Below, piece by piece: positions 1 through 64,000 of a DNA stretch of 64,000 bases (the first letter of the stretch is position 1; the number at the start of each line of letters is the position of its first letter). The stretch lies in contig NZ_FZON01000018.1 of the NCBI RefSeq assembly GCF_900188425.1, positions 1-64,000 on the forward strand. Reading direction: 5' to 3'. Position numbers and translations under genes: made by a program. The DNA comes from Antarctobacter heliothermus. Lineage in GTDB: Bacteria; Pseudomonadota; Alphaproteobacteria; Rhodobacterales; Rhodobacteraceae. The notes beneath the pieces are model-generated. The model saw only the letters and a list, made by a program, of their open reading frames with translations, did not search any database and was not told where the DNA came from.

Positions 1-93
1 GGCTGCTGTCGGATTTTGTCTAGCAGCTTGATTCTACAAAGCTTTCGCGGGCACGCCAGCTATTTCCCCTGATTTGGATGAATAAGCCGGGCT
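1..93. mobile_element. Possible outward end of an insertion element at the window edge
   Basis: These bases are not a plausible 5' part of choX. In the choX frame there are TGA stops at 70 and 79, and resemblance to choline-binding proteins ends at the Tyr-Thr-Ser codons at 94-102. Short inverted arms are visible (GCTGCT at 2-7, AGCAGC at 22-27). An abrupt junction inside a gene fits the terminus of an insertion sequence or a rearrangement point; I suspect an IS1380-type end but cannot prove it because the rest lies outside the window. Confidence 0.3.
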
Positions 94-102
94 TATACCT
101 CG

Positions 103-825
103 ATGGCGGCGGGCGACATTGATGTGTTCCTTGGCAACTGGATGCCGACGATGGAGGCAGATATCGCCCCCTACCGTGAGGCAGGCACCGTCGATACCGT
201 GCGCGACAACCTGCAGGGCGCGAAATACACACTGGCCACCAATGCCGTGGGGGCCGCGCTGGGGATTGCCGATTTCGCCGATATCGCGGCCCATGCAGAT
301 GCGCTGGATGAGACGATCTATGGGATCGAGCCGGGCAATGACGGCAACCGCCTGATCATCGACATGATCGACGCCGATGCCTTTGGCCTGAGCGCATTCG
401 AGGTCAAGGAAAGCAGTGAACAGGGGATGCTGGCGCAGGTCGGCCGTGCGGTGAACCGCGACGAGCCGGTGATCTTTCTTGCCTGGGAACCGCACCCGAT
501 GAATGCCAACTATGATCTCACCTATCTGACCGGCGGCGACGATTATTTTGGTCCCGATCTGGGCGGGGCGACGGTCTACACCAACACCCGCGCGGGCTAC
601 GTCGAGGAGTGCCCGAATGTCGGCGCGTTGCTCAAGAACCTCGAATTCACGCTGGCGATGGAAAACGAGATCATGGGCGCGATCCTTGACGATGGCGAAG
701 ACCCCGAAGACGCCGCCAAGGCATGGCTGTCGTCGAACATGGGTGTGCTGGACGGCTGGCTGGCGGGTGTGACCGCCCTGGACGGCGGCGACGCGATGGC
801 GGCGGTCAAGGCCGCGCTGGAGTAA
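103..825 (+). pseudogene. choX: choX fragment: choline ABC transporter substrate-binding protein, 5'-truncated
   Basis: The 240 codons match the C-terminal three quarters of ChoX, the periplasmic choline receptor of the ChoXWV importer. Recognisable blocks are FLGNWMP (residues 9-15), YGIEPGNDGN near residue 72 and WEPHPMN near residue 127. These carry three of the aromatic-box residues (Trp90, Tyr119 and Trp205 of the Sinorhizobium protein). Missing are the signal peptide and roughly the first 60-70 mature residues, including the DVGWTD block that supplies Trp43 and Asp45. The gene therefore cannot give an exported, choline-binding protein as it stands. The frame is closed upstream by TGA at 70 and 79, so this is a real break within the visible sequence. 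choW and choV follow at 2522-4350 but are separated from it by two unrelated genes. A functional choX elsewhere in the genome is possible. Confidence 0.75.
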
Positions 826-853
826 GCAGGGGATTGCAACCCGCGATCTGGAA

Positions 854-874
854 GGTTCCGCCATAGGCGGGGCC
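854..874 (+). terminator. Weak hairpin after choX fragment
   Basis: GGTTCCGCC (854-862) can pair with GGCGGGGCC (866-874) across an ATA loop, using two G-T pairs. It is followed by TATTTC. It lies 30 bp after the choX stop and could be its terminator; the T-run is poor. Confidence 0.3.
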
Positions 875-972
875 TATTTCCCGGAGGATGGTGCCTGCAC
901 CCCTTGTTGGGTTTTGGTTGACTGATACACCGCCATGGCTGATCGCTTCATGTCTACCTGAGATGGGGTCGC

Positions 973-1689
973 ATGTCTGTCGACGAACGTGCAATGATCG
1001 CGGCCAGAAACAATGCGGGCTGGTACGAGGCGGTCTTTGCCGCGCATGGCCTGCGCTATGTGCGACGACCCTTCGCCTTTGTCGGCCAGGACAGTGCGCC
1101 GCCCTACCATTCCAACCTGACGGTTTTTGCACCAGATCAAGAAGAAGCCATCGCCCTGGAGCTGGCAGGGCTGGCGTCCCGATTTGACCGTGTTGTGGTC
1201 AAGGACAGTTTTTGCCAGCTTGATCTTGAGCGGAACGGGTTCCGGGCGCTTTTTGAGGCGTTCTGGATATGGCGCGATCCAGTGCAGGTCGATTTGCCGA
1301 ACGGCTGGGACATTGTAAAGGACGCCAGAGGGTTGCAGATGTGGGAAGACAGTTGGCGGCAGAACAGTTCGCCCACGGACCGCCGCATGTTCCCCGACAT
1401 GCTATTGGAAAGAGAGGACGTCTTGTTTCTGGGTCGGCGCGAGGCGGGGCGTTTCACGGACGGGTGTATTGCAAACCTGTCCAACGAGTGCGTCGGGCTG
1501 TCCAATGTCTTTGCAGAAAACCCGACACAAGAGCGTTTTGAGGCGGCGGCAAATGCTGCAAGCTGGGTCGGGGGACATTGCTCCTTGGTTGGTTACGAAT
1601 CCGGGGCAGAGTTGGAGCATGCCCTTTCAGCGGGGTTCCAGACCGTTGGCAGGTTGCGGGTTCTGGCCGCGACGGACGCCAAGTTCTAG
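973..1689 (+). CDS. GNAT-like N-acetyltransferase domain protein
   Basis: A 238-residue protein of unknown substrate. The C-terminal part reads like a degenerate GCN5-related acetyltransferase core: a strand with CVGLSNVFAENP (about residues 172-183), then a helix, then GYESGAELEHALSAGF (about residues 212-227). That last block resembles the terminal helix-strand of GNAT proteins, in which a long side chain moves 'up' the fold. The usual Q/RxxGxG/A acetyl-CoA loop is not obvious, so activity is uncertain. It starts at ATG after a purine-rich GATGGGG stretch. It sits between the choX remnant and a GST on the other strand, which is not a usual position for a choline operon. The family assignment is an inference from pattern only. 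Confidence 0.5.
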   Translation: MSVDERAMIAARNNAGWYEAVFAAHGLRYVRRPFAFVGQDSAPPYHSNLTVFAPDQEEAIALELAGLASRFDRVVVKDSFCQLDLERNGFRALFEAFWIWRDPVQVDLPNGWDIVKDARGLQMWEDSWRQNSSPTDRRMFPDMLLEREDVLFLGRREAGRFTDGCIANLSNECVGLSNVFAENPTQERFEAAANAASWVGGHCSLVGYESGAELEHALSAGFQTVGRLRVLAATDAKF

Positions 1690-1773
1690 GCCCCGCAGCA
1701 AGCAAGCCGGGGACCGCAATCCGGGTGCCGCCAACGTGACGCGCAGTTTTTTATCTGGTCCAGGTGCCGCCGA

Positions 1774-2394
1774 TCATCCCGACATCAACGCATCATCCAA
1801 TGCCTGCGCCCGCACCGCCGCGTCGCGGGACATGATCCGGCCGATGTAGCTGTCAAAGCCCGCACGTGCGGGCAGGGTGCCAAACTGACGACCCCAGGCG
1901 ATCTGCGACCCAAGATAGACGTCCAGCGCGGAAAACGCGTCCCCCAACAGCCATGTGCGCCCATCTGACAACAGCGCGGCAAGGATGTCGGCCTCTTCCT
2001 CCAGCGAACACCAACCGGCGCGGCCACGGGCCTCTGGATCGTCGGGCAGTTCAAATCCAAAGGATTGGTTCACAACCGCCGCCTCCAGCGGACCGGCCGC
2101 AAAGAACATCCAGCGGTAAAACGCGCCGCGCGCGCCCGGTGCCGGGATCAGACCGACCTCGGGGAAACGCTCTGCCAGATGGCAGCAGATTGCCGCGCCT
2201 TCGGTGATCACCGCGCCGCCATCCTCCAGCGCGGGTACCTTGCCCATCGGATTGATTGCGCGGTAGTCGGGACCCTTCATCTCTGGCCCATAGGCCACAA
2301 CGCGCGTTTCATAGGACGCGCCGCATTCCTCCAGCATCCAACGGGCGATACGCCCGCGCGACATGGGATTGGTGTAAAACACGATTTCTGACAT
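1774..2394 (-). CDS. Glutathione S-transferase family protein
   Basis: A 206-residue soluble protein with the two-domain GST layout. The N-terminal thioredoxin-like domain runs to about residue 80 and includes the glutathione-contact strand KVPALEDGGAVITEGAAI, with a cis-Pro and Glu-Gly-Ala in place of the usual Glu-Ser. An all-helical C-terminal domain follows. The start was placed at the ATG at 2394 because AAGGAG stands upstream and the protein then begins with the typical MSEIVFYTNPMSRGRI. A longer reading from 2454 would add 20 unconserved residues. The role is presumably glutathione conjugation or peroxide handling; the substrate is unknown. It is on the strand opposite to the choline genes. 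Confidence 0.85.
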   Translation of the reverse strand: MSEIVFYTNPMSRGRIARWMLEECGASYETRVVAYGPEMKGPDYRAINPMGKVPALEDGGAVITEGAAICCHLAERFPEVGLIPAPGARGAFYRWMFFAAGPLEAAVVNQSFGFELPDDPEARGRAGWCSLEEEADILAALLSDGRTWLLGDAFSALDVYLGSQIAWGRQFGTLPARAGFDSYIGRIMSRDAAVRAQALDDALMSG

Positions 2395-2521
2395 GGCATC
2401 GCTCCTTGCTTCTGGATCAGGGTGCCATCCCTGCGTCCGTTCGACAAACTCCAATCGCCATCGATCGGCTTCACAAACCTGGCCAAACCCCGCATGAATG
2501 GGAAAACAGGGGGGTGGGCCG

Positions 2522-3352
2522 GTGGACTGGCTGACAAATCACAAGATACCTATCGGTGACGGCGCCGAGGCGGGGTTCGACTGGTTGCAGAAGAACGGCG
2601 GCTGGTTCTTTGACGGTATGGCCGTCGCGATGGAGGCGCTGATCGACGCGATCCTCTGGGTGCTGCAAGAACCGCATCCGTTGATCGTGGTGCTGGTGCT
2701 AACGGCGGCCACCTTTGCGGTGCACCGCCGCTGGCAAGTGCCGGCGCTGGTTTTCCTCGGCTTTCTGTTCATCCTCAATCAGGGCTATTGGGAGGAAACC
2801 ACCGAAAGCCTGACGCTGGTGCTGTCGGCCTGCGTGGTTTGCATGGGCGTTGGCGTGCCCATTGGCATCATGGTCGCGCACAGACCCGGGCTGTACCGCT
2901 TCATGCGTCCGGTGCTGGACCTGATGCAGACGCTGCCCACCTTTGTCTACCTGATCCCGGCCATCGTGTTTTTTGGCATCGGCATGGTCCCCGGCCTGAT
3001 TGCCACGGTGATCTTTGTCGTCCCCGCCCCGATCCGGTTGACCCATCTGGGCATTTCCTCGACCCCCAAGGCGCTGTTGGAGGCGGCGGATGCTTTTGGC
3101 GCGACGCCACGCCAGAAGCTGTGGAAGATCGAACTGCCCTCTGCGCTGCCTCAGATCATGGCCGGGCTGAACCAGACCATCATGCTGTCGCTGTCGATGG
3201 TGGTGATTGCTGCGCTGGTGGGCGCGGACGGGCTGGGCGTGCCGGTGGTGCGCGCCCTCAACCGTGTCGATACCGGGCTGGGCTTTGAGGCCGGCCTGAT
3301 CATCGTTGTCGTCGCCATCATGCTGGACCGAGCGCTAAGGTGGGAAAAATGA
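2522..3352 (+). CDS. choW: Choline ABC transporter permease ChoW
   Basis: Inner-membrane permease of the ChoXWV high-affinity choline importer (glycine-betaine/OpuA-type). It begins at GTG 2522 with MDWLTNHKIPIG, the usual N-terminus of this family; an ATG at 2498 would add eight glycine-rich residues. A conserved NQGYWEETTESLTLVL block precedes the permease core. About six hydrophobic segments follow, and the EAA coupling loop (EAADAFGATPRQKLWKIELP) lies near residues 187-206. That loop contacts the ATPase. The stop overlaps the choV start as ATGA, so the two are translationally coupled. The receptor gene choX is present only as a 5'-truncated remnant at 103-825. Confidence 0.93.
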   Translation: MDWLTNHKIPIGDGAEAGFDWLQKNGGWFFDGMAVAMEALIDAILWVLQEPHPLIVVLVLTAATFAVHRRWQVPALVFLGFLFILNQGYWEETTESLTLVLSACVVCMGVGVPIGIMVAHRPGLYRFMRPVLDLMQTLPTFVYLIPAIVFFGIGMVPGLIATVIFVVPAPIRLTHLGISSTPKALLEAADAFGATPRQKLWKIELPSALPQIMAGLNQTIMLSLSMVVIAALVGADGLGVPVVRALNRVDTGLGFEAGLIIVVVAIMLDRALRWEK

Positions 3353-4350
3353 CCGCTGTCGCTTTTGAAAACGTCTCGATTGTCTTTGGCGATCACCCCG
3401 ATCGCGCCTTGCCCTTGGCGGATCAGGGCCGGGACCGGGCCGCGATACAGACCGAAACCGGCCAGGTGCTGGGGGCGCACGACTGTTCGCTCGACGTCGA
3501 AGAGGGTGAGATTGTCGTACTCATGGGGCTGTCGGGGTCCGGGAAATCCACGTTGCTGCGCGCAGTCAACGGTTTGAACGCGGTCAGCCGGGGGACCGTG
3601 CGCGTGACCTGCGGTGACGAGGTCACAGAAGTCACCAATTGTTCCGCAAGCGCCCTGCGCCGGGTCCGTCAGGGCCATGTCGCGATGGTGTTCCAGCAAT
3701 TCGGCCTGCTGCCATGGCGAACCGTGGCCGAAAACGTCGGCTTTGGCCTTGAACTGGCGGGGCAGGGGACAGCGCAACGGATGGAAACCGTAACACGCCA
3801 ACTGGCGCTGGTGGGCCTTTCCGACTGGGGCGACCGCAAGGTCAGCGAGCTGTCGGGCGGGATGCAGCAGCGCGTCGGTCTGGCCCGTGCCTTTGCCACA
3901 GAGGCACCGATCCTGCTGATGGATGAACCGTTCTCTGCGCTTGACCCGTTGATCCGCTCCCGCCTTCAGGACGAATTGCTCGACCTGCAACGCGAACTCA
4001 AGCGCACCATCCTCTTTGTCAGCCACGACCTGGACGAGGCGTTCAAGATCGGCAACCGCATCGCCATCATGGAAGGCGGGCGCATCGTCCAGACCGGCAC
4101 CCCGCGTGAGATTTTCTCGGCCCCGGTCTCTGACTATGTGGCGGATTTCGTGGCCAACATGAACCCGCTGGGCGTTCTGACCGCGCGTGACGTTATGGAG
4201 CCCGGCACAGGCGGGTCCGAGGTCGCCGCCGAAACCCCGATCCGCGATCTGATGCCAATGCTCAAGGACGGCCCGCTGACCGTGATACAGGACGGCGCGC
4301 CAGTTGGCCGGGTGACCGCCGACAGCATTGTCGCGCGCCTTGCGGGCTAA
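3349..4350 (+). CDS. choV: Choline ABC transporter ATP-binding protein ChoV
   Basis: Cytoplasmic ATPase that powers choline import through ChoW. The 333-residue protein has Walker A GLSGSGKST at about residues 60-68, a Q-loop in VFQQFGLLPWRT, ABC signature LSGGMQQRVGLARA, Walker B ILLMDEPFSALDP and switch His in FVSHDLDEA. A short degenerate CBS-like tail (about residues 275-333) is typical of the ProV/OpuAA/ChoV group. It starts at the ATG overlapping the choW stop (ATGA), which fixes the start at 3349. A 61-bp intergenic repeat ending in a GC hairpin follows immediately and probably stops transcription. Confidence 0.95.
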   Translation: MTAVAFENVSIVFGDHPDRALPLADQGRDRAAIQTETGQVLGAHDCSLDVEEGEIVVLMGLSGSGKSTLLRAVNGLNAVSRGTVRVTCGDEVTEVTNCSASALRRVRQGHVAMVFQQFGLLPWRTVAENVGFGLELAGQGTAQRMETVTRQLALVGLSDWGDRKVSELSGGMQQRVGLARAFATEAPILLMDEPFSALDPLIRSRLQDELLDLQRELKRTILFVSHDLDEAFKIGNRIAIMEGGRIVQTGTPREIFSAPVSDYVADFVANMNPLGVLTARDVMEPGTGGSEVAAETPIRDLMPMLKDGPLTVIQDGAPVGRVTADSIVARLAG

Positions 4351-4365
4351 AAGACTATCCTCCAG

Positions 4366-4426
4366 CTTCTTCTGGCCAAAAATATCCCGGGGGAGTCGAC
4401 CGCAGGGAGACGGGGGCAGCGCCCCC
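4366..4426 (+). repeat. 61-bp intergenic repeat, copy A (subfamily 1), with terminal hairpin
   Basis: Begins CTTCTTCTGGCCAAAAATAT and ends in the hairpin GGGGGC-AGC-GCCCCC (4412-4426) followed by TTT. It matches the inverted copy at 27753-27813 at 59 of 61 positions. It lies between the convergent choV and crotonase-fold genes, where the hairpin can act as a terminator for choV. Confidence 0.85.
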
Positions 4427-4427
4427 T

Positions 4428-5036
4428 TTACACGATCAGTGCCTTGATCGCCCGTGCATGGGATGCCTCGGCCCCCAGAGTATCTGCGGCCAGCGCGCGC
4501 GCCGTTTCCAGCAGATCCCCCTCGACCAGGCGATCGACCAGCCCCCAGGCCACGGCCTCGTCCACCGGCACCTTTTGCCCGGCCATCAGGATCATCTTGG
4601 CCCGCGCCGGACCCACCAGCGCGGCAAGGCGCGTCGGATCTGACGGCTGTGGCAGAAAGCCCAGCTTCATCACCGGATAGAACACCTTGGCTCCGGGCAC
4701 TGAAATGCGCAGGTCACAGGCCAGCGCCATGCCCATGGCCCCGCCTGCCACCGTCCCATTCATCGCGCAAATGGTCAGTCCCGGGTGGCGGACAATTGCC
4801 CCGGACAGACGTTCCCACAGAGGTGACACCGCCAGCCCCGCACGCGCGGCCTCCAGATCGGCTCCGGCAGAGAACACTTTGCCCACGCCGGTCAACACCA
4901 GACACCGCGCGCCGGTCAGCGCGTCCTCGGCAATCCGGCACAAGTCCTCCAGCATCGGCGCTGTCAGAGAGTTCGCCTTGTCTGGCCGGTCAATTGTGGC
5001 GATCCACAATCCGTCTTCCTGGGTCAGGCGGATCAT
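4428..5036 (-). CDS. Short enoyl-CoA hydratase/isomerase (crotonase-fold) protein
   Basis: A 202-residue crotonase-superfamily protein, shorter than the usual 255-265 because the C-terminal helical region ends early. The CoA-binding and oxyanion-hole parts are visible: VFSAGADL (about residues 54-61) and NGTVAGGAMGMALACDLRI (about residues 93-111). Both catalytic glutamates of enoyl-CoA hydratase appear to be replaced: Gly where Glu144 stands, and Val in YPVMKLG where Glu164 stands. It is therefore unlikely to be a standard hydratase; an isomerase, a hydrolase or a non-catalytic role is possible. Its ATG overlaps the stop of the upstream SDR gene (ATGA), so the two are made together and may act on the same acyl substrate. 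Confidence 0.85.
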   Translation of the reverse strand: MIRLTQEDGLWIATIDRPDKANSLTAPMLEDLCRIAEDALTGARCLVLTGVGKVFSAGADLEAARAGLAVSPLWERLSGAIVRHPGLTICAMNGTVAGGAMGMALACDLRISVPGAKVFYPVMKLGFLPQPSDPTRLAALVGPARAKMILMAGQKVPVDEAVAWGLVDRLVEGDLLETARALAADTLGAEASHARAIKALIV

Positions 5037-5788
5037 GCCAGCCCGACCGCCGCGCGCACGCCCTCATCACGCAACGATATCTCACCGCCCAGGTAGGCTT
5101 CCGCCGCGTCGGAACACATCCAGACCAAAGCCCGGGCCACCCATTCGGGCGGGATGTGATCGGACCAGTCCAGCTGGCTGATCGGGTTTATTCCGCTTGC
5201 CTTGATCTCTCGCTGCATTTGCGTGGCCACCGTGCCGGGCGACAGCGACAGCGCGCGGATCCCCTGCTGGCTGTATTCCTTGTCCAGCATCCGGGTCAGC
5301 ATCAGCGCGCCCGCCTTGGACGAACAGTAGTGCGACCACCCCTCGACCGGGCCATGTGCGGCCCCCGATCCAATGGTAAGTACCGTGCCGCCACCCGCCG
5401 CCAGCATCACCGGCAGCGCCGCGCGCATGCCGTGAAACACGCCTTTGAGATTGATGTCGATCACCTCTCCCCAGGCTTTCGGGTCGACCTCCGCCAGGCG
5501 CGAGACCGGCTCGATCACACCGGCGTTGTTCACCAGAATGTCCAGCCCGCCGTGCGCGGCGACGCAGTTGCTCACGGCCTTTTCGACTTCCCAGTAGCGG
5601 GCGATATCGCAAGGGATCGCCACCGCCTGCGGTCCGATCTCTCCGGCCAGATCGGCGATCGCCTCGGCGGTGCGCGCCACCAGCGCCACCCGGGCGCCCT
5701 GGGCGGCAAAGGCCCGCGCCGCCTCTGCCCCGATTCCCCGGCTTGCGCCAGTGATCATCACCGTCTTGTTTTGCAGACTACCGCTCAT
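5033..5788 (-). CDS. SDR family oxidoreductase
   Basis: A 251-residue short-chain dehydrogenase/reductase, NAD(P)-dependent. The cofactor motif TGASRGIG (about residues 14-21), the NNAG motif and the catalytic Tyr-Cys-Ser-Ser-Lys (YxxxK) are all present, as is the active-site Ser in TIGSG. The start at 5788 is chosen because GGAGAG lies just upstream; the same frame is open to 5923 but those 45 residues have no family resemblance. It ends in an ATGA overlap with the crotonase-fold gene. The substrate cannot be read from the sequence; pairing with a CoA-binding protein suggests a hydroxyacyl or carbonyl compound. Confidence 0.88.
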   Translation of the reverse strand: MSGSLQNKTVMITGASRGIGAEAARAFAAQGARVALVARTAEAIADLAGEIGPQAVAIPCDIARYWEVEKAVSNCVAAHGGLDILVNNAGVIEPVSRLAEVDPKAWGEVIDINLKGVFHGMRAALPVMLAAGGGTVLTIGSGAAHGPVEGWSHYCSSKAGALMLTRMLDKEYSQQGIRALSLSPGTVATQMQREIKASGINPISQLDWSDHIPPEWVARALVWMCSDAAEAYLGGEISLRDEGVRAAVGLA

Positions 5789-5942
5789 CCCGGGGTCTCT
5801 CCGATAAATCGTGGGTTGCGCCACAAATGGCGTCTCGCCACTGTCGTAATCGCTCAATAGTATGGAATCCAGTCCCTTGACCGGGCGGGGGAAGCCCTTG
5901 AGACTGCGAAAATTCGTTTGCACCGACAGAGAGGAAAAAATT

Positions 5943-7463
5943 ATGAACCGCTACGTTACAGCCTCGGCGCTGGCCATCGTTGCCATGGCCGGGCAGGCTT
6001 GGGCCGATGTCACGCCGCAGCAGGTCTGGGACGACTTCGACGCCTACATGGGCAACTTCGGATACGAAGTCACCGCCACCGAAATGATGGAAGGCTCTGA
6101 TCTGGTTGTATCCGACCTGACCATGGTCATCACGATTCCCGAAGAAGACGGTACTGTCCATGTGGTTATGCCTGACATTACCTTTGCCGACGCGGGCGAC
6201 GGTTCGGTCAACATCTCTTACCCTGACGTCGGCGAGATCGCGGTTTCCTTTATCGAACGTGAGGAAACCGTTGGCGAAGCCATCGTTCAGATGATGCAAT
6301 CCAACATGGCGCTGAACGTCTCGGGCACGCCCGGCGATCTGACCTATACCTACAGCGGCGACAACATCGCGCTGGAACTGATCAAGTTCATGGCCGAAGG
6401 CGAAGAGATCACGCGCGACATGCTGAGCATGACCATGAACATGGGTCCGCTGTCCGGCACGTCGCATATCCTGACGGTCGGCGGCATGCGCTCGATCGAC
6501 CAGGACATGTCGATGGGCACGCTGGCGCTCGACTTGATCTTTGACGATCCCGAAAGCGACGAGGGCGGCATGTTCAACATGCAACTCACCGGGCTGTCCA
6601 GCACGGGCAAGACCGTGTTGCCGACGGAACTGGATTACGAAGATCCGACCTCAATGTTCAAGAACGGCGGGTCTGTGGATGCCGTGCTCAAGCACACCGG
6701 CGGCGCGACGCAGTTCACCTTTGACGAAGGCGATGGTCCGACCGCAGGTCAGTTCACATCGACCGGCGGCGAATTTGCCATTGCCGTCTCTGAGTCGGCG
6801 CTGACCTATGCCCTCTCGGGCACCGGACAGACTGTCGCGCTTTCCGGCCCGGAACTGCCGCTGCCGATCAATGCGGAACTGGGAGAGGTCGGCTTTGCGC
6901 TGGAAATGCCGCTGGCCCCGTCCGAAACTCCGCAGGATGCGTCCTTGTCGGTTGTGATCGGCGATTTCGCCATGGCGGACATGTTGTGGAACATCTTTGA
7001 CCCCGCAGAGGTGCTGTCGCGTGCCCCTGCCACCATCGCGTTCAATCTGGACGCACAGGTCACGCCCTTTGTCAGCCTGCTCGATACCAAGGCGGTAGAG
7101 GATTTGGGCCGCACCGGCGGTATGCCGGGTGAGTTGAACTCGCTGACGCTCAGCGACTTTGTGATCGACGTGGTCGGTGCTGCGGTTCTTGGATCGGGCT
7201 CATTCACTTTCGACAACAGCGACCTGGAAACATTCGACGGTCTGCCGCGTCCGAATGGCCAGCTTGATCTGCAAGTGTCGGGCGCCAACGGGGTGATCGA
7301 CAACCTGATCTCGATGGGCCTGCTGCCAGAACAAGATGCGATGGGTTTCCGCATGATGTTGTCGATGTTCACCGTGCCGGGCGAAGAGCCGGACACCATG
7401 ACCTCGACCATCGAGATCAACGAAGAGGGCCACATCCTGGCCAACGGTCAGCGCATCCAGTAA
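5943..7463 (+). CDS. DUF2125 domain-containing exported protein
   Basis: A 506-residue protein with an N-terminal signal peptide (about residues 1-22, ending GQAWA before Asp-Val). It is rich in short beta strands, Thr, Ser and Asp and resembles the DUF2125 family found widely in Rhodobacterales, whose function is unknown. The composition suggests a long beta-sheet periplasmic or outer-membrane-associated protein, somewhat like AsmA-type proteins. The start at 5943 is supported by AGAGAGGAAAA directly upstream and by the signal peptide that follows; an in-frame extension to 5862 would bury the signal. The gene is monocistronic, divergent from the SDR pair, and ends in a strong terminator at 7484. 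Confidence 0.8.
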   Translation: MNRYVTASALAIVAMAGQAWADVTPQQVWDDFDAYMGNFGYEVTATEMMEGSDLVVSDLTMVITIPEEDGTVHVVMPDITFADAGDGSVNISYPDVGEIAVSFIEREETVGEAIVQMMQSNMALNVSGTPGDLTYTYSGDNIALELIKFMAEGEEITRDMLSMTMNMGPLSGTSHILTVGGMRSIDQDMSMGTLALDLIFDDPESDEGGMFNMQLTGLSSTGKTVLPTELDYEDPTSMFKNGGSVDAVLKHTGGATQFTFDEGDGPTAGQFTSTGGEFAIAVSESALTYALSGTGQTVALSGPELPLPINAELGEVGFALEMPLAPSETPQDASLSVVIGDFAMADMLWNIFDPAEVLSRAPATIAFNLDAQVTPFVSLLDTKAVEDLGRTGGMPGELNSLTLSDFVIDVVGAAVLGSGSFTFDNSDLETFDGLPRPNGQLDLQVSGANGVIDNLISMGLLPEQDAMGFRMMLSMFTVPGEEPDTMTSTIEINEEGHILANGQRIQ

Positions 7464-7483
7464 CGCGTCTGATCCGGAACGCG

Positions 7484-7511
7484 AAAGGGCGGGGGAGACC
7501 CCGCCCTTTTT
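7484..7511 (+). terminator. Rho-independent terminator after the DUF2125 gene
   Basis: A perfect 11-bp stem (AAAGGGCGGGG at 7484-7494 with CCCCGCCCTTT at 7499-7509), GAGA tetraloop, then a T-run to 7511. It also faces the convergent SDR gene. Confidence 0.93.
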
Positions 7512-7535
7512 CGTGCCGATTGGGTCCAGCTTGGT

Positions 7536-8288
7536 CTAGCTGCGCAACGCCGGGAGACCGACGCCGGTCGATTCAAATCCGCCGTCCACGGCAACGATTT
7601 GCCCGCTGACATAAGACGCCTTTTCCGAGGCCAGAAAGACGATCACCTCTGCCAGTTCGCGTTCAGATCCGTAGCGGTTCAGCGGGATGGAGTCGTGATA
7701 GGATTTGATGATTTCAGGACTGTGAACCGCCATCGACAGCTTTGTCTTGACCGGGCCGGGGGCCACACAGTTGACGCGGATGCCATATTCGCCCAGTTCT
7801 GCGGCGTGCTGTTTGGTCAACTGGATCACCGCTGCTTTTGACGTGCCATAGGCCACCCGCAGCGTCGAGGCGCGCAAGCCGCTGATCGAGGCGATATTGA
7901 CAATCGCCCCCTGCGTTTCCTTCAGATGAGGCGTAACGGCCTGTGAGCACAGGAAAACACCATCAAGGTTGGTTTCCATCACCCGGCGCCACATCTCAAA
8001 GTCACAGCCTTCGATGGGGCCAAATTCCGCCACGCCTGCATTGTTCACCAGCGCGTCGACCCGTCCGGCCCAGCCGTGAGTTTCGCGCATCGCGGCATTG
8101 ACGTCCTGAGGGTTTGATACGTCGCGCACTAGTGCCAGTACGTTCTCGCGCTTGGCTGTCTGCTTCAGCAGTTCCTCACCGTCGCGGTCCAGCATCGCCA
8201 CGCACCAGCCGTTTTCCAGAAACAGGTCCGCCGTGGCCAGCCCGATGCCGCGCGCGGCCCCGGTGACGATTGCGCATTTCTTGTCCAT
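7536..8288 (-). CDS. SDR family oxidoreductase (FabG-like)
   Basis: A 250-residue classical short-chain dehydrogenase. TGAARGIG lies at residues 9-16, NNAG near residue 87, the active-site Ser in NIASISG and YGTSKAA as the YxxxK motif. The C-terminal end has the usual VSGQIVAVDGGF block, in which the GG precedes the last strand. This is the FabG/3-oxoacyl-ACP-reductase-like group, many members of which act on sugars, alcohols or acyl chains; the substrate here is not evident. The gene stands alone, convergent with the DUF2125 gene and followed upstream on the same strand by the UbiH-type hydroxylase. Confidence 0.88.
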   Translation of the reverse strand: MDKKCAIVTGAARGIGLATADLFLENGWCVAMLDRDGEELLKQTAKRENVLALVRDVSNPQDVNAAMRETHGWAGRVDALVNNAGVAEFGPIEGCDFEMWRRVMETNLDGVFLCSQAVTPHLKETQGAIVNIASISGLRASTLRVAYGTSKAAVIQLTKQHAAELGEYGIRVNCVAPGPVKTKLSMAVHSPEIIKSYHDSIPLNRYGSERELAEVIVFLASEKASYVSGQIVAVDGGFESTGVGLPALRS

Positions 8289-8347
8289 AAATGTCCTCCC
8301 GATTTTGGCCGCAGCTTAGGCAGGGCCTGTGCCGGGGGAAAGCCCCC

Positions 8348-9595
8348 TCAGCCGCGCATCAGGTCGGGCAGATCCCCGGTCAGCCCGGCGGCCTCACGGA
8401 TAAAGCTGCGGCGCAATCCGGGCGCGGCGTTGATCGCCGCCATGCCGAGGTCACGGCCCAGCCGGAGCAGGGGGTTGTCGTTCGAAAACAAGCGGTTGAA
8501 CAGGTCTGTCGAGGTGGCCAGCGACGCCGTGTCAAACCGGCGCCACTGTGCATAGCGGCTTAGAACCGCCGGAGAAGCAAAATCCTCCCCTCGCCGCGCC
8601 GCGTGTGTGATCACATGCGCCAGTGCCGCCACATCGCGCAGCCCCGCGTTCAGTCCCTGACCGGCAATCGGATGCATCCGGTGCGCCGCGTCGCCCACCA
8701 GCGCCACACGCTCGGCGGTAAAGGCCCGCGCCAGCGACAAGGTCAGCGGATAGGTATATCGCGCACCCGCCAAGGAAATCTCACCAAGGAAATCGCCAAA
8801 TCGTGGCCGCAAGACCTCTAGGTAGTCGTCATCCGACAAGGCGTTGATCGCCTGTGCGCGACTGTCCCGCTCGCTCCAGACAATGGATGAGCGGTTGCCC
8901 GTCAGAGGAAGGATCGCCAGCGGCCCGGCTGGCAGAAACAGCTGATGTGCAACGCCGTCATGCGGTTCCTCATGAGCAATCGCACAAACAAGTGCGGTCT
9001 GCCCATAGCCCCAGCCCATCCGACGGATGCCCGCGCGGGTGGCGACACCGCTTTTTTGTCCGTCCGCGCCCACAAGTAAGCGGCCCTTGAGAACCTCTCC
9101 ATCGGCCAGCGTTACCGACGCGCCCTCTGGCCGGGTCTCTTGCGCCACAACCATCGCCTCGGCCCGCTGGGTGATCAGGTCGGACTCCGCTAGCGCCGCC
9201 AGCAGGACACGGCGCAAATACCGATCCTCGACCATGAATCCCATCGGCCCGTCTTCGATTTCGGCACTGTCGAAATGCAGGCCAAGGAACACCCCCGCAT
9301 CCCCCACACGCCCGTCCGAGACCTTGATCTGGTTCATCGGCTGCGCGTGGTCTTTCAACGCGTCCCACAGCCCCAGCCGGTCCAGCATCCGCTGAGAGGA
9401 CCGCGCCAGCGCGTAGGACCGGCCGTCAAAATCGGCGTCTTGCCGTGTGGCCAGCGGCAGCGAATCCACCACACAAGAGGTCAGCCCCGCCTGTGCAGCG
9501 GCCAGCGCAAGAGCGGGTCCGTTCAGGCCTCCGCCAACGATGATCAGGTCATGTTCCATGGGCCGCAATATGGCCGTCCGCACGGGATTGTCCAT
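8348..9595 (-). CDS. UbiH/UbiF-family FAD-dependent ubiquinone biosynthesis hydroxylase
   Basis: A flavoprotein monooxygenase of about 400-415 residues that hydroxylates the aromatic ring of a ubiquinone precursor. The dinucleotide-binding GGGLNGPALALAAAQAG is near the N-terminus. The family signature GDAAHRMHPIAGQGLNAGLRD stands in the C-terminal third and contacts FAD and the substrate. The start could be 9595 or the ATG at 9559 (MEHDLIIVGGG); neither has a strong ribosome site, and the shorter form begins closer to the first strand. UbiH, UbiF and UbiI-type enzymes cannot be told apart here. It is divergent from the amidase gene, with about 50 bp between them. Confidence 0.88.
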   Translation of the reverse strand: MDNPVRTAILRPMEHDLIIVGGGLNGPALALAAAQAGLTSCVVDSLPLATRQDADFDGRSYALARSSQRMLDRLGLWDALKDHAQPMNQIKVSDGRVGDAGVFLGLHFDSAEIEDGPMGFMVEDRYLRRVLLAALAESDLITQRAEAMVVAQETRPEGASVTLADGEVLKGRLLVGADGQKSGVATRAGIRRMGWGYGQTALVCAIAHEEPHDGVAHQLFLPAGPLAILPLTGNRSSIVWSERDSRAQAINALSDDDYLEVLRPRFGDFLGEISLAGARYTYPLTLSLARAFTAERVALVGDAAHRMHPIAGQGLNAGLRDVAALAHVITHAARRGEDFASPAVLSRYAQWRRFDTASLATSTDLFNRLFSNDNPLLRLGRDLGMAAINAAPGLRRSFIREAAGLTGDLPDLMRG

Positions 9596-9642
9596 GCGCC
9601 CGCCTGCCGCTACCGTCGCGCGGTAGATGAAGGGGACGTAGC

Positions 9643-10971
9643 ATGACCAAAGTGACCGAACAGACCGCCGCCGATTTGGGACGCGGCATCGCCAAAGGTG
9701 AGATTGACCCGGTTACATTGGCAGAGGACTTCCTGAATGAGATCAACGCGCACCCCATGCGCGACCGAATCTATGCCCGACTCACCCCGGACCGCGCCTT
9801 GGCAGAGGCGCAGGCCGCTAAGACCCGCGCCGATCTGGGCCTGCGCCGTCATCCGCTGGACGGCGTGCCGATCAGCTGGAAAGACCTGTATGACACCGCA
9901 GGAACCGTGACAGAGGCCGGATCTGGCCTGCTGGCGGGCCGTATTCCCGACCGCGATGCAGAGGTGCTGCGCAACGCAACCCAGAACGGGCTGGTCTGTC
10001 TGGGCAAGACCCATATGTCCGAACTGGCCTTTTCCGGTCTGGGTTTGAACCCGGTCACCGCGACGGCCCCATGTGTGAATGACCCTGATGCTGTGGCGGG
10101 CGGGTCCTCCTCTGGGGCGGCGGCCTCTGTTGCCTTTCGTCTGGCCCCTGCGGCAGTCGGGTCGGATACCGGCGGATCGGTGCGTTTGCCCGCCTGCTGG
10201 AGCGATCTTGTGGGGCTGAAAACCACCACCGGGCGGCTGAGTCTGACCGGAGTCGTGCCGCTGATCGCCGGCTTTGACACGGTCGGCCCGCTGTGCCGCA
10301 CGGTTGAGGATGCCGCGCTGATGCTCTCCGCGCTGGAGGGAGCGCCCGCGCCCGACCTGACCGGGGCCACCCTGCAGGGCCGACGCTTTGCCGCGCTTCA
10401 GACCATTGTCATGGACGATCTGGATGCGGCCCCGGCCCGCGCCTATGCTCAATCCCTGGACCGGCTGCGCGCCGCCGGAGCCACTATCGAACCGCTTGAT
10501 TTTCCACAGATTGCGCAGCCGCACGCGGATTCCGGCATGCTCTACACGTCCGAGGCCTGGGCCACATGGCGCGACGCGATCATCGCGCAGCCCGACGTCA
10601 TGTTCGCGCCCATCCGGGAACGGTTCGAGGCCGGGGCCGCCCACAGTGCCGCCGATTTCATCGCCGCATGGCAGCGCATCCATGCCATGCGCGCCGACTG
10701 GGCCGTGGCGACCGCCGGGTTCGATGCCGTCCTGTGCCCGACTGCGCCGAACCTGCCCGAAAAGGTTGAGGCGCTGATGGAACTGGGGGACACCTATGTG
10801 CAGGCCAACCTGCGCACCCTGCGCAACACGCGGATCGGCAATTTGTTGGGGGGCGCGATCGTTACCCTGCCCACCGGCACGCCGTCCTGTGGCATCTCAC
10901 TGATGGGGACAGCCATGGGAGAGCACAGGTTGCTGCGCCTTGCCGCCGCCGCCGAGGCCGCTCTGGCCTGA
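9643..10971 (+). CDS. Amidase (amidase-signature family)
   Basis: A 442-residue hydrolase of the amidase-signature family with the Ser-cisSer-Lys triad intact. Lys80 is in PISWKDLYDTAG, the cis-Ser is Ser155 in GGSSSGAA (153-160) and the nucleophile is Ser179 in GSDTGGSVRLPA. It is shorter than GatA and lacks a GatB/GatC neighbour, so it is a free amidase and not the tRNA amidotransferase subunit. The substrate is unknown. An aminotransferase gene follows after about 140 bp, then ftsK, an order that may represent one loose transcription unit. Confidence 0.9.
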   Translation: MTKVTEQTAADLGRGIAKGEIDPVTLAEDFLNEINAHPMRDRIYARLTPDRALAEAQAAKTRADLGLRRHPLDGVPISWKDLYDTAGTVTEAGSGLLAGRIPDRDAEVLRNATQNGLVCLGKTHMSELAFSGLGLNPVTATAPCVNDPDAVAGGSSSGAAASVAFRLAPAAVGSDTGGSVRLPACWSDLVGLKTTTGRLSLTGVVPLIAGFDTVGPLCRTVEDAALMLSALEGAPAPDLTGATLQGRRFAALQTIVMDDLDAAPARAYAQSLDRLRAAGATIEPLDFPQIAQPHADSGMLYTSEAWATWRDAIIAQPDVMFAPIRERFEAGAAHSAADFIAAWQRIHAMRADWAVATAGFDAVLCPTAPNLPEKVEALMELGDTYVQANLRTLRNTRIGNLLGGAIVTLPTGTPSCGISLMGTAMGEHRLLRLAAAAEAALA

Positions 10972-11114
10972 CAAATCCCACGGCACTGCGGCTTTCGCGT
11001 CACATCCGACTCTGGCGGGTCCTTGATTCTGGACAGAACCCCCTGTTTTTCCGTATCCTGCGAACAAACGCGGGGCACGCAATGATCCCGCATACCTTGA
11101 GGCAGTACTGGCAG

Positions 11115-12293
11115 ATGTTCCCCGAACGGTTTTCGAACCTACCGGCCTATGCGTTCCCGCGTCTGCGGGCCCTTCTGGATTCGCAAGAACCCGGCGGTCC
11201 GGTGCTGCACATGTCCATCGGAGAGCCGAAACACGCCTTTCCGCCGTGGATCACGCAGATCATCACGGATCACGCGGCAGAGTTCGGGCGCTATCCGTCG
11301 AACGAGGGCACGCCGGAACTGCGCACCGCCATCGCGGGCTGGCTGAATCGCCGCTACGGGGTGACGATGAACCCCGACACGCAGATCATGTCGCTGAACG
11401 GCACCCGTGAGGGGCTGTACAACACCGGCATGGCGCTGTGCCCTGAGCAAAAGAACGGTCGGCGTCCGACCGTGTTGATGCCCAACCCATTTTATCAGGT
11501 CTACATGATCTCGGCAATTTCGGTGGGCGCAGAGCCGGTCTTTACCCCAGCCACCGCTGAAACCGGCCACCTGCCGGAGTATGCCGGATTGCCCGCCGAA
11601 GTTTTGGACCGGGCTGCGTTGTGTTACATCTGTTCGCCGGCCAATCCGCAGGGCGTCATGGCGTCCGAAACCTATTGGCGCGACCTGATCACGCTGGCCG
11701 AAAAACACGACTTTCAGATCGTCGCTGACGAGTGTTACGCGGAACTGTACCGCAGTGAACCGCCCAAAGGCGCGCTGGAGGTGTCCGCCGCAATGGGCGC
11801 AAACCCAGAGCGGGTCGTCTCCTTGCATTCGCTGTCGAAACGCTCCAATCTGCCCGGCCTGCGCTCGGGCTTTGTGGCCGGTGGGCCGGACAGCATCGCC
11901 CGCCTGCGCCAGTTGCGCGCCTATTCAGGCGCGCCGGTGCCGCTGCCGTTGCAGCGGGTGTCAGCGGAGCTCTGGACCGATGAGGCGCATGTCGTCGAAA
12001 ACCGCGCGCTGTGGGCCCGTAAGTACGCTCTGGCGGATGAGATCCTGGGCCACGTGCCGGGTTACATGTCGCCTGAGGCGGGCATGTTCCTGTGGCTGCC
12101 GGTTCAGGACGGCGAGGCGGCGGCGCTAAAGCTGTGGTACGAAACAGGCGTCCGGGTGCTGCCCGGTGCCTATCTGTCCCGCGATACCGACGGCGGGAAC
12201 CCCGGGGAGGGGTATGTCCGCGTGGCGCTTGTGGCGCCCTACGAAGAAACCAAAGACGGGCTGACCCGAATCCGGGACTGCCTGTTTGTATAA
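11115..12293 (+). CDS. Class I/II pyridoxal-phosphate aminotransferase (DapC/DapL-like)
   Basis: A fold-type I PLP aminotransferase of about 392 residues. The PLP-lysine lies in [18 protein letters not shown], where the Arg-Ser-Asn after the Lys is typical of succinyl-diaminopimelate transaminases and relatives. CSPANPQG gives the PLP-phosphate/substrate Asn, and ADECYAELY the ring-nitrogen Asp. It probably transaminates an acidic amino acid, perhaps in lysine/diaminopimelate synthesis. I start it at 11115 ([22 protein letters not shown]), the usual family N-terminus. An ATG at 11082 in frame is also possible and would add 11 residues. ftsK begins 22 bp downstream. Confidence 0.85.
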
Positions 12294-12315
12294 AAACAAG
12301 ACCGACGAGGCGAAG

Positions 12316-15300
12316 ATGGCAACTTTTCAGGCACGGGGACGCGATCCCCTGTTCGACACCAATACGGCCGCCACGCTGGAAAAGCGGGGCCGCGAACTGA
12401 TCGGTCTGGCGCTGATCGCGCTGGGGTTGATGGTGGCTGCCATGATCGCCTCGTACACGCCGGATGACCCGTCGTGGCTATCGGCAACGGATGCGCCGGT
12501 GCAGAACTGGATGGGCCGTCTGGGGGCCTATATCGCCGCGCCGCTGTTCATGATCATCGGCCTTGGCGCGTGGTCTCTGGCTGCGGTTCTGACCGTCTGG
12601 GGCGCGCGTATGGCCCTGCACAAGGGCAATGGCCGCGCCTTTACCTGCCTGATCTTTTCGCCGATCTGGGTGGCGCTGTCGGCGGTCTATGCCTCTGGCC
12701 TGCCGGAATCCGCAGGCTGGACGCATGATTTCGGCCTTGGCGGGCTGTTCGGCGACATGATGATGGGCTCTGCCCTGAACGTGCTGCCGGTCTCGCCCGC
12801 AATCGGGTTGAAGGTCGTGCAACTGGGCCTTGGTGCGGGGATCATCGTGTTGGGGGCCTTTGTGCTGGGCTTTACCCGGTATGAGCTGAAGCGGATCGCG
12901 CGCTTTCTGGTGGTCAGTCTTGTCATGGTCTATGTCACGCTGCTGAGGTTGCTGGGGCACGGAGCCAGTGGTGCAATGGGTGCGGCACAACGGGTGCAGG
13001 CCGCCAGTTCCGACCGTCGCGCCGCCAAGGCGGAGCGCCGCGCGGCTGATGCCATCGCTCTGGCAGATGCGCAAACCCTGGCCGAGCCGTCGACCCTCGC
13101 CGCTGTGCCCTCTGCGCCCACTGCCGCGCGGGTGCTGCGGGCGGACATCGGTGTGCCGCCCTCACCCGAAGCCGACCTTTTTGACCCCGACGAGGATCTG
13201 ATCGAACTGGCCCCGGCGACGCAGCCCGAAAAGCCGGGATTTCTGTCGCGCATGATCCGCCGGTCAGAGCCGGGTCCAATGCCCGAACCGGAACTGGTCG
13301 ACCGCCAGATCGACCATGATGTCGAGGTGCCCGGAGAGGATCGCATCCGCGCCAAGATCGCCAAGGCGGTCAAGTCGCGCCATACCGTTTTGCCGGGCCG
13401 TCCGACCCCCAATATCGACGTTACCAAACCGCTGACGCGGGGCAGGGGGCATGGCCCGCAACCCATCGTCTTCCGCGATACGCCCCGCGTGGGGGCCTTG
13501 CCGCCCGAACCGCCGCTGACGGCCTCTGCCCGCGCGATGCCGGCCCAGCCGCCGCTGACGGCCGCACCGCCGTCGCCGCAGGTCTTGCCTGAAAGTCAGC
13601 CGGATGCCGCCTGGGATGACGTTGAACCTGAGACAGGGCCGATGGTTGACGCGCCGATGGTTGACGCAGAGCCCCGCGTTATGCCGCGTGCGCCAGAGTT
13701 GGACGCAGAGGTGGATACAAACCTCTATTCCGACCTCAGCGATTTTGATGACTATGGCGACGACGACGATGCCGAAATTCTGACCGACGACTACCGGCCC
13801 GAACCCGCCCCCGAACCGCAAGCGCGGGTCGCGGTGCCGTTGCCCGAACCCAAAAAGGTTGTCCAGCAGCCGATCCGCAAGCCGATCCAGCCGTCCAAGC
13901 GCGCGCAGGCAGAGGCGCAACCCTCGCTCAGCTTTGACGACAACACGCCGGATTATGAACTGCCGCCGCTGTCGCTGTTGATGTCACCCGACAAGATCGA
14001 GCGCCACGTCCTTAGCGACGAGGCACTGGAAGAAAACGCCCGGATGCTGGAAACCGTGTTGGATGACTACGGCGTAAAGGGGGAGATTGTCAGCGTCCGC
14101 CCCGGTCCCGTTGTCACCATGTACGAACTGGAACCCGCGCCGGGTCTCAAGGCAAGCCGCGTGATCGGTCTGGCCGACGATATCGCGCGGTCCATGTCAG
14201 CGCTCTCCGCCCGTGTTTCTACCGTTCCGGGCCGCAGCGTGATCGGTATCGAACTGCCCAACGACAACCGCGAAATGGTGTCGTTCCGCGAAATCCTGGC
14301 CGGGCGTGACTATGGCGACGGCAAGCACAAGCTGCCCTTGGCGCTGGGCAAGGACATCGGCGGTGCGCCGATGGTGGCCAATCTGGCCAAGATGCCTCAC
14401 CTGTTGATCGCCGGGACCACCGGGTCGGGTAAGTCGGTGGCGATCAACACCATGATCCTGTCGCTGCTCTACAAGCTGACGCCCGAGGATCTGCGGTTGG
14501 TCATGATCGACCCCAAGATGCTGGAACTGTCAGTCTATGACGGCATTCCGCACCTGCTGTCCCCGGTTGTCACCGACCCGAAAAAGGCGGTTGTCGCCCT
14601 GAAGTGGGTCGTGGGCGAAATGGAAGACCGCTATCGCAAGATGTCCAAGATGGGCGTACGCAATATCGACGGCTACAATGGCCGGGTCGAGGATGCGCTG
14701 TCCAAGGGCGAGATGTTCAGCCGAACAGTGCAGACCGGCTTTGACGACGACACCGGAGAACCGGTGTTCGAGACGGATGAATTCGAGCCCAAGAAGATGC
14801 CTTATATCGTGGTAATCGTCGACGAGATGGCCGACCTGATGATGGTCGCGGGCAAAGAGATCGAGGCCTGCATCCAGCGACTGGCGCAGATGGCGCGGGC
14901 CTCTGGCATTCACCTGATCATGGCCACGCAACGCCCGTCGGTCGATGTCATCACCGGCACGATCAAGGCGAACTTCCCCACGCGCATCAGCTTTCAGGTG
15001 ACGTCCAAAATCGACTCGCGAACCATTCTGGGTGAGATGGGGGCCGAACAACTGTTGGGTATGGGCGACATGCTGTACATGGCAGGCGGGGCCAAGATCA
15101 CCCGTTGCCACGGCCCCTTTGTCAGCGACGAAGAGGTTGAGGAAATCGTCAACCACCTCAAGGCTTACGGCCCGCCGGATTATGTTGGCGGCGTGGTACA
15201 GGGGCCTGACGACGAAAAGGCCGACGACATTGACGCGGTTCTTGGTCTCAACACCGGCGGCAATACCACCGGCGAGGACGCGCTGTATGATCAGGCTGTG

Positions 15301-15468
15301 GGGATTGTCATCAAGGATCGCAAATGCTCGACCTCCTACATCCAGCGCAAACTGGGCATCGGCTACAACAAGGCCGCGCGACTGGTCGAACAGATGGAGG
15401 ACGAAATGGTCGTCTCTTCCGCCAACCACGTCGGCAAGCGTGAGATTCTGGTGCCCGAACAACAATAA
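12316..15468 (+). CDS. ftsK: DNA translocase FtsK
   Basis: Septum-located DNA pump that moves sister chromosomes apart at cell division and activates XerCD recombination at dif. The 1050-residue protein has four or five membrane segments in the first 200 residues. A long linker rich in Pro, Ala, Asp and Glu follows (about 205-560, with the small repeat [10 protein letters not shown]). Then comes the RecA-like motor, with Walker A GTTGSGKS at 700-707 and Walker [13 protein letters not shown]. It ends in a gamma winged-helix domain (about 985-1045) that reads KOPS. The start at 12316 is preferred because GAGGCGAAG precedes it and it gives the family N-terminus [14 protein letters not shown]-rich hairpin follows the stop. 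Confidence 0.96.
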
Positions 15469-15510
15469 GGCAGGCCCGGGCAGTGATGCCCGCCGCCACC
15501 CTGACCACAT

Positions 15511-15541
15511 GGGCCGCCCCTGCAAACGGGGGCGGCCCTGT
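15511..15541 (+). terminator. Terminator-like hairpin after ftsK
   Basis: GGGCCGCCCC (15511-15520) pairs perfectly with GGGGCGGCCC (15529-15538) over an 8-nt loop. The T-run after it is weak (TGTTC). It lies 42 bp after the ftsK stop and about 200 bp before lolA. Confidence 0.7.
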
Positions 15542-15746
15542 TCATTCCTGGTGGTGTCCGACGGCGTGAGCTTGTGTCCGGGTTCTCACACTGGGGGAGG
15601 GTTTGGTCACGCCTTTGGCAAGAGTCATTTCAATCCGGGGGGTTGATTGGCGGGATATGGCTGATGATATCGGGCCAAACGGGGCTGCTATCGCATGACG
15701 ACATGCTTCATGCCACATACCCTACAAACGAGCAGGAAGGAAAACC

Positions 15747-16340
15747 ATGATCCGCACGCTACTCGCCCTTGTCACGTTGGTGACCTTTGCGCTGCCCGCC
15801 AGCGCCCAGCAACTTTCATTGAACGAGGTGTCAAAGTACCTCAACGGAATCACCTCCGCGACCGGGACGTTTACCCAGATCAATTCCGACGGCACGATCT
15901 CGACCGGGGAAATCGCCATCAAGCGGCCGGGCAAGGTGCGGTTCGACTACAACCCGCCGGAACGGGCGCTGGTCATGGCCACCGCCGGTGCGGTCTATAT
16001 CCTGGATCGCAAGCTGAACGCGCGTCCCGACACCTATCCGCTGCGTCAGACACCGCTGTCGATCATCCTGGATCGCCAGGTTGATCTGGGACGCGCGGGC
16101 ATGGTGGTAGGGCACGGTTTTGATGGCACCGCCACAACGGTGACCGCGCAAGATCCGGACCATCCCGAATACGGCACCATCCAGCTGAAGTTTACCGGTG
16201 GGCCAGTGGAGTTGCGGCAGTGGGTGATCACCGATGGCAACGGGTCAAAAACCACTGTGATCCTGGGCGGTCTGCAAAAACGCAACGTGCCGAACAGCCA
16301 GTTTTCCATCGACGCGGAATTGGCCAAGCTGAAACCGTGA
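15747..16340 (+). CDS. lolA: Outer-membrane lipoprotein carrier protein LolA
   Basis: Periplasmic chaperone that takes lipoproteins from the LolCDE complex in the inner membrane to the outer membrane. The 197-residue protein has a cleavable signal peptide ending PASAQQ. An unclosed beta-barrel with the family blocks TGTFTQINSDG, GEIAIKRPGKVRFDYNPPE and QWVITDGNG follows. AGGAAGGAAAACC upstream is a strong ribosome site. It sits directly after ftsK, the common alphaproteobacterial order. Its clients in this window would include the lipoproteins at 16362, 25784, 30473 and 43201. Confidence 0.93.
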   Translation: MIRTLLALVTLVTFALPASAQQLSLNEVSKYLNGITSATGTFTQINSDGTISTGEIAIKRPGKVRFDYNPPERALVMATAGAVYILDRKLNARPDTYPLRQTPLSIILDRQVDLGRAGMVVGHGFDGTATTVTAQDPDHPEYGTIQLKFTGGPVELRQWVITDGNGSKTTVILGGLQKRNVPNSQFSIDAELAKLKP

Positions 16341-16361
16341 TGCGGGTTGGGTTGGGCCGCG

Positions 16362-16958
16362 TTAGCGCGCGGCCCGGCATCCCTTGAGCTGTTGCTGATA
16401 CAGAACCGACCGCTCGCCAACCTGCGATGAGACCCGCAGCAGCCAGGACTTTGCGTTGTAGCTGCCCCGGCGATAGCCTGTGCGCCCTTCGTGATAGGCC
16501 AGATAGTGGCGCCGCGCGTCCCACATCGGAATGCCCAGTTCTTCGTGCGACTGTTTCATGTACCAGCCCATGAAATCGGTCGCGTCACGGATGTCATCGC
16601 GGCGGGCACCTCGGCGGGCCCCATCGGCAAGGTATTCTTTCCAGGTGCCGTCCAGTGCTTGACTATAGCCAAAGGCCGAACTTTGCCGACCGATCGGAAT
16701 CACGCCCAGACTGTACTGGAACGGGGTCCGCGCATCGCTGTCGAATTTGCTTTCCTGATAGATGGTCGCCATCTGCACATGCACAGGCACGCCCCAACGG
16801 CGCTCTGTATTGCGGAACGCTCTAAAGTACCCCGGTCGCTGCTCCAAAATGGAACAGGCGTTGTCCAGGTTGCGCGGTGATGACCCCGAGCCGCCACCGC
16901 CGCCCCCGCAGGAGGCAGCCAGCAACACGATCACCAAGGCGCGAAGGACTCTGCTCAT
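16362..16958 (-). CDS. Transglycosylase SLT domain lipoprotein
   Basis: A 198-residue lipoprotein with signal and lipobox LAASC (Cys17), then a Gly/Ser-rich spacer. The lysozyme-like domain carries Glu69 in IYQESKFD (the catalytic acid of family 1 lytic transglycosylases), GYSQALDGTW as the GxSQ block and YHEGRTGY near the C-terminus. It should cleave the MurNAc-GlcNAc bond of peptidoglycan from the inner face of the outer membrane. It faces lolA convergently with only 21 bp between stops. The run of six glycines after the lipid-bearing Cys is a notable linker. Confidence 0.85.
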   Translation of the reverse strand: MSRVLRALVIVLLAASCGGGGGGSGSSPRNLDNACSILEQRPGYFRAFRNTERRWGVPVHVQMATIYQESKFDSDARTPFQYSLGVIPIGRQSSAFGYSQALDGTWKEYLADGARRGARRDDIRDATDFMGWYMKQSHEELGIPMWDARRHYLAYHEGRTGYRRGSYNAKSWLLRVSSQVGERSVLYQQQLKGCRAAR

Positions 16959-17207
16959 TTGCCACTCGCCTCGTTTTGTCTTTTTTGTTGTGCGTTATTT
17001 TAGCTGATTGCGCCTTTGGAGGGAATCACATTTCCTCCAGAAAGCGCATCGCCGCCGCGCGGGCCTCGCACCTTTGGCCAGTGTAGGGTAAAGGCCTGCG
17101 GACTGCACTGTCGGCGTGTGAGTCACAGTGTGTTTCTCGGCAATTTGAGGCGAAAGTTGGACAACGCCCCGGCGTTGACGGTATCAAGGGGTATGAAGAG
17201 GTCTGTC

Positions 17208-17534
17208 ATGTTGCACAATCGCGCGAAGTATCACCTTGGTCAGGTCGTCCGTCACCGCAAGCACCCCTTTCGGGGGGTGGTCTTTGACGTGGACCCGGAA
17301 TTTTCGAACACCGAAGAGTGGTATGAATCGATTCCCGAGGACAGCCGCCCCTCCAAGAAGCAGCCGTTTTATCATCTGTTGGCTGAGAACGACCAAAGTT
17401 TTTATGTGGCCTATGTGTCCGAACAAAACCTTGTTGCCGACTATTCCGGTGAACCTGTGGATCATCCGGATATCCCGGATCTGTTCGGCGCGTTCGAAGA
17501 CGGTGCCTATGAACTACACTTCCAGATGAATTGA
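17208..17534 (+). CDS. hspQ: Heat shock protein HspQ
   Basis: A 108-residue member of the HspQ/YccV family, which binds hemimethylated DNA in vitro and stimulates Lon proteolysis in enterobacteria. Diagnostic blocks are KYHLGQVVRHRKHPFRGVVF near the N-terminus, EEWY and PFYHLLAEN in the middle, and DIPDLFGAFEDGAYE-like C-terminal residues. The ATG at 17208 is chosen because AAGAGG stands six bases upstream. An ATG at 17193 has its AAGGGG too close. The frame is open further upstream but without family resemblance. I could not identify a convincing heat-shock promoter in the 249 bp before it. Confidence 0.9.
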   Translation: MLHNRAKYHLGQVVRHRKHPFRGVVFDVDPEFSNTEEWYESIPEDSRPSKKQPFYHLLAENDQSFYVAYVSEQNLVADYSGEPVDHPDIPDLFGAFEDGAYELHFQMN

Positions 17535-17569
17535 GGCGGGGCCGGGGTGTCGGCGATTGCGCAGCCCCG

Positions 17570-18165
17570 TCAGCCGTTGCGCCGTGCCCAGCCTGCGGCA
17601 TCGTCCAGCCGATCATCCCCCCAGAACACCTCGCGTCCGACCACGAAACTGGGTGAGCCGAAAACCCCGATGTTCTGCGCGGTCGCAGTCTGACGATCCA
17701 GTGCCTGACCTATCTCTTCGCTGCGCGCGCGGACCAGAACTTCTGCCGGATCTTGCCCGACTGCGTGCAGGCTGTCGCTCAGGTTCGGCTCGCTGCCCGC
17801 TTCCTGCCCGTCCTGAAACCAGCGCCGATAGGTGTCCACCGTATAGGCCACGCCCCAGCCCTCTTTCATGCCCAGTAGCGCGATTCTGTTGGCCAGCGGC
17901 AGGTGCGGAAGCGGATAGGGGGCCGGGGCACCCGGATTGGCAGGCCGTATAGTTCTGCCCGCCGCTCCATATCGCGCCACATGTAGGCGGTCTTGACCGG
18001 TTTGTCGCGGAATGGAATGTTCTTTTGCGCCACCATGATGTGGCGCACGTCAAAGGGCCGCCATGTGACGTCCAGCCCGTTATCGCGGGCGTAATCGCCC
18101 ATGCGCATCACTGTCAGGTAACTGTAGGTGCTGCCAATCGAATACCAGAAATCCAGCTTTGCCAT
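17570..18165 (-). pseudogene. Frameshifted DsbA-family 2-hydroxychromene-2-carboxylate isomerase
   Basis: The product would be a thioredoxin-fold, GST-kappa-like isomerase of about 198 residues. The first part (18165 down to about 17930) reads MAKLDFWYSIGSTYSYL through ELYGLPIRV, and the rest continues in another frame as PAPYPLPHLPLANR through GSPSFVVGREVFWGDDR to the stop at 17570. The frame changes inside two adjacent homopolymers, CCCC and CCCCC on the coding strand (17918-17928). Deleting two bases or adding one there would restore a normal protein. Both halves are otherwise well conserved, so the lesion is recent or a sequencing error in the GC run. The Ser of GSTYSY, used for glutathione chemistry, is present. 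Confidence 0.8.
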
Positions 18166-18228
18166 GTGTCTCCCCCTCCCGTTCAGGTCAAGGGTACAGG
18201 CAAGAGACCGAGTCGCAAAAGCCGCGCG

Positions 18229-19296
18229 TCAGAGCGCGGCTTGCACCGCGGCAAGGAAATCTGCCACATCGGCCTCTGTCGTGGACCAGCTGCACACCAA
18301 CCGCCCGGTTGCCAAGGCTTCTGGCGCGGCGGGCGCGTTGCCCATGAGGTGATAAACTGCCCCAGCCGCCTTGACCGCGTCGTGCACCCGGCGCGGCGCA
18401 CGAAAGAACAGCATGTTGGCGTGGGTTTTGTTCACGATCTCCAGCCCAAGACCTGTCAGCCCCTCTGCCAGCGCCGCGCCGCGCGTATTGGCTCTTGTCG
18501 CCAGATCGCGCCACAGGTCTTCTTCCAGATAGGCCAGCATCTGCGCCGCCACATAGCGATGCTTGGAATACAGATGGCCCGCCCGCTTGACCCGCAGTTC
18601 GAATTCCTGCGCGCGGGTATAGCCGCTGCTGGCTGGGGTGTCGGGGTCAAAGATCACCACCGCCTCTGCGTCCATCAAGCCGTTTTTGGTGCCGCCAAAG
18701 ACGGCAATGTCGACGCCGATCTTCCACGACATCTCGGCCGGGGTGCAGCCCAGCTTGACGCAGGCATTGGCCAGTCGCGCTCCGTCCAGATGCACCGGCA
18801 GCCCAAATTCCCGTGCCACATCGCACAGCGCCGCCACCTCATCCACCGTGTAGACATTGCCGCCCTCGGTCACATTGGTGATCGATACCGGACCGCGCTG
18901 CGGCCCGTGGACACCCCGGTTGCCCTCTCCCGCGATCGCCGCGCGCAGGGCGTCCGGCGTCATCACGTCGCCGTCGGGCACGAGCGTCAGTTTGGCCCCG
19001 CCGGTGTAGAACTCGGGCGCGTTACACTCATCCTCATGGATATGCGCATGTTCCGAGCAAAAGATCGTCCCGAACGGCGGGCACAGCGTCGCCAGAGCCA
19101 ACGAGTTTGCCGCCGTCCCGGTGGCTACCAGATAGACCGCCGCTTTGGGGGCCTCGAACAGGGTGCGCACCCGATCGGCCACCTCAGCCGTCACCTCGTC
19201 GCCGCCATAACTCGCCGCGTAGCCTGTGTTCACGCGGGTCAAGGCGTCCAGAACCTGCGCCGGGACCGGCCCGGCATTGTCGGATGCAAAGTTCAT
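18229..19296 (-). CDS. ltaE: Low-specificity L-threonine aldolase
   Basis: A 355-residue PLP enzyme splitting L-threonine or L-allo-threonine into glycine and acetaldehyde. It starts MNFASDNAGPVPAQVLDAL and has the stacking-His region CSEHAHIHEDECNAPEFY, the PLP Asp-Gly-Ala-Arg in HLDGARLANA and the Schiff-base Lys in FGGTKNGLMDAEAV. Length and motifs are those of the beta-eliminating-lyase group. Its ATG overlaps the stop of the upstream YcgN gene (ATGA), making it the last gene of a coupled ribF-ycgN-ltaE unit. Related enzymes act on phenylserine, so the exact substrate is uncertain. Confidence 0.88.
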   Translation of the reverse strand: MNFASDNAGPVPAQVLDALTRVNTGYAASYGGDEVTAEVADRVRTLFEAPKAAVYLVATGTAANSLALATLCPPFGTIFCSEHAHIHEDECNAPEFYTGGAKLTLVPDGDVMTPDALRAAIAGEGNRGVHGPQRGPVSITNVTEGGNVYTVDEVAALCDVAREFGLPVHLDGARLANACVKLGCTPAEMSWKIGVDIAVFGGTKNGLMDAEAVVIFDPDTPASSGYTRAQEFELRVKRAGHLYSKHRYVAAQMLAYLEEDLWRDLATRANTRGAALAEGLTGLGLEIVNKTHANMLFFRAPRRVHDAVKAAGAVYHLMGNAPAAPEALATGRLVCSWSTTEADVADFLAAVQAAL

Positions 19297-19763
19297 CTCG
19301 GCTCCTCGATGATGTGGTCTTCCCAGTCGTCTTCGTCGATCTCGAATTCGGGCACCGTCATGCCCTGCACCGACACACCCGCGCCGTGCACCGACTCTGG
19401 CGTGCCGGAAATCAACGGGTGCCAGTCATACAGCGGCTCGCCGTTCCACAGCAGCTTGTAGGCGCAGGTTTCCGGCATCCAGTAGACGTGCTTGTGGATG
19501 TTCGACGGCGACATGACGATACATTCCGGCACGAACTGGTGGCGGATTTCATACTGCGCGCAGCGGCAGGTGGCATCGTCGAACAGACGGCAGGCCACGC
19601 GGGTCAGATCGACCTCGCCAGTCTCTTCGTCTTCCAGCTTGTTCAGGCAGCACTTGCCACAGCCGTCGCACAGCGCCTCCCATTCGCGCGGGTCCATGTC
19701 GCGCAGGCGTTTGCGCTCCCAGAAACGCGGGGTCAGCCCGCTGCGGTCGATGGGATCGCTCAT
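19293..19763 (-). CDS. YcgN/UPF0260-family cysteine cluster protein
   Basis: A 156-residue YkgJ-type protein. A cluster of cysteines in LCDGCGKCCLNK (about residues 32-43), with more in ACRLFDDATCRCAQY and MPETCAYKL, probably binds zinc or an iron-sulfur centre. The function of the family is unknown. The C-terminus is highly acidic (EFEIDEDDWEDHIIEE). The start at 19763 is fixed by the ATGA overlap with the ribF stop; a longer reading from 19796 would overlap ribF further. It also overlaps ltaE by ATGA, so all three proteins are translated in series. Confidence 0.88.
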   Translation of the reverse strand: MSDPIDRSGLTPRFWERKRLRDMDPREWEALCDGCGKCCLNKLEDEETGEVDLTRVACRLFDDATCRCAQYEIRHQFVPECIVMSPSNIHKHVYWMPETCAYKLLWNGEPLYDWHPLISGTPESVHGAGVSVQGMTVPEFEIDEDDWEDHIIEEPR

Positions 19764-20692
19764 AGCGCGGCCAGTATCTGGCGGGCGCGCAGGCAATCCG
19801 CGTCCATCTGGGTGATCAGCGCGTCCAGCCCGTCGAATTTCAGCTCTGGCCGCAGGTAGTCCACCAGACCCACCGACAGCGTCGCTCCGTACAGGTCGCC
19901 GGTGAAGTCGAACAGGAACGTCTCGATATTGGGCACCTCACCGTTGAACATCGGGCGGGTGCCGATGCTGGCCGCGCCGTGATAGCTGCCCTTGTGCGGC
20001 CCGTCGCGCACATCGACCAGCACGGCATAAACACCGAAATGCGGCGGGTGCAGCCCGTCGATGGACATGTTCGCCGTCGGATAGCCCAGCACGCGACCGC
20101 GTTGTTCGCCGCCGATCACTTCGCCCTCGATCCGGTGCCAATGGCCCAACAGAGCGGCGGCATCGCGCGGGCGCCCCTCGCTCAACGCCTCGCGGATCGC
20201 GGTCGATGAGACCTGCACACCGCCGGTTTCCAGCAAATCCGCGACGGTGACCCCGAACCCCATTTCTTTGCCATAGCGCTGCAAGTCCGTGACATTGCCC
20301 GCGCGCCCTTTGCCAAAGCAGAAATCCGCGCCGACCACCACATTGACCAGCCCGAACCCCTTGCAGATCACCCGCTCGGCAAAGTCGCGCGGTGTCAGCG
20401 ACGCAAGCGCGGTGTTGAAATTCAACTGGTACAGTCGCTCGACCCCCAGTTTGTCCAACCGGGCGGCGCGCGCCTCGGCGCTCATCAGGCGAAACGGCGG
20501 GGCGTCGGGGGCGAATACTTCGCGCGGATGCGGCTCGAACGTCATCACACCCAACGGCGCATTGGGGACCGCCCGCCGCGCCAGGTCGATCACTGCCTGA
20601 TGGCCCAGATGAACGCCATCGAAATTGCCGATGGCGGCGCTGGCGCCTCGGTCTTCGGCCCGTGTGTACTGATAATCTCGTATGATCCGCAT
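19760..20692 (-). CDS. ribF: Bifunctional riboflavin kinase/FAD synthetase RibF
   Basis: Converts riboflavin to FMN and then to FAD. The 310-residue protein has the FMN adenylyltransferase domain first, with GNFDGVHLGHQ (a nucleotidyl-transferase HxGH-like motif) near residue 22 and VVGADFCFGKGRAG further on. The flavokinase domain follows, with GRVLGYPTANM and GVYAVLVDV. The start is ATG 20692, preceded by GGAAG; an in-frame extension to 20734 adds 14 residues of low complexity. It is the first gene of a coupled operon with ycgN and ltaE. Confidence 0.94.
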   Translation of the reverse strand: MRIIRDYQYTRAEDRGASAAIGNFDGVHLGHQAVIDLARRAVPNAPLGVMTFEPHPREVFAPDAPPFRLMSAEARAARLDKLGVERLYQLNFNTALASLTPRDFAERVICKGFGLVNVVVGADFCFGKGRAGNVTDLQRYGKEMGFGVTVADLLETGGVQVSSTAIREALSEGRPRDAAALLGHWHRIEGEVIGGEQRGRVLGYPTANMSIDGLHPPHFGVYAVLVDVRDGPHKGSYHGAASIGTRPMFNGEVPNIETFLFDFTGDLYGATLSVGLVDYLRPELKFDGLDALITQMDADCLRARQILAAL

Positions 20693-20740
20693 GGGGCTTC
20701 CGTTACCGGCCCACGGGGCTGCGCGCAAGCGCAAGCCGGG

Positions 20741-22207
20741 TCAGGACATCGACTCCAGCGCCGCCGCGATCCGCCCTATGCCCGCACCGATCCGCTCTGA
20801 CGGGATAGAGCTGTAGCCCAACCGATAGAACTGTCGTGGCGGGACAGTACCGGCAAAAAATGCCTTGCCCGGCTCGATCATCACGCTGTCCGCGCGCAAT
20901 CGCTCTGCCAGAACGGCTGTATCGATGCCATCCGGGGCCCGCATCCACAGGCTGGACCCGCCATGGGCGCCGCGCCCGGCCACCCGCAATCCGTGCTGTG
21001 CCACCGCCTCTTCCATCACCTGCCGCCGCGCTGCCAGCGCCTTGCCGATGCGCCTGATCAGTGCGTCGTAGTGACCAAGGCTCAGGAAATGCGCCGTCGT
21101 GCGCTGGATATGGCCCGGAGGATGGCGCAGCACGCTGGCGCGCAGGGCGCGCGCCTCACGGATAAAGGGGGCGGCGCCCACCAGATAGCCCAGCCGCAGG
21201 CCCGGAAACAGCGACTTGGAAAAGCTGCCGACATAGATCACCCGCCCGTCTTCATCGAGGCTTTTCAGCGCAGGACTGGGCGGCGTCAGATAGGACATCT
21301 CAAATTCGTAATCATCCTCGACAATCAGCGCGCCCAACTCCGCCGCGCGTGCCAACAGGGCCTTGCGCCGCGCCAGCGGCAGCGTGGCCGAGGTCGGGCA
21401 CTGGTGACTGGGCGTGGTGAAAATGACCCGCGTGCCTTCGGGCACCTGTTCTGGCGGCAACCCGCATTCATCCACCGGCACGCTGCGCAGCGGGCTGCCT
21501 GCTTGCCGCAGGATCTGGCGCAGGGCCGGATAGCACGGGTCTTCAACCGCCACTGGCCGTCCAGCCGCCAGCACCTGGGCCGCGATCCACAGGGCATTCT
21601 GCGCCCCCATCGTGATCAGGATCTCATCGGGTCGCGCAAGAATGCCACGCCGGGGCAGGGTGTGGCGCGCGATAAAACTTACCAGTTCCGGATCGTCCGC
21701 ATCGAATTGGTCCTGCGTCAAGGCATCGAAGTTCCGCGCGCCCATCGCCTGCAACGCGCAAAGACGCCAGTTGGCATGGTCAAACAACGTCGGATCGGCC
21801 TGACCGTAGATGAAAGGATAGCGGTAGCGGGTCCAGTCGGCGGGCTTGCCCATGCCCAATGGCTGCCCGTCGTCAAACCGTTGCGCCAAGGCGGAGGTCC
21901 AGTCAACGCGGTCGGCCCGTTCCGGCGGTGTGTCGAAAACCGGCGGCTCGGGCGCGTTGTCGCTGACGAAATAGCCCGACCGCCCGCGCGCGATCAGAAA
22001 GTCGTTGGCCAGCAGTTCGGTATAGGCCAGCGTCACGGTGATCCGGCTGACCTTCAGGTGCTGGGCCAGCTTGCGCGTCGAGGGCAGCTTTTCGCCCTTC
22101 CGAAACCGACCGGCAAGAATGCCTTCGGCCACCATTTGCTGAATACGCGCCTGCAATGTGCCTTGCGCACTGGGGGAAAGATGAAATGTCTCGACAGGGA
22201 TGGCCAT
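20741..22207 (-). CDS. MocR/PdxR-type PLP-dependent GntR regulator
   Basis: A 488-residue regulator. An N-terminal GntR winged helix (about residues 15-80, with LPSTRKLAQHLKVSRITVTL) is fused to an aminotransferase-like domain. The PLP-binding Lys stands in YVGSFSKSLFPGLRLGYLV and the phosphate-contacting Asn/Asp region in LIVEDDYEFEM. Such proteins sense PLP or amino-substrate and control vitamin B6, taurine, GABA or ectoine genes. No obvious target gene is adjacent: ribF lies downstream and YggS, another PLP-binding protein, is upstream on the same strand. A role in PLP homeostasis is therefore only a guess. Confidence 0.9.
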   Translation of the reverse strand: MAIPVETFHLSPSAQGTLQARIQQMVAEGILAGRFRKGEKLPSTRKLAQHLKVSRITVTLAYTELLANDFLIARGRSGYFVSDNAPEPPVFDTPPERADRVDWTSALAQRFDDGQPLGMGKPADWTRYRYPFIYGQADPTLFDHANWRLCALQAMGARNFDALTQDQFDADDPELVSFIARHTLPRRGILARPDEILITMGAQNALWIAAQVLAAGRPVAVEDPCYPALRQILRQAGSPLRSVPVDECGLPPEQVPEGTRVIFTTPSHQCPTSATLPLARRKALLARAAELGALIVEDDYEFEMSYLTPPSPALKSLDEDGRVIYVGSFSKSLFPGLRLGYLVGAAPFIREARALRASVLRHPPGHIQRTTAHFLSLGHYDALIRRIGKALAARRQVMEEAVAQHGLRVAGRGAHGGSSLWMRAPDGIDTAVLAERLRADSVMIEPGKAFFAGTVPPRQFYRLGYSSIPSERIGAGIGRIAAALESMS

Positions 22208-22270
22208 TTCACAAAGCTAGACTGGACCGAACATAGGCGCAATCTGGACCGATTCCCACGCGGACGGGCT

Positions 22271-22324
22271 GGCTTCTTCTTTGTCCAAATACCCCTGGGG
22301 GTCAGGGGGCAAAGCCCCCTTTCT
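22271..22324 (+). repeat. Intergenic repeat, copy B (subfamily 2)
   Basis: Reads GGCTTCTTCTTTGTCCAAAT, then CCCCTGGGGG and a hairpin GGGGGC-AAA-GCCCCC (22305-22319) followed by TTTCT. It shares the CTTCTTC...CCAAA start and the terminal GC hairpin with copies A and C but is clearly diverged. It is closest to copy D at 53218. Confidence 0.65.
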
Positions 22325-22326
22325 GT

Positions 22327-22986
22327 TCACTCGGTTTGCGGGACGCGTTCCCCAAAAATCGCCGATCCGACGCGGATATGCGTCGCGCCAAAGGCGATGG
22401 CCTGCTCGAAATCGCTGCTCATGCCCATCGACAATCCGTCCAGTCCGTTGCGATCTGCGATCTTTTTCAAGAGCGCGAAATGCAGGCTTGGGGTTTCCTC
22501 GACCGGCGGAATGCACATAAGTCCGCGCAGGGGCAGGTCCAATGCACGGCATTTGGCAATGAACGGATCGGCCTCGTCCGGCAGAATGCCCGCTTTTTGC
22601 GGCTCCTCCCCGGTGTTCACCTGAATGAACAGATCGGGGCAGCGCCCCTCTTCCTGCGCCAGGCGGGCGATGGTCTGCGCCAGCTTGGGCCGGTCCACCG
22701 AATGGATTGCCTCAAACAGGTCGAATGCCTGCCGCGCCTTGTTGGTCTGCAGGGGACCAATCAAATGCACCGACACGTCCGCAAAACGCTCACGGAAATC
22801 GGGCCATTTGCCTGCCGCTTCCTGCACGCGGTTTTCACCGAACAGCCGGTGCCCCGCGTTCAGAACGGCCTCGACCCGGTCCAGCGGTTGAACCTTGCTG
22901 ACTGCAATCAGGTGTACATCATCGGTCGGCCTGTTCGCCTCGGCGCAGGCTTTTGCGATGCGCGCATGAACGTCACTCAGTCCCAT
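22327..22986 (-). CDS. YggS family pyridoxal phosphate-binding protein
   Basis: A 219-residue single-domain TIM-barrel PLP carrier (COG0325, YggS/PLPBP) that buffers free PLP and affects amino-acid and keto-acid pools. The PLP-lysine is in LIAVSKVQP (about residue 31). FGENRVQEA, WHLIGPLQTNK-like residues (HLIGPLQTNKAR), the SMGMSSDFEQAI phosphate loop and the C-terminal RVGSAIFGER are all present. Its start overlaps the end of the sulfotransferase gene by 10 bp. Confidence 0.93.
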   Translation of the reverse strand: MGLSDVHARIAKACAEANRPTDDVHLIAVSKVQPLDRVEAVLNAGHRLFGENRVQEAAGKWPDFRERFADVSVHLIGPLQTNKARQAFDLFEAIHSVDRPKLAQTIARLAQEEGRCPDLFIQVNTGEEPQKAGILPDEADPFIAKCRALDLPLRGLMCIPPVEETPSLHFALLKKIADRNGLDGLSMGMSSDFEQAIAFGATHIRVGSAIFGERVPQTE

Positions 22987-24437
22987 GGATCGTCTCCCCA
23001 GGCTTCGATAAAGGGGGCCAGTTCAGTTTCGAACTTCCGCCACGCCTCGCGTCGTCCGGCGTGGATTGGTTGGCGCACCTGTGTCAGGCTCAGTGTTTTC
23101 ACATTTTTCCTTGAGGTGTGGAAATTGAGGCAGGCGTCTTCCCAGTCCAGCCCCGCTGCGGCCACCAATGCGCGCGCCTGCGGTTCGGGATCGCCGACCA
23201 ATTCGTCATAGCGCACTTCGTGGATGCGGCCGGGCAGGCGGGTCTTCCAATGCGCGACAGACCGGCGGAACATCTTGATGGCATGGGCGATGTCGGCCAG
23301 ATCGTTGGCGTAGCGATGCGTTCCCAACTTGAAGTGGTTCTTGTAGATCGACAGCGCGGTGTCGCGCGGGTCGCGGTGAACCACGACGATCCGCGCGCCG
23401 GGCAAGCCGCGCGACACAAGGCCAAAGATCATATGCGTCTGGATTGACTTGTCGGTGACAACCCCGGAGGTCTGTCCGGTGTCGCGGCGCACCAATCGGG
23501 TATAGGCCTCGGCCCAGCGGGCCAGTTTCATCGGCGACAGCTTGGCCAGCGGGGCCATCTGATGGGCCGGACCGAATTGCAAGACCGCCTGTTTCAATGC
23601 ATGGCCCAGCTCGCCGCCCGGATGGGCCTGGCTGTGGCTGGCGATGATCTGTTCAACAAGCGTTGTGCCAGAGCGTGGCATCCCGGTGACAAAAACTGCG
23701 CGCGGAGCCTGTTCTTGCCCGACAGGGGAGTAATCGTCGGTCTCCTGCGCGTCCAGAAACGCCCGCCATTCCGAGTCGCGTTCGGCGGCGTCGAATGGCG
23801 CAATCTTGCGCTGCAACTGATTGGCGGGTTCGAGATAGCCAAAGATCTTGTCCTGCGCGCCGATCTCTTCCATCGCCTTGGCCAGGCCATAGCCCAGGTG
23901 CATCCGCGACATTTCAGTGATGGAACTGTCTTTCCAGAGCGCCTGCATCTGGCCGATCAGCGCCTCGTCCTTTTTCATCTTCCGACCGGCGGTCAGCACG
24001 CGGTAGGTTTCGCCCTCTTTGGGGGCACGTTTGATCAGAAAGCGGAGGATCTCTTCGGCTTCGGCAAATTCGCCTATGTGCTGAAGGTAGACGGCCTTTT
24101 CCGCACGAGGCTGGAACTGGTTTGGTTCCAACATGATCAACCGGTCATGGCATTCCAACGCGCGCGCAGAATTGCCAAGCCGGGCATTGGCCTCGATCGC
24201 GGACTTGAGCACCAGTTTTTCGTTGGGTTTTTTTTCCAGCGCGCGGTCCAGTTCCCGGATTTGCGCGGCGGTGTCTCCACGGGCCTCGGCGACGCGGGCG
24301 AGGTGGAAATGAATCTCCGCAGCGCCCTTGGTGGGCAAAAGAAGCCCTTTCAGGGTGCTTTCGGCGGGACCGAGTTGCCCTTTCTCGATTTGGGCAAGCG
24401 CACGGGCGAATTGCGCCTTGATCTGTTGGGGCGTCAT
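22977..24437 (-). CDS. Tetratricopeptide-repeat sulfotransferase
   Basis: A 486-residue cytoplasmic protein. The first 200 or so residues are a helical TPR array (for example LDRALEKKPNEKLVLKSAIE). The rest is a sulfotransferase domain whose PAPS 5'-phosphosulfate loop is GMPRSGTTLVEQI (about residues 259-271), and the 3'-phosphate site follows in VVHRDPRDTALSIYKNHF. TPR-sulfotransferases of this kind modify proteins or carbohydrates with sulfate; the acceptor is unknown. The nearby porin and glycosyltransferase suggest a surface polymer, but that is inference. It overlaps the yggS start by 10 bp. Confidence 0.85.
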   Translation of the reverse strand: MTPQQIKAQFARALAQIEKGQLGPAESTLKGLLLPTKGAAEIHFHLARVAEARGDTAAQIRELDRALEKKPNEKLVLKSAIEANARLGNSARALECHDRLIMLEPNQFQPRAEKAVYLQHIGEFAEAEEILRFLIKRAPKEGETYRVLTAGRKMKKDEALIGQMQALWKDSSITEMSRMHLGYGLAKAMEEIGAQDKIFGYLEPANQLQRKIAPFDAAERDSEWRAFLDAQETDDYSPVGQEQAPRAVFVTGMPRSGTTLVEQIIASHSQAHPGGELGHALKQAVLQFGPAHQMAPLAKLSPMKLARWAEAYTRLVRRDTGQTSGVVTDKSIQTHMIFGLVSRGLPGARIVVVHRDPRDTALSIYKNHFKLGTHRYANDLADIAHAIKMFRRSVAHWKTRLPGRIHEVRYDELVGDPEPQARALVAAAGLDWEDACLNFHTSRKNVKTLSLTQVRQPIHAGRREAWRKFETELAPFIEAWGDDPWD

Positions 24438-24472
24438 GAAAGCTCTCTTTTCCGCTGTGCGCCCGTTGTTCC

Positions 24473-24505
24473 AAAAGAAAAGAGCGGACGCAAGCGCCCG
24501 CTCTT
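24473..24505 (-). terminator. Rho-independent terminator of the porin gene
   Basis: Read on the minus strand, AAGAGCGGGCG pairs with CGTCCGCTCTT (one G-T pair) over a CTTG loop, then TTTTCTTTT. It lies 26 bp after the porin stop. Confidence 0.88.
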
Positions 24506-24530
24506 CCCTGAACCAGTTGGTTTGGCGTCC

Positions 24531-25493
24531 TTAGAAGGACATTGCCAGACCAAACGAGTAGCTGTCGTTGTCGCCAGCAACCGCACCGAAGCGACCGCCG
24601 CCGAGACCGAAGCTTGCCAGCGGGATGTCCGCATCGCTCGAGCCGTAGCCGAACTGAACTTCCAGACCGCCACCCAGATCGTAGTTGGCTGCGATACCGA
24701 AACCGCTGTTCGAGAAGCCGGGGCCGGAGAACTCACCGTAGTTGGCCGACAGGGTCAGGGCGTTCATGGAGTAACCCACGCCGAGGCCCCAATGGTCAAC
24801 GGTTGTGCCCGCGACGTCGGTTTCCGAGTAGTTCACAATGGCCTGGAGGCCGTTGTCGAACGTGGTGTCAACGGAGATACCAACGACTTCGATGTCAATG
24901 CCTGCGCCGAGGTCGACGGACTGATAACCAAGGCCAACGCCGAGGTCGAGGCCAGCAAGCTCACCCGAGTATTTGAAGCCGATGCCCCAAACCGGGTCAA
25001 AGGTGTCGGTGTCGTCGATTTCAGCCGAGATCGCGAACGAGAACGCGTCGAAGGAGTAATCGAAACGAGCGATCTGACCGTCGAAGGTGCCGTCGAGGCC
25101 GCTGTTGAAGTTGAAGCCGGCGTGAGTGGTGTGGTCGTCAGCGATGGAACCGCCGATGCCAACTTCTTTCATGGCCCAGTCGAACGCACCGTCGGTGTCG
25201 CCCATGGTCAGCGTTGCGCCGCCGTAAGCGATGAAGACTGCGAAGTCATCTTCGATGGTGGTTGCGATACCGCCGGCTGCTTCTTCCAGCTGGATCTTCG
25301 AGCCGAAGGTCAGGCCGTTGTCAGCTTCGCCCGAGAGGGTGAAGGTGACGGATGTGTCGGTGTGGAAGCCAGCAGTTAAGAGGTGGTCGCCATCGACGAT
25401 ACCCATTTCGGCGCTGCCGGAGACTTTAACTTCTGCCGCGGCGAAGCCGGCGGTTGCAACCAGGGCGGTGGTCGCCAAAAGGATCTTTTTCAT
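24531..25493 (-). CDS. Gram-negative porin (Rhodobacter-type)
   Basis: A 320-residue outer-membrane beta-barrel. The signal peptide MKKILLATTALVATAGFAAA is followed by EVKVSGSAEMGI, the usual first strand of Rhodobacter porins. Alternating hydrophobic and polar residues, abundant Gly, Asp and Ser, few basic residues and a C-terminal Phe (FGLAMSF, the BAM recognition signal) support a trimeric 16-strand porin with a net acidic pore. The start at 25493 has GAGGGAAACA upstream; an in-frame ATG four codons earlier is less likely. It is monocistronic with a strong terminator, as expected for an abundant protein. Confidence 0.93.
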   Translation of the reverse strand: MKKILLATTALVATAGFAAAEVKVSGSAEMGIVDGDHLLTAGFHTDTSVTFTLSGEADNGLTFGSKIQLEEAAGGIATTIEDDFAVFIAYGGATLTMGDTDGAFDWAMKEVGIGGSIADDHTTHAGFNFNSGLDGTFDGQIARFDYSFDAFSFAISAEIDDTDTFDPVWGIGFKYSGELAGLDLGVGLGYQSVDLGAGIDIEVVGISVDTTFDNGLQAIVNYSETDVAGTTVDHWGLGVGYSMNALTLSANYGEFSGPGFSNSGFGIAANYDLGGGLEVQFGYGSSDADIPLASFGLGGGRFGAVAGDNDSYSFGLAMSF

Positions 25494-25783
25494 TGTTTCC
25501 CTCATGTGTTCAAAGGCACGTACCAGACCGATGCTCCGGCCTTGATGAGCTTTCTATGCGCTTTGGCAGGTGGCCAATGCAAGCCATCGGGAATTGGTGT
25601 TCGCAACAAGGACGCCAGTGATGCGATATTGCCACAAGGGTTTTCTGCCCCTTCTATCTTTATACGCTATAGCAGCGTCTTGCGGCGTTTTTTGGGCGAA
25701 AACCCGCCGATGATCCGCGCTTGCCGCAGGTGTCGCGCGCTTGTATGGAGGGCATCGATGTTTTCGATACAAGAGGGCCTGTC

Positions 25784-26296
25784 ATGACCATGTCGCGAAT
25801 CCTTGTTGGCACCTCTTTGGTGGCGATCATGCTTGTGACCTCGGGTTGCGGCACATTCGGTGGGAACGGCAAACCGCGCCAACCCGTCGAAACCCGCTCT
25901 GCCGATGAGATCTTTAAGGAACTGGACGCCGAGAAGGGCGATACGGGGCCGGAAAGCACGATATGGGACATCTTCAAGAAGCGTGAGGATCCCGGTCGGG
26001 TCGGTGCGGTGAACCGCTATCTGTGGAATTCCGCGCTGGATGTGCTGGATTTCCTTCCGGTGGAAACGATCGACCCGTTCTCAGGTGTGATCACCACGGG
26101 ATACGGCACACCTCCGGGCGGCGGTCGGGCTTACCGTGCAACGATTCTGATCAGCGATCCAGCTTTGGACGCGCGGTCGCTGAACCTTGCGCTAAATACC
26201 CGGGCCGGCCCCGTCGATCCGGCGACGGTGCGCGCGATCGAGGATGCGATCCTGACCCGCGCCCGTCAGTTGCGCAAGGAAGACAGCAGGTTCTGA
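25784..26296 (+). CDS. DUF3576 domain lipoprotein
   Basis: A 170-residue lipoprotein with signal MTMSRILVGTSLVAIMLVTS and lipidated Cys22 (SGCGTF). The DUF3576 domain follows, marked by STIWDIFKKREDPGRVGAVNRYLW and DVLDFLPVETIDPFSGVITTGYG. The family is common in alphaproteobacteria and of unknown function; by composition it is a small outer-membrane or periplasmic protein. The start at 25784 is favoured by GAGGG six bases upstream, and a second ATG two codons later is also possible. It is divergent from the porin gene and ends in a clear terminator. Confidence 0.87.
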   Translation: MTMSRILVGTSLVAIMLVTSGCGTFGGNGKPRQPVETRSADEIFKELDAEKGDTGPESTIWDIFKKREDPGRVGAVNRYLWNSALDVLDFLPVETIDPFSGVITTGYGTPPGGGRAYRATILISDPALDARSLNLALNTRAGPVDPATVRAIEDAILTRARQLRKEDSRF

Positions 26297-26333
26297 ACCT
26301 GCCGTCCAAAGGGGCGCCGAGGCCATATGCAAT

Positions 26334-26364
26334 AACCGCTTCCGACACCGGGAGCGGTTTTTTT
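26334..26364 (+). terminator. Rho-independent terminator after the DUF3576 gene
   Basis: AACCGCTTCC (26334-26343) pairs with GGGAGCGGTT (26350-26359), one G-T pair, loop GACACC, then seven Ts. It lies between the convergent DUF3576 and glycosyltransferase genes. Confidence 0.9.
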
Positions 26365-26381
26365 GTGGCCGGCAGGCAGGC

Positions 26382-27641
26382 TCAGTCGCGCGGTGGCCGG
26401 GCGGGCGACGCGCCCAACTGTTCGACCCAGGTCAAATGCTGCGGCAGGCAGATGCTTTGCAGGTCATACCTGTCGCGCACCATTGCGCGCGCATTGGTGC
26501 CCAACCGCGCCCGGGTTTCGGGATCATCCAGCAAGGCGCAGATCCGGTCGATCAGCGCAGTCCGGTCGAAGAAATCGACCATCCAGCCGGTCTCATCCTC
26601 TGTCATGACCTCACGCACCGGCGCTGTATCACTGGCGACAATCGCGGCCTCGGTGCTCATGGCCTCCAGCAGCGACCATGACAGCACAAACGGGTAAGTC
26701 AGATAGACGTGCACCCGGCTGACCTGCATCATGGCCAGAAACCTGTCGTAGGGGACCCGGCCCAGAAAATGCACACGATTCCAGTGCGGCGTGGGAATCT
26801 GGCCGCGCACCTCGTCGATGAAGATCTGCTTCCACGTTTGGCCCTTGGGCGGTTTCGACCCGTACGATGTGCTGTCTCCCCCTAACAAGACCACATGGGC
26901 CTTGGGACGTCGCCGCAGCAGATCGGGGAGGGCGCGCATGAAGACATGATACCCCCGGTAAGGTTCCAGATTGCGGTTGATAAAGGTGATGACCTCATCG
27001 TCACGGGTCAGGGTCAGCCTGTCGTCGATTTGCAAGCGCGCGTTTGGATCGGGGCGCACCAGGTCGGTGTCGATCCCGTCATGCGCCACGGTCAGCCTGT
27101 CCTGCCAACGGTCGGGAAAGGTCGACGCCTGAAACCGCGTCGGTGAGATGCCGGCGTCCATGACCTCTTCGTGCATCCGGTTGTTGAGGTTCTTCATCCT
27201 GATCCTCAGCTTATCCCCGGCGGGATTCCTGGTCGGGAATTCGGGATCAAAGTTGATAAAGGTGTCGGTGGTCAGGTGATACAGTTCACAGTACAGGCCC
27301 AGGCGGGCGGTCGGCCAGACATCCTTGAGGAACATGCTCTCGCCCCAGCCGTGGTGGGCGCAGATCACATCCGGCTCAAACCCCTGTTCTTTCAGCGCGA
27401 CGGCGCCGCGAAAACAAGAGGTGGCGCGCAGGATCTTGGTTTCGAAATCCGCCAGCCAGGGGTGGACGCCCTTGGTCGAAGCGCCCTTGACCTCATAGGG
27501 CACGATCCGCACGCCTTGCCAGGTCTGCGGTTCCTTGACCTTGCAGGTGAGTGCGACAACCTGATGGCCCCGCGCGGCCAGTGCGGGGGCCAGATGTTTG
27601 TACTGCCCAGGGAAATTCTGGTGAATCAGGAGAATGTTCAT
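26382..27641 (-). CDS. Glycosyltransferase family 4 protein
   Basis: A 419-residue GT-B glycosyltransferase. The N-terminus MNILLIHQNFPGQYKHLAPA carries the acceptor-side Gly loop, and the C-terminal donor domain has FINRNLEPYRGYHVFM and the EX7E-like region around SWSLLEAMSTEAAIVASDTAPVRE. It transfers a sugar from a nucleotide-sugar donor to a lipid, polysaccharide or other acceptor. The start at 27641 is preceded by AAGGGA. The frame stays open to 27932 but crosses an intergenic repeat and shows no family resemblance there. It stands alone, divergent from leuS. Confidence 0.88.
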   Translation of the reverse strand: MNILLIHQNFPGQYKHLAPALAARGHQVVALTCKVKEPQTWQGVRIVPYEVKGASTKGVHPWLADFETKILRATSCFRGAVALKEQGFEPDVICAHHGWGESMFLKDVWPTARLGLYCELYHLTTDTFINFDPEFPTRNPAGDKLRIRMKNLNNRMHEEVMDAGISPTRFQASTFPDRWQDRLTVAHDGIDTDLVRPDPNARLQIDDRLTLTRDDEVITFINRNLEPYRGYHVFMRALPDLLRRRPKAHVVLLGGDSTSYGSKPPKGQTWKQIFIDEVRGQIPTPHWNRVHFLGRVPYDRFLAMMQVSRVHVYLTYPFVLSWSLLEAMSTEAAIVASDTAPVREVMTEDETGWMVDFFDRTALIDRICALLDDPETRARLGTNARAMVRDRYDLQSICLPQHLTWVEQLGASPARPPRD

Positions 27642-27752
27642 CTGCGCGTCCCTTGGGCTGTCCCGCCCTTTTTTGGTGTGCCTCGCACGGCAGTATAAAC
27701 GGCGCGGGACAAAAGGGAATCGCTTGCGCGCATGTCGCAGTCGCAAGAAGGG

Positions 27753-27813
27753 GGGGGCGCTGCCCCCGTCTCCCTTCGGTCGCCTCCCCCGGGATATTTT
27801 TGGCCAGAAGAAG
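27753..27813 (-). repeat. 61-bp intergenic repeat, copy C (subfamily 1)
   Basis: In inverted orientation it matches copy A (4366-4426) at 59 of 61 bases; the two differences lie near the middle. It ends in the same GGGGGC-AGC-GCCCCC hairpin (27753-27767). It is between the divergent glycosyltransferase and leuS genes, so here it is not simply a terminator. Confidence 0.85.
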
Positions 27814-27930
27814 CCGGGTGCGATGCGCGGATGGATTGCCTCGCGACTCCTTCGAATCCGTTGAGCCTCTGGACGATCCGTTCCGCGCGCCCTATCACCC
27901 GCCCGAAGAATTGCCCGCCGGAGATGACCC

Positions 27931-30486
27931 ATGTCGCGTTACGATCCCGCTACCATCGAGCCCAAATGGCAAGCTGCCTGGACTGAGGCCGAGACATTCA
28001 AGGCCCGCCGGACCGGCGACAAGCCGAAGTACTATGTGCTGGAGATGTTTCCGTATCCGTCCGGGCGCATTCATATTGGCCATGTGCGCAACTACACCAT
28101 GGGCGATGTGATCGCGCGGTACAAGCTGTCGACCGGGCACAACGTGTTGCATCCGATGGGGTTTGACGCCTTTGGCTTGGCCGCCGAGAATGCCGCGATG
28201 GACAGGGGCATCCACCCCAAGACCTGGACCTATTCCAACATTGACGACATGGTCGCGCAGATGAAGCCGCTGGGCTTTGGCCTGGACTGGTCGCGGATGT
28301 TCGCCACCTGCGACCCGGAGTATTACGGCCAGCAACAGGCGCTGTTCCTCGACTTTCTGGAGCAGGGGTTTGTCTATCGCAAGAACGCGGTGGTGAACTG
28401 GGATCCGGTCGACATGACCGTGCTGGCCAACGAGCAGGTGATCGACGGCAAGGGCTGGCGGTCGGATGCCGTCGTGGAACGGCGAGAGCTGACGCAGTGG
28501 TTCTTCAAGATTTCCGACATGGCCGGAGAGCTTTTGGACGCGATTGACGAACTTGAGGATTGGCCGGCAAAAGTCAAGTTGATGCAGGCCAACTGGATCG
28601 GTCGGTCGCGCGGTCTGGAGTTCGCGTGGGACCTGAGTGCGCCGGTACATGGCTTTGACAAGATTGACGTTTACACGACCCGACCCGACACCTTGATGGG
28701 GGCCTCATTTCTGGGGCTGTCGCCGGATCATCCGCTGGTCAAGATGTTGGAAAAAGACAACGCGGAGTTGGCTTCGGCATTGGCTGAAATGCGCAAAGGC
28801 GGCACCACGGAAGAGGCATTGGAGAAGGCTGAAAAGCTGGGTTTTGACACCGGGCTGACCGTCCGGCACCCGCTGGATCCATCGTGGGAAATTCCGGTCT
28901 GGGTGGCCAATTTCATCCTCATGGACTACGGCACCGGCGCGATTTTTGCCTGCCCGGCGCATGACCAGCGCGACCTTGATTTCTGCCGCAAGTACGACCT
29001 GCCGGTGATCGATACCTTTGTTGCGCTCGATGAGCCGGCGCCGGTCGAGGCTGCGGCCTTTGTTCCGCCCAAGACAGAGAAGGTCAAATGGATCAGCCAT
29101 TTTGCCGGTCTCGACGAGGCCACCGGCCAGGAGGCCGTTGACGCGACCATAGACTGGATGCAGGCCAAGGGGCTTGGCACCGGCGTCGAGAAGTTCCGAC
29201 TGCGCGACTGGGGCCTTTCGCGCCAACGCTACTGGGGTTGTCCGATCCCGGTGGTGCATTGCGAGACTTGCGGCGTGGTGCCCGAGAAAAAGGAAAACCT
29301 GCCGATTGCGCTGCCCGACGATGTCACTTTCGACATTCCCGGCAACCCTTTGGACCGGCATCCCACATGGCGCGACTGTGCCTGCCCGAAATGCGGAGCG
29401 CCCGCCAAACGGGAAACCGACACGATGGACACCTTTGTGGACAGTTCGTGGTACTACGCTCGCTTCACCGCACCGCATGCCCAAACGCCCACCGACCTTG
29501 AAGACGCCGCCTACTGGATGAACGTTGATCAGTACATTGGCGGTATTGAACACGCGATCCTGCACCTGCTCTATTCGCGTTTCTTCGCCCGCGCGATGAT
29601 TGCCACCGGGCATTTGCCGCAAACCGCGAAAGAGCCGTTCAACGCGCTCTTTACCCAAGGCATGGTGACTCATGCGATCTATCAGACCAAGGATGCCAAT
29701 GGCCGCCGGGTTTATCACTACCCCGAGGATGTGACGGTAGAAGGTGGGAGCGCGCGGCTGAAGGACGGGACAGATGTGGAGATCATCCCCTCGGCCAAAA
29801 TGTCGAAGTCCAAGAACAACGTCGTCGATCCGCAGGCCATTATTGCCACCTATGGCGCTGACACCGCGCGTTGGTTTGTGCTGTCCGACTCTCCCCCTGA
29901 GCGGGACGTGGAATGGACCGCAAGCGGGGCAGAGGCCGCGCACCGCCACCTGTCGCGCGTTTACCGGATCGCGGCGGACATTGCAGCGTCGGACGCGCCC
30001 GAGACCAGAGAGGACGACGCGCTTCTGAAGGAAACGCACAAGTGTATCCATGACGTGACCATGGGGGTCGAATCCTTTGGCTTTAACGCTGCCATCGCGC
30101 GGTTGTATGCCTTTACCAATGCGCTGTCGAAATCGCGCGCGGGCAAGGAGGCCAAGACCTTTGCCGCGAAGACGCTGGCCCAGCTGATGGCGCCGATGAC
30201 GCCGCATCTGTCCGAAGAGATCTGGCAGTTGCTGGGCGGCGCGGGGCTGATCGCCAACGCCACATGGCCCGAGGCCGATGAGGCCATGTTGGTCGAGGAT
30301 ACCGTGACCCTGCCGATCCAGGTCAATGGCAAACGTCGCGGTGAGATGGAGGTGCCAAGGGACATGCCCAAGGAAGAGGTTGAAAAGCTGGCGCTGGCGC
30401 ACGAAGCTGTGGTGCGTGCCCTTGATGGGGCACAACCGAAAAAGCTGATCGTAGTGCCGGGGCGGATCGTGAATGTCGTGGTGTAA
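27931..30486 (+). CDS. leuS: Leucyl-tRNA synthetase
   Basis: Charges tRNA-Leu. The 851-residue class I synthetase has the HIGH motif in [20 protein letters not shown] (residues 42-61). The CP1 editing domain contains TTRPDTLMG and [15 protein letters not shown], with the Asp that clears mis-charged tRNA. A zinc-like CxxC pair stands in HCETCG and KCGAP, then the WYYARF region and [12 protein letters not shown] (about residues 622-633). An anticodon-binding helical domain and the short C-terminal domain follow. It starts at ATG 27931 after GCCGGAG. It is the first gene of the leuS-lptE-holA set. Confidence 0.97.
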
Positions 30487-30961
30487 CCGAAGAACCTTGT
30501 TGCTCAGCCCGCTGGCGCTTGTCGCCTGCGGGTTCACCCCGGTTTACGGACCGCAGGGCGGTGGTACTGCACTGCAAAACGCAATTCTACTGCCACAGCC
30601 AAGCAATGAGGACACCTATCATTTCAACCGTCGTTTTGAAGAGCGGATGGGACGCGCACCGGCGGGAGCGCCCTACAGTCTCAGTCTTCGCATCCAGACG
30701 GATGATCAGGACATCGGCTCGACCTCGGCAGGCAATACCACGCGGTATCGCCTGATCGGGCGCGCGTTTTTCAGCCTTGTCGATACCGCCACCGGGGAAA
30801 CGCGGTTTGAAGGCCGGACAAACGCGTTTACCGGCTATTCCACCACCGGCTCTACGGTGGCGACCCGCGCCGCTGAGACCGACGCCATGGAGCGGCTGAT
30901 GACCCTGCTGGCGGATCAGGTCATTGACGATCTTCTGCTGTCCGACATCGCAAACACATGA
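30473..30961 (+). CDS. lptE: LPS assembly lipoprotein LptE
   Basis: Plugs the LptD barrel that inserts lipopolysaccharide into the outer leaflet. The 162-residue lipoprotein has signal and lipobox [11 protein letters not shown] (lipidated Cys19), then GFTPVYGP, the hallmark just after the lipidation site in alphaproteobacterial LptE. A small alpha/beta domain with YSLSLRIQ and [14 protein letters not shown] follows. It overlaps leuS by 14 bp and holA by 4 bp (ATGA), placing it in the usual leuS-lptE-holA coupled operon. Confidence 0.9.
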
Positions 30962-31983
30962 AGCTGTCGCCGCGTGACGCGAACGGGTTTTTCCGTAAAC
31001 CCGATCCTGCCATCGCAGGATTGTTGATCTACGGCGAAGACGTGATGCGCGTGGCGATGAAACGGCAAGAGGTGATTTCCGCCATCACCGGCCCGGAAGG
31101 AGAGGCCGAAATGCGTCTGACCCGGATGAACGGCGGTGATCTACGCCGCGATCCGGCGCAACTGATGGATGCGGTCAAGGCCACCGGCTTTTTCCCTGGT
31201 CCGCGTGCGGTGCTGGTCGAAGAGGCCGCAGATGGGGTGTCCGAGGCGGTCAAATCCGCTCTGTCTGAGTGGCACAAAGGGGATGCGCAGATCATTGTCA
31301 CCGCCGGGTCGCTGGCCGCGCGGTCCTCACTGCGCAAGTTGTTTGAAGGGGCGAAAAACGCCTATGCCGCCGCGCTGTATAATGACCCGATGGGCCGGGC
31401 CGAAATAGAAGCGGAACTGGCCCGCGCCGGGCTGGCCGGGGTCGACCGGGACGCGATGGGCGCGCTGGAGCATCTGTCCCGTGAGCTGACGCCGGGCGAC
31501 TTTCGCCAGACGCTGGAAAAGATCGCACTGTACAAATTTCAGGACACCGCGCCGCTGACCCCGGATGAGGTCACGCTGAATGCCCCCGCCTCGGTCGAGG
31601 CGCAGATGGATGAGATCTTTCACGTTCTGGCAGAGGGGCGCACCGGCGACATTGCCCCCGTCATGCGGCGGTTGACCGCGCAGGGGGTTGCCCCGGTGAC
31701 GCTGCTGATCATGGGCACGCGGCATTTCCGGACGCTGTTTGCGATTGCGTCGGCCCCCGGTGGTCCCGCACAGGGCATTGGCAAGCTGCGTCCGCCCATC
31801 TTTGGCCCGCGCCGTGACCGGATGTTGCGGCAGGCGCAGAACTGGTCGGCCTCGCGGCTGGAAGGCGCGCTGACGTTGTTGATGGATACGGATCTGACAC
31901 TGCGCTCTGCCGGACAGAAGGCGCCGCAGATGGCGCTGGTGGAGCGCGCCTTTGTGCGGTTGGCCTTTTTGGCGCGCCGCTGA
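30958..31983 (+). CDS. holA: DNA polymerase III delta subunit
   Basis: Clamp-loader 'wrench' that opens the beta sliding clamp. The 341-residue protein begins with a degenerate nucleotide-binding domain (LIYGEDVMRVAMKRQEVISA, lacking an intact Walker A, as is usual for delta). It continues with FFPGPRAVLVEEA and ends with helical collar residues. The start is fixed by ATGA overlap with lptE. Confidence 0.92.
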   Translation: MKLSPRDANGFFRKPDPAIAGLLIYGEDVMRVAMKRQEVISAITGPEGEAEMRLTRMNGGDLRRDPAQLMDAVKATGFFPGPRAVLVEEAADGVSEAVKSALSEWHKGDAQIIVTAGSLAARSSLRKLFEGAKNAYAAALYNDPMGRAEIEAELARAGLAGVDRDAMGALEHLSRELTPGDFRQTLEKIALYKFQDTAPLTPDEVTLNAPASVEAQMDEIFHVLAEGRTGDIAPVMRRLTAQGVAPVTLLIMGTRHFRTLFAIASAPGGPAQGIGKLRPPIFGPRRDRMLRQAQNWSASRLEGALTLLMDTDLTLRSAGQKAPQMALVERAFVRLAFLARR

Positions 31984-32001
31984 TTTCTGGGAGGATTGAG
32001 A

Positions 32002-32589
32002 ATGACCTATACCGTCTACGGCGCGGTCCGCAGCCGCGCGTTTCGCGTGTTGTGGCTGCTGGAAGAGCTGGGCGTGCCCTACACCCATGTCGCCGCCGGA
32101 CCGCAGTCCGAAGAGGTGCGCAAGATCAGCCCGCTGGGCAAGATCCCGGTGCTGGTCGAGGGCGATGCTGTCCTGCGCGATTCCTCGGCCATTCTGACCT
32201 ATCTCGCGGACAAGCACGGCGCGTTCACCGCAGCCGCCGGAACCTTGGCGCGTGCGCAGCAGGACGCCTGGACCTTTCGCATCCTGGATGAGGTCGAAAG
32301 CCTGCTCTGGACCGCGTCCAAGCATACATTTGTCCTGCCAGAAGATGAGCGGGTGCCAGAGATCAAGGATCCGTGCCGGGCTGAATATGCCCGCAATGTC
32401 GCGCGGATCATGGATGAGATGGAGGGGCCTTACCTGATGGGCAGCGCGCCTTGCGTGGCGGACATCATCCTGTGCCATTGTGGCGGCTGGGCGCAGTCGG
32501 CGAAATTCCCCAAAGGCCCGGAACGTTTTGGCACCTACCTGTCTGCCTTGCGCGCGCGTCCCGCCTTTCAGCGTGCGGCGGCGTTGTAG
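32002..32589 (+). CDS. Glutathione S-transferase family protein
   Basis: A 195-residue GST with an N-terminal thioredoxin fold (VYGAVRSRAFRVLWLLEELG, catalytic Ser region) and KIPVLVEGDAVLRDSSAIL (cis-Pro and the glutathione gamma-Glu-binding Asp-Ser-Ser). A helical C-terminal domain follows. GGGAGG sits seven bases before the ATG at 32002; a TTG two codons earlier is not needed. It follows holA after 18 bp and could ride on that operon. The substrate is unknown. Confidence 0.88.
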   Translation: MTYTVYGAVRSRAFRVLWLLEELGVPYTHVAAGPQSEEVRKISPLGKIPVLVEGDAVLRDSSAILTYLADKHGAFTAAAGTLARAQQDAWTFRILDEVESLLWTASKHTFVLPEDERVPEIKDPCRAEYARNVARIMDEMEGPYLMGSAPCVADIILCHCGGWAQSAKFPKGPERFGTYLSALRARPAFQRAAAL

Positions 32590-32680
32590 GCCAGCGCGCT
32601 GTTTACGAGGACAAACGTCCTCATCAGGCCGATGTCCTCACGCGCGACCGGCAGTTCGCCCGTCACGGCGAAATTTGGTG

Positions 32681-32702
32681 ATACCCTTGGTTGAAAGGGT
32701 AT
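32681..32702. promoter_or_regulatory. Inverted repeat upstream of the GbsR-type regulator (candidate operator 1)
   Basis: ATACCCTT (32681-32688) and AAGGGTAT (32695-32702) are perfect inverted arms with a 6-bp spacer, followed by TCTTCTTC. The right arm plus flank (GTATTCTTCT, 32699-32708) recurs at 33341-33350 before the PhaC-like gene. It could be an operator of the regulator, or a weak terminator for the GST gene. Confidence 0.45.
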
Positions 32703-32813
32703 TCTTCTTCATGCAAAACTTGTTGACGCAATGTTCAATCCCGACAGAACAATATGGGCGTATGCCATGAGGCCGAATAATTTGTCATCATCCGGTATTG
32801 AAGGAGACAAGAG

Positions 32814-33287
32814 CTGACCAAGGAGGAAACAGGACGCCCCGCGCAAACGGCGCGGACGGATTTCATTGAGAAAATCGGTGTGATCGCCCAATCCGAAGGG
32901 TTGCCACGCATCGCTGGCCGGGTTCTGGCGATGTTGCTTTACGATGGCGAACGTGTGTCGTTCGGACAGCTTGCGGAGGCCTTGCAGGTCAGCCGTGGCA
33001 GCGTCAGTTCCAGCGTGCGAATGCTGGAGAGCCAGCAATTAATCAAGCGCGTTGCCATAGCCGGGGACCGGCAGGATTATTTTCAGATGGTCGACGACGC
33101 GTTTGCAAACATGGTCGAAGCCGCAGTCACGCGGGCAAGGCGAGCCGCAGCGGATATCGAGGAATCGCTGCATGGTATTCCCGCGTCGGAGCAGGGACCG
33201 CGCGACCGCGTCGCAGGCTATGCGGCCTACTACCGCGCAATGGGCGATGGGTTGGACGCAACAGCCAAAACCCTGCGCAAGTCCTAA
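32814..33287 (+). CDS. GbsR/MarR-family transcriptional regulator (probable CTG start)
   Basis: A winged-helix regulator of about 157 residues. The HTH lies in [23 protein letters not shown], flanked by [21 protein letters not shown] upstream and a coiled C-terminal helix, as in GbsR-type repressors. The conserved N-terminal FIEKIG lies before the first ATG/GTG/TTG-type start in frame (GTG 32880). The frame is open back to 32802 and contains no ATG, GTG or TTG there. CTG at 32814 stands seven bases after a perfect AAGGAG (32801-32806), so I place the start there. It precedes the PhaC-HlyD-ABC operon and probably controls it. Confidence 0.75.
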
Positions 33288-33332
33288 GTGCCGTCAGACC
33301 CGATGTGGTGAGCCATGACGCCGCATCAAAGC

Positions 33333-33346
33333 GAATACCCGTATTC
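33333..33346. promoter_or_regulatory. Inverted repeat upstream of the PhaC-HlyD-ABC operon (candidate operator 2)
   Basis: GAATAC-CC-GTATTC is a perfect 6-bp inverted repeat, continuing as TTCT so that GTATTCTTCT (33341-33350) matches 32699-32708. It lies 74 bp before the PhaC start, a suitable place for a repressor site. Confidence 0.45.
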
Positions 33347-33419
33347 TTCTGTTCAGCCGTAACTAAACAAACGATATAGATCGCCTGCGTTTGAGTCGGT
33401 CACGACAGGAGATTCCACT

Positions 33420-35150
33420 ATGACAAAGCCTGCACCCACGGGGCAATTTCGGTCCGGTTCGGACTCTCCTTCCAAATCTGACGCATTTGATCGCAGCCTT
33501 CATGCCGCCGTTGCGCGCTATACCGCCGGTCTTTCCCCCATCGCGCTCAGTCAGGCCTGGTGGGATTGGGCGGCGCATCTGTCGTCCTCCCCCGGACGGC
33601 GCGCAGACCTTTTGGCAAGTGCCGTAACCAAGAGCGCAGCAGTCTTGTCCGGCCCTGCAGCCGGAGGATACGCCGAAAAGGCAGGCCAAGACGTGCGGTT
33701 CGACGACGACGCGTGGCGCACCTGGCCCTTCAGTTTCTGGGCGGCTGCACACAAGGCGCAAGAAGAGTGGTGGGCCGAAGCGGTTGCCGGTCTGCGCGGC
33801 CAAAGCGTGGACCATGAAAAGGTGAATGCCTTTGCTGTCCGCCAGATGCTCGACTTGGCGTCACCCTCGAATTACATGGCGACAAACCCCGAGGTGCAGC
33901 GGCAAACCCTGCGCGAGGCAGGCCGGAACCTTGTGCGGGGCGGGCGGCATTTTCTGGAAGACCTGGAACATCTGAGTTCGGGCGAACCCGCGCCGGATCT
34001 TTCGGCCTTTGTGGTTGGCGAAACCGTGGCGGCGACTCCGGGAGACGTGGTGTTCCGCAATCATCTGATCGAATTGATCCGCTACGCGCCGACCACTGAC
34101 ACGGTGCACCCGGAACCGATCCTGCTGATCCCGGCATGGATCATGAAATTCTATATCCTCGATCTGTCCCCCCACAATTCGATGGTCCGGTTTCTGGTGG
34201 GACAGGGCCACACGGTCTATTGCATCTCATGGCGCAACCCGGATGCAGAGGATCGCGATCTGGGAATGGACGACTACCTGTCGAGCGGTATCATGGCGGC
34301 GCTTGACGCTATTGAGGAGGATCGTCCCGACACGCGCGTTCACGCGGTCGGCTATTGCCTTGGTGGCACGCTCCTGAGCATTGCTGCGGCGGCGATGGGG
34401 CGCGACGGCGACGACAGGCTGGCAACGGTCAGCCTTTTGGCCGCGCAGGCCGACTTTACCGAAGCCGGTGAACTGAGCCTGTTCATCAACGACAGTCAGT
34501 TGGCACTGCTGGAGGACATGATGTGGAAAGAGGGGGTGCTGAAGGCTGAACAGATGGCTGGCACATTCCAGCTGCTGAAGTCCAATGACCTGATCTGGAG
34601 CCGGGTGCTGCGCGACTACATGATGGGGCAACGGTCAGAACCGAACGACCTGATGGCGTGGAACGCTGATACGACACGGATGCCCTACCGGATGCATTCA
34701 GAGTATCTTCGGCGGCTCTATCTGAACAATGACCTTGCCGAAGAGCGGCTGGATGTTGGCGGCAAGCCGGTTGCCCTGTCCGACATCCGGGTGCCCGTCT
34801 TTGCGGTTGGCACCGAACGGGATCATGTGGCCCCTTGGAAATCCGCCTATAAAATCCAGTCGATGAGTGATGCAGAGGTGACCTTTGCATTGGCCAGCGG
34901 CGGGCATAACGGTGGAATCGTCTCGGAGCCCGGACATCCGCGCCGACATTTCCGCATTCACACGACGGCTGAACATGCTGGCCATGTCGGACCCGAGGAG
35001 TGGCTGAAACTGGCTGAGCAGCGAGATGGGTCTTGGTGGACGGCCTGGGCCGAGTGGCTTGACGCGAGATCCTTGGCGAAGATCAAGAGGCCGGTGATGA
35101 ATCTCGCCTCCGTTTGCCCAGCTCCGGGAACCTACGTTTTCCAGGATTGA
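33420..35150 (+). CDS. Class I polyhydroxyalkanoate synthase-like protein (PhaC)
   Basis: A 576-residue PHA synthase, which polymerises (R)-3-hydroxyacyl-CoA to polyester. The catalytic triad is complete: Cys313 in GYCLGGT (lipase-box-like), Asp468 in ERDHVAPWKS and His496 in SGGHNGG. These lie at nearly the same spacing as Cys319, Asp480 and His508 of the Cupriavidus enzyme. The N-terminal domain has SPSNYMATNPEVQRQTLREA, typical of class I. There is no phaZ, phaP or phaR next to it; instead it is followed 8 bp later by an adaptor and ABC transporter genes, an unusual setting. CAGGAGA precedes the ATG. A role other than storage granules is possible. Confidence 0.9.
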   Translation: MTKPAPTGQFRSGSDSPSKSDAFDRSLHAAVARYTAGLSPIALSQAWWDWAAHLSSSPGRRADLLASAVTKSAAVLSGPAAGGYAEKAGQDVRFDDDAWRTWPFSFWAAAHKAQEEWWAEAVAGLRGQSVDHEKVNAFAVRQMLDLASPSNYMATNPEVQRQTLREAGRNLVRGGRHFLEDLEHLSSGEPAPDLSAFVVGETVAATPGDVVFRNHLIELIRYAPTTDTVHPEPILLIPAWIMKFYILDLSPHNSMVRFLVGQGHTVYCISWRNPDAEDRDLGMDDYLSSGIMAALDAIEEDRPDTRVHAVGYCLGGTLLSIAAAAMGRDGDDRLATVSLLAAQADFTEAGELSLFINDSQLALLEDMMWKEGVLKAEQMAGTFQLLKSNDLIWSRVLRDYMMGQRSEPNDLMAWNADTTRMPYRMHSEYLRRLYLNNDLAEERLDVGGKPVALSDIRVPVFAVGTERDHVAPWKSAYKIQSMSDAEVTFALASGGHNGGIVSEPGHPRRHFRIHTTAEHAGHVGPEEWLKLAEQRDGSWWTAWAEWLDARSLAKIKRPVMNLASVCPAPGTYVFQD

Positions 35151-35157
35151 TGGCGCG

Positions 35158-36210
35158 ATGCGACGCGCCGTGATTGCCGCAGATTGGAAAAAAATGAAAT
35201 ATGTGCGCCTGCTTGTCGCCGTGGTCGGCACCCTTGCTGCGGGTGCGGCCATCGGCTGGTATGTCTGGGATCAGAACACAGGCGGTTTGCCTGACGGTTT
35301 TGCCAGCGGAAACGGCCGGATCGAGGCTGAGCAGATCGATATCGCCACGCGAACGCCGGGCCGCATTGACCGTATCCTGGCAAAAGAGGGCGACCTGATC
35401 GAGGCAGGGCAGGTTCTGGCCGTCATGGACACCCGTGAGCTGGAGGCACAGTTGGCCCGCGCGCAGGCCGATGTGGCCAGCGCCGAAAGCCGCATCGAAG
35501 AGGTGAAGGCACTGATCGCACAACGCGAGGCAGAGCTGGCCCTTGCGGAAGAGGAATACGCCCGTGCTGTGCAGCTGGCGGAACGCGGTGTCACGTCGCG
35601 GGCGGTGGCCGACCAACAAGAAGCGCGGCAGGCGACATCACGGGCCGCTCTGAACGCAACAACAGCGCAACTGCACACCGCCGAACGCGGCGTCGAGGCG
35701 GCAGCGGCGCTGGTGCAACTGTACGAGGCGCAGATTGCCGATGCCACGCTGACAGCGCCGGTCATGGGCCGCGTCCTGTACCGGCTGGCACAGCCCGGTG
35801 AGGTTCTGGGCGGCGGAGGGCGCGTGGTGACGATGCTGGACCTGAGCAACGTCTATATGGAGATGTTCCTGCCCGCCGATCAGGCCATGCTGACGGGCAT
35901 CGGCGCCGAGGCGCGGGTGCGCCTGGACAGCATTCCCTACGCGATCCCCGCCTTTGTCAGCTTTGTCTCGCCCGAGGCGCAATTCACCCCGCGCACGGTT
36001 GAGACGGCCGAGGAACGCGCCGACCTGATGTTCCGCGTCAAGGTGCTTGTCCCCGAAGAGCTGGTCCTGCAGAATATCGAACTGGTGCGCACAGGTCTGC
36101 GCGGCATGGCCTATGTGCGGCTGGCGGGGGCAGAGGGCCTGCCGTGGCCGGCGGACTATGTCGGCCAACCGATCCCGACCGCCGCGCCTGATGCAAGCGG
36201 GACCGAGTGA
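35158..36210 (+). CDS. HlyD/YhiI-type periplasmic adaptor
   Basis: A membrane fusion protein of 350 residues. It has one N-terminal membrane anchor (LLVAVVGTLAAGAAIGWYVW) and a lipoyl-like half (GRIEAEQIDIATRTPGRIDRIL). A long Ala/Glu-rich coiled coil (about residues 90-190) and the second lipoyl half with a beta-barrel domain follow. It resembles YhiI, partner of RbbA and YhhJ in Escherichia coli. An alternative start at ATG 35194 would remove 12 residues. Its stop overlaps the start of the ABC fusion gene (TGATG), so the two are coupled. Confidence 0.85.
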   Translation: MRRAVIAADWKKMKYVRLLVAVVGTLAAGAAIGWYVWDQNTGGLPDGFASGNGRIEAEQIDIATRTPGRIDRILAKEGDLIEAGQVLAVMDTRELEAQLARAQADVASAESRIEEVKALIAQREAELALAEEEYARAVQLAERGVTSRAVADQQEARQATSRAALNATTAQLHTAERGVEAAAALVQLYEAQIADATLTAPVMGRVLYRLAQPGEVLGGGGRVVTMLDLSNVYMEMFLPADQAMLTGIGAEARVRLDSIPYAIPAFVSFVSPEAQFTPRTVETAEERADLMFRVKVLVPEELVLQNIELVRTGLRGMAYVRLAGAEGLPWPADYVGQPIPTAAPDASGTE

Positions 36211-38417
36211 TGCCACCCAGCGCCGATGCCGTCGCGCAGGTCACGGACCTGCGTCACCGTTACGGGGACACCAAGGCGCTGGACGGCAACAACCTTGAAT
36301 TGCAGCCGGGCAGAATGCTGGGTTTGATCGGGCCCGATGGCGTGGGCAAATCCACCCTTCTCGGGCTTCTGGCGGGCGCGCGCAAAATGCAGGTGGGGAC
36401 TGTCACAGTTCTTGGCGGCTCGATGGCCGACAAGGCACATCGCGAGAGCGTGTTTCACCGTATCGCCTACATGCCTCAGGGCCTTGGCAAAAACCTCTAT
36501 CAGGAACTCAGCGTTTTCGAGAACCTCGATTTTTTCGGACGGCTGTTTGGCCATGACGGGCCAGAGCGCCGTCGCCGCATCGACCGTCTGACGCGCGCCA
36601 CCGGCCTTGACCCGTTCCTGAACCGACCGGCGGGCAAATTGTCGGGCGGCATGAAGCAGAAACTGGGCTTGTGCTGCGCGCTGATCCACAACCCCGATTT
36701 CCTGATCCTCGATGAGCCGACCACCGGCGTCGATCCGCTGTCGCGCGGGCAGTTCTGGGATCTGATCGACGAGATCCGCGCCGAACGTCCGGGGATGAGC
36801 GTGCTGGTCTCCACCGCCTATATGGAAGAGGCAGAGCGGTTTGACTGGCTGGCCGCGATGGATGCGGGCCGCGTGCTGGCCACTGGCACGCCTGCGGAAT
36901 TGCGAACGCAGACCGGCAAGGACAATCTGGAAGCGGCGTTTGTCTCGCTCTTGCCCCCTGACAAGCAGCGGATCGGTGGCCCTCTGGTCATTCCGCCGCG
37001 CGACTCCCAACCCGGCGGCCCGGCCATCGTGGCCAAAGGGCTGACCCGGCGCTTTGGCGACTTTACCGCCGTCAACGATGTCAGTTTCGAGATCGAGCTC
37101 GGCGAGATCTTTGGCTTTCTCGGCTCCAACGGTTGCGGCAAGACCACGACGATGAAGATGCTGACCGGCCTTTTACCGGCCTCGGAAGGAGAGGCGTGGC
37201 TGTTCGGCAAGGAGGCGGATGCCAACAACATCGAGACCCGCAAGCGTGTCGGTTTCATGTCGCAGAACTTTTCGCTCTGGGGTGAGTTGACGGTGCGGCA
37301 AAACCTGGCTCTGCACGCGCGTCTGTTCCATATGCCAAGCGATACGATCGGCCCGCGCATCGCAACATTGCTGAAGGATTTTGACCTTGGTCCCCATGCA
37401 GAAGCCTTTGCGGGCGACTTGCCGCTGGGCCTGAAGCAGCGGCTGTCGCTGGCCTGTGCGGTTATCCATTCGCCCGACATGTTGATCCTGGATGAGCCGA
37501 CATCGGGTGTGGACCCGGTGGCGCGGGACGATTTCTGGGATCTTCTGGCGCAATTGCGCGAGCGGATGCGCGCGGGTGAGGTGGCGCTTGCCATCGAAAT
37601 CCCGGCAGGTTTTGGCCGCGCTGTCACCTCAGGGCAGCCGGTCAGCGTTGCGGCCTGGATCGACGGGTCCGATACCTCCCGTGCGGCGACCATCGAGGGC
37701 TATGTGCAGGGCGCGCACGGGGCGTTCCTGACGGACCGCATGACGCGCGAAGGGCAGGCGGCGGGCGCGGCGCTGGTCAATATCGAACCGCGCTATCGCT
37801 ACAATCCGACATTTGCGTCGCTACCGCCCATGGCGCCCTCGGTGCCTGCCATCCTGCTGATGCTGTTTCCGGCGATCCTCATGGCTGTCTCCATCAGCCG
37901 CGAGCGCGAAATCGGGACGATCACAAACTTCTATGTCACACCGACAGGCAAACTGGAGTTCCTGTTGGGCAAGCAACTGCCCTATGTCGGGATCGGTCTG
38001 GCCAACTGGTTGATCCTGACGGCTATGGCGGTGTTCCTGTTCGGCGTGCCATTGCAGGGCAGTGCCACGGCGCTGGCACTGGGGGCGATTGCTTATGTGT
38101 TTGCCTCCACCGGCTTTGGCCTGATCATCGCGGTCTTTACCAAAAGCCAGGTCGCCGCCGTTTTTGCCACCACGATCATCGCCATGATGCCAACGGTGCA
38201 GTTTTCCGGCCTGACGCAGCCGGTCGAGACGCTGGAAGGCGCAGCACGGGTCATGGCCGCCATGTGGCCGACAAACTATTTCATGCAAATGAGCGTGGGG
38301 GCCTTCAACAAGGGGCTGACCTTTGCCGAGTTGTGGCCGAACATCCTGTCGATTTCGGCCTTCATGCCGGTTTTTGTCGGAATCGCGGTCCTTCTGCTCA
38401 AGAAACAGGAGGTCTGA
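36210..38417 (+). CDS. RbbA-like ABC fusion (two ATPase domains plus permease) with internal deletion
   Basis: A 735-residue fusion of two nucleotide-binding domains with an ABC-2 type permease. The first NBD has GPDGVGKST (41-49), LSGGMKQKLGLCCAL and FLILDEPTTGVDP. The second has GSNGCGKTTT, LPLGLKQRLSLACAV and MLILDEPTSGVDP. Full-length RbbA relatives have about 910 residues. Here the sequence jumps from DDFWDLLAQLR of NBD2 straight to ERMRAGEVALAIEIP of the extracytoplasmic domain, at about residues 447-455 (37545-37570). This removes the H-loop of NBD2, the first membrane helix and part of the periplasmic domain, in frame. Five terminal membrane segments remain. NBD1 stays complete. Confidence 0.85.
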   Translation: MPPSADAVAQVTDLRHRYGDTKALDGNNLELQPGRMLGLIGPDGVGKSTLLGLLAGARKMQVGTVTVLGGSMADKAHRESVFHRIAYMPQGLGKNLYQELSVFENLDFFGRLFGHDGPERRRRIDRLTRATGLDPFLNRPAGKLSGGMKQKLGLCCALIHNPDFLILDEPTTGVDPLSRGQFWDLIDEIRAERPGMSVLVSTAYMEEAERFDWLAAMDAGRVLATGTPAELRTQTGKDNLEAAFVSLLPPDKQRIGGPLVIPPRDSQPGGPAIVAKGLTRRFGDFTAVNDVSFEIELGEIFGFLGSNGCGKTTTMKMLTGLLPASEGEAWLFGKEADANNIETRKRVGFMSQNFSLWGELTVRQNLALHARLFHMPSDTIGPRIATLLKDFDLGPHAEAFAGDLPLGLKQRLSLACAVIHSPDMLILDEPTSGVDPVARDDFWDLLAQLRERMRAGEVALAIEIPAGFGRAVTSGQPVSVAAWIDGSDTSRAATIEGYVQGAHGAFLTDRMTREGQAAGAALVNIEPRYRYNPTFASLPPMAPSVPAILLMLFPAILMAVSISREREIGTITNFYVTPTGKLEFLLGKQLPYVGIGLANWLILTAMAVFLFGVPLQGSATALALGAIAYVFASTGFGLIIAVFTKSQVAAVFATTIIAMMPTVQFSGLTQPVETLEGAARVMAAMWPTNYFMQMSVGAFNKGLTFAELWPNILSISAFMPVFVGIAVLLLKKQEV

Positions 38418-38421
38418 GGCG

Positions 38422-39549
38422 ATGCGGCGAATCGGCAATGTCTTCTGGTTGATGGGCAAGGAATTGCGCGTGCTCTGGCGGGATCTGGTCCTGCTATTGC
38501 TGGTCGTCTATTCCTTCGGGCCGGGCATGTATATCGAAAGCTCTGGCGCGGGCGGGAGCGGGACGATCAACAACACCGCCGTCACCTTTGTGGACGAGGA
38601 TCGGTCCAGTCTGTCACGGGCGCTGCAAACGGCGCTGTTTCCGCCCATGTTTCTGCCCCCGAACGAGGCGCGCCCGGACGAGGTGGAGCGTATGCTCGAT
38701 TGGGGCGAGACGACCTTTGTCGTTGTCGTTCCGGCGGGGTTCGAGGCAGACGTCCGCGCGGGTCGGACGCCAACGCTTCAGGTCAATATCGACGCGACCA
38801 AGACGATGCAGGCCAGCGTCGGCACCGGCTATCTGACCGCAATCCTGACAGCAGAGGTTCAGCGGTTCGCCGCGCGCACCGATCTGGCGGCGAGCCCGCT
38901 GCTCGATCTGGTTGTGCGTCGCGCCTACAATCCGGCGGGCAACAACGTGTGGCTGTCGGCCATCTCTGGCCTGCTGAACCAGCTATCGATGCTGACCATC
39001 GTGCTGACGGGCGCTGCGCTGATCCGTGAGCGGGAACATGGCACCATCGAACATCTGATGGTGATGCCGATCAGCGCCGTCGAGATCGCGCTGGCCAAGA
39101 TATCCGCCAATGCGTTGGTGATCTTCGTGGCTTTTGTGTTTTCGCTATTTGTCGTTGTGCAGGGGGCGCTGGACATTCCCTTTGCCGGGTCCGAGACGCT
39201 GTTGATGGCCGGTACCCTGATCTACCTCTTTGCGGCCGCGTCTATCGGCATCCTTCTGGGGATTGTTGCGCGCACCATGGCGCAATTGGCGCTGCTGATC
39301 ATGCTGGTCATCATGCCGATCATGATCCTTTCGGGTGGCATGACCCCGATCGAGAGCCAGCCGATCTGGCTGCAACCGATCACCTTTCTTCTGCCTTCCC
39401 GGCACTACATGGAATTTGCTCAGGCCATCACCTATCGCGGCGCGGATTTCGCCATTGTCTGGTCGTCGTTCCTGTGGACCTTTCTTCTGGGCGCGCTGTT
39501 TCTTGGCGTTAGCCTGATCCTGTTCCGCCGCTCGGTTTCAGGCGGGTAG
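38422..39549 (+). CDS. YhhJ-like ABC-2 type transporter permease
   Basis: A 375-residue inner-membrane permease. The first membrane segment (LVLLLLVVYSFGPGMYI) is followed by a periplasmic domain of about 150 residues. Then come five membrane helices with REREHGTIEHLMVMPISAVEIALAK, the coupling-helix signature of ABC-2 exporters. It is the usual partner of an RbbA-like ATPase and would form a heterodimeric membrane domain with it. AGGAGG upstream of ATG 38422, four bases after the RbbA stop, fixes the start. It is the last gene of the operon. Confidence 0.9.
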   Translation: MRRIGNVFWLMGKELRVLWRDLVLLLLVVYSFGPGMYIESSGAGGSGTINNTAVTFVDEDRSSLSRALQTALFPPMFLPPNEARPDEVERMLDWGETTFVVVVPAGFEADVRAGRTPTLQVNIDATKTMQASVGTGYLTAILTAEVQRFAARTDLAASPLLDLVVRRAYNPAGNNVWLSAISGLLNQLSMLTIVLTGAALIREREHGTIEHLMVMPISAVEIALAKISANALVIFVAFVFSLFVVVQGALDIPFAGSETLLMAGTLIYLFAAASIGILLGIVARTMAQLALLIMLVIMPIMILSGGMTPIESQPIWLQPITFLLPSRHYMEFAQAITYRGADFAIVWSSFLWTFLLGALFLGVSLILFRRSVSGG

Positions 39550-39973
39550 GGCGTCATGCGACGACCATTTGCGTTCAGCGACTGTGCCGGCGGGCGCGCA
39601 TCCAATCCCATGCGGCCATTTATTCGGCGATCGGGCAAAGCTCTACTTCTATCCCCGAGATCGACACGGCAAATTCAAGCTAGGGTTTGAGCCAGCCTTC
39701 ATCGGTCACGGTGCCAGGAACGAAGCCGCCAAAAGGCTTGATCTTGATCAGCGCCCGAACCTCCCTGCCGCTGTCCAGCCACGCCAAGTGAAAACCTGAT
39801 CACGCCACGATTGCGACAGACGTGATGCGGGTGGCAATCGACGTTGGCAGCAAACGCTGGGCAGCCAAATGCGGGACCGCCCAGCGGATCAAGATCGCCC
39901 GGGAGCAGACCCACCGAAGTCAGCATGTCAGGCAGAGAGGCAACAATGAGGGCACCGCCCCCTATGTGCCGAC
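39550..39973. other. Noncoding stretch with a possible degraded coding remnant
   Basis: No convincing gene fills these 424 bp. On the minus strand one frame between 39799 and 39680 reads like real protein, including LIKIKPFGGFVPGTVTDEGW near its end. It stops at TAG (39680-39682) and then continues in the same frame for about 19 codons to a second stop. It has no start and a TGA just upstream. I take it as a possible remnant of a lost gene. No promoter, tRNA or terminator was recognised. Confidence 0.35.
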
Positions 39974-41278
39974 TCAACTCTCGCGGAAGGCCTTGGCGAA
40001 ATAGTCCATGAACGGTTTCACCAGATAGCCCAGCGGGGTGCGGTCATCTGTGCGGATAAACGTCTCGACCGGCATGCCGGGGATCAGCGCCGCACCCTCT
40101 GGCAGGCGGTCTATCTCACCCTCGTTCAGCACGATCTCGGCGCGGTAATAGCGCACGCGAGAGTTCTGATCCTCAAAGGCATCGGCAGAGATCTGCACCA
40201 CAGACCCGAACAGTTCGGGCGTCTGACGTTGATCCAATGAGGAAAACCGCAGGCTGACCTCCTGGTCGACAAACAGCTTGTCGATGTGGATGGGTTCGAC
40301 CTGGGCCGCGATCACCAGCGGACGGTCCTGCGGTACGATGTACAACACCGGATCGGCGGGCCGGATGACGGAACGGGGGGTGAAGATCGTCAGTCCGTAG
40401 ATGATGCCGCTGACCGGCGCGGTGATGACCATCCGGCTCAGCCGTTCCTTAATGGCGCGGCGTTGTTCGGCGAGTTCACGTTCCTGAAACTGCAGGTCGC
40501 GCAGCGTGGTGATGGCCTCTTCGCGGCGGCGGGTCTCCAGGCCAAGGATTTGGATGTCGATCTCGGTGATCTTACCCTCTGCCTGTGCCTTTTGCGCTTT
40601 CAACTCACCGACCGAACCGGCCAATCGGGCCTCTTCGCGTTGCAGGGCCAGAATTTCCGGGGCACGGACAAGGCCCTGTCTTTGCAATTCCTCCTTGCCG
40701 ACCAATTCCTGTTTGATCAGATCGGACTGGCGAGTCAGCGCCGTCTGTTGGGCGTCGATGCCAATGACCTGATCGGTGATCTGGTCGGATCGTTTGCGCA
40801 GCTGCCCGATCTCGCTTTCGATCGAATCGCGGCGGGCGAAAAACAGGTTGCGCTGGCCTTCGACCAGTTCGGCCACTTCTGCGTCGGCCAAGGCGCGTTG
40901 CAGGACTTCCTCGGCAAAGACAATCTCGTCATGTCCGTCGCGTTCCGCCTGAAGGCGGGCGCGGCGGGACATGATTTCGAACAACTGGCCCTCGATGATG
41001 GTCAGTTCAGACAACAGCAACGTCGGGTCCAGCCGGATCAGCGGCTGGCCCAATTTGACCGTGTCGCCCTCATCCACCAGGATCTCTGCCACAACGCCGC
41101 CGTCAGGGTGCTGGACAATCTGGCGGTTTTGATCCACCTCGATTGACCCGGAGGCTACGATCGCGCCCGAGATATTGGTGGTCGCCGCCCAAGTGCCAAA
41201 GCCGCCCACAAGGATCGCCAGACCGAGGATGCCCGCGATCATCGGTCCACGCAGGGAAAACTGTGTCTCAGTGGTCAT
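39974..41278 (-). CDS. Type I secretion periplasmic adaptor (HlyD/PrtE family)
   Basis: A 434-residue membrane fusion protein linking the ABC exporter to an outer-membrane TolC-like channel. It has one N-terminal membrane segment (MIAGILGLAILVGGFGTWAA), the first lipoyl half (GSIEVDQNRQIVQHPDGG), a long coiled coil through residues 95-280, the second lipoyl half (ITAPVSGIIYGL) and a beta-barrel domain near the C-terminus. The start at 41278 is fixed by ATGA overlap with the exporter gene; the frame is open to 41401 but that part lies inside the exporter gene. No TolC-like gene or RTX substrate gene is in the window. Confidence 0.92.
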   Translation of the reverse strand: MTTETQFSLRGPMIAGILGLAILVGGFGTWAATTNISGAIVASGSIEVDQNRQIVQHPDGGVVAEILVDEGDTVKLGQPLIRLDPTLLLSELTIIEGQLFEIMSRRARLQAERDGHDEIVFAEEVLQRALADAEVAELVEGQRNLFFARRDSIESEIGQLRKRSDQITDQVIGIDAQQTALTRQSDLIKQELVGKEELQRQGLVRAPEILALQREEARLAGSVGELKAQKAQAEGKITEIDIQILGLETRRREEAITTLRDLQFQERELAEQRRAIKERLSRMVITAPVSGIIYGLTIFTPRSVIRPADPVLYIVPQDRPLVIAAQVEPIHIDKLFVDQEVSLRFSSLDQRQTPELFGSVVQISADAFEDQNSRVRYYRAEIVLNEGEIDRLPEGAALIPGMPVETFIRTDDRTPLGYLVKPFMDYFAKAFRES

Positions 41279-43005
41279 CGCACACCTCCCGGTCCGGCTT
41301 TTTGCAATTGCTGGTGGTTCTTGACCATGTTCTGCAACACCTCGTCCTTTGGACCAAAGGCCGCGCGCCCGCCGTTCTCCAGCATCAACAGCAGGTCGCA
41401 TTCCCGGATCGCGGCGGGCCGGTGCGCCATGATCAGCACCGCTTTGCCCGCGTCCTTAAAGCTCTTGATCGCCTTGTTCACCGCCTCGGACCCCTCATTG
41501 TCGAGGTTCGAGTTCGGTTCATCCAGCACCAACAGGACCGGGTCGCCATACATCGCACGCGCCAGCCCGATGCGTTGCATCTGGCCACCCGACAGCCGCC
41601 CGCCAGAGGCGGAGACCCGTGTGTCATAGCCTTGTGGCAGTTTCAGGATCATCGCATGCGCGTCGGCCTTCATCGCAGCCGCGACCACCTGTTCGGGGTC
41701 GGGATTGGGCGACAGGCGCGCAATGTTCTCGGCGATGGTGCCGTCAAACAGGGTCACCCGCTGTGGCAGATAGCCGATGTGCTGGCCCAGCGTCTCAGCT
41801 CCGTATTGATCAAGCGAGGCGCCATCCAGCCGGATCTTGCCGCCCGCAGGCCGCCAGACGCCGGTCAATGCGCGCGCCAATGTCGACTTGCCCGCACCCG
41901 ACGGCCCGATCACGCCGCAGGCCTGCCCGGGCCCGACATTGAACGACACCAGCCGCAGCGCCGCCTGCTGTTCGCCCGGCGCGACCACGGTCAGTTGCTG
42001 CACCTCGAGTTTCGCCGCCGGTTTCGGCAGTTGGGTGGGCTGGTTGGCTTCTGGCACTTCGCTCAGCAGTTGGGACAGGTTGTCCCAACCCTTGCGCGCG
42101 CGCTGCACCAGCGCCCATTGGCCGATCAGCAGTTCGATCGGGGCCAGGGCGCGGCCCATCAGAATCGACCCTGCGATCATCGCGCCGGGCGTCAGTTCAC
42201 CCTGAAGCACGAGGTAAGCACCAAGGCCCAGCATCGCGGATTGCAACAGCATCCGCAGCGTCTTGGTCATGGTGGAAAAGGTGCCGGTCAGGTCGGCCGA
42301 GGCGATTTGGCCCGACAACGCCTGCGAGCGCGCCTTCATCCAACGCTTGAACGCATCGCCACGCATTCCCAGCGCCTGCACCATCTCCGCCTCCTGTCGG
42401 ATCTGGTCGGCCGTGCGTTCGGCCTGCATGACAGCCATGTTGGATTTCAGCGTTGGCGTCTTGCTGACCAGTTGGTTGACCAGCGTCACGGCGATCAGCA
42501 CAAGTCCACCGGCAATTGCCAGATAGCCCATCCAGGGATGAAAGATCATGATCCCGATGATGAACAGGGGCGTCCACGGGATGTCGAACAGGGCCATCAA
42601 CACCGGCGAAGACATCAGACGCTGCACCGATTCGAGGTCGCGCAACCCGGTCTGGGCCAGTTCATCGTTCTGAACCGCCGCCCGCCGCAGCACCGCGTCG
42701 AAAACCCGCAAGTCCAATGCCGACTGGAACCGCGCCGCCACGCGGCCCATGATTCGGCCCCGGACGTAATCCAGCAGACCCATCATCGAATAGAGGAAGA
42801 TCACGAGCACCGAGAGCGCGATCAGCGTCGCCTCGGACCGCGATCCCAGCACGCGGTCGTAGACCTGCAACATGTACATCGGTCCCGTGAGCATCAGAAT
42901 GTTCACGAAGAGGCTGAAAATGCCGACGAACCAGTAGTAGGGCCGACTCTGTCTTCGGGCGGCGAGAAGTTCGTCGCGCCCGGTGTCTTTTTGTGTGGTG
43001 CTCAT
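41275..43005 (-). CDS. Type I secretion ABC transporter/ATPase (PrtD family)
   Basis: A 576-residue exporter with a six-helix membrane domain (first 310 residues, with YYWFVGIFSLFVNILMLTGP and DIPWTPLFIIGIMIFHPW). The ATPase domain carries Walker A GPSGAGKST, signature LSGGQMQRIGLARA, Walker B LLVLDEPNSNLD and switch His in MAHRP. It belongs to the PrtD/LipB group that exports proteins with a C-terminal uncleaved signal, and it lacks the C39-like N-terminal domain of HlyB. It is coupled to the adaptor by ATGA. The substrate is not encoded next to it. Confidence 0.93.
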   Translation of the reverse strand: MSTTQKDTGRDELLAARRQSRPYYWFVGIFSLFVNILMLTGPMYMLQVYDRVLGSRSEATLIALSVLVIFLYSMMGLLDYVRGRIMGRVAARFQSALDLRVFDAVLRRAAVQNDELAQTGLRDLESVQRLMSSPVLMALFDIPWTPLFIIGIMIFHPWMGYLAIAGGLVLIAVTLVNQLVSKTPTLKSNMAVMQAERTADQIRQEAEMVQALGMRGDAFKRWMKARSQALSGQIASADLTGTFSTMTKTLRMLLQSAMLGLGAYLVLQGELTPGAMIAGSILMGRALAPIELLIGQWALVQRARKGWDNLSQLLSEVPEANQPTQLPKPAAKLEVQQLTVVAPGEQQAALRLVSFNVGPGQACGVIGPSGAGKSTLARALTGVWRPAGGKIRLDGASLDQYGAETLGQHIGYLPQRVTLFDGTIAENIARLSPNPDPEQVVAAAMKADAHAMILKLPQGYDTRVSASGGRLSGGQMQRIGLARAMYGDPVLLVLDEPNSNLDNEGSEAVNKAIKSFKDAGKAVLIMAHRPAAIRECDLLLMLENGGRAAFGPKDEVLQNMVKNHQQLQKAGPGGVR

Positions 43006-43153
43006 ACGCCTGTGTCAGCCCCTCGTTGTGTCACGGGCCGGAATCTGTGACAGTGGTATCCTGTCGTGCCTCATGTCGCCATTGTGCCACATGGGCAGGG
43101 ATTCCGGCATCCTGCGTTGGGATCATTCGGAGATGAAATTATCTACCCTTTTA

Positions 43154-43174
43154 GGGAAGCTGCGCAGCTTTCCC
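43154..43174 (+). other. Near-palindrome in the mlaA leader
   Basis: GGGAAGCTGC (43154-43163) faces GCAGCTTTCCC (43164-43174), an almost perfect inverted repeat 27 bp before the mlaA start. It could be a leader hairpin or a regulator site. Confidence 0.35.
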
Positions 43175-43200
43175 AAGTGGTTTGAAAAGGACTGTGCGTC

Positions 43201-43947
43201 ATGGTGGATTTAAGGCCGGTCGTTCTGACGGCAGTCGCGTTGGCTGTGGCGGGCTGTTCCGTGCCGGGACCCGGCGGAGCACCCGATGGGATTCACGATC
43301 CCTATGAGGAAAAAAACCGCAAAGTCCATGATTTCAATAGGAATCTGGACAAGAAATTGTTCAGCGGCGATGGCCCGGGTTATGCCGGAACTGTTCCGCC
43401 ATTTGTGCAGGAACGTGTTTCGAGCTTTGCCGACACGGTCTCTTTGCCGCAGACGGTTGTGAACCAACTGCTTCAAGGGCGACTGGTGCGCGCTACCAGC
43501 AGTTCTCTGCGGTTTACCCTTAATGCCACCATTGGCGTTGGCGGAATGTTCGATGTGGCGAAGGAATGGGGGCTGGACCCTGACGAATCCGATTTTGGAG
43601 AGACGCTGGCTGTTTGGGGCGTGCCAGAGGGCGCGTACCTCGAAGTGCCGGTTCTTGGCCCATCAACGGAACGGGATACGGCCGGAGACGTTGTAGACCT
43701 GTTCACTGACCCGCTGAAATATGTGGTTCCAACGCCAGAACGCTACATCGGCACGGTGGCCAAAGGGTTGGACACGGTCGGGGAACGCAGCAAATTCGGC
43801 GGCACCGTCGATTCGATCCTGCACGGCAGCGCCGACAGCTATTTGCAGTTCCGGTTGATGTATCTGCAAAACCGCAGATACGAACTGGGCGAAGACGCTC
43901 CGGGGGCGGATTTCGATCCGTTGGCCGTGGACACTGAAGGATTCTAG
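43201..43947 (+). CDS. mlaA: MlaA (VacJ) family phospholipid-asymmetry lipoprotein
   Basis: Outer-membrane part of the Mla system, which removes phospholipids from the outer leaflet. The 248-residue lipoprotein has lipobox AVAGCS (Cys19) and the family blocks DPYEEKNRKVHDFNRNLDK, SLRFTLNATIGVGGMFDVAKEWGL and DFGETLAVWGVPEGAYLEVPVLGP. AAAGGA lies upstream of the ATG. mlaC follows after 15 bp. The inner-membrane MlaFED genes are not in the window. Confidence 0.93.
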   Translation: MVDLRPVVLTAVALAVAGCSVPGPGGAPDGIHDPYEEKNRKVHDFNRNLDKKLFSGDGPGYAGTVPPFVQERVSSFADTVSLPQTVVNQLLQGRLVRATSSSLRFTLNATIGVGGMFDVAKEWGLDPDESDFGETLAVWGVPEGAYLEVPVLGPSTERDTAGDVVDLFTDPLKYVVPTPERYIGTVAKGLDTVGERSKFGGTVDSILHGSADSYLQFRLMYLQNRRYELGEDAPGADFDPLAVDTEGF

Positions 43948-43962
43948 GTAAGGAGCCTTGTC

Positions 43963-44550
43963 ATGACGCTTTTTTCACGCCGCCACTTCCTCGCGGTCGG
44001 CACCGCCGCAGCCGCGTTGCCTGCACTTCCCGCATTCGCCCTGACAAGCGGACAGGCGTCCAGCCTGATCAGCAAGATGGTGGATGAGATCAATACGGTG
44101 ATCTCTTCGGGCAAGTCCGAATCGTCGATGTACCGGGAGTTTGAGCGCATCTTCAAGAAATACGGCGATACACCGTTGATCGCGGCCAATGCGCTGGGCG
44201 TCGACGGGCGCCGCGCATCGGGCGCACAGAAAAAGGCCTTTACCGAGGCGTTCACCGGCTACATCTCTCGCAAGTACGGCAAGCGTTTCCGTGAATTCAT
44301 CGGTGGCCGGCTTGAGGTGAAATCGGTTGGTTCTATTCGGCGCGGCTATGAGGTGCGCTGTACTGCCTTCCTGCGCGGTACCGATCCGTTCCAGATTTCC
44401 TTTCATGTCTCGGATGCCAATCGGTTCTACAACCTGTTCATCGAAGGTGTGGACATGCTGCTGACCGAGCGGAGCGAGATCGGCTCCATGCTGGACGCCC
44501 GTCGCGGCGATCTGGACAGACTGATCGCAGATCTGCGCACCGCAGGCTGA
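43963..44550 (+). CDS. mlaC: MlaC family phospholipid-binding protein
   Basis: Periplasmic shuttle that carries phospholipid between MlaA and MlaFED. The 195-residue protein has a signal with a twin-arginine-like start (FSRRHFLAVGTAAAALPALPAFA). The MlaC fold follows, marked by FTEAFTGYISRKYGKRFREF, RRGYEVRCTAFL and NRFYNLFIEGVDMLLTERSE. It lies directly behind mlaA as a two-gene unit, ending in a strong hairpin. Confidence 0.92.
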   Translation: MTLFSRRHFLAVGTAAAALPALPAFALTSGQASSLISKMVDEINTVISSGKSESSMYREFERIFKKYGDTPLIAANALGVDGRRASGAQKKAFTEAFTGYISRKYGKRFREFIGGRLEVKSVGSIRRGYEVRCTAFLRGTDPFQISFHVSDANRFYNLFIEGVDMLLTERSEIGSMLDARRGDLDRLIADLRTAG

Positions 44551-44583
44551 TACAGGCCGAAACGGCGGTATCTCCAGCAATGA

Positions 44584-44618
44584 AATGTGCCGGGAACCTG
44601 ACAGGTTCCCGGCACATT
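44584..44618. terminator. Bidirectional hairpin between mlaC and the PBP gene
   Basis: AATGTGCCGGGAACCT (44584-44599) and AGGTTCCCGGCACATT (44603-44618) are 16-bp perfect inverted arms around a 3-nt loop. There is no long T-run on either strand. It lies between convergent genes and can end transcription from both sides. Confidence 0.7.
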
Positions 44619-44642
44619 CGTCTTCAGCGGTATGAATGCGCC

Positions 44643-46799
44643 TCAGTTTCCGCCCAGAATATCACGCAGAACCTGTTCCAGAATGGACTGATTTTGACGC
44701 CTGCGGTCTTGTGGTTCGGGCTGTGGCTGTGGCTCTGGCACCTTGGGCGGTACCGGCTCTGACATCGGCAAGGGCTGCACCGGCAGACCTTCTTCAACGC
44801 CTAGCATCACCTCGTGCCAGATTTCCGCAGGCAGGCCGCTGCCGGTCACGCCGGTCAGCGGCGTGTTGTCGTCGTAGCCCATCCAGACGCCGGTGACATA
44901 CTCGGCGGTAAAGCCCACAAACCAGGCGTCGCGCGCCTCTTGGCTGGTGCCGGTCTTGCCCGCAACCTGACGGTCGGGCAGGGCGGCGCGCCCTCCGGTC
45001 CCTTCGGTCACCACCTTGTGCATCATCCAGACAAGTTGCCGCGCCGCCTCTTCGCGAACCACGCGTTCTCCGATGCCGCCACCAGAGCCCATCAGCGGCT
45101 CGCTCTGTCCCTTCAGGCGCAAGACACGCAGCCCGTAAGGCGTCACCGAAGACCCGCCGTTCAGGATACCCGCATAGGCGCCGGTCATCTCCAGCAGCGT
45201 CGCCTCGGACGCGCCAAGCGCCAAGGCCGGCGAGTCCGTCAATTCGCGGTAAATGCCAAAATCGCGCGCCACCCGGATCACCAGATCGCGGCCCACGGTT
45301 TCTGACACCTTGACAGCAGGTACGTTCAGCGACTTTTTCAACGCCTCGGTCAGGGTCACCACGCCATAGTGGCGGCGTGAGTAGTTTTCCGGGCACCACT
45401 CGCCCGACCCGGGAATGTTCAGGCAATAGGGTGCGTCCTCGACCGTATCCAGCGGCGAATACCCCAGTTCCAGCGCGGTGGCGTAGACGAAGGGTTTGAA
45501 GGCTGACCCCGTCTGGCGCACTGCCTGCGATGCGCGGTTGAACAAGCCGGTTGCGTCCGTGTCGCGCCCGCCGACCATGCCGCGCACGGCGCCATCGGCG
45601 GACATGACCACCACGGCCACCTGCGCCTTGGACCCGGACTTTACCTTTTCGGCAAAAATCTTTTCCACAGCCGTCGCTGTCACCTGCTGGATGCGTTGGT
45701 CCAGCGTGGTTTCGATCACCACATCCTCGGTTGTGTCGCGGGTAAAGAAATCCGGCCCGGACTGCATGACCCAGTCAGCGAAATAGCCGCCGCCCAATTG
45801 CTGCGCACCGCTCGACAGCACCGCCGGGTCGGCCTGATACTGGCGCATCTCTGCTTCCGTAAGATATCCCTGATCGTACATCAGGCGCAGCACGGTCGCA
45901 GCGCGGTCCTGACTGCGACTCAGGTTTGCGGTAGGGGCAAGGCTGGACGGCGCGGTCAGCAATCCGGCCAGCATCGCCGCCTCAGCCGGATTCAGCGCCG
46001 CCGCCGGTTTGGCGAAATACCGTTGCGAGGCGGCCTCGGCACCGTAGGCACCGCCGCCCATATACGCCCGGTTGAGGTAGATAGAGAGGATCTCATCCTT
46101 GGAGTATTTGACCTCCATCGCCAGCGCGTAGATCGCCTCGCGCGCTTTGCGTGTCAGCGAGCTTGCCCGGCAGTCGGACACATAGTCGGCCTCGGACTTC
46201 CAGACGTCGGGGTCATATTCAACGCCGAGGCAGACCAGTTTCGCGGTCTGTTGCGTGATGGTGGACCCGCCGTGGCCCGACAGCGGACCGCGCCCTTCGC
46301 GCAGGTTGATCCGGACCGCGCTGGCCACACCGCGCGGGCTGACCCCGAAATGCCAGTAGAACCGACGGTCCTCTGTCGCCACAACCGCGTTCTTGAGATG
46401 CTCGGAGACAGTTTCGGCGGTTACAACGCCACCGAACTGATCGCCGCGCAAAGCAAAGACATCTCCATTGCGATCCAGCAGCGTGACAGACCCGCGCGCC
46501 CGTCCGTCCAGCAGCGTGTTCAACTCTGGCAGGGTGTTGTAGACATACAGCACTGCCGCGCCAAGGATCAGCGCCACAACCACTGTGGCCGACAGCGTCA
46601 CGCGCCAGACCAGCCGAAAAATCCAGCGCAACAACCCGCCAAAGAAGCCAAGGATTCCGCCGCGCTTGCGCCGTGGTGTCGTTTTACGCCGGGCCGCAGG
46701 TTTGCGGGTCCGGGTTGGTTTGGCAGCGGATTTCGCGCCACCACGCGGATAGCGCGAGTCAGCCACCAGCCGCTTGGATTTACCTTTCGAGGAACTCAT
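44643..46799 (-). CDS. PBP1A family penicillin-binding protein
   Basis: A bifunctional class A penicillin-binding protein of 718 residues. A basic cytoplasmic tail (first 48 residues, rich in Lys and Arg) is followed by one membrane helix. The glycosyltransferase domain has ATEDRRFYWHFGV (catalytic Glu) and STITQQTAKL. The transpeptidase domain has SAFK (nucleophile Ser) in RQTGSAFKPFVYATA, SLN in KKSLNVPAVK and KTGT in VAGKTGTSQ. A Pro/Gln-rich C-terminal tail (PVPPKVPEPQPQPEPQ) ends the protein. It polymerises and cross-links peptidoglycan. The start is ATG 46799, just after an in-frame TTG. Confidence 0.93.
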   Translation of the reverse strand: MSSSKGKSKRLVADSRYPRGGAKSAAKPTRTRKPAARRKTTPRRKRGGILGFFGGLLRWIFRLVWRVTLSATVVVALILGAAVLYVYNTLPELNTLLDGRARGSVTLLDRNGDVFALRGDQFGGVVTAETVSEHLKNAVVATEDRRFYWHFGVSPRGVASAVRINLREGRGPLSGHGGSTITQQTAKLVCLGVEYDPDVWKSEADYVSDCRASSLTRKAREAIYALAMEVKYSKDEILSIYLNRAYMGGGAYGAEAASQRYFAKPAAALNPAEAAMLAGLLTAPSSLAPTANLSRSQDRAATVLRLMYDQGYLTEAEMRQYQADPAVLSSGAQQLGGGYFADWVMQSGPDFFTRDTTEDVVIETTLDQRIQQVTATAVEKIFAEKVKSGSKAQVAVVVMSADGAVRGMVGGRDTDATGLFNRASQAVRQTGSAFKPFVYATALELGYSPLDTVEDAPYCLNIPGSGEWCPENYSRRHYGVVTLTEALKKSLNVPAVKVSETVGRDLVIRVARDFGIYRELTDSPALALGASEATLLEMTGAYAGILNGGSSVTPYGLRVLRLKGQSEPLMGSGGGIGERVVREEAARQLVWMMHKVVTEGTGGRAALPDRQVAGKTGTSQEARDAWFVGFTAEYVTGVWMGYDDNTPLTGVTGSGLPAEIWHEVMLGVEEGLPVQPLPMSEPVPPKVPEPQPQPEPQDRRRQNQSILEQVLRDILGGN

Positions 46800-46906
46800 C
46801 AACTCTGCCCGTCACGTTTTTCTTTGAAGGCGACTCTACCGAACCTGAGAGGGAATGTTGACCATCCCCGTAGCGGAGCCGGGTTTATTTTGAGATCAAA
46901 AGTTGT

Positions 46907-46920
46907 GCACAAACCTGTGC
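46907..46920. promoter_or_regulatory. Possible NtrC-type site upstream of glnK
   Basis: GCACA (46907-46911) and TGTGC (46916-46920) form an inverted repeat with 4-bp spacer in a TG-rich context, resembling the GCAC...GTGC halves of NtrC sites. It lies 135 bp before glnK. I could not find a good sigma-54 -24/-12 element after it. Confidence 0.35.
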
Positions 46921-47054
46921 GTGCATAAAAAATAGACACAATCACTCATCAAGCCGCCCGAATTCCGGGCTGATCCCTTCAAATTTGCCCTCTCTCATCG
47001 TTCTGCTGCAGGTGCAAATGCAGGCGCTGCCCTGCCAGACCGAAGGGGACCAAG

Positions 47055-47393
47055 GTGAAACTGATCATTGCAACGATCAAGCCGTTCAAGCTGGAGGAAG
47101 TGCGCGAAGCACTGACCGGCATCGGCGTGCGCGGCATGATGGTAACGGAAATCAAGGGCTTCGGCTCTCAGTCCGGCCATACCGAAATCTACCGCGGCGC
47201 GGAGTACGCCGTAAATTTTGTGCCGAAAATCAAACTGGAGATCGTCGTCTCGGCGTCGATGGCCGATCAGGTGATCGAGGCCATCAAGACCACCGCACAG
47301 ACCGGCAAGATCGGCGACGGCAAGATTTTTGTGCTCGACGTGCTTCAGGCCGTGCGTGTGCGCACCGGCGAAACCGACGCAGACGCGCTGTGA
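47055..47393 (+). CDS. glnK: P-II family nitrogen regulator GlnK
   Basis: Trimeric signal protein that blocks AmtB when nitrogen is plentiful and is uridylylated under limitation. The 112-residue protein keeps Tyr51 in the T-loop (TEIYRGAEYAVNF), the site of uridylylation. The B-loop is TGKIGDGKIFV and the C-loop is near RVRTGE. The T-loop start reads GFGSQSGH where many relatives have GFGRQRGH. It starts at GTG 47055 after AAGGGGACCAAG. amtB begins 28 bp downstream, the standard glnK-amtB operon. Confidence 0.95.
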   Translation: MKLIIATIKPFKLEEVREALTGIGVRGMMVTEIKGFGSQSGHTEIYRGAEYAVNFVPKIKLEIVVSASMADQVIEAIKTTAQTGKIGDGKIFVLDVLQAVRVRTGETDADAL

Positions 47394-47421
47394 CGCGCCG
47401 CTCATCATGAGGGAAACGGAC

Positions 47422-48777
<1,356 letters not shown>

Positions 48778-48809
48778 GCTTCTCCTTCCACTCAGTCTTT
48801 GACCACTGG

Positions 48810-48835
48810 CCCGGGCGTTCGCGCCCGGGTTTTTT
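48810..48835 (+). terminator. Rho-independent terminator of glnK-amtB
   Basis: CCCGGGCG (48810-48817) pairs with CGCCCGGG (48822-48829) over the stable TTCG tetraloop, then TTTTTT. Confidence 0.95.
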
Positions 48836-48929
48836 CGTGCAGCGGTTTTGATATGCTGATCATTGCCAAGGGGCCTGTCATCCGCCGTTGGCTGCGCTAA
48901 GATTGCGTATCTGTGGAGGGTCGTGACAG

Positions 48930-49235
48930 ATGCCGAGTTTGATCGCATTGCTCTTTTCGGCGGCCTTCCTGATTTGGGCGGCGGTGCCGGTCATGGCCAA
49001 CCATGGCAGCCTGTCCGATCCCTGCATGGAAATCTGCATGGACTGCGGTGCATCCGATCCTGCCAAGCAAGACCACGACTCGATCTGTGGCGCATGCCCT
49101 GTGATCGGGTCCATTTTACCCGACTCCTTGGGGCTGCCGGTGTCGGTAGAGCATCGTGCCGTGCCTGCCCTGCCGGGGCGGCTACTGGTTGCAGAGCCAA
49201 CTCTGGTGTCCGATCCTCCGCCTCCGCGCGGCTGA
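48930..49235 (+). CDS. Small exported Cys-rich protein (DUF2946-like)
   Basis: A 101-residue protein with a signal peptide (about residues 1-23, ending VMA). Five cysteines stand in a C-x3-C-x2-C ... C-x2-C pattern (Cys32, 36, 39, 53, 56), with His residues nearby. It ends in DPPPPRG. This layout and the Pro-Pro-Arg end resemble small metal-binding exported proteins such as DUF2946 members, often linked to copper. GGAGGG lies upstream of the ATG. A cytochrome c gene follows 55 bp later on the same strand. The assignment is by pattern, and the metal is a guess. Confidence 0.6.
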   Translation: MPSLIALLFSAAFLIWAAVPVMANHGSLSDPCMEICMDCGASDPAKQDHDSICGACPVIGSILPDSLGLPVSVEHRAVPALPGRLLVAEPTLVSDPPPPRG

Positions 49236-49290
49236 CAAGGAACGTGGCATCCGAAGGGGGCCAATCTGTCAGACACACTTGGAGACCTGT

Positions 49291-49722
49291 ATGAAAACCG
49301 GATACATTCTGGCCGGTGCGCTTGCCCTTGGGGCCGCCGCCGCCGCCTATCAGTTCACCTCACCGGGCAGCGTCGACGCCCAGACACCCGCCGCGGCGGG
49401 GGCACCTCTGGCACAGGTCAAGTTGCCGGAAACACTGTCCGCCAATGCGCAGATCGGCAAGAATGGCTATGACGCCGTTTGCGCAGACTGCCACGGCGAA
49501 AACGCTGACGGGCGCAAAGGTATGGGGCCGCCGCTGGTGCACAAGATCTATGAGCCGTCTCACCACGGCGACGAATCGTTCCAACTGGCGGTACAGCGCG
49601 GCGTGCGCGCCCACCATTGGCCGTTTGGTAACATGCCCGCGCAACAGGGCCTGACCCGCGCCGATGTCAGCGCTATCGTCGCCTATGTGCGTGAGATGCA
49701 ACGCGCCAACGGCATCAACTGA
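49291..49722 (+). CDS. Cytochrome c family protein
   Basis: A 143-residue exported single-heme c-type cytochrome. A signal or anchor (LAGALALGAAAAAYQF) is followed by an Ala/Pro-rich spacer. The heme site is CADCH (Cys64, Cys67, His68), with the likely axial Met in GNMPAQ (Met115). The C-terminal helix VSAIVAYVREMQ is typical. GGAG stands before the ATG at 49291. It is class I and probably a periplasmic electron carrier; the partner enzyme is not evident. It follows a Cys-rich small protein gene. Confidence 0.88.
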   Translation: MKTGYILAGALALGAAAAAYQFTSPGSVDAQTPAAAGAPLAQVKLPETLSANAQIGKNGYDAVCADCHGENADGRKGMGPPLVHKIYEPSHHGDESFQLAVQRGVRAHHWPFGNMPAQQGLTRADVSAIVAYVREMQRANGIN

Positions 49723-49768
49723 CCGCAGAGCCCGAGAAGCAGAGGCATGTGAAAGGTGAGGAGCGGGG

Positions 49769-50539
49769 TCAGCCCCGCTCCGTCTCGCGGCGCAGGCGTT
49801 GACGGGCGATGGCCTCGTTCTTTTCGGCTTCGCGGTTGTCGCTTAGCGCGGCCTCGACAAAGTTCAGATGCGCCTCGACGGCGGTGCGCGCTGCGGCGGG
49901 ATCGCGGGCCTGCAACGCATCGTTCACGGCGCGGTGCTGTTCCAGCAGGGTGTCGCGCCTCGTGCGTTGCTTGAACATGATCTGGCGGTTGTAGAACACA
50001 CCTTCGCGCAGCAGTTGATACATCGACCGCATCATGTGCAGCATGATGACGTTATGGCTGGCCTCGATGATCGCCAGGTGGAATTCCGCGTCCAGACCCG
50101 CCTCTTCGGTCGGGTTGCGCTTGGTGTGTGCGGTTTCCATCTTGGCAAAGACCGCTGCAATCACCGCAAGATCGCAGTCGGTGCCGTAGATCGCAGCGCG
50201 TTCTGCGGCCAGTCCTTCCATGTCGCGGCGGAAGGACAGGTAGTCGAACACGGCTTCGTCATGGTTTGCAAATAGCTGGATCAAGGGTTGCGAAAAGGCG
50301 CTGCCCAGAACCTCTGTCACAAAGATGCCCGCGCTTGCGCGGGAGGTCAGCAGGCCGCGTGCCTGCAATTCCGCCACCGCTTCGCGCAGCGAAGGGCGAG
50401 AGACGCCCATCTGTTCCGACAGGTCTCGCTCGGACGGCAAGCGCTCGCCCGGGCGCAAAACCCCGCGCAGGATCAGCTTTTCGATTTGCCGAACGACGGC
50501 ATGCGAAAGCTTTTCGGATTGGACTTTTTCGAACGGCAT
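49769..50539 (-). CDS. FadR/GntR-family transcriptional regulator (FCD domain)
   Basis: A 256-residue regulator. The N-terminal GntR winged helix (about residues 12-72, with LPSERDLSEQMGVSRPSLREAV) is followed by an all-helical FCD ligand domain. That domain has DAEFHLAIIEASHN, whose Asp and His residues bind a metal or a small organic acid. PdhR and LldR are close relatives in layout. The effector is unknown. An inverted repeat GGTAA-N7-TTACC lies 17 bp before its start and may be its own operator. moaE runs in the same direction upstream. Confidence 0.9.
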   Translation of the reverse strand: MPFEKVQSEKLSHAVVRQIEKLILRGVLRPGERLPSERDLSEQMGVSRPSLREAVAELQARGLLTSRASAGIFVTEVLGSAFSQPLIQLFANHDEAVFDYLSFRRDMEGLAAERAAIYGTDCDLAVIAAVFAKMETAHTKRNPTEEAGLDAEFHLAIIEASHNVIMLHMMRSMYQLLREGVFYNRQIMFKQRTRRDTLLEQHRAVNDALQARDPAAARTAVEAHLNFVEAALSDNREAEKNEAIARQRLRRETERG

Positions 50540-50555
50540 GGTGGTTCCTTCGCAC

Positions 50556-50572
50556 GGTAAGGGATTTTTACC
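50556..50572. promoter_or_regulatory. Inverted repeat in front of the FadR-type regulator
   Basis: GGTAA (50556-50560) and TTACC (50568-50572), spacer 7 bp. A second short site, GGTCTTACC (50584-50592), overlaps the moaE end. Position and dyad form suit autoregulation by the FCD regulator. Confidence 0.45.
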
Positions 50573-50587
50573 AAAACCACGGGGGTC

Positions 50588-51031
50588 TTACCACCGCGTC
50601 AGCGCCGCTTCGTCCTCATCCTTGGCGGCGACCCATGTGCCGGTTTCCGCGCAGTATTCCTTTTTCCAGAACGGCGCGCGGGATTTCAGGTAGTCCATCA
50701 GGTATTCCGCCGCCTCGAAGGCATCCTTGCGATGCGGCGCGGCGGTTGCGACCATCATGATCTGTTCGCCCGGCTCCAATCGGCCAAAGCGATGAATCAC
50801 CAGCGCGTCGCCCAATGACCAGCGATCAATGGCCTCAACCGTGATCTGTTCCAGCGCCTTTTGGGTCATGCCGGGGTAGTGTTCGATCTCCATGGCCTGC
50901 AAGCCGCCGCCTGGACGGTCGCGCACGATGCCAGTGAAGGTGACAACAGCCCCCATGTCGTGACGCCCGGCGGCAAAACCGGCGGCCTCTGCGCCAAAGT
51001 CAAACGGGGCGTCCTGCACAACGATGCGCAT
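50588..51031 (-). CDS. moaE: Molybdopterin synthase catalytic subunit MoaE
   Basis: Transfers sulfur from MoaD thiocarboxylate to precursor Z, giving molybdopterin. The 147-residue protein has VTFTGIVRD near residue 30, HRFGRLEPGEQIMMVATAAPHR in the middle and the lysine-rich DYLKSRAPFWKKE block that holds the active-site Lys. It follows moaD after 3 bp, in the order pgsA-moaD-moaE. Confidence 0.95.
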   Translation of the reverse strand: MRIVVQDAPFDFGAEAAGFAAGRHDMGAVVTFTGIVRDRPGGGLQAMEIEHYPGMTQKALEQITVEAIDRWSLGDALVIHRFGRLEPGEQIMMVATAAPHRKDAFEAAEYLMDYLKSRAPFWKKEYCAETGTWVAAKDEDEAALTRW

Positions 51032-51034
51032 GGC

Positions 51035-51280
51035 TCAGCCCCCCGTCATCGGCGGGAAAAAGGCCACCTCGCGGACACCGGCCAGCGGCGCGTCGAAATC
51101 GGTCAGTTCCTGATCGACGGCCACGCGCAGCGCGCTCAGATCCTCGAAGGCGGCGGCGTAACGGTCTTCGCGCGCGCGCAACTCGGCAACCAGATCGGCC
51201 ACGGTTGTGGCCTGGGTCTGGACCGTTTCGCGCGGCAGCCCAATGCGTTCACGCACCCATGCGAAATACAGCACGTCCAT
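51035..51280 (-). CDS. moaD: Molybdopterin converting factor small subunit MoaD
   Basis: An 81-residue ubiquitin-like sulfur carrier. The C-terminus PPMTGG ends in the Gly-Gly that becomes the thiocarboxylate. The start is ATG 51280, sharing its A with the pgsA stop (TGATG), and GGAGGACAAG within pgsA serves as ribosome site. A reading from 51328 would add 16 residues inside pgsA and is unlikely. It works with MoaE, encoded 3 bp downstream. Confidence 0.93.
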   Translation of the reverse strand: MDVLYFAWVRERIGLPRETVQTQATTVADLVAELRAREDRYAAAFEDLSALRVAVDQELTDFDAPLAGVREVAFFPPMTGG

Positions 51281-51945
51281 CACTTGTCCTCCCTCAGATG
51301 CGGCAGAGCCTTGCGGAAGTAATCCCATCCGGTGATCAACGTCAAAGCCGCCGCCAGCCAGAGCAGAGCCAATCCGCCGTTGCCGGACCAGATCATGCCC
51401 TGCAATTTCCAGCGCAGGCCAAATTCGTCGGCGCGTTCGCCGTCAAGAATCTGACCGATGATCTCATCGCCCATCCCCATACTGGACATCACAAGGTAGT
51501 GTTCAAAAATACCCTGTGCAAACAGCACCGCAATGGCGACCATCTGCGCGGTTGTCTTCCACTTGGCCAGCTTGGTCACCTTCAGTGTGCCCGCCGTGTC
51601 ACCCAGAAATTCCCGCAACCCCGAGACAAAGACCTCACGGAAGAGGATCATGGTCGCTGGCAGAACAAGCCACGGGGACCATGACGAAAATCCGACGATG
51701 ACCATCAGAGCGATGACCACCATCGCCTTGTCGGCAATCGGGTCCAGCATGGCGCCCAGTTTGGTTTCTTGTTGCCAGCTGCGGGCCAGATGGCCATCCA
51801 GCCAATCGGTCATGGCGGCCCCGGCAAACAGGATCAGCGCCGCCCAGTCGGCCAGTGGGCGCGAAAAATAGAGGAACATCACCGCAACGCCGGGCGCGGC
51901 GAGCAGGCGCAGGATGGTCAGGAGGTTGGGCAATGTGAGTTTCAT
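51280..51945 (-). CDS. pgsA: CDP-diacylglycerol-glycerol-3-phosphate 3-phosphatidyltransferase
   Basis: First step of phosphatidylglycerol and cardiolipin synthesis in the inner membrane. The 221-residue integral protein has the CDP-alcohol motif DG-x2-AR-x8-G-x3-D-x3-D, read as DWLDGHLARSW...GAMLDPIADK (about residues 47-72), plus four or five further hydrophobic segments. It is coupled to moaD by TGATG, a combination of phospholipid and molybdopterin genes seen in this lineage. Confidence 0.93.
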   Translation of the reverse strand: MKLTLPNLLTILRLLAAPGVAVMFLYFSRPLADWAALILFAGAAMTDWLDGHLARSWQQETKLGAMLDPIADKAMVVIALMVIVGFSSWSPWLVLPATMILFREVFVSGLREFLGDTAGTLKVTKLAKWKTTAQMVAIAVLFAQGIFEHYLVMSSMGMGDEIIGQILDGERADEFGLRWKLQGMIWSGNGGLALLWLAAALTLITGWDYFRKALPHLREDK

Positions 51946-52037
51946 CGACGCCTTCCTAACCCGTTCTCCGAGGAGGGGGAAGGCTTGCCGAAAGGAGTCG
52001 AAAGACCCAAATTGATCGGGATGGCAATGAGGTGTCT

Positions 52038-52439
52038 ATGCGTGAAGCATTGTTTGCCCTGCTGGTTCTGGCGGGCCCTGCCATTGCGCAGGATGATATG
52101 ATGGATGGCCCGGTGGATGGCCGTTGGGCCCTGCAACGGATCGGCGATGCGCCCTTTGCGGCGCGCGCGGAGCTGGACCTGTCACAGGCCGGGCGCGTGA
52201 GCGGCTCTGGCCCGTGCAACGGGTTCTCCGGACGGGTGGAGGGCGATTGGCCCAAGATTTCGGTGGGCCCTCTGCGGTCGACCCGGCGGGCCTGTCCGGA
52301 ACTGGGGCAGGAGCATCTGTTTTTCATGGCCTTGCAGTCCGTGCAGCACGGCGCGATGCGTGAAGATGATCTGGTGCTGACCGATCCCGCAGGCCGCGAA
52401 TTGGTGTTCATCCGGCTGCCCGCGCCCTCAGACGAGTGA
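52038..52439 (+). CDS. META domain-containing exported protein
   Basis: A 133-residue protein with a signal peptide ending AIAQ. A single META/HslJ-like domain follows, with [24 protein letters not shown] and [21 protein letters not shown]. HslJ relatives are small envelope proteins linked to heat or novobiocin tolerance; no activity is known. Two Cys (in GPCNGF and RACPEL) may pair. The ATG at 52038 or GTG at 52032 could be the start. The 3' end overlaps the convergent recO by 32 bp. Confidence 0.82.
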
Positions 52440-53139
52440 TCAGCGCCGATCGCGCGGCAGGCAGTGGCTTATCGCGCAGGTCCGGGGCCAGACGGTTTTC
52501 CATGAAAAACCCGGTTGTGGCCAAAGCGTCGAGGATTTCCGTGTCCTCGGCCTCTCCCTGTCCCAGTAGGATCGGCGGCAGAGGCAACAGGCGGTCGGCC
52601 CAGTCACCGGCGGCGATGGACGTCACCGCACGGCCGGTCTTGGGGGAAACAAACGCCAAGCCCTCTGTTGCGCCGGTGACGGCGCAAGAGGTCAAATCAA
52701 GGCCAAAGCCCATTTCATCCAGCAGGGCGAGTTCCCACTGCAGATAGGCAAGCGGCCAGAGATCTGGGCGGTCGAGCAGGTCCAGCAGCACCTCTGAGCG
52801 CTGGTAGAGCGCGGGGTGCGGTTCTCGTTCCGGCAGGCAGAACGCCAGCAGCGCGGTCACCGCATTGAGCCCCGCCAGCGCCACCCGGTCGCCAAGCGCC
52901 GCCGCAGCGCGCGAACGTTGCGGTTCCGCAGTGTAGCTGCCGATGTGATCCTCCAGCCGTGCGCGCCATGCCAGATCCAGTTGCGCGCCGGGTTGCAGAT
53001 GCGGTGCCAGTTTGCGCGAGGTTCCGCCGCGCAGAACGCCCGCGTGACGGCCATGTCCGGGCGTGAACACGTCGAGGATCAGCGACGTTTCGCCGTGCTT
53101 TTTCGTGCTGAGCAAGATGCCGGTGTCGCGCCAGTCCAT
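52408..53139 (-). CDS. recO: DNA repair protein RecO
   Basis: Loads RecA with RecF and RecR at single-strand gaps and anneals strands. The 243-residue protein starts [22 protein letters not shown], the OB-fold N-terminus of alphaproteobacterial RecO. It continues with [22 protein letters not shown] and a helical C-terminal part containing [10 protein letters not shown]. The start at 53139 is the family start; the frame is open upstream but crosses an intergenic repeat. It closes the era-DUF1491-recO set. Confidence 0.93.
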
Positions 53140-53217
53140 GGTTGCAGGATCGGGATACGGGCATGCTTTGGCAAGCGGTGATCCAGCGGAGCAGCCTGCG
53201 GCTGCGCTGTTTGTCTC

Positions 53218-53266
53218 GGCCCCTTGCGGGGCCTCGGGGGGTGAGTATTTGGACCAGGAAGAAGCC
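53218..53266 (-). repeat. Intergenic repeat, copy D (subfamily 2)
   Basis: On the minus strand it reads GGCTTCTTCCTGGTCCAAAT, then ACTCACCCCCC and a hairpin GGCCCC-GCAA-GGGGCC (53218-53233). It resembles copy B (22271-22324) in the first 25 bases and in having a terminal GC hairpin. It lies between recO and the DUF1491 gene. Confidence 0.6.
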
Positions 53267-53272
53267 TGCAGG

Positions 53273-53602
53273 TCAGGCGAGAGAGGGATCGTCGAGCAGG
53301 TGGCGGCCTTGTCTGTCCTCAACCTCTATCACCCAGAGGTCGGGGTCGAAACGGCGTTGGCGGGTGATCGACTCGTCGACATCGCGTTCGGCACCCTTGG
53401 CAAGGTCGGTCCATTTACGGTCGCCGGTCATCAAGTCGAAGCCACGGGTAAAGGCGCGGGCCTGTCCGTCGAGCGTGTTCAGCTTGACCAGAACGGCGCC
53501 AGCATTGTCATCGCCATGGGCGATGACGAAAGCAGGGATATCCATCAGACGCAGCCGGGCGAGGTAGGCATCAACCCAGAAACGCGCGGTGAGGCGTACC
53601 AT
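53273..53602 (-). CDS. DUF1491 family protein
   Basis: A 109-residue protein of the DUF1491 family, found almost only in alphaproteobacteria and usually placed between era and recO as here. It has [22 protein letters not shown] at the N-terminus, then [21 protein letters not shown] and [21 protein letters not shown]. The function is unknown. Its start is 1 bp after the era stop. There is no signal peptide or membrane segment, so it is cytoplasmic. Confidence 0.9.
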
Positions 53603-53603
53603 G

Positions 53604-54512
53604 TCAGGCGTTGCCGTCTTTGAAGTTCAGCCCCATTTCCGAGTAGCGTTCTTTTTCTTCCAGCCAGTTTTCGCGGACTTTGACTTGCAGGAACAGGTGG
53701 ATGGGGCGGCCAAGGAATTCTGTCAGTTCCTCACGCGATGCCTTGGAGATTGCCTTGATCGTCTCGCCCTTGTGGCCAAGGATGATGCCCTTGTGGCCGT
53801 CGCGGGCGACATAGACGATCTGATCGATGCGGGCAGAGCCGTCTTTGCGCTCTTCCCAGTTCTCGGTCTCGACCGTCAGTTGATAGGGCAGTTCCTGATG
53901 CAGGCGCAGGGTCAGCTTTTCGCGCGTGATCTCAGCCGCGATCATGCGCATGGGCAGGTCGGCGATCTGATCTTCGGGATAGAGCCATGGACCTTCGGGC
54001 ACTTCGGCGGCGAGCCATGTGCGCAACTCGTCAATGCCGTAGCCTTTTTCGGCGGAGATCATGAAGGTCCGGGCAAAGGCGAACCGGTCGTTCATGTCCT
54101 TGGTCAGGGCCAGCAGGACGGGGGCCTCGACTCGGTCGATCTTGTTGATGGCAAGGGCGATCTTGCGTCCCTTGGGCAGGTCGGCGAGCCCTTCGAGGAT
54201 GCGTTCCACCCCTTCGGTCACGCCGCGATGGGCCTCTATCAGCAGGACGATCACGTCCGCATCCGCAGCCCCACCCCAAGCGGCGGCGACCATGGCGCGG
54301 TCCAGCCTGCGGCGCGGTTTGAACAGGCCCGGCGTGTCGACAAAGATCAGCTGGCTGTCACCGTCCATGGCCACGCCGCGAATGCGGGCGCGGGTGGTCT
54401 GCACCTTGTGGGTGACAATGCTGACCTTGGCCCCCACCATGTAGTTGGTGAGCGTGGATTTGCCCGCATTGGGCTCTCCGATCAGGGCGATGAAACCGGC
54501 GCGTGTGGTCAT
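53604..54512 (-). CDS. era: GTPase Era
   Basis: A 302-residue GTPase for 30S ribosome maturation that binds the 3' end of 16S rRNA. G1 is GEPNAGKST near residue 12, G3 DTPGL, G4 NKID and G5 SAEKG. The C-terminal KH domain includes GHKGETIKAISKASREEL. Position next to rnc, DUF1491 and recO matches the alphaproteobacterial core cluster, although two genes (nuclease and transporter) separate it from rnc here. Confidence 0.96.
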   Translation of the reverse strand: MTTRAGFIALIGEPNAGKSTLTNYMVGAKVSIVTHKVQTTRARIRGVAMDGDSQLIFVDTPGLFKPRRRLDRAMVAAAWGGAADADVIVLLIEAHRGVTEGVERILEGLADLPKGRKIALAINKIDRVEAPVLLALTKDMNDRFAFARTFMISAEKGYGIDELRTWLAAEVPEGPWLYPEDQIADLPMRMIAAEITREKLTLRLHQELPYQLTVETENWEERKDGSARIDQIVYVARDGHKGIILGHKGETIKAISKASREELTEFLGRPIHLFLQVKVRENWLEEKERYSEMGLNFKDGNA

Positions 54513-54583
54513 AGGGGAATCCGGAGATGGGCCAAGGAAAAACGTGTGTTAGGGGATTTGCGGCGTCAAGGCCAGCGAAATTC

Positions 54584-55483
54584 CTAGCGGTGCCGTGGTG
54601 TGACGCTTGTCTGACCGTGCGCGCGTCTTTCGCGCAGCAGCGAGTAGATCCCCGCGCCGACGATCAGCGCCGCCCCGGCAAGGGTCATTGTATCGGGGCG
54701 TTCGCCAAACAGGGTGTAGGCCAGGATCAGAGCCACGATCAGGCGGCTGTAGCGGAAGGGGGCGACGACGCCGACCTCTCCGGTGCGCATGGCAAAGGTC
54801 ATCGCGGTGTAGCCCGCAACGCCGCACAGCGCGGTGCCGCAGATCAGCGCGGCGGCCCAGGGTGTCGGCAGGGTCGGGGCACCGGGTTCAAAGGCAAGGA
54901 TCACGAGGCCCGCGACACTGACCACGGCAAAGCCCAGCACCCCCAGTTGCGCCGCGTGGACATGCATTGGCGCGGTGCGGGTTGCCAGATCGCGTCCGGC
55001 AAAGCCGATCATGCCAAGCAGGGCAAGGACAGCGTTCGCTTCGATCCCGGAAGGCGAGGGGCGCACGATCAGCAGTACGCCCAGAAACCCCACGGCCATG
55101 GCGGCCCAGCGGCGCGGGCCGATGCGTTCCTTTAGGACAACCGCCGCGCCCAGCATGACAAACAGCGGTGCGGCCTGAAGGATGGCCGAAGTGGTCGACA
55201 GCGGTGTGTAGGCAAGACTCAGCGCAAAGAAGAGACGGCCCGTGATCTCAAACGCAGTGCGGACAAGTAGCCCGCGGCGCAGGTAGTCGCGCGTCCAGAC
55301 CGGCACGCCGCTCAGACGGGCGTAGAGGGCGTAAAGTGCCATGGCCAGCAACCCGAATTGTAAGGTGCCCATTCCGGGGGTGATCCCGCCAGAGCCGGTG
55401 GCGGATTTGAAAAAGGCATCCTCGATTCCGAATCCCAGCATGGCGAGGATCATGTAGAGCGCGCCGCGCTGGTTGTCTGTCAT
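54584..55483 (-). CDS. EamA/DMT superfamily transporter
   Basis: A 299-residue inner-membrane protein with ten predicted membrane segments in two EamA repeats. It starts MTDNQRGALYMILAMLGFGIEDAFFK and contains AFEITGRLFFALSLAYTPLSTTSAIL in the first repeat. Drug/metabolite exporters of this fold move amino acids, nucleotides or amphipathic metabolites; the substrate is unknown. The start at 55483 follows GGAG; a longer reading from 55552 lacks support. It is oriented like era and may be cotranscribed. Confidence 0.87.
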   Translation of the reverse strand: MTDNQRGALYMILAMLGFGIEDAFFKSATGSGGITPGMGTLQFGLLAMALYALYARLSGVPVWTRDYLRRGLLVRTAFEITGRLFFALSLAYTPLSTTSAILQAAPLFVMLGAAVVLKERIGPRRWAAMAVGFLGVLLIVRPSPSGIEANAVLALLGMIGFAGRDLATRTAPMHVHAAQLGVLGFAVVSVAGLVILAFEPGAPTLPTPWAAALICGTALCGVAGYTAMTFAMRTGEVGVVAPFRYSRLIVALILAYTLFGERPDTMTLAGAALIVGAGIYSLLRERRAHGQTSVTPRHR

Positions 55484-55621
55484 TGGGAACTCCGGTGAGC
55501 GGGGACAATTCATGTTGGTGGCGGTTGACAGAGCGGACAAGTTTATCGGCAAGCCCTTTGCATCCTGCGGGGTTATCTGATTCTGTTTGATGTCAGACAG
55601 AGTTTCAGGAGACTGACTTTT

Positions 55622-56290
55622 ATGAATGAATTTGGGGGCCTGCTAACAATTATCCTGGTGGTTTTTGTGATTGCGATTGTCCAGAGAGTTAAACGAGCGG
55701 CGCGAGCGGCGAAACGGGGTCGTGATTCCTGGTCCTCGCCGAGGGCCACTTCGACCGCACCATCTAGCCCTTCGACGCAAGAAAATGTTGAGGTTGCAGA
55801 TTGGGTGGCTCCGGTTACAACCCAGCCCTTTGATCCAGACGATGATGTAGAGGTTGAAGAGCCCCCGGTGGTCATAGAGGGGCCAGCCTATGTCGTGGAC
55901 GGAGATACAGTCGTGGTTAGGAAGACGCAGATCCGGCTGTATGGCATTGATGCACCCGAAATGAACCATCCTTTTGGGAAAAAGGCCAAATGGGCACTAA
56001 TTCGGATGTGCAAAGGGCAATCTGTGCAGGCCGAAATACTCTCTCAGGATGCCCATGGACGCACTGTCGCTAGATGTCATCTGCCGGACGGACGCGATTT
56101 ATCTGCGGAGATGGTGAAGCAGGGGTTGGCGATTGATTGGCCGAAGTTTTCAGGTGGGGTTTATTCCAAGTTTGAAATCCCCAACGCCCGAAAGAAGATG
56201 TGGTTGGCCGACGCGCGCCAGAAAGGGCGGATGCATGTCTGGGAAGCCTTCGAAAATCGCCAAGCCGAAAAAGGTGTCAAGAATTCGTGA
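55622..56290 (+). CDS. Membrane-anchored thermonuclease (SNase) family protein
   Basis: A 222-residue protein with an N-terminal membrane helix ([17 protein letters not shown]) and a basic, then acidic linker (about residues 25-85). A staphylococcal-nuclease fold follows: VVDGDTVVV (calcium/phosphate region), [10 protein letters not shown] (Arg and Glu of the active site) and [11 protein letters not shown] (second Arg). It should cut DNA or RNA near the membrane. It runs against the rnc/era cluster and overlaps rnc by 14 bp at the 3' ends. Its sequence is visibly more AT-rich than its neighbours, which hints at acquisition. Confidence 0.87.
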
Positions 56291-56960
56291 GTTCCTCCAA
56301 TAGCGCCTTGGCGGCCATCTGCTCGGCCTGCCGTTTCGATCCTGCCGTGGCCTGCGCCGTCTCACCCGATGGCAGCCTTGCCTCGATGGTAAAAACGGGC
56401 GCGTGGTCCGGTCCGCTGCGCCCGGTTTCGACATACGCGGGCGGCGGCAGGCCGCGTGCCTGTGCCCATTCCTGCAGGCTGGTCTTGGCGTCCTTGGCGT
56501 CTTCGTCCACGCCGTCGATCCGCGCGCCCCAGAGGCGCAGGATCAAGGCTCGCGCCACGTCAAAGCCCGCATCGACATATACGGCTGCAATCACCGCCTC
56601 CATCGCATCGCCGAGCAATGCCTGCTTGCGCCGCCCGCCCGACAACTGTTCCGAGCGGCCCAGTTTCAACGCGTCCCCCAGCCCAATCTCACGCGCGACA
56701 TCGGCGCAGGTCTCTTTGCGCACCAATGCGTTGAAGCGTGGCGCAAGCTGGCCTTCGGCGGCGGCACGATCCCGTTCCAGCAGCGCCTCTGCCATGACCA
56801 GACCCAGAACACGGTCGCCCAGAAACTCCAGCCGCTGGTTGTCTTCGCGTCCCGGACCCGAGCGCGAGGCGTGTGTCACCGCGCGCAGCAGCAGGCGCGG
56901 GTCAGCGAAATGATGGCCCAGCGCGCCCTGTAAAGTGGTCAGTTCTGCGGATAATTTCAT
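56277..56960 (-). CDS. rnc: Ribonuclease III
   Basis: Double-strand-specific RNase for rRNA and mRNA processing. The 227-residue protein has the RNase III signature [17 protein letters not shown] (about residues 40-56) and [17 protein letters not shown], with the catalytic Asp and Glu. A C-terminal double-strand RNA-binding domain has [18 protein letters not shown] and [18 protein letters not shown]. It is coupled to the upstream signal peptidase gene by ATGA overlap. Confidence 0.95.
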
Positions 56961-57925
56961 TCGACAGTCCTCAGCACGCGCCCGTCGCGCCCTTCACGAG
57001 AATAGAGCACCAGACGGACCCGGCCCGCAACCGCCGCAACCGGGACAAGGCCGACGCCTCCCGCACTTTGCGCGATCCGGCTGTCCAGTGAGTTGTCGCG
57101 ATTGTCTCCGAGGACAAAGGCAAACCCCTCGGGGATCTCTACCAAGGCAGTGAAATCGGTGGCCATGCCCCCGACATCGAGCACAGTGTAGGACGGGCCG
57201 CCGGGCAATGTTTCGATTGCGGCTAGTTTGCTGCAAATGTCACCTTCGATCACCGGCGTGACGCATAGAGGGCGGGTGCCCATTGCGGTGGCGCGATAAG
57301 GTTCGGTCCAGTCCGGGGCTGTGGCCTGCGGCACCGGAGTGCCGTTCAGGATCACAAGGCCGTCCCGCATCTGCACCGTGTCACCCGGCAAGCCGATCAC
57401 TCTTTTGAGAAAATCCTGCCCCGAGACCGGATGACGGAAGATCACGACATCGCCGCGCCGTGGGGCTGCGAATCTGCGGGTGGCAAGCACATAGTCACCG
57501 GGTTGCAGGGTTGGCGACATGCTGCCTGTCGGGATGATGAAGGGAGCCCAGAGTGCCCGGCTGGCCATCAACGCGACCAGACCCCAGACCAGTGCGCGAC
57601 CACCACGGTTGAACGGGCCCGGAGCGGCCTCGGGTCGAGTGCGGCGCGCCAGCATGACGATGACAAGGATCAGCGACAGCAGCGGGACCACCAGCGCCCA
57701 CATCCATTTGCCGGACCAGCCCATGGCGCGCAACCGCCGACGGGCATGGCCAAAGAACAGCATGATCGCCAGCGCCGACACCAAGGAGATGCCGGCCCCC
57801 GCAATACTGAGGGGCGGCGCCTGAGTTTGTGCCGCCACCAGCCCCGCAACAGGGATGACGGCCAGTGCAAACCGCCCGCGCCCTGTCAGGCCGTGCCAGT
57901 GCAGTGCCTCGCGGACAAAGCCCAT
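56957..57925 (-). CDS. Signal peptidase I with N-terminal DUF805-like membrane domain
   Basis: A 322-residue S26 peptidase. The catalytic pair is Ser135 in [11 protein letters not shown] and Lys174 in [10 protein letters not shown], followed by [11 protein letters not shown] (box E), so it should cleave secretory signals. The first 100 residues are unusual: [18 protein letters not shown], then two hydrophobic segments around [20 protein letters not shown]. This resembles DUF805, a small membrane family whose members carry a RRL-x-D/A-x-G-x-SGWW motif. It is the second of two tandem signal peptidase genes. ATG 57925 lies 10 bp after the first gene's stop; it overlaps rnc by ATGA. Confidence 0.85.
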
Positions 57926-57935
57926 GGTCGTTGGC

Positions 57936-58769
57936 TCAGTCGATCTTTTCAAAGAACCGATCGCCGCGCCATGTCCAGAAGTACAGCATCGAGCGGCCCG
58001 CCGATGAGAACATCACCCGGTCGGCCCGGCCGATCAGGTTCTCATAGGGGACAAAGCCCACGCCGTTGGCGATGCTGGGAACGCGACTGTCAGAGGAATT
58101 GTCCCGGTTGTCCCCCATGAAAAAGTAGTGGCCTTCGGGGACCGTATAGATCGGCGTGTTGTCCGATCCCTGCATGGAAATATTCAGGATAGAATGGCTG
58201 ACCCCGCCGGGTAGCGTCTCGATCAGCTTTTCCTTGATGCAGGCGGCGCCGTCACCAACCGTGCCATTGGCACAGCGCGGCCGCAGACCCTGCGGCCCTT
58301 GCGGGGCGGCGAGCTCTTCAAATGTGCCGTCCGGGGTGATTTCGACCGGTTGGCCGTCAATGTGCAGCACGCCGTTGCGCATCTGTATACGCTCTCCCGG
58401 CAGGCCCACCAGTCGCTTGATGAAGTCGCGCCCGGAAACCGGGTGACGGAACACCACCACATCGCCGCGCTGCGGTTCACCGCCGAACAGGCGCTTGTTG
58501 TCGCCGTCGGCCCAACCGCACAGATCCTGCGCGTCCACGTTGATGCCGATGCGCGGAATGATGACAGAGGGGCAGGAGGCGTAGGAATAGCCATAGGCCA
58601 TTTTGTTCACAAAGAGGAAATCGCCAATCAGCAGCGTGTCCTTCATCGACCCCGATGGAATCCAGAACGGCTGAAACAGGAGGGTTCGAAAGACGCCGGC
58701 GATCAGCAGCGCGTAGACAATCGTCTTGATGGTCTCCCAGAGACCGCCTTTTTTCTCTTCGGTTGCCAT
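57936..58769 (-). CDS. lepB: Signal peptidase I
   Basis: Removes signal peptides from exported proteins. The 277-residue protein has one membrane segment (TIVYALLIAGVFRTLLFQPFWI), catalytic Ser41 in PSGSMKDTL and Lys118 in RDFIKRLVGLPGE, and GDNRDNSSDSR as box E. An insertion with several Cys (about residues 64-160) lies in the periplasmic domain. The start at 58769 has AAGGGG upstream; the frame continues to 58829 without family resemblance. It is the standard lepB of the core cluster, just before a paralogue and rnc. Confidence 0.94.
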   Translation of the reverse strand: MATEEKKGGLWETIKTIVYALLIAGVFRTLLFQPFWIPSGSMKDTLLIGDFLFVNKMAYGYSYASCPSVIIPRIGINVDAQDLCGWADGDNKRLFGGEPQRGDVVVFRHPVSGRDFIKRLVGLPGERIQMRNGVLHIDGQPVEITPDGTFEELAAPQGPQGLRPRCANGTVGDGAACIKEKLIETLPGGVSHSILNISMQGSDNTPIYTVPEGHYFFMGDNRDNSSDSRVPSIANGVGFVPYENLIGRADRVMFSSAGRSMLYFWTWRGDRFFEKID

Positions 58770-58908
58770 ATGGCGAGCCCCTTGCCTGTCGTTCCGCCGT
58801 TTCATGGGCGGCAGGGCAGGGCGTGTCAAGGCGGGAGGTCCCGCCGTTGACCGGATGGCCGGGTGGACCTTACGCTGCGTCAGTGATTTCCAAGCCGGAG
58901 TAATTGCG

Positions 58909-61266
58909 GTGATTCGATTTTGTTTGTTGCTTGCCTTGCTTCTGGCGGGTTTGGGTGTTCAGGCCCATGCCTAGGACGCATGTGACTTCCGGCTGGACAG
59001 AACCAAGCAATTCGAAGCCACCTTCAAACAACTCCTTCTTGACGAGGCAGAGCAGGCTGGGGGCCTCTGGCAGCCTATTCGCAGGGCCCAGAAAGAGGTC
59101 AAGGATCTGGCGCGATTTGTCGGGCGGTTGGATGTTTGCCTGCGGACGTCCGATGGGCGGCAGGTCGAATACCTTGATCCGGTCGGCGGGTTCAGGGTCA
59201 AGAGTGACAAGTTCGTCGGACTCTGCACGGCCACCCTTTTGCCCGACAACCAGCTGATCACGGCCCGGCACTGCTATTTTGATGACCGTGTCGCCGCGTT
59301 GGGATTCACCGAAATCGAGGCAGTGAAGGTGCACTTCGACTTTCGTCAGGTGGACTTCATTGGCGATGTCCAAAGCTTTGATGTGTTGCCTGTCGAAGTT
59401 GCTTCTGTCACGGACGTTGATGCGATTATCCTGCAAGTCAACGGCGACGCCAACGGAGCGATGGGCGGGCATATTCCACTGATTTTTCAAACGCGAACAC
59501 AGCCGCGGGATGCACTGTTGATGATTCATCACCCGATTGCCCAGCCCACGCAGTTTTCCTCGGGCACCTGCGCCGTGGCCAGAGAGCAATCGGACCTACC
59601 GGATCATGCCCCCAACCTGCGGCACATGTGTGAAACTTTCGGTGGGTCTTCGGGCGCATTGATTCTGGATGCGGATGAACGCGTCGTGGTGGGCCTGCAT
59701 CAGGGCACAGATGTGAAACCCGATGCCCGGGGCAGGCTGGACGGGTTCAACATCGGGTTCAAGTTTGACCCGGTGAACTTGGCGCTGGGACTGGCCTTCG
59801 AGCCGCTAAACGTGGTCGAGGGCAGGCTGGACGGAGTCCTGGCGCTGCGGGGACTGGACCGGAAAAGGACCGTTCTGGAAGACGTTGCATCGCGTTATCC
59901 GGGCACAAAGGTGGCGGCAAGGGCCGCGGGAATGTTGCAGGCATTGCCCGAACGGGACATCGACTCCGAGGCGCTTGCGGCGCTGGAGGCGGTCGGGAAG
60001 ATCGCCGATCCTGCGCGACGAAAGGCGGCGCTGGATCAGGTCGGGCGTGACTTTGACGGCACGCAGGCCGCGCGACAGGCCAAACGCCTGCTGGCGCTAA
60101 TGCAGCCCAAGCAGAAAACGCGCGACGAACATGCGACCGACTGGCTCGTATTGGCTCTGCAGATCACCGATGACGCCTGGCAGCGTGCACTGCTGGAGGC
60201 AATCGTGTCGGAGTTTGACGGGACGGCGGCGGCCGGGAGCGCGGCGGCCATGCTGGCGAAGATGGCTGTGGCCAATCGCGTACCCAAACAGGTGGTTGAG
60301 CCCAACCCCTCAATCGGCCCAATTGTGGCGATGACTGTCAAACAGGATGGGTCCGGCGATTTCCGCACCATCGCTGATGCGGTCAAGGCAGCTGAACCGG
60401 GCGCACGGATAGAGATTTACCCCGGCACCTATCAAGGAGGTGTTGATGTTGACAAAGCTCTTGACCTTGTCGGGATCGGAGATCGGGACAAGATCATCTG
60501 GGAGGCCAAGGACGATGCTGTCATCCATTGGACTGCCGGGTCCGGCCGCATCGCCAATCTAAGCCTGCGTCAGTTGGGCGGAAAATTCCACAGCGTCAAT
60601 TTTGACGGCGGCTCTGCACTGCTGGAAGACTGCGATCTCACCTCGCTGGGGTGGGCCATTGTGGCAATCCACAAAAGGGCGGATCCAGTGCTGCGCGGCA
60701 ACGTGATACACAATGGAAAGCAGGGAGGTGTCTTGGTTTTTAACAAGGGCCGTGGCCTGCTGGAGAAGAATGAGATCTACGGCAATGGCCTTGCAGGGGT
60801 TTCTATCAAGACCGATGCTGACCCGGTGCTGCGCGGCAATGTGATCCGCGATGGAAAGCAGGGAGGGGCCATGATCTATGAAAGGGGCCGTGGCCTGCTG
60901 GAGAACAATGAGATTTTCGGCAATGCCTTTTCTAACGTCGAGATCCGAATAGCGGCGGATCCGGTGCTGCGCGGCAATGTAATCCGTGGTGGTAAATACA
61001 GCGGCGTCTTTATTCACGACAAGGGCCGTGGCCTGCTGGAAGAGAATGAGATCTACGGCAATGCCCAAAATGGCGTTTCGATCGGGTCCGAGGCAGATCC
61101 GGAACTGCGCGGCAACGTGATCTCTGGCAATACCTACCATGCCATTGAGATCTATGACGGTGGCAAAGGCACCATCGTCGGCAATGATCTGCGCGGCAAC
61201 GTGCGTGGCGCGTTTGATGTCGAAATAACGGCCGGCGATGTCATCCGCCGCGACAATCAGGAATAG
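58909..61266 (+). pseudogene. Secreted trypsin-like protease / beta-helix protein interrupted by TAG after its signal peptide
   Basis: Read from GTG 58909 (GGAG eight bases upstream), the frame gives a signal peptide MIRFCLLLALLLAGLGVQAHA, then TAG at 58972-58974, then about 760 open codons to 61266. After the stop come DACDFRLDRTKQFEA, a serine-protease domain with TARHC (catalytic His), DVDAIIL (Asp) and GGSSGALI (nucleophile Ser), then three helical repeats (LEDVASRYPGTKVAARA and two like it). A pectinesterase-like start (DGSGDFRTIADAVKAAEPG) and a right-handed beta-helix end the protein. One C-to-T change (CAG to TAG) explains the lesion. Without readthrough only unexported downstream starts (for example near 59128) are left. 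Confidence 0.75.
60678..61110 (+). repeat. 138-bp tandem coding repeats of the beta-helix
   Basis: Three repeats of 138 bp (46 residues) are visible: GGGCCGTGGCCTGCTGGA starts at 60747, 60885 and 61023. Each unit reads DPVLRGNVI... then GRGLLE.NEI.GN.. as two 23-residue coils. The first unit begins at about 60685 and a fourth, less complete unit runs past 61110. Confidence 0.8.
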
Positions 61267-61668
61267 TCAGCCCTTCAGCCGCGCTTCGATCACCACAAAG
61301 GCCTGCGCCCAGGGGTGATCGTCGGTCAGGGTAACATGGATGATCGCCTCGTGCCCCGCAGGGGTCATCGCGTCAAGCCGTTCGCGCGCCCAGCCTGTCA
61401 CCTCCATTACCGGCTGGCCGGTGTGCAGGTTGCTGACGGCCATATCCTTCCACGCGATGCCCATGCGCAGGCCTGTCCCCAGCGCTTTGGAACAGGCTTC
61501 TTTCGCGGCCCAGCGTTTGGCGTAGGTGCCTGCCACATCGCGGCGGCGCTCTGCCTTGTGCTGTTCCACCTCGGTGAAGACGCGGTTGCGAAAGCGGTCA
61601 CCGAACCGCTCCAGCGTGCCGGCGATGCGGTCGATGTTGGCCAGATCGGTGCCGATGCCAAGAATCAT
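61267..61668 (-). CDS. acpS: Holo-[acyl-carrier-protein] synthase
   Basis: Attaches 4'-phosphopantetheine from CoA to a Ser of acyl carrier protein. The 133-residue protein has the metal/CoA site in [15 protein letters not shown] (Asp8) and the second in [14 protein letters not shown] (Glu), typical of the trimeric AcpS group. The start at 61668 is the family start; a TTG at 61674 is an alternative. It lies in the alphaproteobacterial pdxJ-acpS-lepB neighbourhood, although two genes separate it from pdxJ here and the pseudogene from lepB. Confidence 0.94.
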
Positions 61669-61694
61669 CTGCAATATGTCCCTGCGCGGGTGAT

Positions 61695-62156
61695 TTACTG
61701 CGACAAGCCGGTTGAGATCTCACCCGTTGCCTGATTCAGCGTGAAGCGCAGGCTGTACCAGTCGATATCGCCAATGGCCATGTTATAGGCCTGCACCGGC
61801 ACGGTAAAACTCAGCCCCGTTGCCGGATCATAGCTGGAGGTCAGTTCTTCAAACCTGATCCCGCCAAACCCCATGCCATCCAAACCGATCGTCTTGCACT
61901 GACGGTCGCCAATTTCGCTGTAGGGCGGGGACAGAACAAGGATATGCGCCCAGGCGATGGCGGGTTCGATGGTGTCCAGCACCGCCAGCCGCGTCTTGCC
62001 GTTGGAAAACGTGCGGGTGTTCTGTTCCCATGGTTCGGCAAGGTTCCACGCGCTCGCCTGCCACTCGCAGTCCGATACAGTGGCAACGGGGTCTTCTTGT
62101 GCGGCTGCGAGCGCGGGCAACAGGACAAGGGGCAGGACGGTCAGAAAACGGAGCAT
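61695..62156 (-). CDS. Hypothetical exported protein
   Basis: A 153-residue protein with a signal peptide (about residues 1-19, ending LAAAQ). A small domain with two Cys (in SDCEWQ and DRQCKT) follows, along with Trp-rich strands such as [13 protein letters not shown] and [13 protein letters not shown] recognise no family. It lies between acpS and the 2OG-oxygenase gene in the same direction and may be transcribed with them. The two cysteines could form a disulfide in the periplasm. Confidence 0.7.
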
Positions 62157-62241
62157 CGCGGATCACCAGGGCTGTCTGGGGTTCCGTGAAACCGTAGGCC
62201 GATCCGTGTGGCAAAGCGAGGACGGGTTTTCCCGACCTGCC

Positions 62242-63075
62242 CTAAAAGCCCAGCCGTTGCAGGCGTCCGATCACCTTACGAAAAATCACCGGCGGCAGAA
62301 TTTCCTGCAACCTGTCGGCGCGCTTTACCTGTTTGTCGATCTGGTCCTGCGAGCCCGGCCGCGGCCTGAACAGGGTGGTGTGGGATTTGCGCGTGTAGTC
62401 CCAGGTGGCGGTGTAATAGTACAACGCCATCGACATGCGCGGCTCTCCATCGGGATGGTTCACCGTTTCCGGATTGCCGTGCCATGTATCAGACCCGGTG
62501 TTGAAACAGCACATCCGGTTGAAGATCGGGACAAAGCTGTCGACCTGCGCGGTCATGTCGGTGTTCCAGATCTCGAACGATCCGCCGTAGTCCTTTTTCC
62601 AGTCCTTGTTCAGGTAAATCAGGATGTTCAGGCGGCGTTCCAGGTTCAGCTTGGCGTTGTGATTGAAATCCGCGTGAATATCCAGATGCCCGCCATTGGC
62701 CACCACATGTACACCGCCACCCGCAAAGTACGGATCGGGGATCAACCCGCTGATGCCTGTCATCTCTTCGAGAAAGCGCACAAACGGGCGCGAGTTCAGC
62801 ACATAGAACAGGTTGCGCGTGTAGGGCGGCAGGCGTTCGGGCAGGTAGCTGGACTTCAGCTTTTCCTGCGGTCTGTCGAACATGGTTTCCGCCTCGGGCA
62901 GGGTGCGGATCTCTTGCAGCACGCGGTCCAGAACCTCTTCGGGCAGGAAGTCGTCGAAACAGCCGTAAGGATAGGGCTGGCGGGCTTGGTACTCGGCGCC
63001 AACCCGCGCGCCAGCGGCCTTGGCCACAGCGGCGTCGATGGCAAGTGTTTCGGGATCCATCTGGATGACTGGCAT
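62242..63075 (-). CDS. 2-oxoglutarate/Fe(II)-dependent oxygenase family protein
   Basis: A 277-residue dioxygenase of the prolyl-4-hydroxylase-like group. The iron ligands are read as His134 and Asp136 in DIHADFNHN and His199 in DTWHGNPE. Arg213 in EPRMSMALYY binds 2-oxoglutarate, and the LNILIYLNKDW strand is typical. The substrate is unknown: a protein, peptide or amino acid. The start at 63075 has AAGGG upstream; the frame is open to 63132. It lies between pdxJ and acpS, where many relatives have no gene, so it is an accessory insertion in the core cluster. Confidence 0.85.
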   Translation of the reverse strand: MPVIQMDPETLAIDAAVAKAAGARVGAEYQARQPYPYGCFDDFLPEEVLDRVLQEIRTLPEAETMFDRPQEKLKSSYLPERLPPYTRNLFYVLNSRPFVRFLEEMTGISGLIPDPYFAGGGVHVVANGGHLDIHADFNHNAKLNLERRLNILIYLNKDWKKDYGGSFEIWNTDMTAQVDSFVPIFNRMCCFNTGSDTWHGNPETVNHPDGEPRMSMALYYYTATWDYTRKSHTTLFRPRPGSQDQIDKQVKRADRLQEILPPVIFRKVIGRLQRLGF

Positions 63076-63162
63076 GGCGATACCCTTTTCTGACAGGCGC
63101 GATGCAGCGTTCATACAGCCCGTTTGCGGCAAGAAAATGGTGACAAACTTATCGAATCCGCG

Positions 63163-63915
63163 TCAGGCGCGCGCGTCATCCATCAAACGCCGCATCTCGG
63201 CAATGGCCGGGCCCAGTCCCAGAAAGATCGCCTCGCCGATCAGGAAATGGCCGATGTTCAATTCCATCACCTCGGGAAAGGCGGCAACCGGCTTGACCGT
63301 GTCATAGGTCAGCCCGTGGCCCGCGTGCACCTCCAGACCCAGCGAGTGGGCAAATCCGGCCATCTCGCGCATCCGCTCCAGTTCGGTGTCGCGCTCGTCA
63401 AACCGGCCTTCGGCGTGGAGATCGCAAAAGGCACCCGTGTGCAATTCGATCACCTGAGCGCCAATCCGGTGCGCCGCCTCGATCTGACGGCGGTCGGCGG
63501 CGATAAAGATAGACACCCGGCATCCCGCCTCGCGCAGCGGTGCGATGAAATGCGCCAGCTTGTTTTCCTCGCGTGCGACCTCCAACCCGCCTTCGGTTGT
63601 CCGCTCTTCGCGCTTTTCCGGCACGATGCACACAGCATGGGGGCGGTGACGCAGGGCAATCTTTTGCATCTCGTCGGTGGCGGCCATCTCAAAGTTCAGC
63701 GGCACCGTAAGATGCTCCATAAGCGCGTCGATATCCGCGTCCGAGATGTGGCGGCGGTCTTCTCGCAGATGCGCGGTGATGCCGTCCGCACCGGCGGTTT
63801 CGGCCAGTTTCGCAGCGCGCACCGGGTCGGGATAGGCGCTGCCACGCGCGTTGCGCACGGTGGCAACGTGGTCGATGTTGACGCCAAGGCGCAAGGGTCC
63901 GGCGTTGGGGGTCAT
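63163..63915 (-). CDS. pdxJ: Pyridoxine 5'-phosphate synthase PdxJ
   Basis: Condenses 1-deoxyxylulose-5-phosphate with 3-amino-2-oxopropyl phosphate to pyridoxine 5'-phosphate. The 250-residue TIM barrel has [16 protein letters not shown] near the N-terminus (Asn/His phosphate site), HLREDRRHI with conserved catalytic His and Arg, and ELHTGAFCD and HAGHGLTYD with the active-site residues. It is the first visible gene of the core cluster read toward lower coordinates; the next 85 bp to the window end hold no gene that I can see. Confidence 0.95.
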
Positions 63916-64000
63916 GGCGCTCTCCCGATCTGCAATTTGATCAAAAGCTAGATTGGCGACGGCAGAAAGGAAAGTGCGAATTCAGCGCGCGTCCGGCCAC

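Follow-up and report, generated by a model that had tools for sequence, protein, structure and literature searches.

A gene for a trypsin-like serine protease, periplasmic or secreted and ending in a beta-helix module, has most probably been silenced recently in Antarctobacter heliothermus, by a nonsense mutation directly behind its signal peptide. The gene lies between lepB and acpS in a stretch of 64,000 nucleotides at the start of contig NZ_FZON01000018.1, which is called the window here (Table 1). On the forward strand, GTG 58909 opens a signal-peptide frame of 21 codons (VIRFCLLLALLLAGLGVQAHA, C-terminal AHA), followed immediately by TAG 58972-58974. Behind this codon the frame continues as DACDFRLD... 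for 763 open codons until it reaches its natural terminator. Thereby the preliminary description is confirmed in its signal peptide ending in AHA with an in-frame TAG directly after it, and in the uninterrupted frame behind the TAG, for which it had given a slightly different length (760 codons). VIRFCLLLALLLAGLGVQAHA was called a signal peptide on its sequence and on its conservation in relatives, 20 of the 21 residues being the same in the sister species of the same genus (G002).

Table 1. Features of the protease gene and its neighbours, in positions of the window
Feature	Position	Strand	Basis
lepB (signal peptidase I), divergent neighbour, synteny anchor	57936..58778	-	G002 comparison
CGGAG, Shine-Dalgarno-like	58896..58900	+	sequence; also in G002 by alignment
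Signal-peptide coding stretch VIRFCLLLALLLAGLGVQAHA, GTG start	58909..58971	+	sequence, G002 comparison
In-frame TAG, first mature position	58972..58974	+	CGG (Arg) in syntenic orthologue; other examined homologues stop-free
N-terminal Cys segment and trypsin-like (Trypsin_2) domain	58975..59790	+	Pfam, alignment
Linker, putatively helical	59791..60300	+	sharp divergence from G002 from ~59788
Right-handed parallel beta-helix module (Beta_helix, NosD-like, para_beta_helix repeats)	60340..61263	+	profile matches
Natural terminator of the gene, TAG	61264..61266	+	sequence
acpS (holo-ACP synthase), downstream neighbour, synteny anchor	61267..61674	-	G002 comparison

The Shine-Dalgarno sequence (GGAG about 10 bases in front of GTG 58909), the start codon, the catalytic residues and the reading frame are all intact in the TAG-bearing copy. 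An unselected frame of 763 codons would stay open by chance with a probability of only about 6e-13, given its composition, indicating that it once coded for a protein; it also matches its homologues over its length. An antisense open reading frame of 239 amino acids spans the junction (58870-59589) and is open in the sister species as well. We took it for a by-product of codon usage.

In the TAG-bearing copy, translation would start at GTG 58909 and yield the 21-residue signal peptide. Release factor RF1 would then terminate at the UAG, so that presumably no protease is exported. The next conventional start in this frame comes about 50 codons later, and a protein made from it would lack the signal peptide and stay in the cytoplasm.

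The intact gene is predicted to encode a secreted serine protease of the Trypsin_2 type, judging from a profile match and the His-Asp-Ser residues. The Trypsin_2 domain was found at residues 85-238 with 27.6 bits, which is exactly the Pfam cut-off (27.6), and Beta_helix at residues 607-749 (E 2.5e-36). His99 (codon 59269), Asp149 (codon 59419) and Ser226 (codon 59650), assigned by motif in mature numbering, stand in columns conserved across all aligned homologues. The Pfam matches and these columns bear out the intact protease and beta-helix described before, whereas the helical repeats claimed with them gave no match to Pfam models in the TAG-bearing copy. Several cysteines are conserved in the homologue alignment and would suit an exported protein. 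A single-sequence AlphaFold model of the protease domain reached a mean pLDDT of 35 and was set aside. At protein level, a scan of genome contigs gave distant beta-helix matches only, the junction sequence had no match in viral contigs, and a search of the literature turned up no relevant named family of this architecture.

Among the homologues examined, the copy in this genome alone has the TAG, and in no other is a stop conserved at position 58972. The sister species carries a syntenic orthologue at the same lepB-acpS site, with about 92% protein identity in the protease part, an intact signal peptide and CGG (Arg) where the TAG stands. The junction is free of stops in homologues from three other congeneric genomes (same site) and from five genomes belonging to other genera; the paralogues in G000 (the genome studied here), G002 and G003 are open across it, too. 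Counting paralogues, a dozen further homologues besides that of the sister species are open at this place. When the N-terminal region of the G002 protein, signal peptide included, was searched in 395 genomes of the order, six matches were obtained, and an internal stop was present solely in the TAG-bearing copy. The signal peptide lies in the same place in the homologues; homologues that begin behind the TAG and have another signal peptide, which would have spoken against the first interpretation, were not encountered. The first mature residue differs between homologues (R, E, F, L, Q). Gln, encoded by CAG and previously assumed to be the original residue, is thus among those seen, but the position is not uniformly Gln, the closest orthologue has Arg (CGG, two nucleotide changes away from TAG), and CAG is no more than a plausible original codon.

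A stop absent from the intact orthologues in a frame otherwise undecayed is what a recent nonsense pseudogene looks like. Of the options considered in the preliminary description, a very young pseudogene is now the best supported, the stop being private and both the syntenic sister and all examined homologues being open.

Over the protease part, dN/dS against the sister species is 0.12, a value which averages over the whole divergence and is blind to when the stop arose. Derived amino-acid changes, assigned with outgroups, number 6 for the TAG-bearing copy and 9 for G002 (5 unresolved). Hence there is no excess of amino-acid change on the TAG-bearing lineage, which fits a decay that had no time to accumulate; a low dN/dS would be expected just as well if selection had continued through readthrough. 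A neutral frame of 763 codons should acquire a second disabling change within about 1-4% divergence, varying with the assumed indel rate, and the nucleotide divergence between G000 and G002 is roughly 10%. Therefore either the stop arose late compared with the divergence of the two species, or selection still acts, or the base is incorrect. From the same expectation we infer a young age of the nonsense mutation. The genome contains at least 10 paralogous protease matches, and because of these the loss of this gene may be tolerable. The evidence gives no reason to regard the position of the TAG exactly at the signal-peptide junction as more than a coincidence. Between 58909 and 59300, dS against G002 is about 0.14 after the junction, far below the values of lepB (0.52) and acpS (0.47), which suggests recombination or extra constraint in this part.

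The main rival to a recent null allele is an error of sequencing or assembly, or a consensus that fixed a minority base. In this case the true codon would be a sense codon and the gene intact and expressed. The assembly is a draft of 159 contigs, one base change parts the open from the closed frame, and there is no sign of relaxed selection. We nevertheless consider an error rather improbable. No other real interruption was found across the window in comparison with about 45 G002 frames, which argues, if weakly, against poor base quality. The TAG is not located within a homopolymer, and it differs from the CGG of G002 at two positions, so that a lone error does not explain the whole difference. 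Apparent second interruptions, e.g. near 47404, turned out not to be broken genes, being frames on the wrong strand or in the wrong phase or frames with over-extended starts. Another was a spurious frame fusing two genes (glnK-like and amtB-like, named by eye).

Alternatively it might be that the UAG is functional, a few ribosomes passing it, the protease being secreted at a low level and the stop acting as a brake. The preserved frame, the catalytic residues and the low dN/dS would agree with this, and one study (PMC7918605) reports in-frame stops with dN/dS below 1 to be widespread among bacterial genes. Yet the authors of that study find such stops mostly short-lived, and the dN/dS, as an average over the whole divergence, cannot date the stop. 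RF1 is present and scores above its curated cut-off. None of the 43 tRNA genes of the genome, found with the Rfam tRNA model and typed with ARAGORN, has the anticodon CTA, so none of them reads UAG. The 38 window genes shared with G002 end in TGA (27), TAA (7) and TAG (4), and the protease gene itself also terminates in TAG. From the intact RF1, the tRNA set and these terminators it follows that TAG is an ordinary stop in this organism. Amber recoding does not agree with a genome which keeps RF1, uses TAG as terminator and possesses no tRNA for it, nor conserved programmed readthrough with a stop present in no homologue examined. The amber readthrough raised earlier is thus left unsupported, and we regard it as a distant rival. 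It is similarly far-fetched that selection has set the UAG as an off or low position, so that a costly secreted protease is metered by occasional readthrough or by alternation of TAG and sense alleles within the population; if true, the metering would act at a site where species exchange the C-terminal module of the protease. Least probable of all is a restart behind the TAG giving a protein that lacks the leader, stays in the cytoplasm and has taken on a new role: in-frame start codons such as TTG 59128 (opening a frame of 712 amino acids) and GTG 59323 are present, but TTG 59128 is CTG in G002 and is preceded by no Shine-Dalgarno-like sequence, every intact homologue keeps the signal peptide, and the conserved cysteines suit export.

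As a recently silenced gene, the stop-codon case matters little, being one more instance of an ordinary event. It carries a caution, namely that a complete-looking frame is no proof of readthrough. The better lead is the lepB-acpS locus, a site between two housekeeping genes which, depending on the related species, is occupied by a secreted protease with differing C-terminal modules or by nothing. We compared the site (58779-61266) with the syntenic loci L032, L036, L037, L038, L094, L095, L097, L110, L111 and L112. Between G000 and G002, the flanking genes show 96% (lepB) and 94% (acpS) amino-acid identity. The module attached to the same-site protease is a beta-helix in G000 and G025, SBP_bac_8 in G001 and G004, and a pair of PDZ domains in G005; the C-terminus in G002 is uncharacterised and shows a weak similarity (E 0.003) to a paralogue that contains SBP_bac_3. 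The protease adjoins lepB in G256 (beta-helix) and G196, with acpS located on another contig, and in G003, G007 and G030 the site is empty, with a gap of about 130-200 bp between acpS and lepB. The proteases of G000 and G005 are about 45% identical compared to 91% for lepB, and in a tree the protease of G000 and G002 clusters with the one from G196, a genome of another genus, although the branch of G196 is long. The pattern resembles replacement, or an exchange of modules, at one fixed site, and it makes the locus a tractable case of module exchange and of repeated gain and loss of a secreted enzyme.

Some further observations concern the same region. The nucleotide similarity to G002 (locus L009), about 90% before, ends abruptly after the protease domain, from 59788 onward, the C-terminal half being replaced. 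Downstream of the G002 gene there is a frame named by eye as an IS110-like transposase. Beside the protease gene, at 56957-58829, signal peptidase I is encoded twice in succession, by lepB paralogues of about 36% identity. The trypsin-like matches in G000 (at least 10) have varied C-terminal modules and are located on contigs C78, C90, C112, C115, C117, C132 and others; one, of 1159 amino acids, has homologous beta-helix stretches.

Like other secreted Trypsin_2 (PF13365) proteases, the protein has a signal peptide and the His-Asp-Ser residues, occurs in multiple copies in the genus and belongs to a group with variable C-terminal modules. It differs in the stop and in the beta-helix, which replaces the SBP and PDZ modules of its congeners at the same site. 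With beta-helix proteins (Beta_helix PF13229, NosD PF05048 and the mannuronan C5-epimerase structures 4ozy and 4nk6) it shares the repeats at about residues 592-749. It scores 51 bits as NosD compared to an NCBIfam cut-off of 300, and its match to the epimerases is weak and covers part of the chain only. The in-frame stop polymorphisms described in PMC7918605 are similar in the lone TAG in an otherwise intact gene, the conserved flanks and the low dN/dS, and the worked example given there is a TAG/CAG alternation. In contrast to these, the stop reported here occurs in one genome and stands exactly at the signal-peptide junction.
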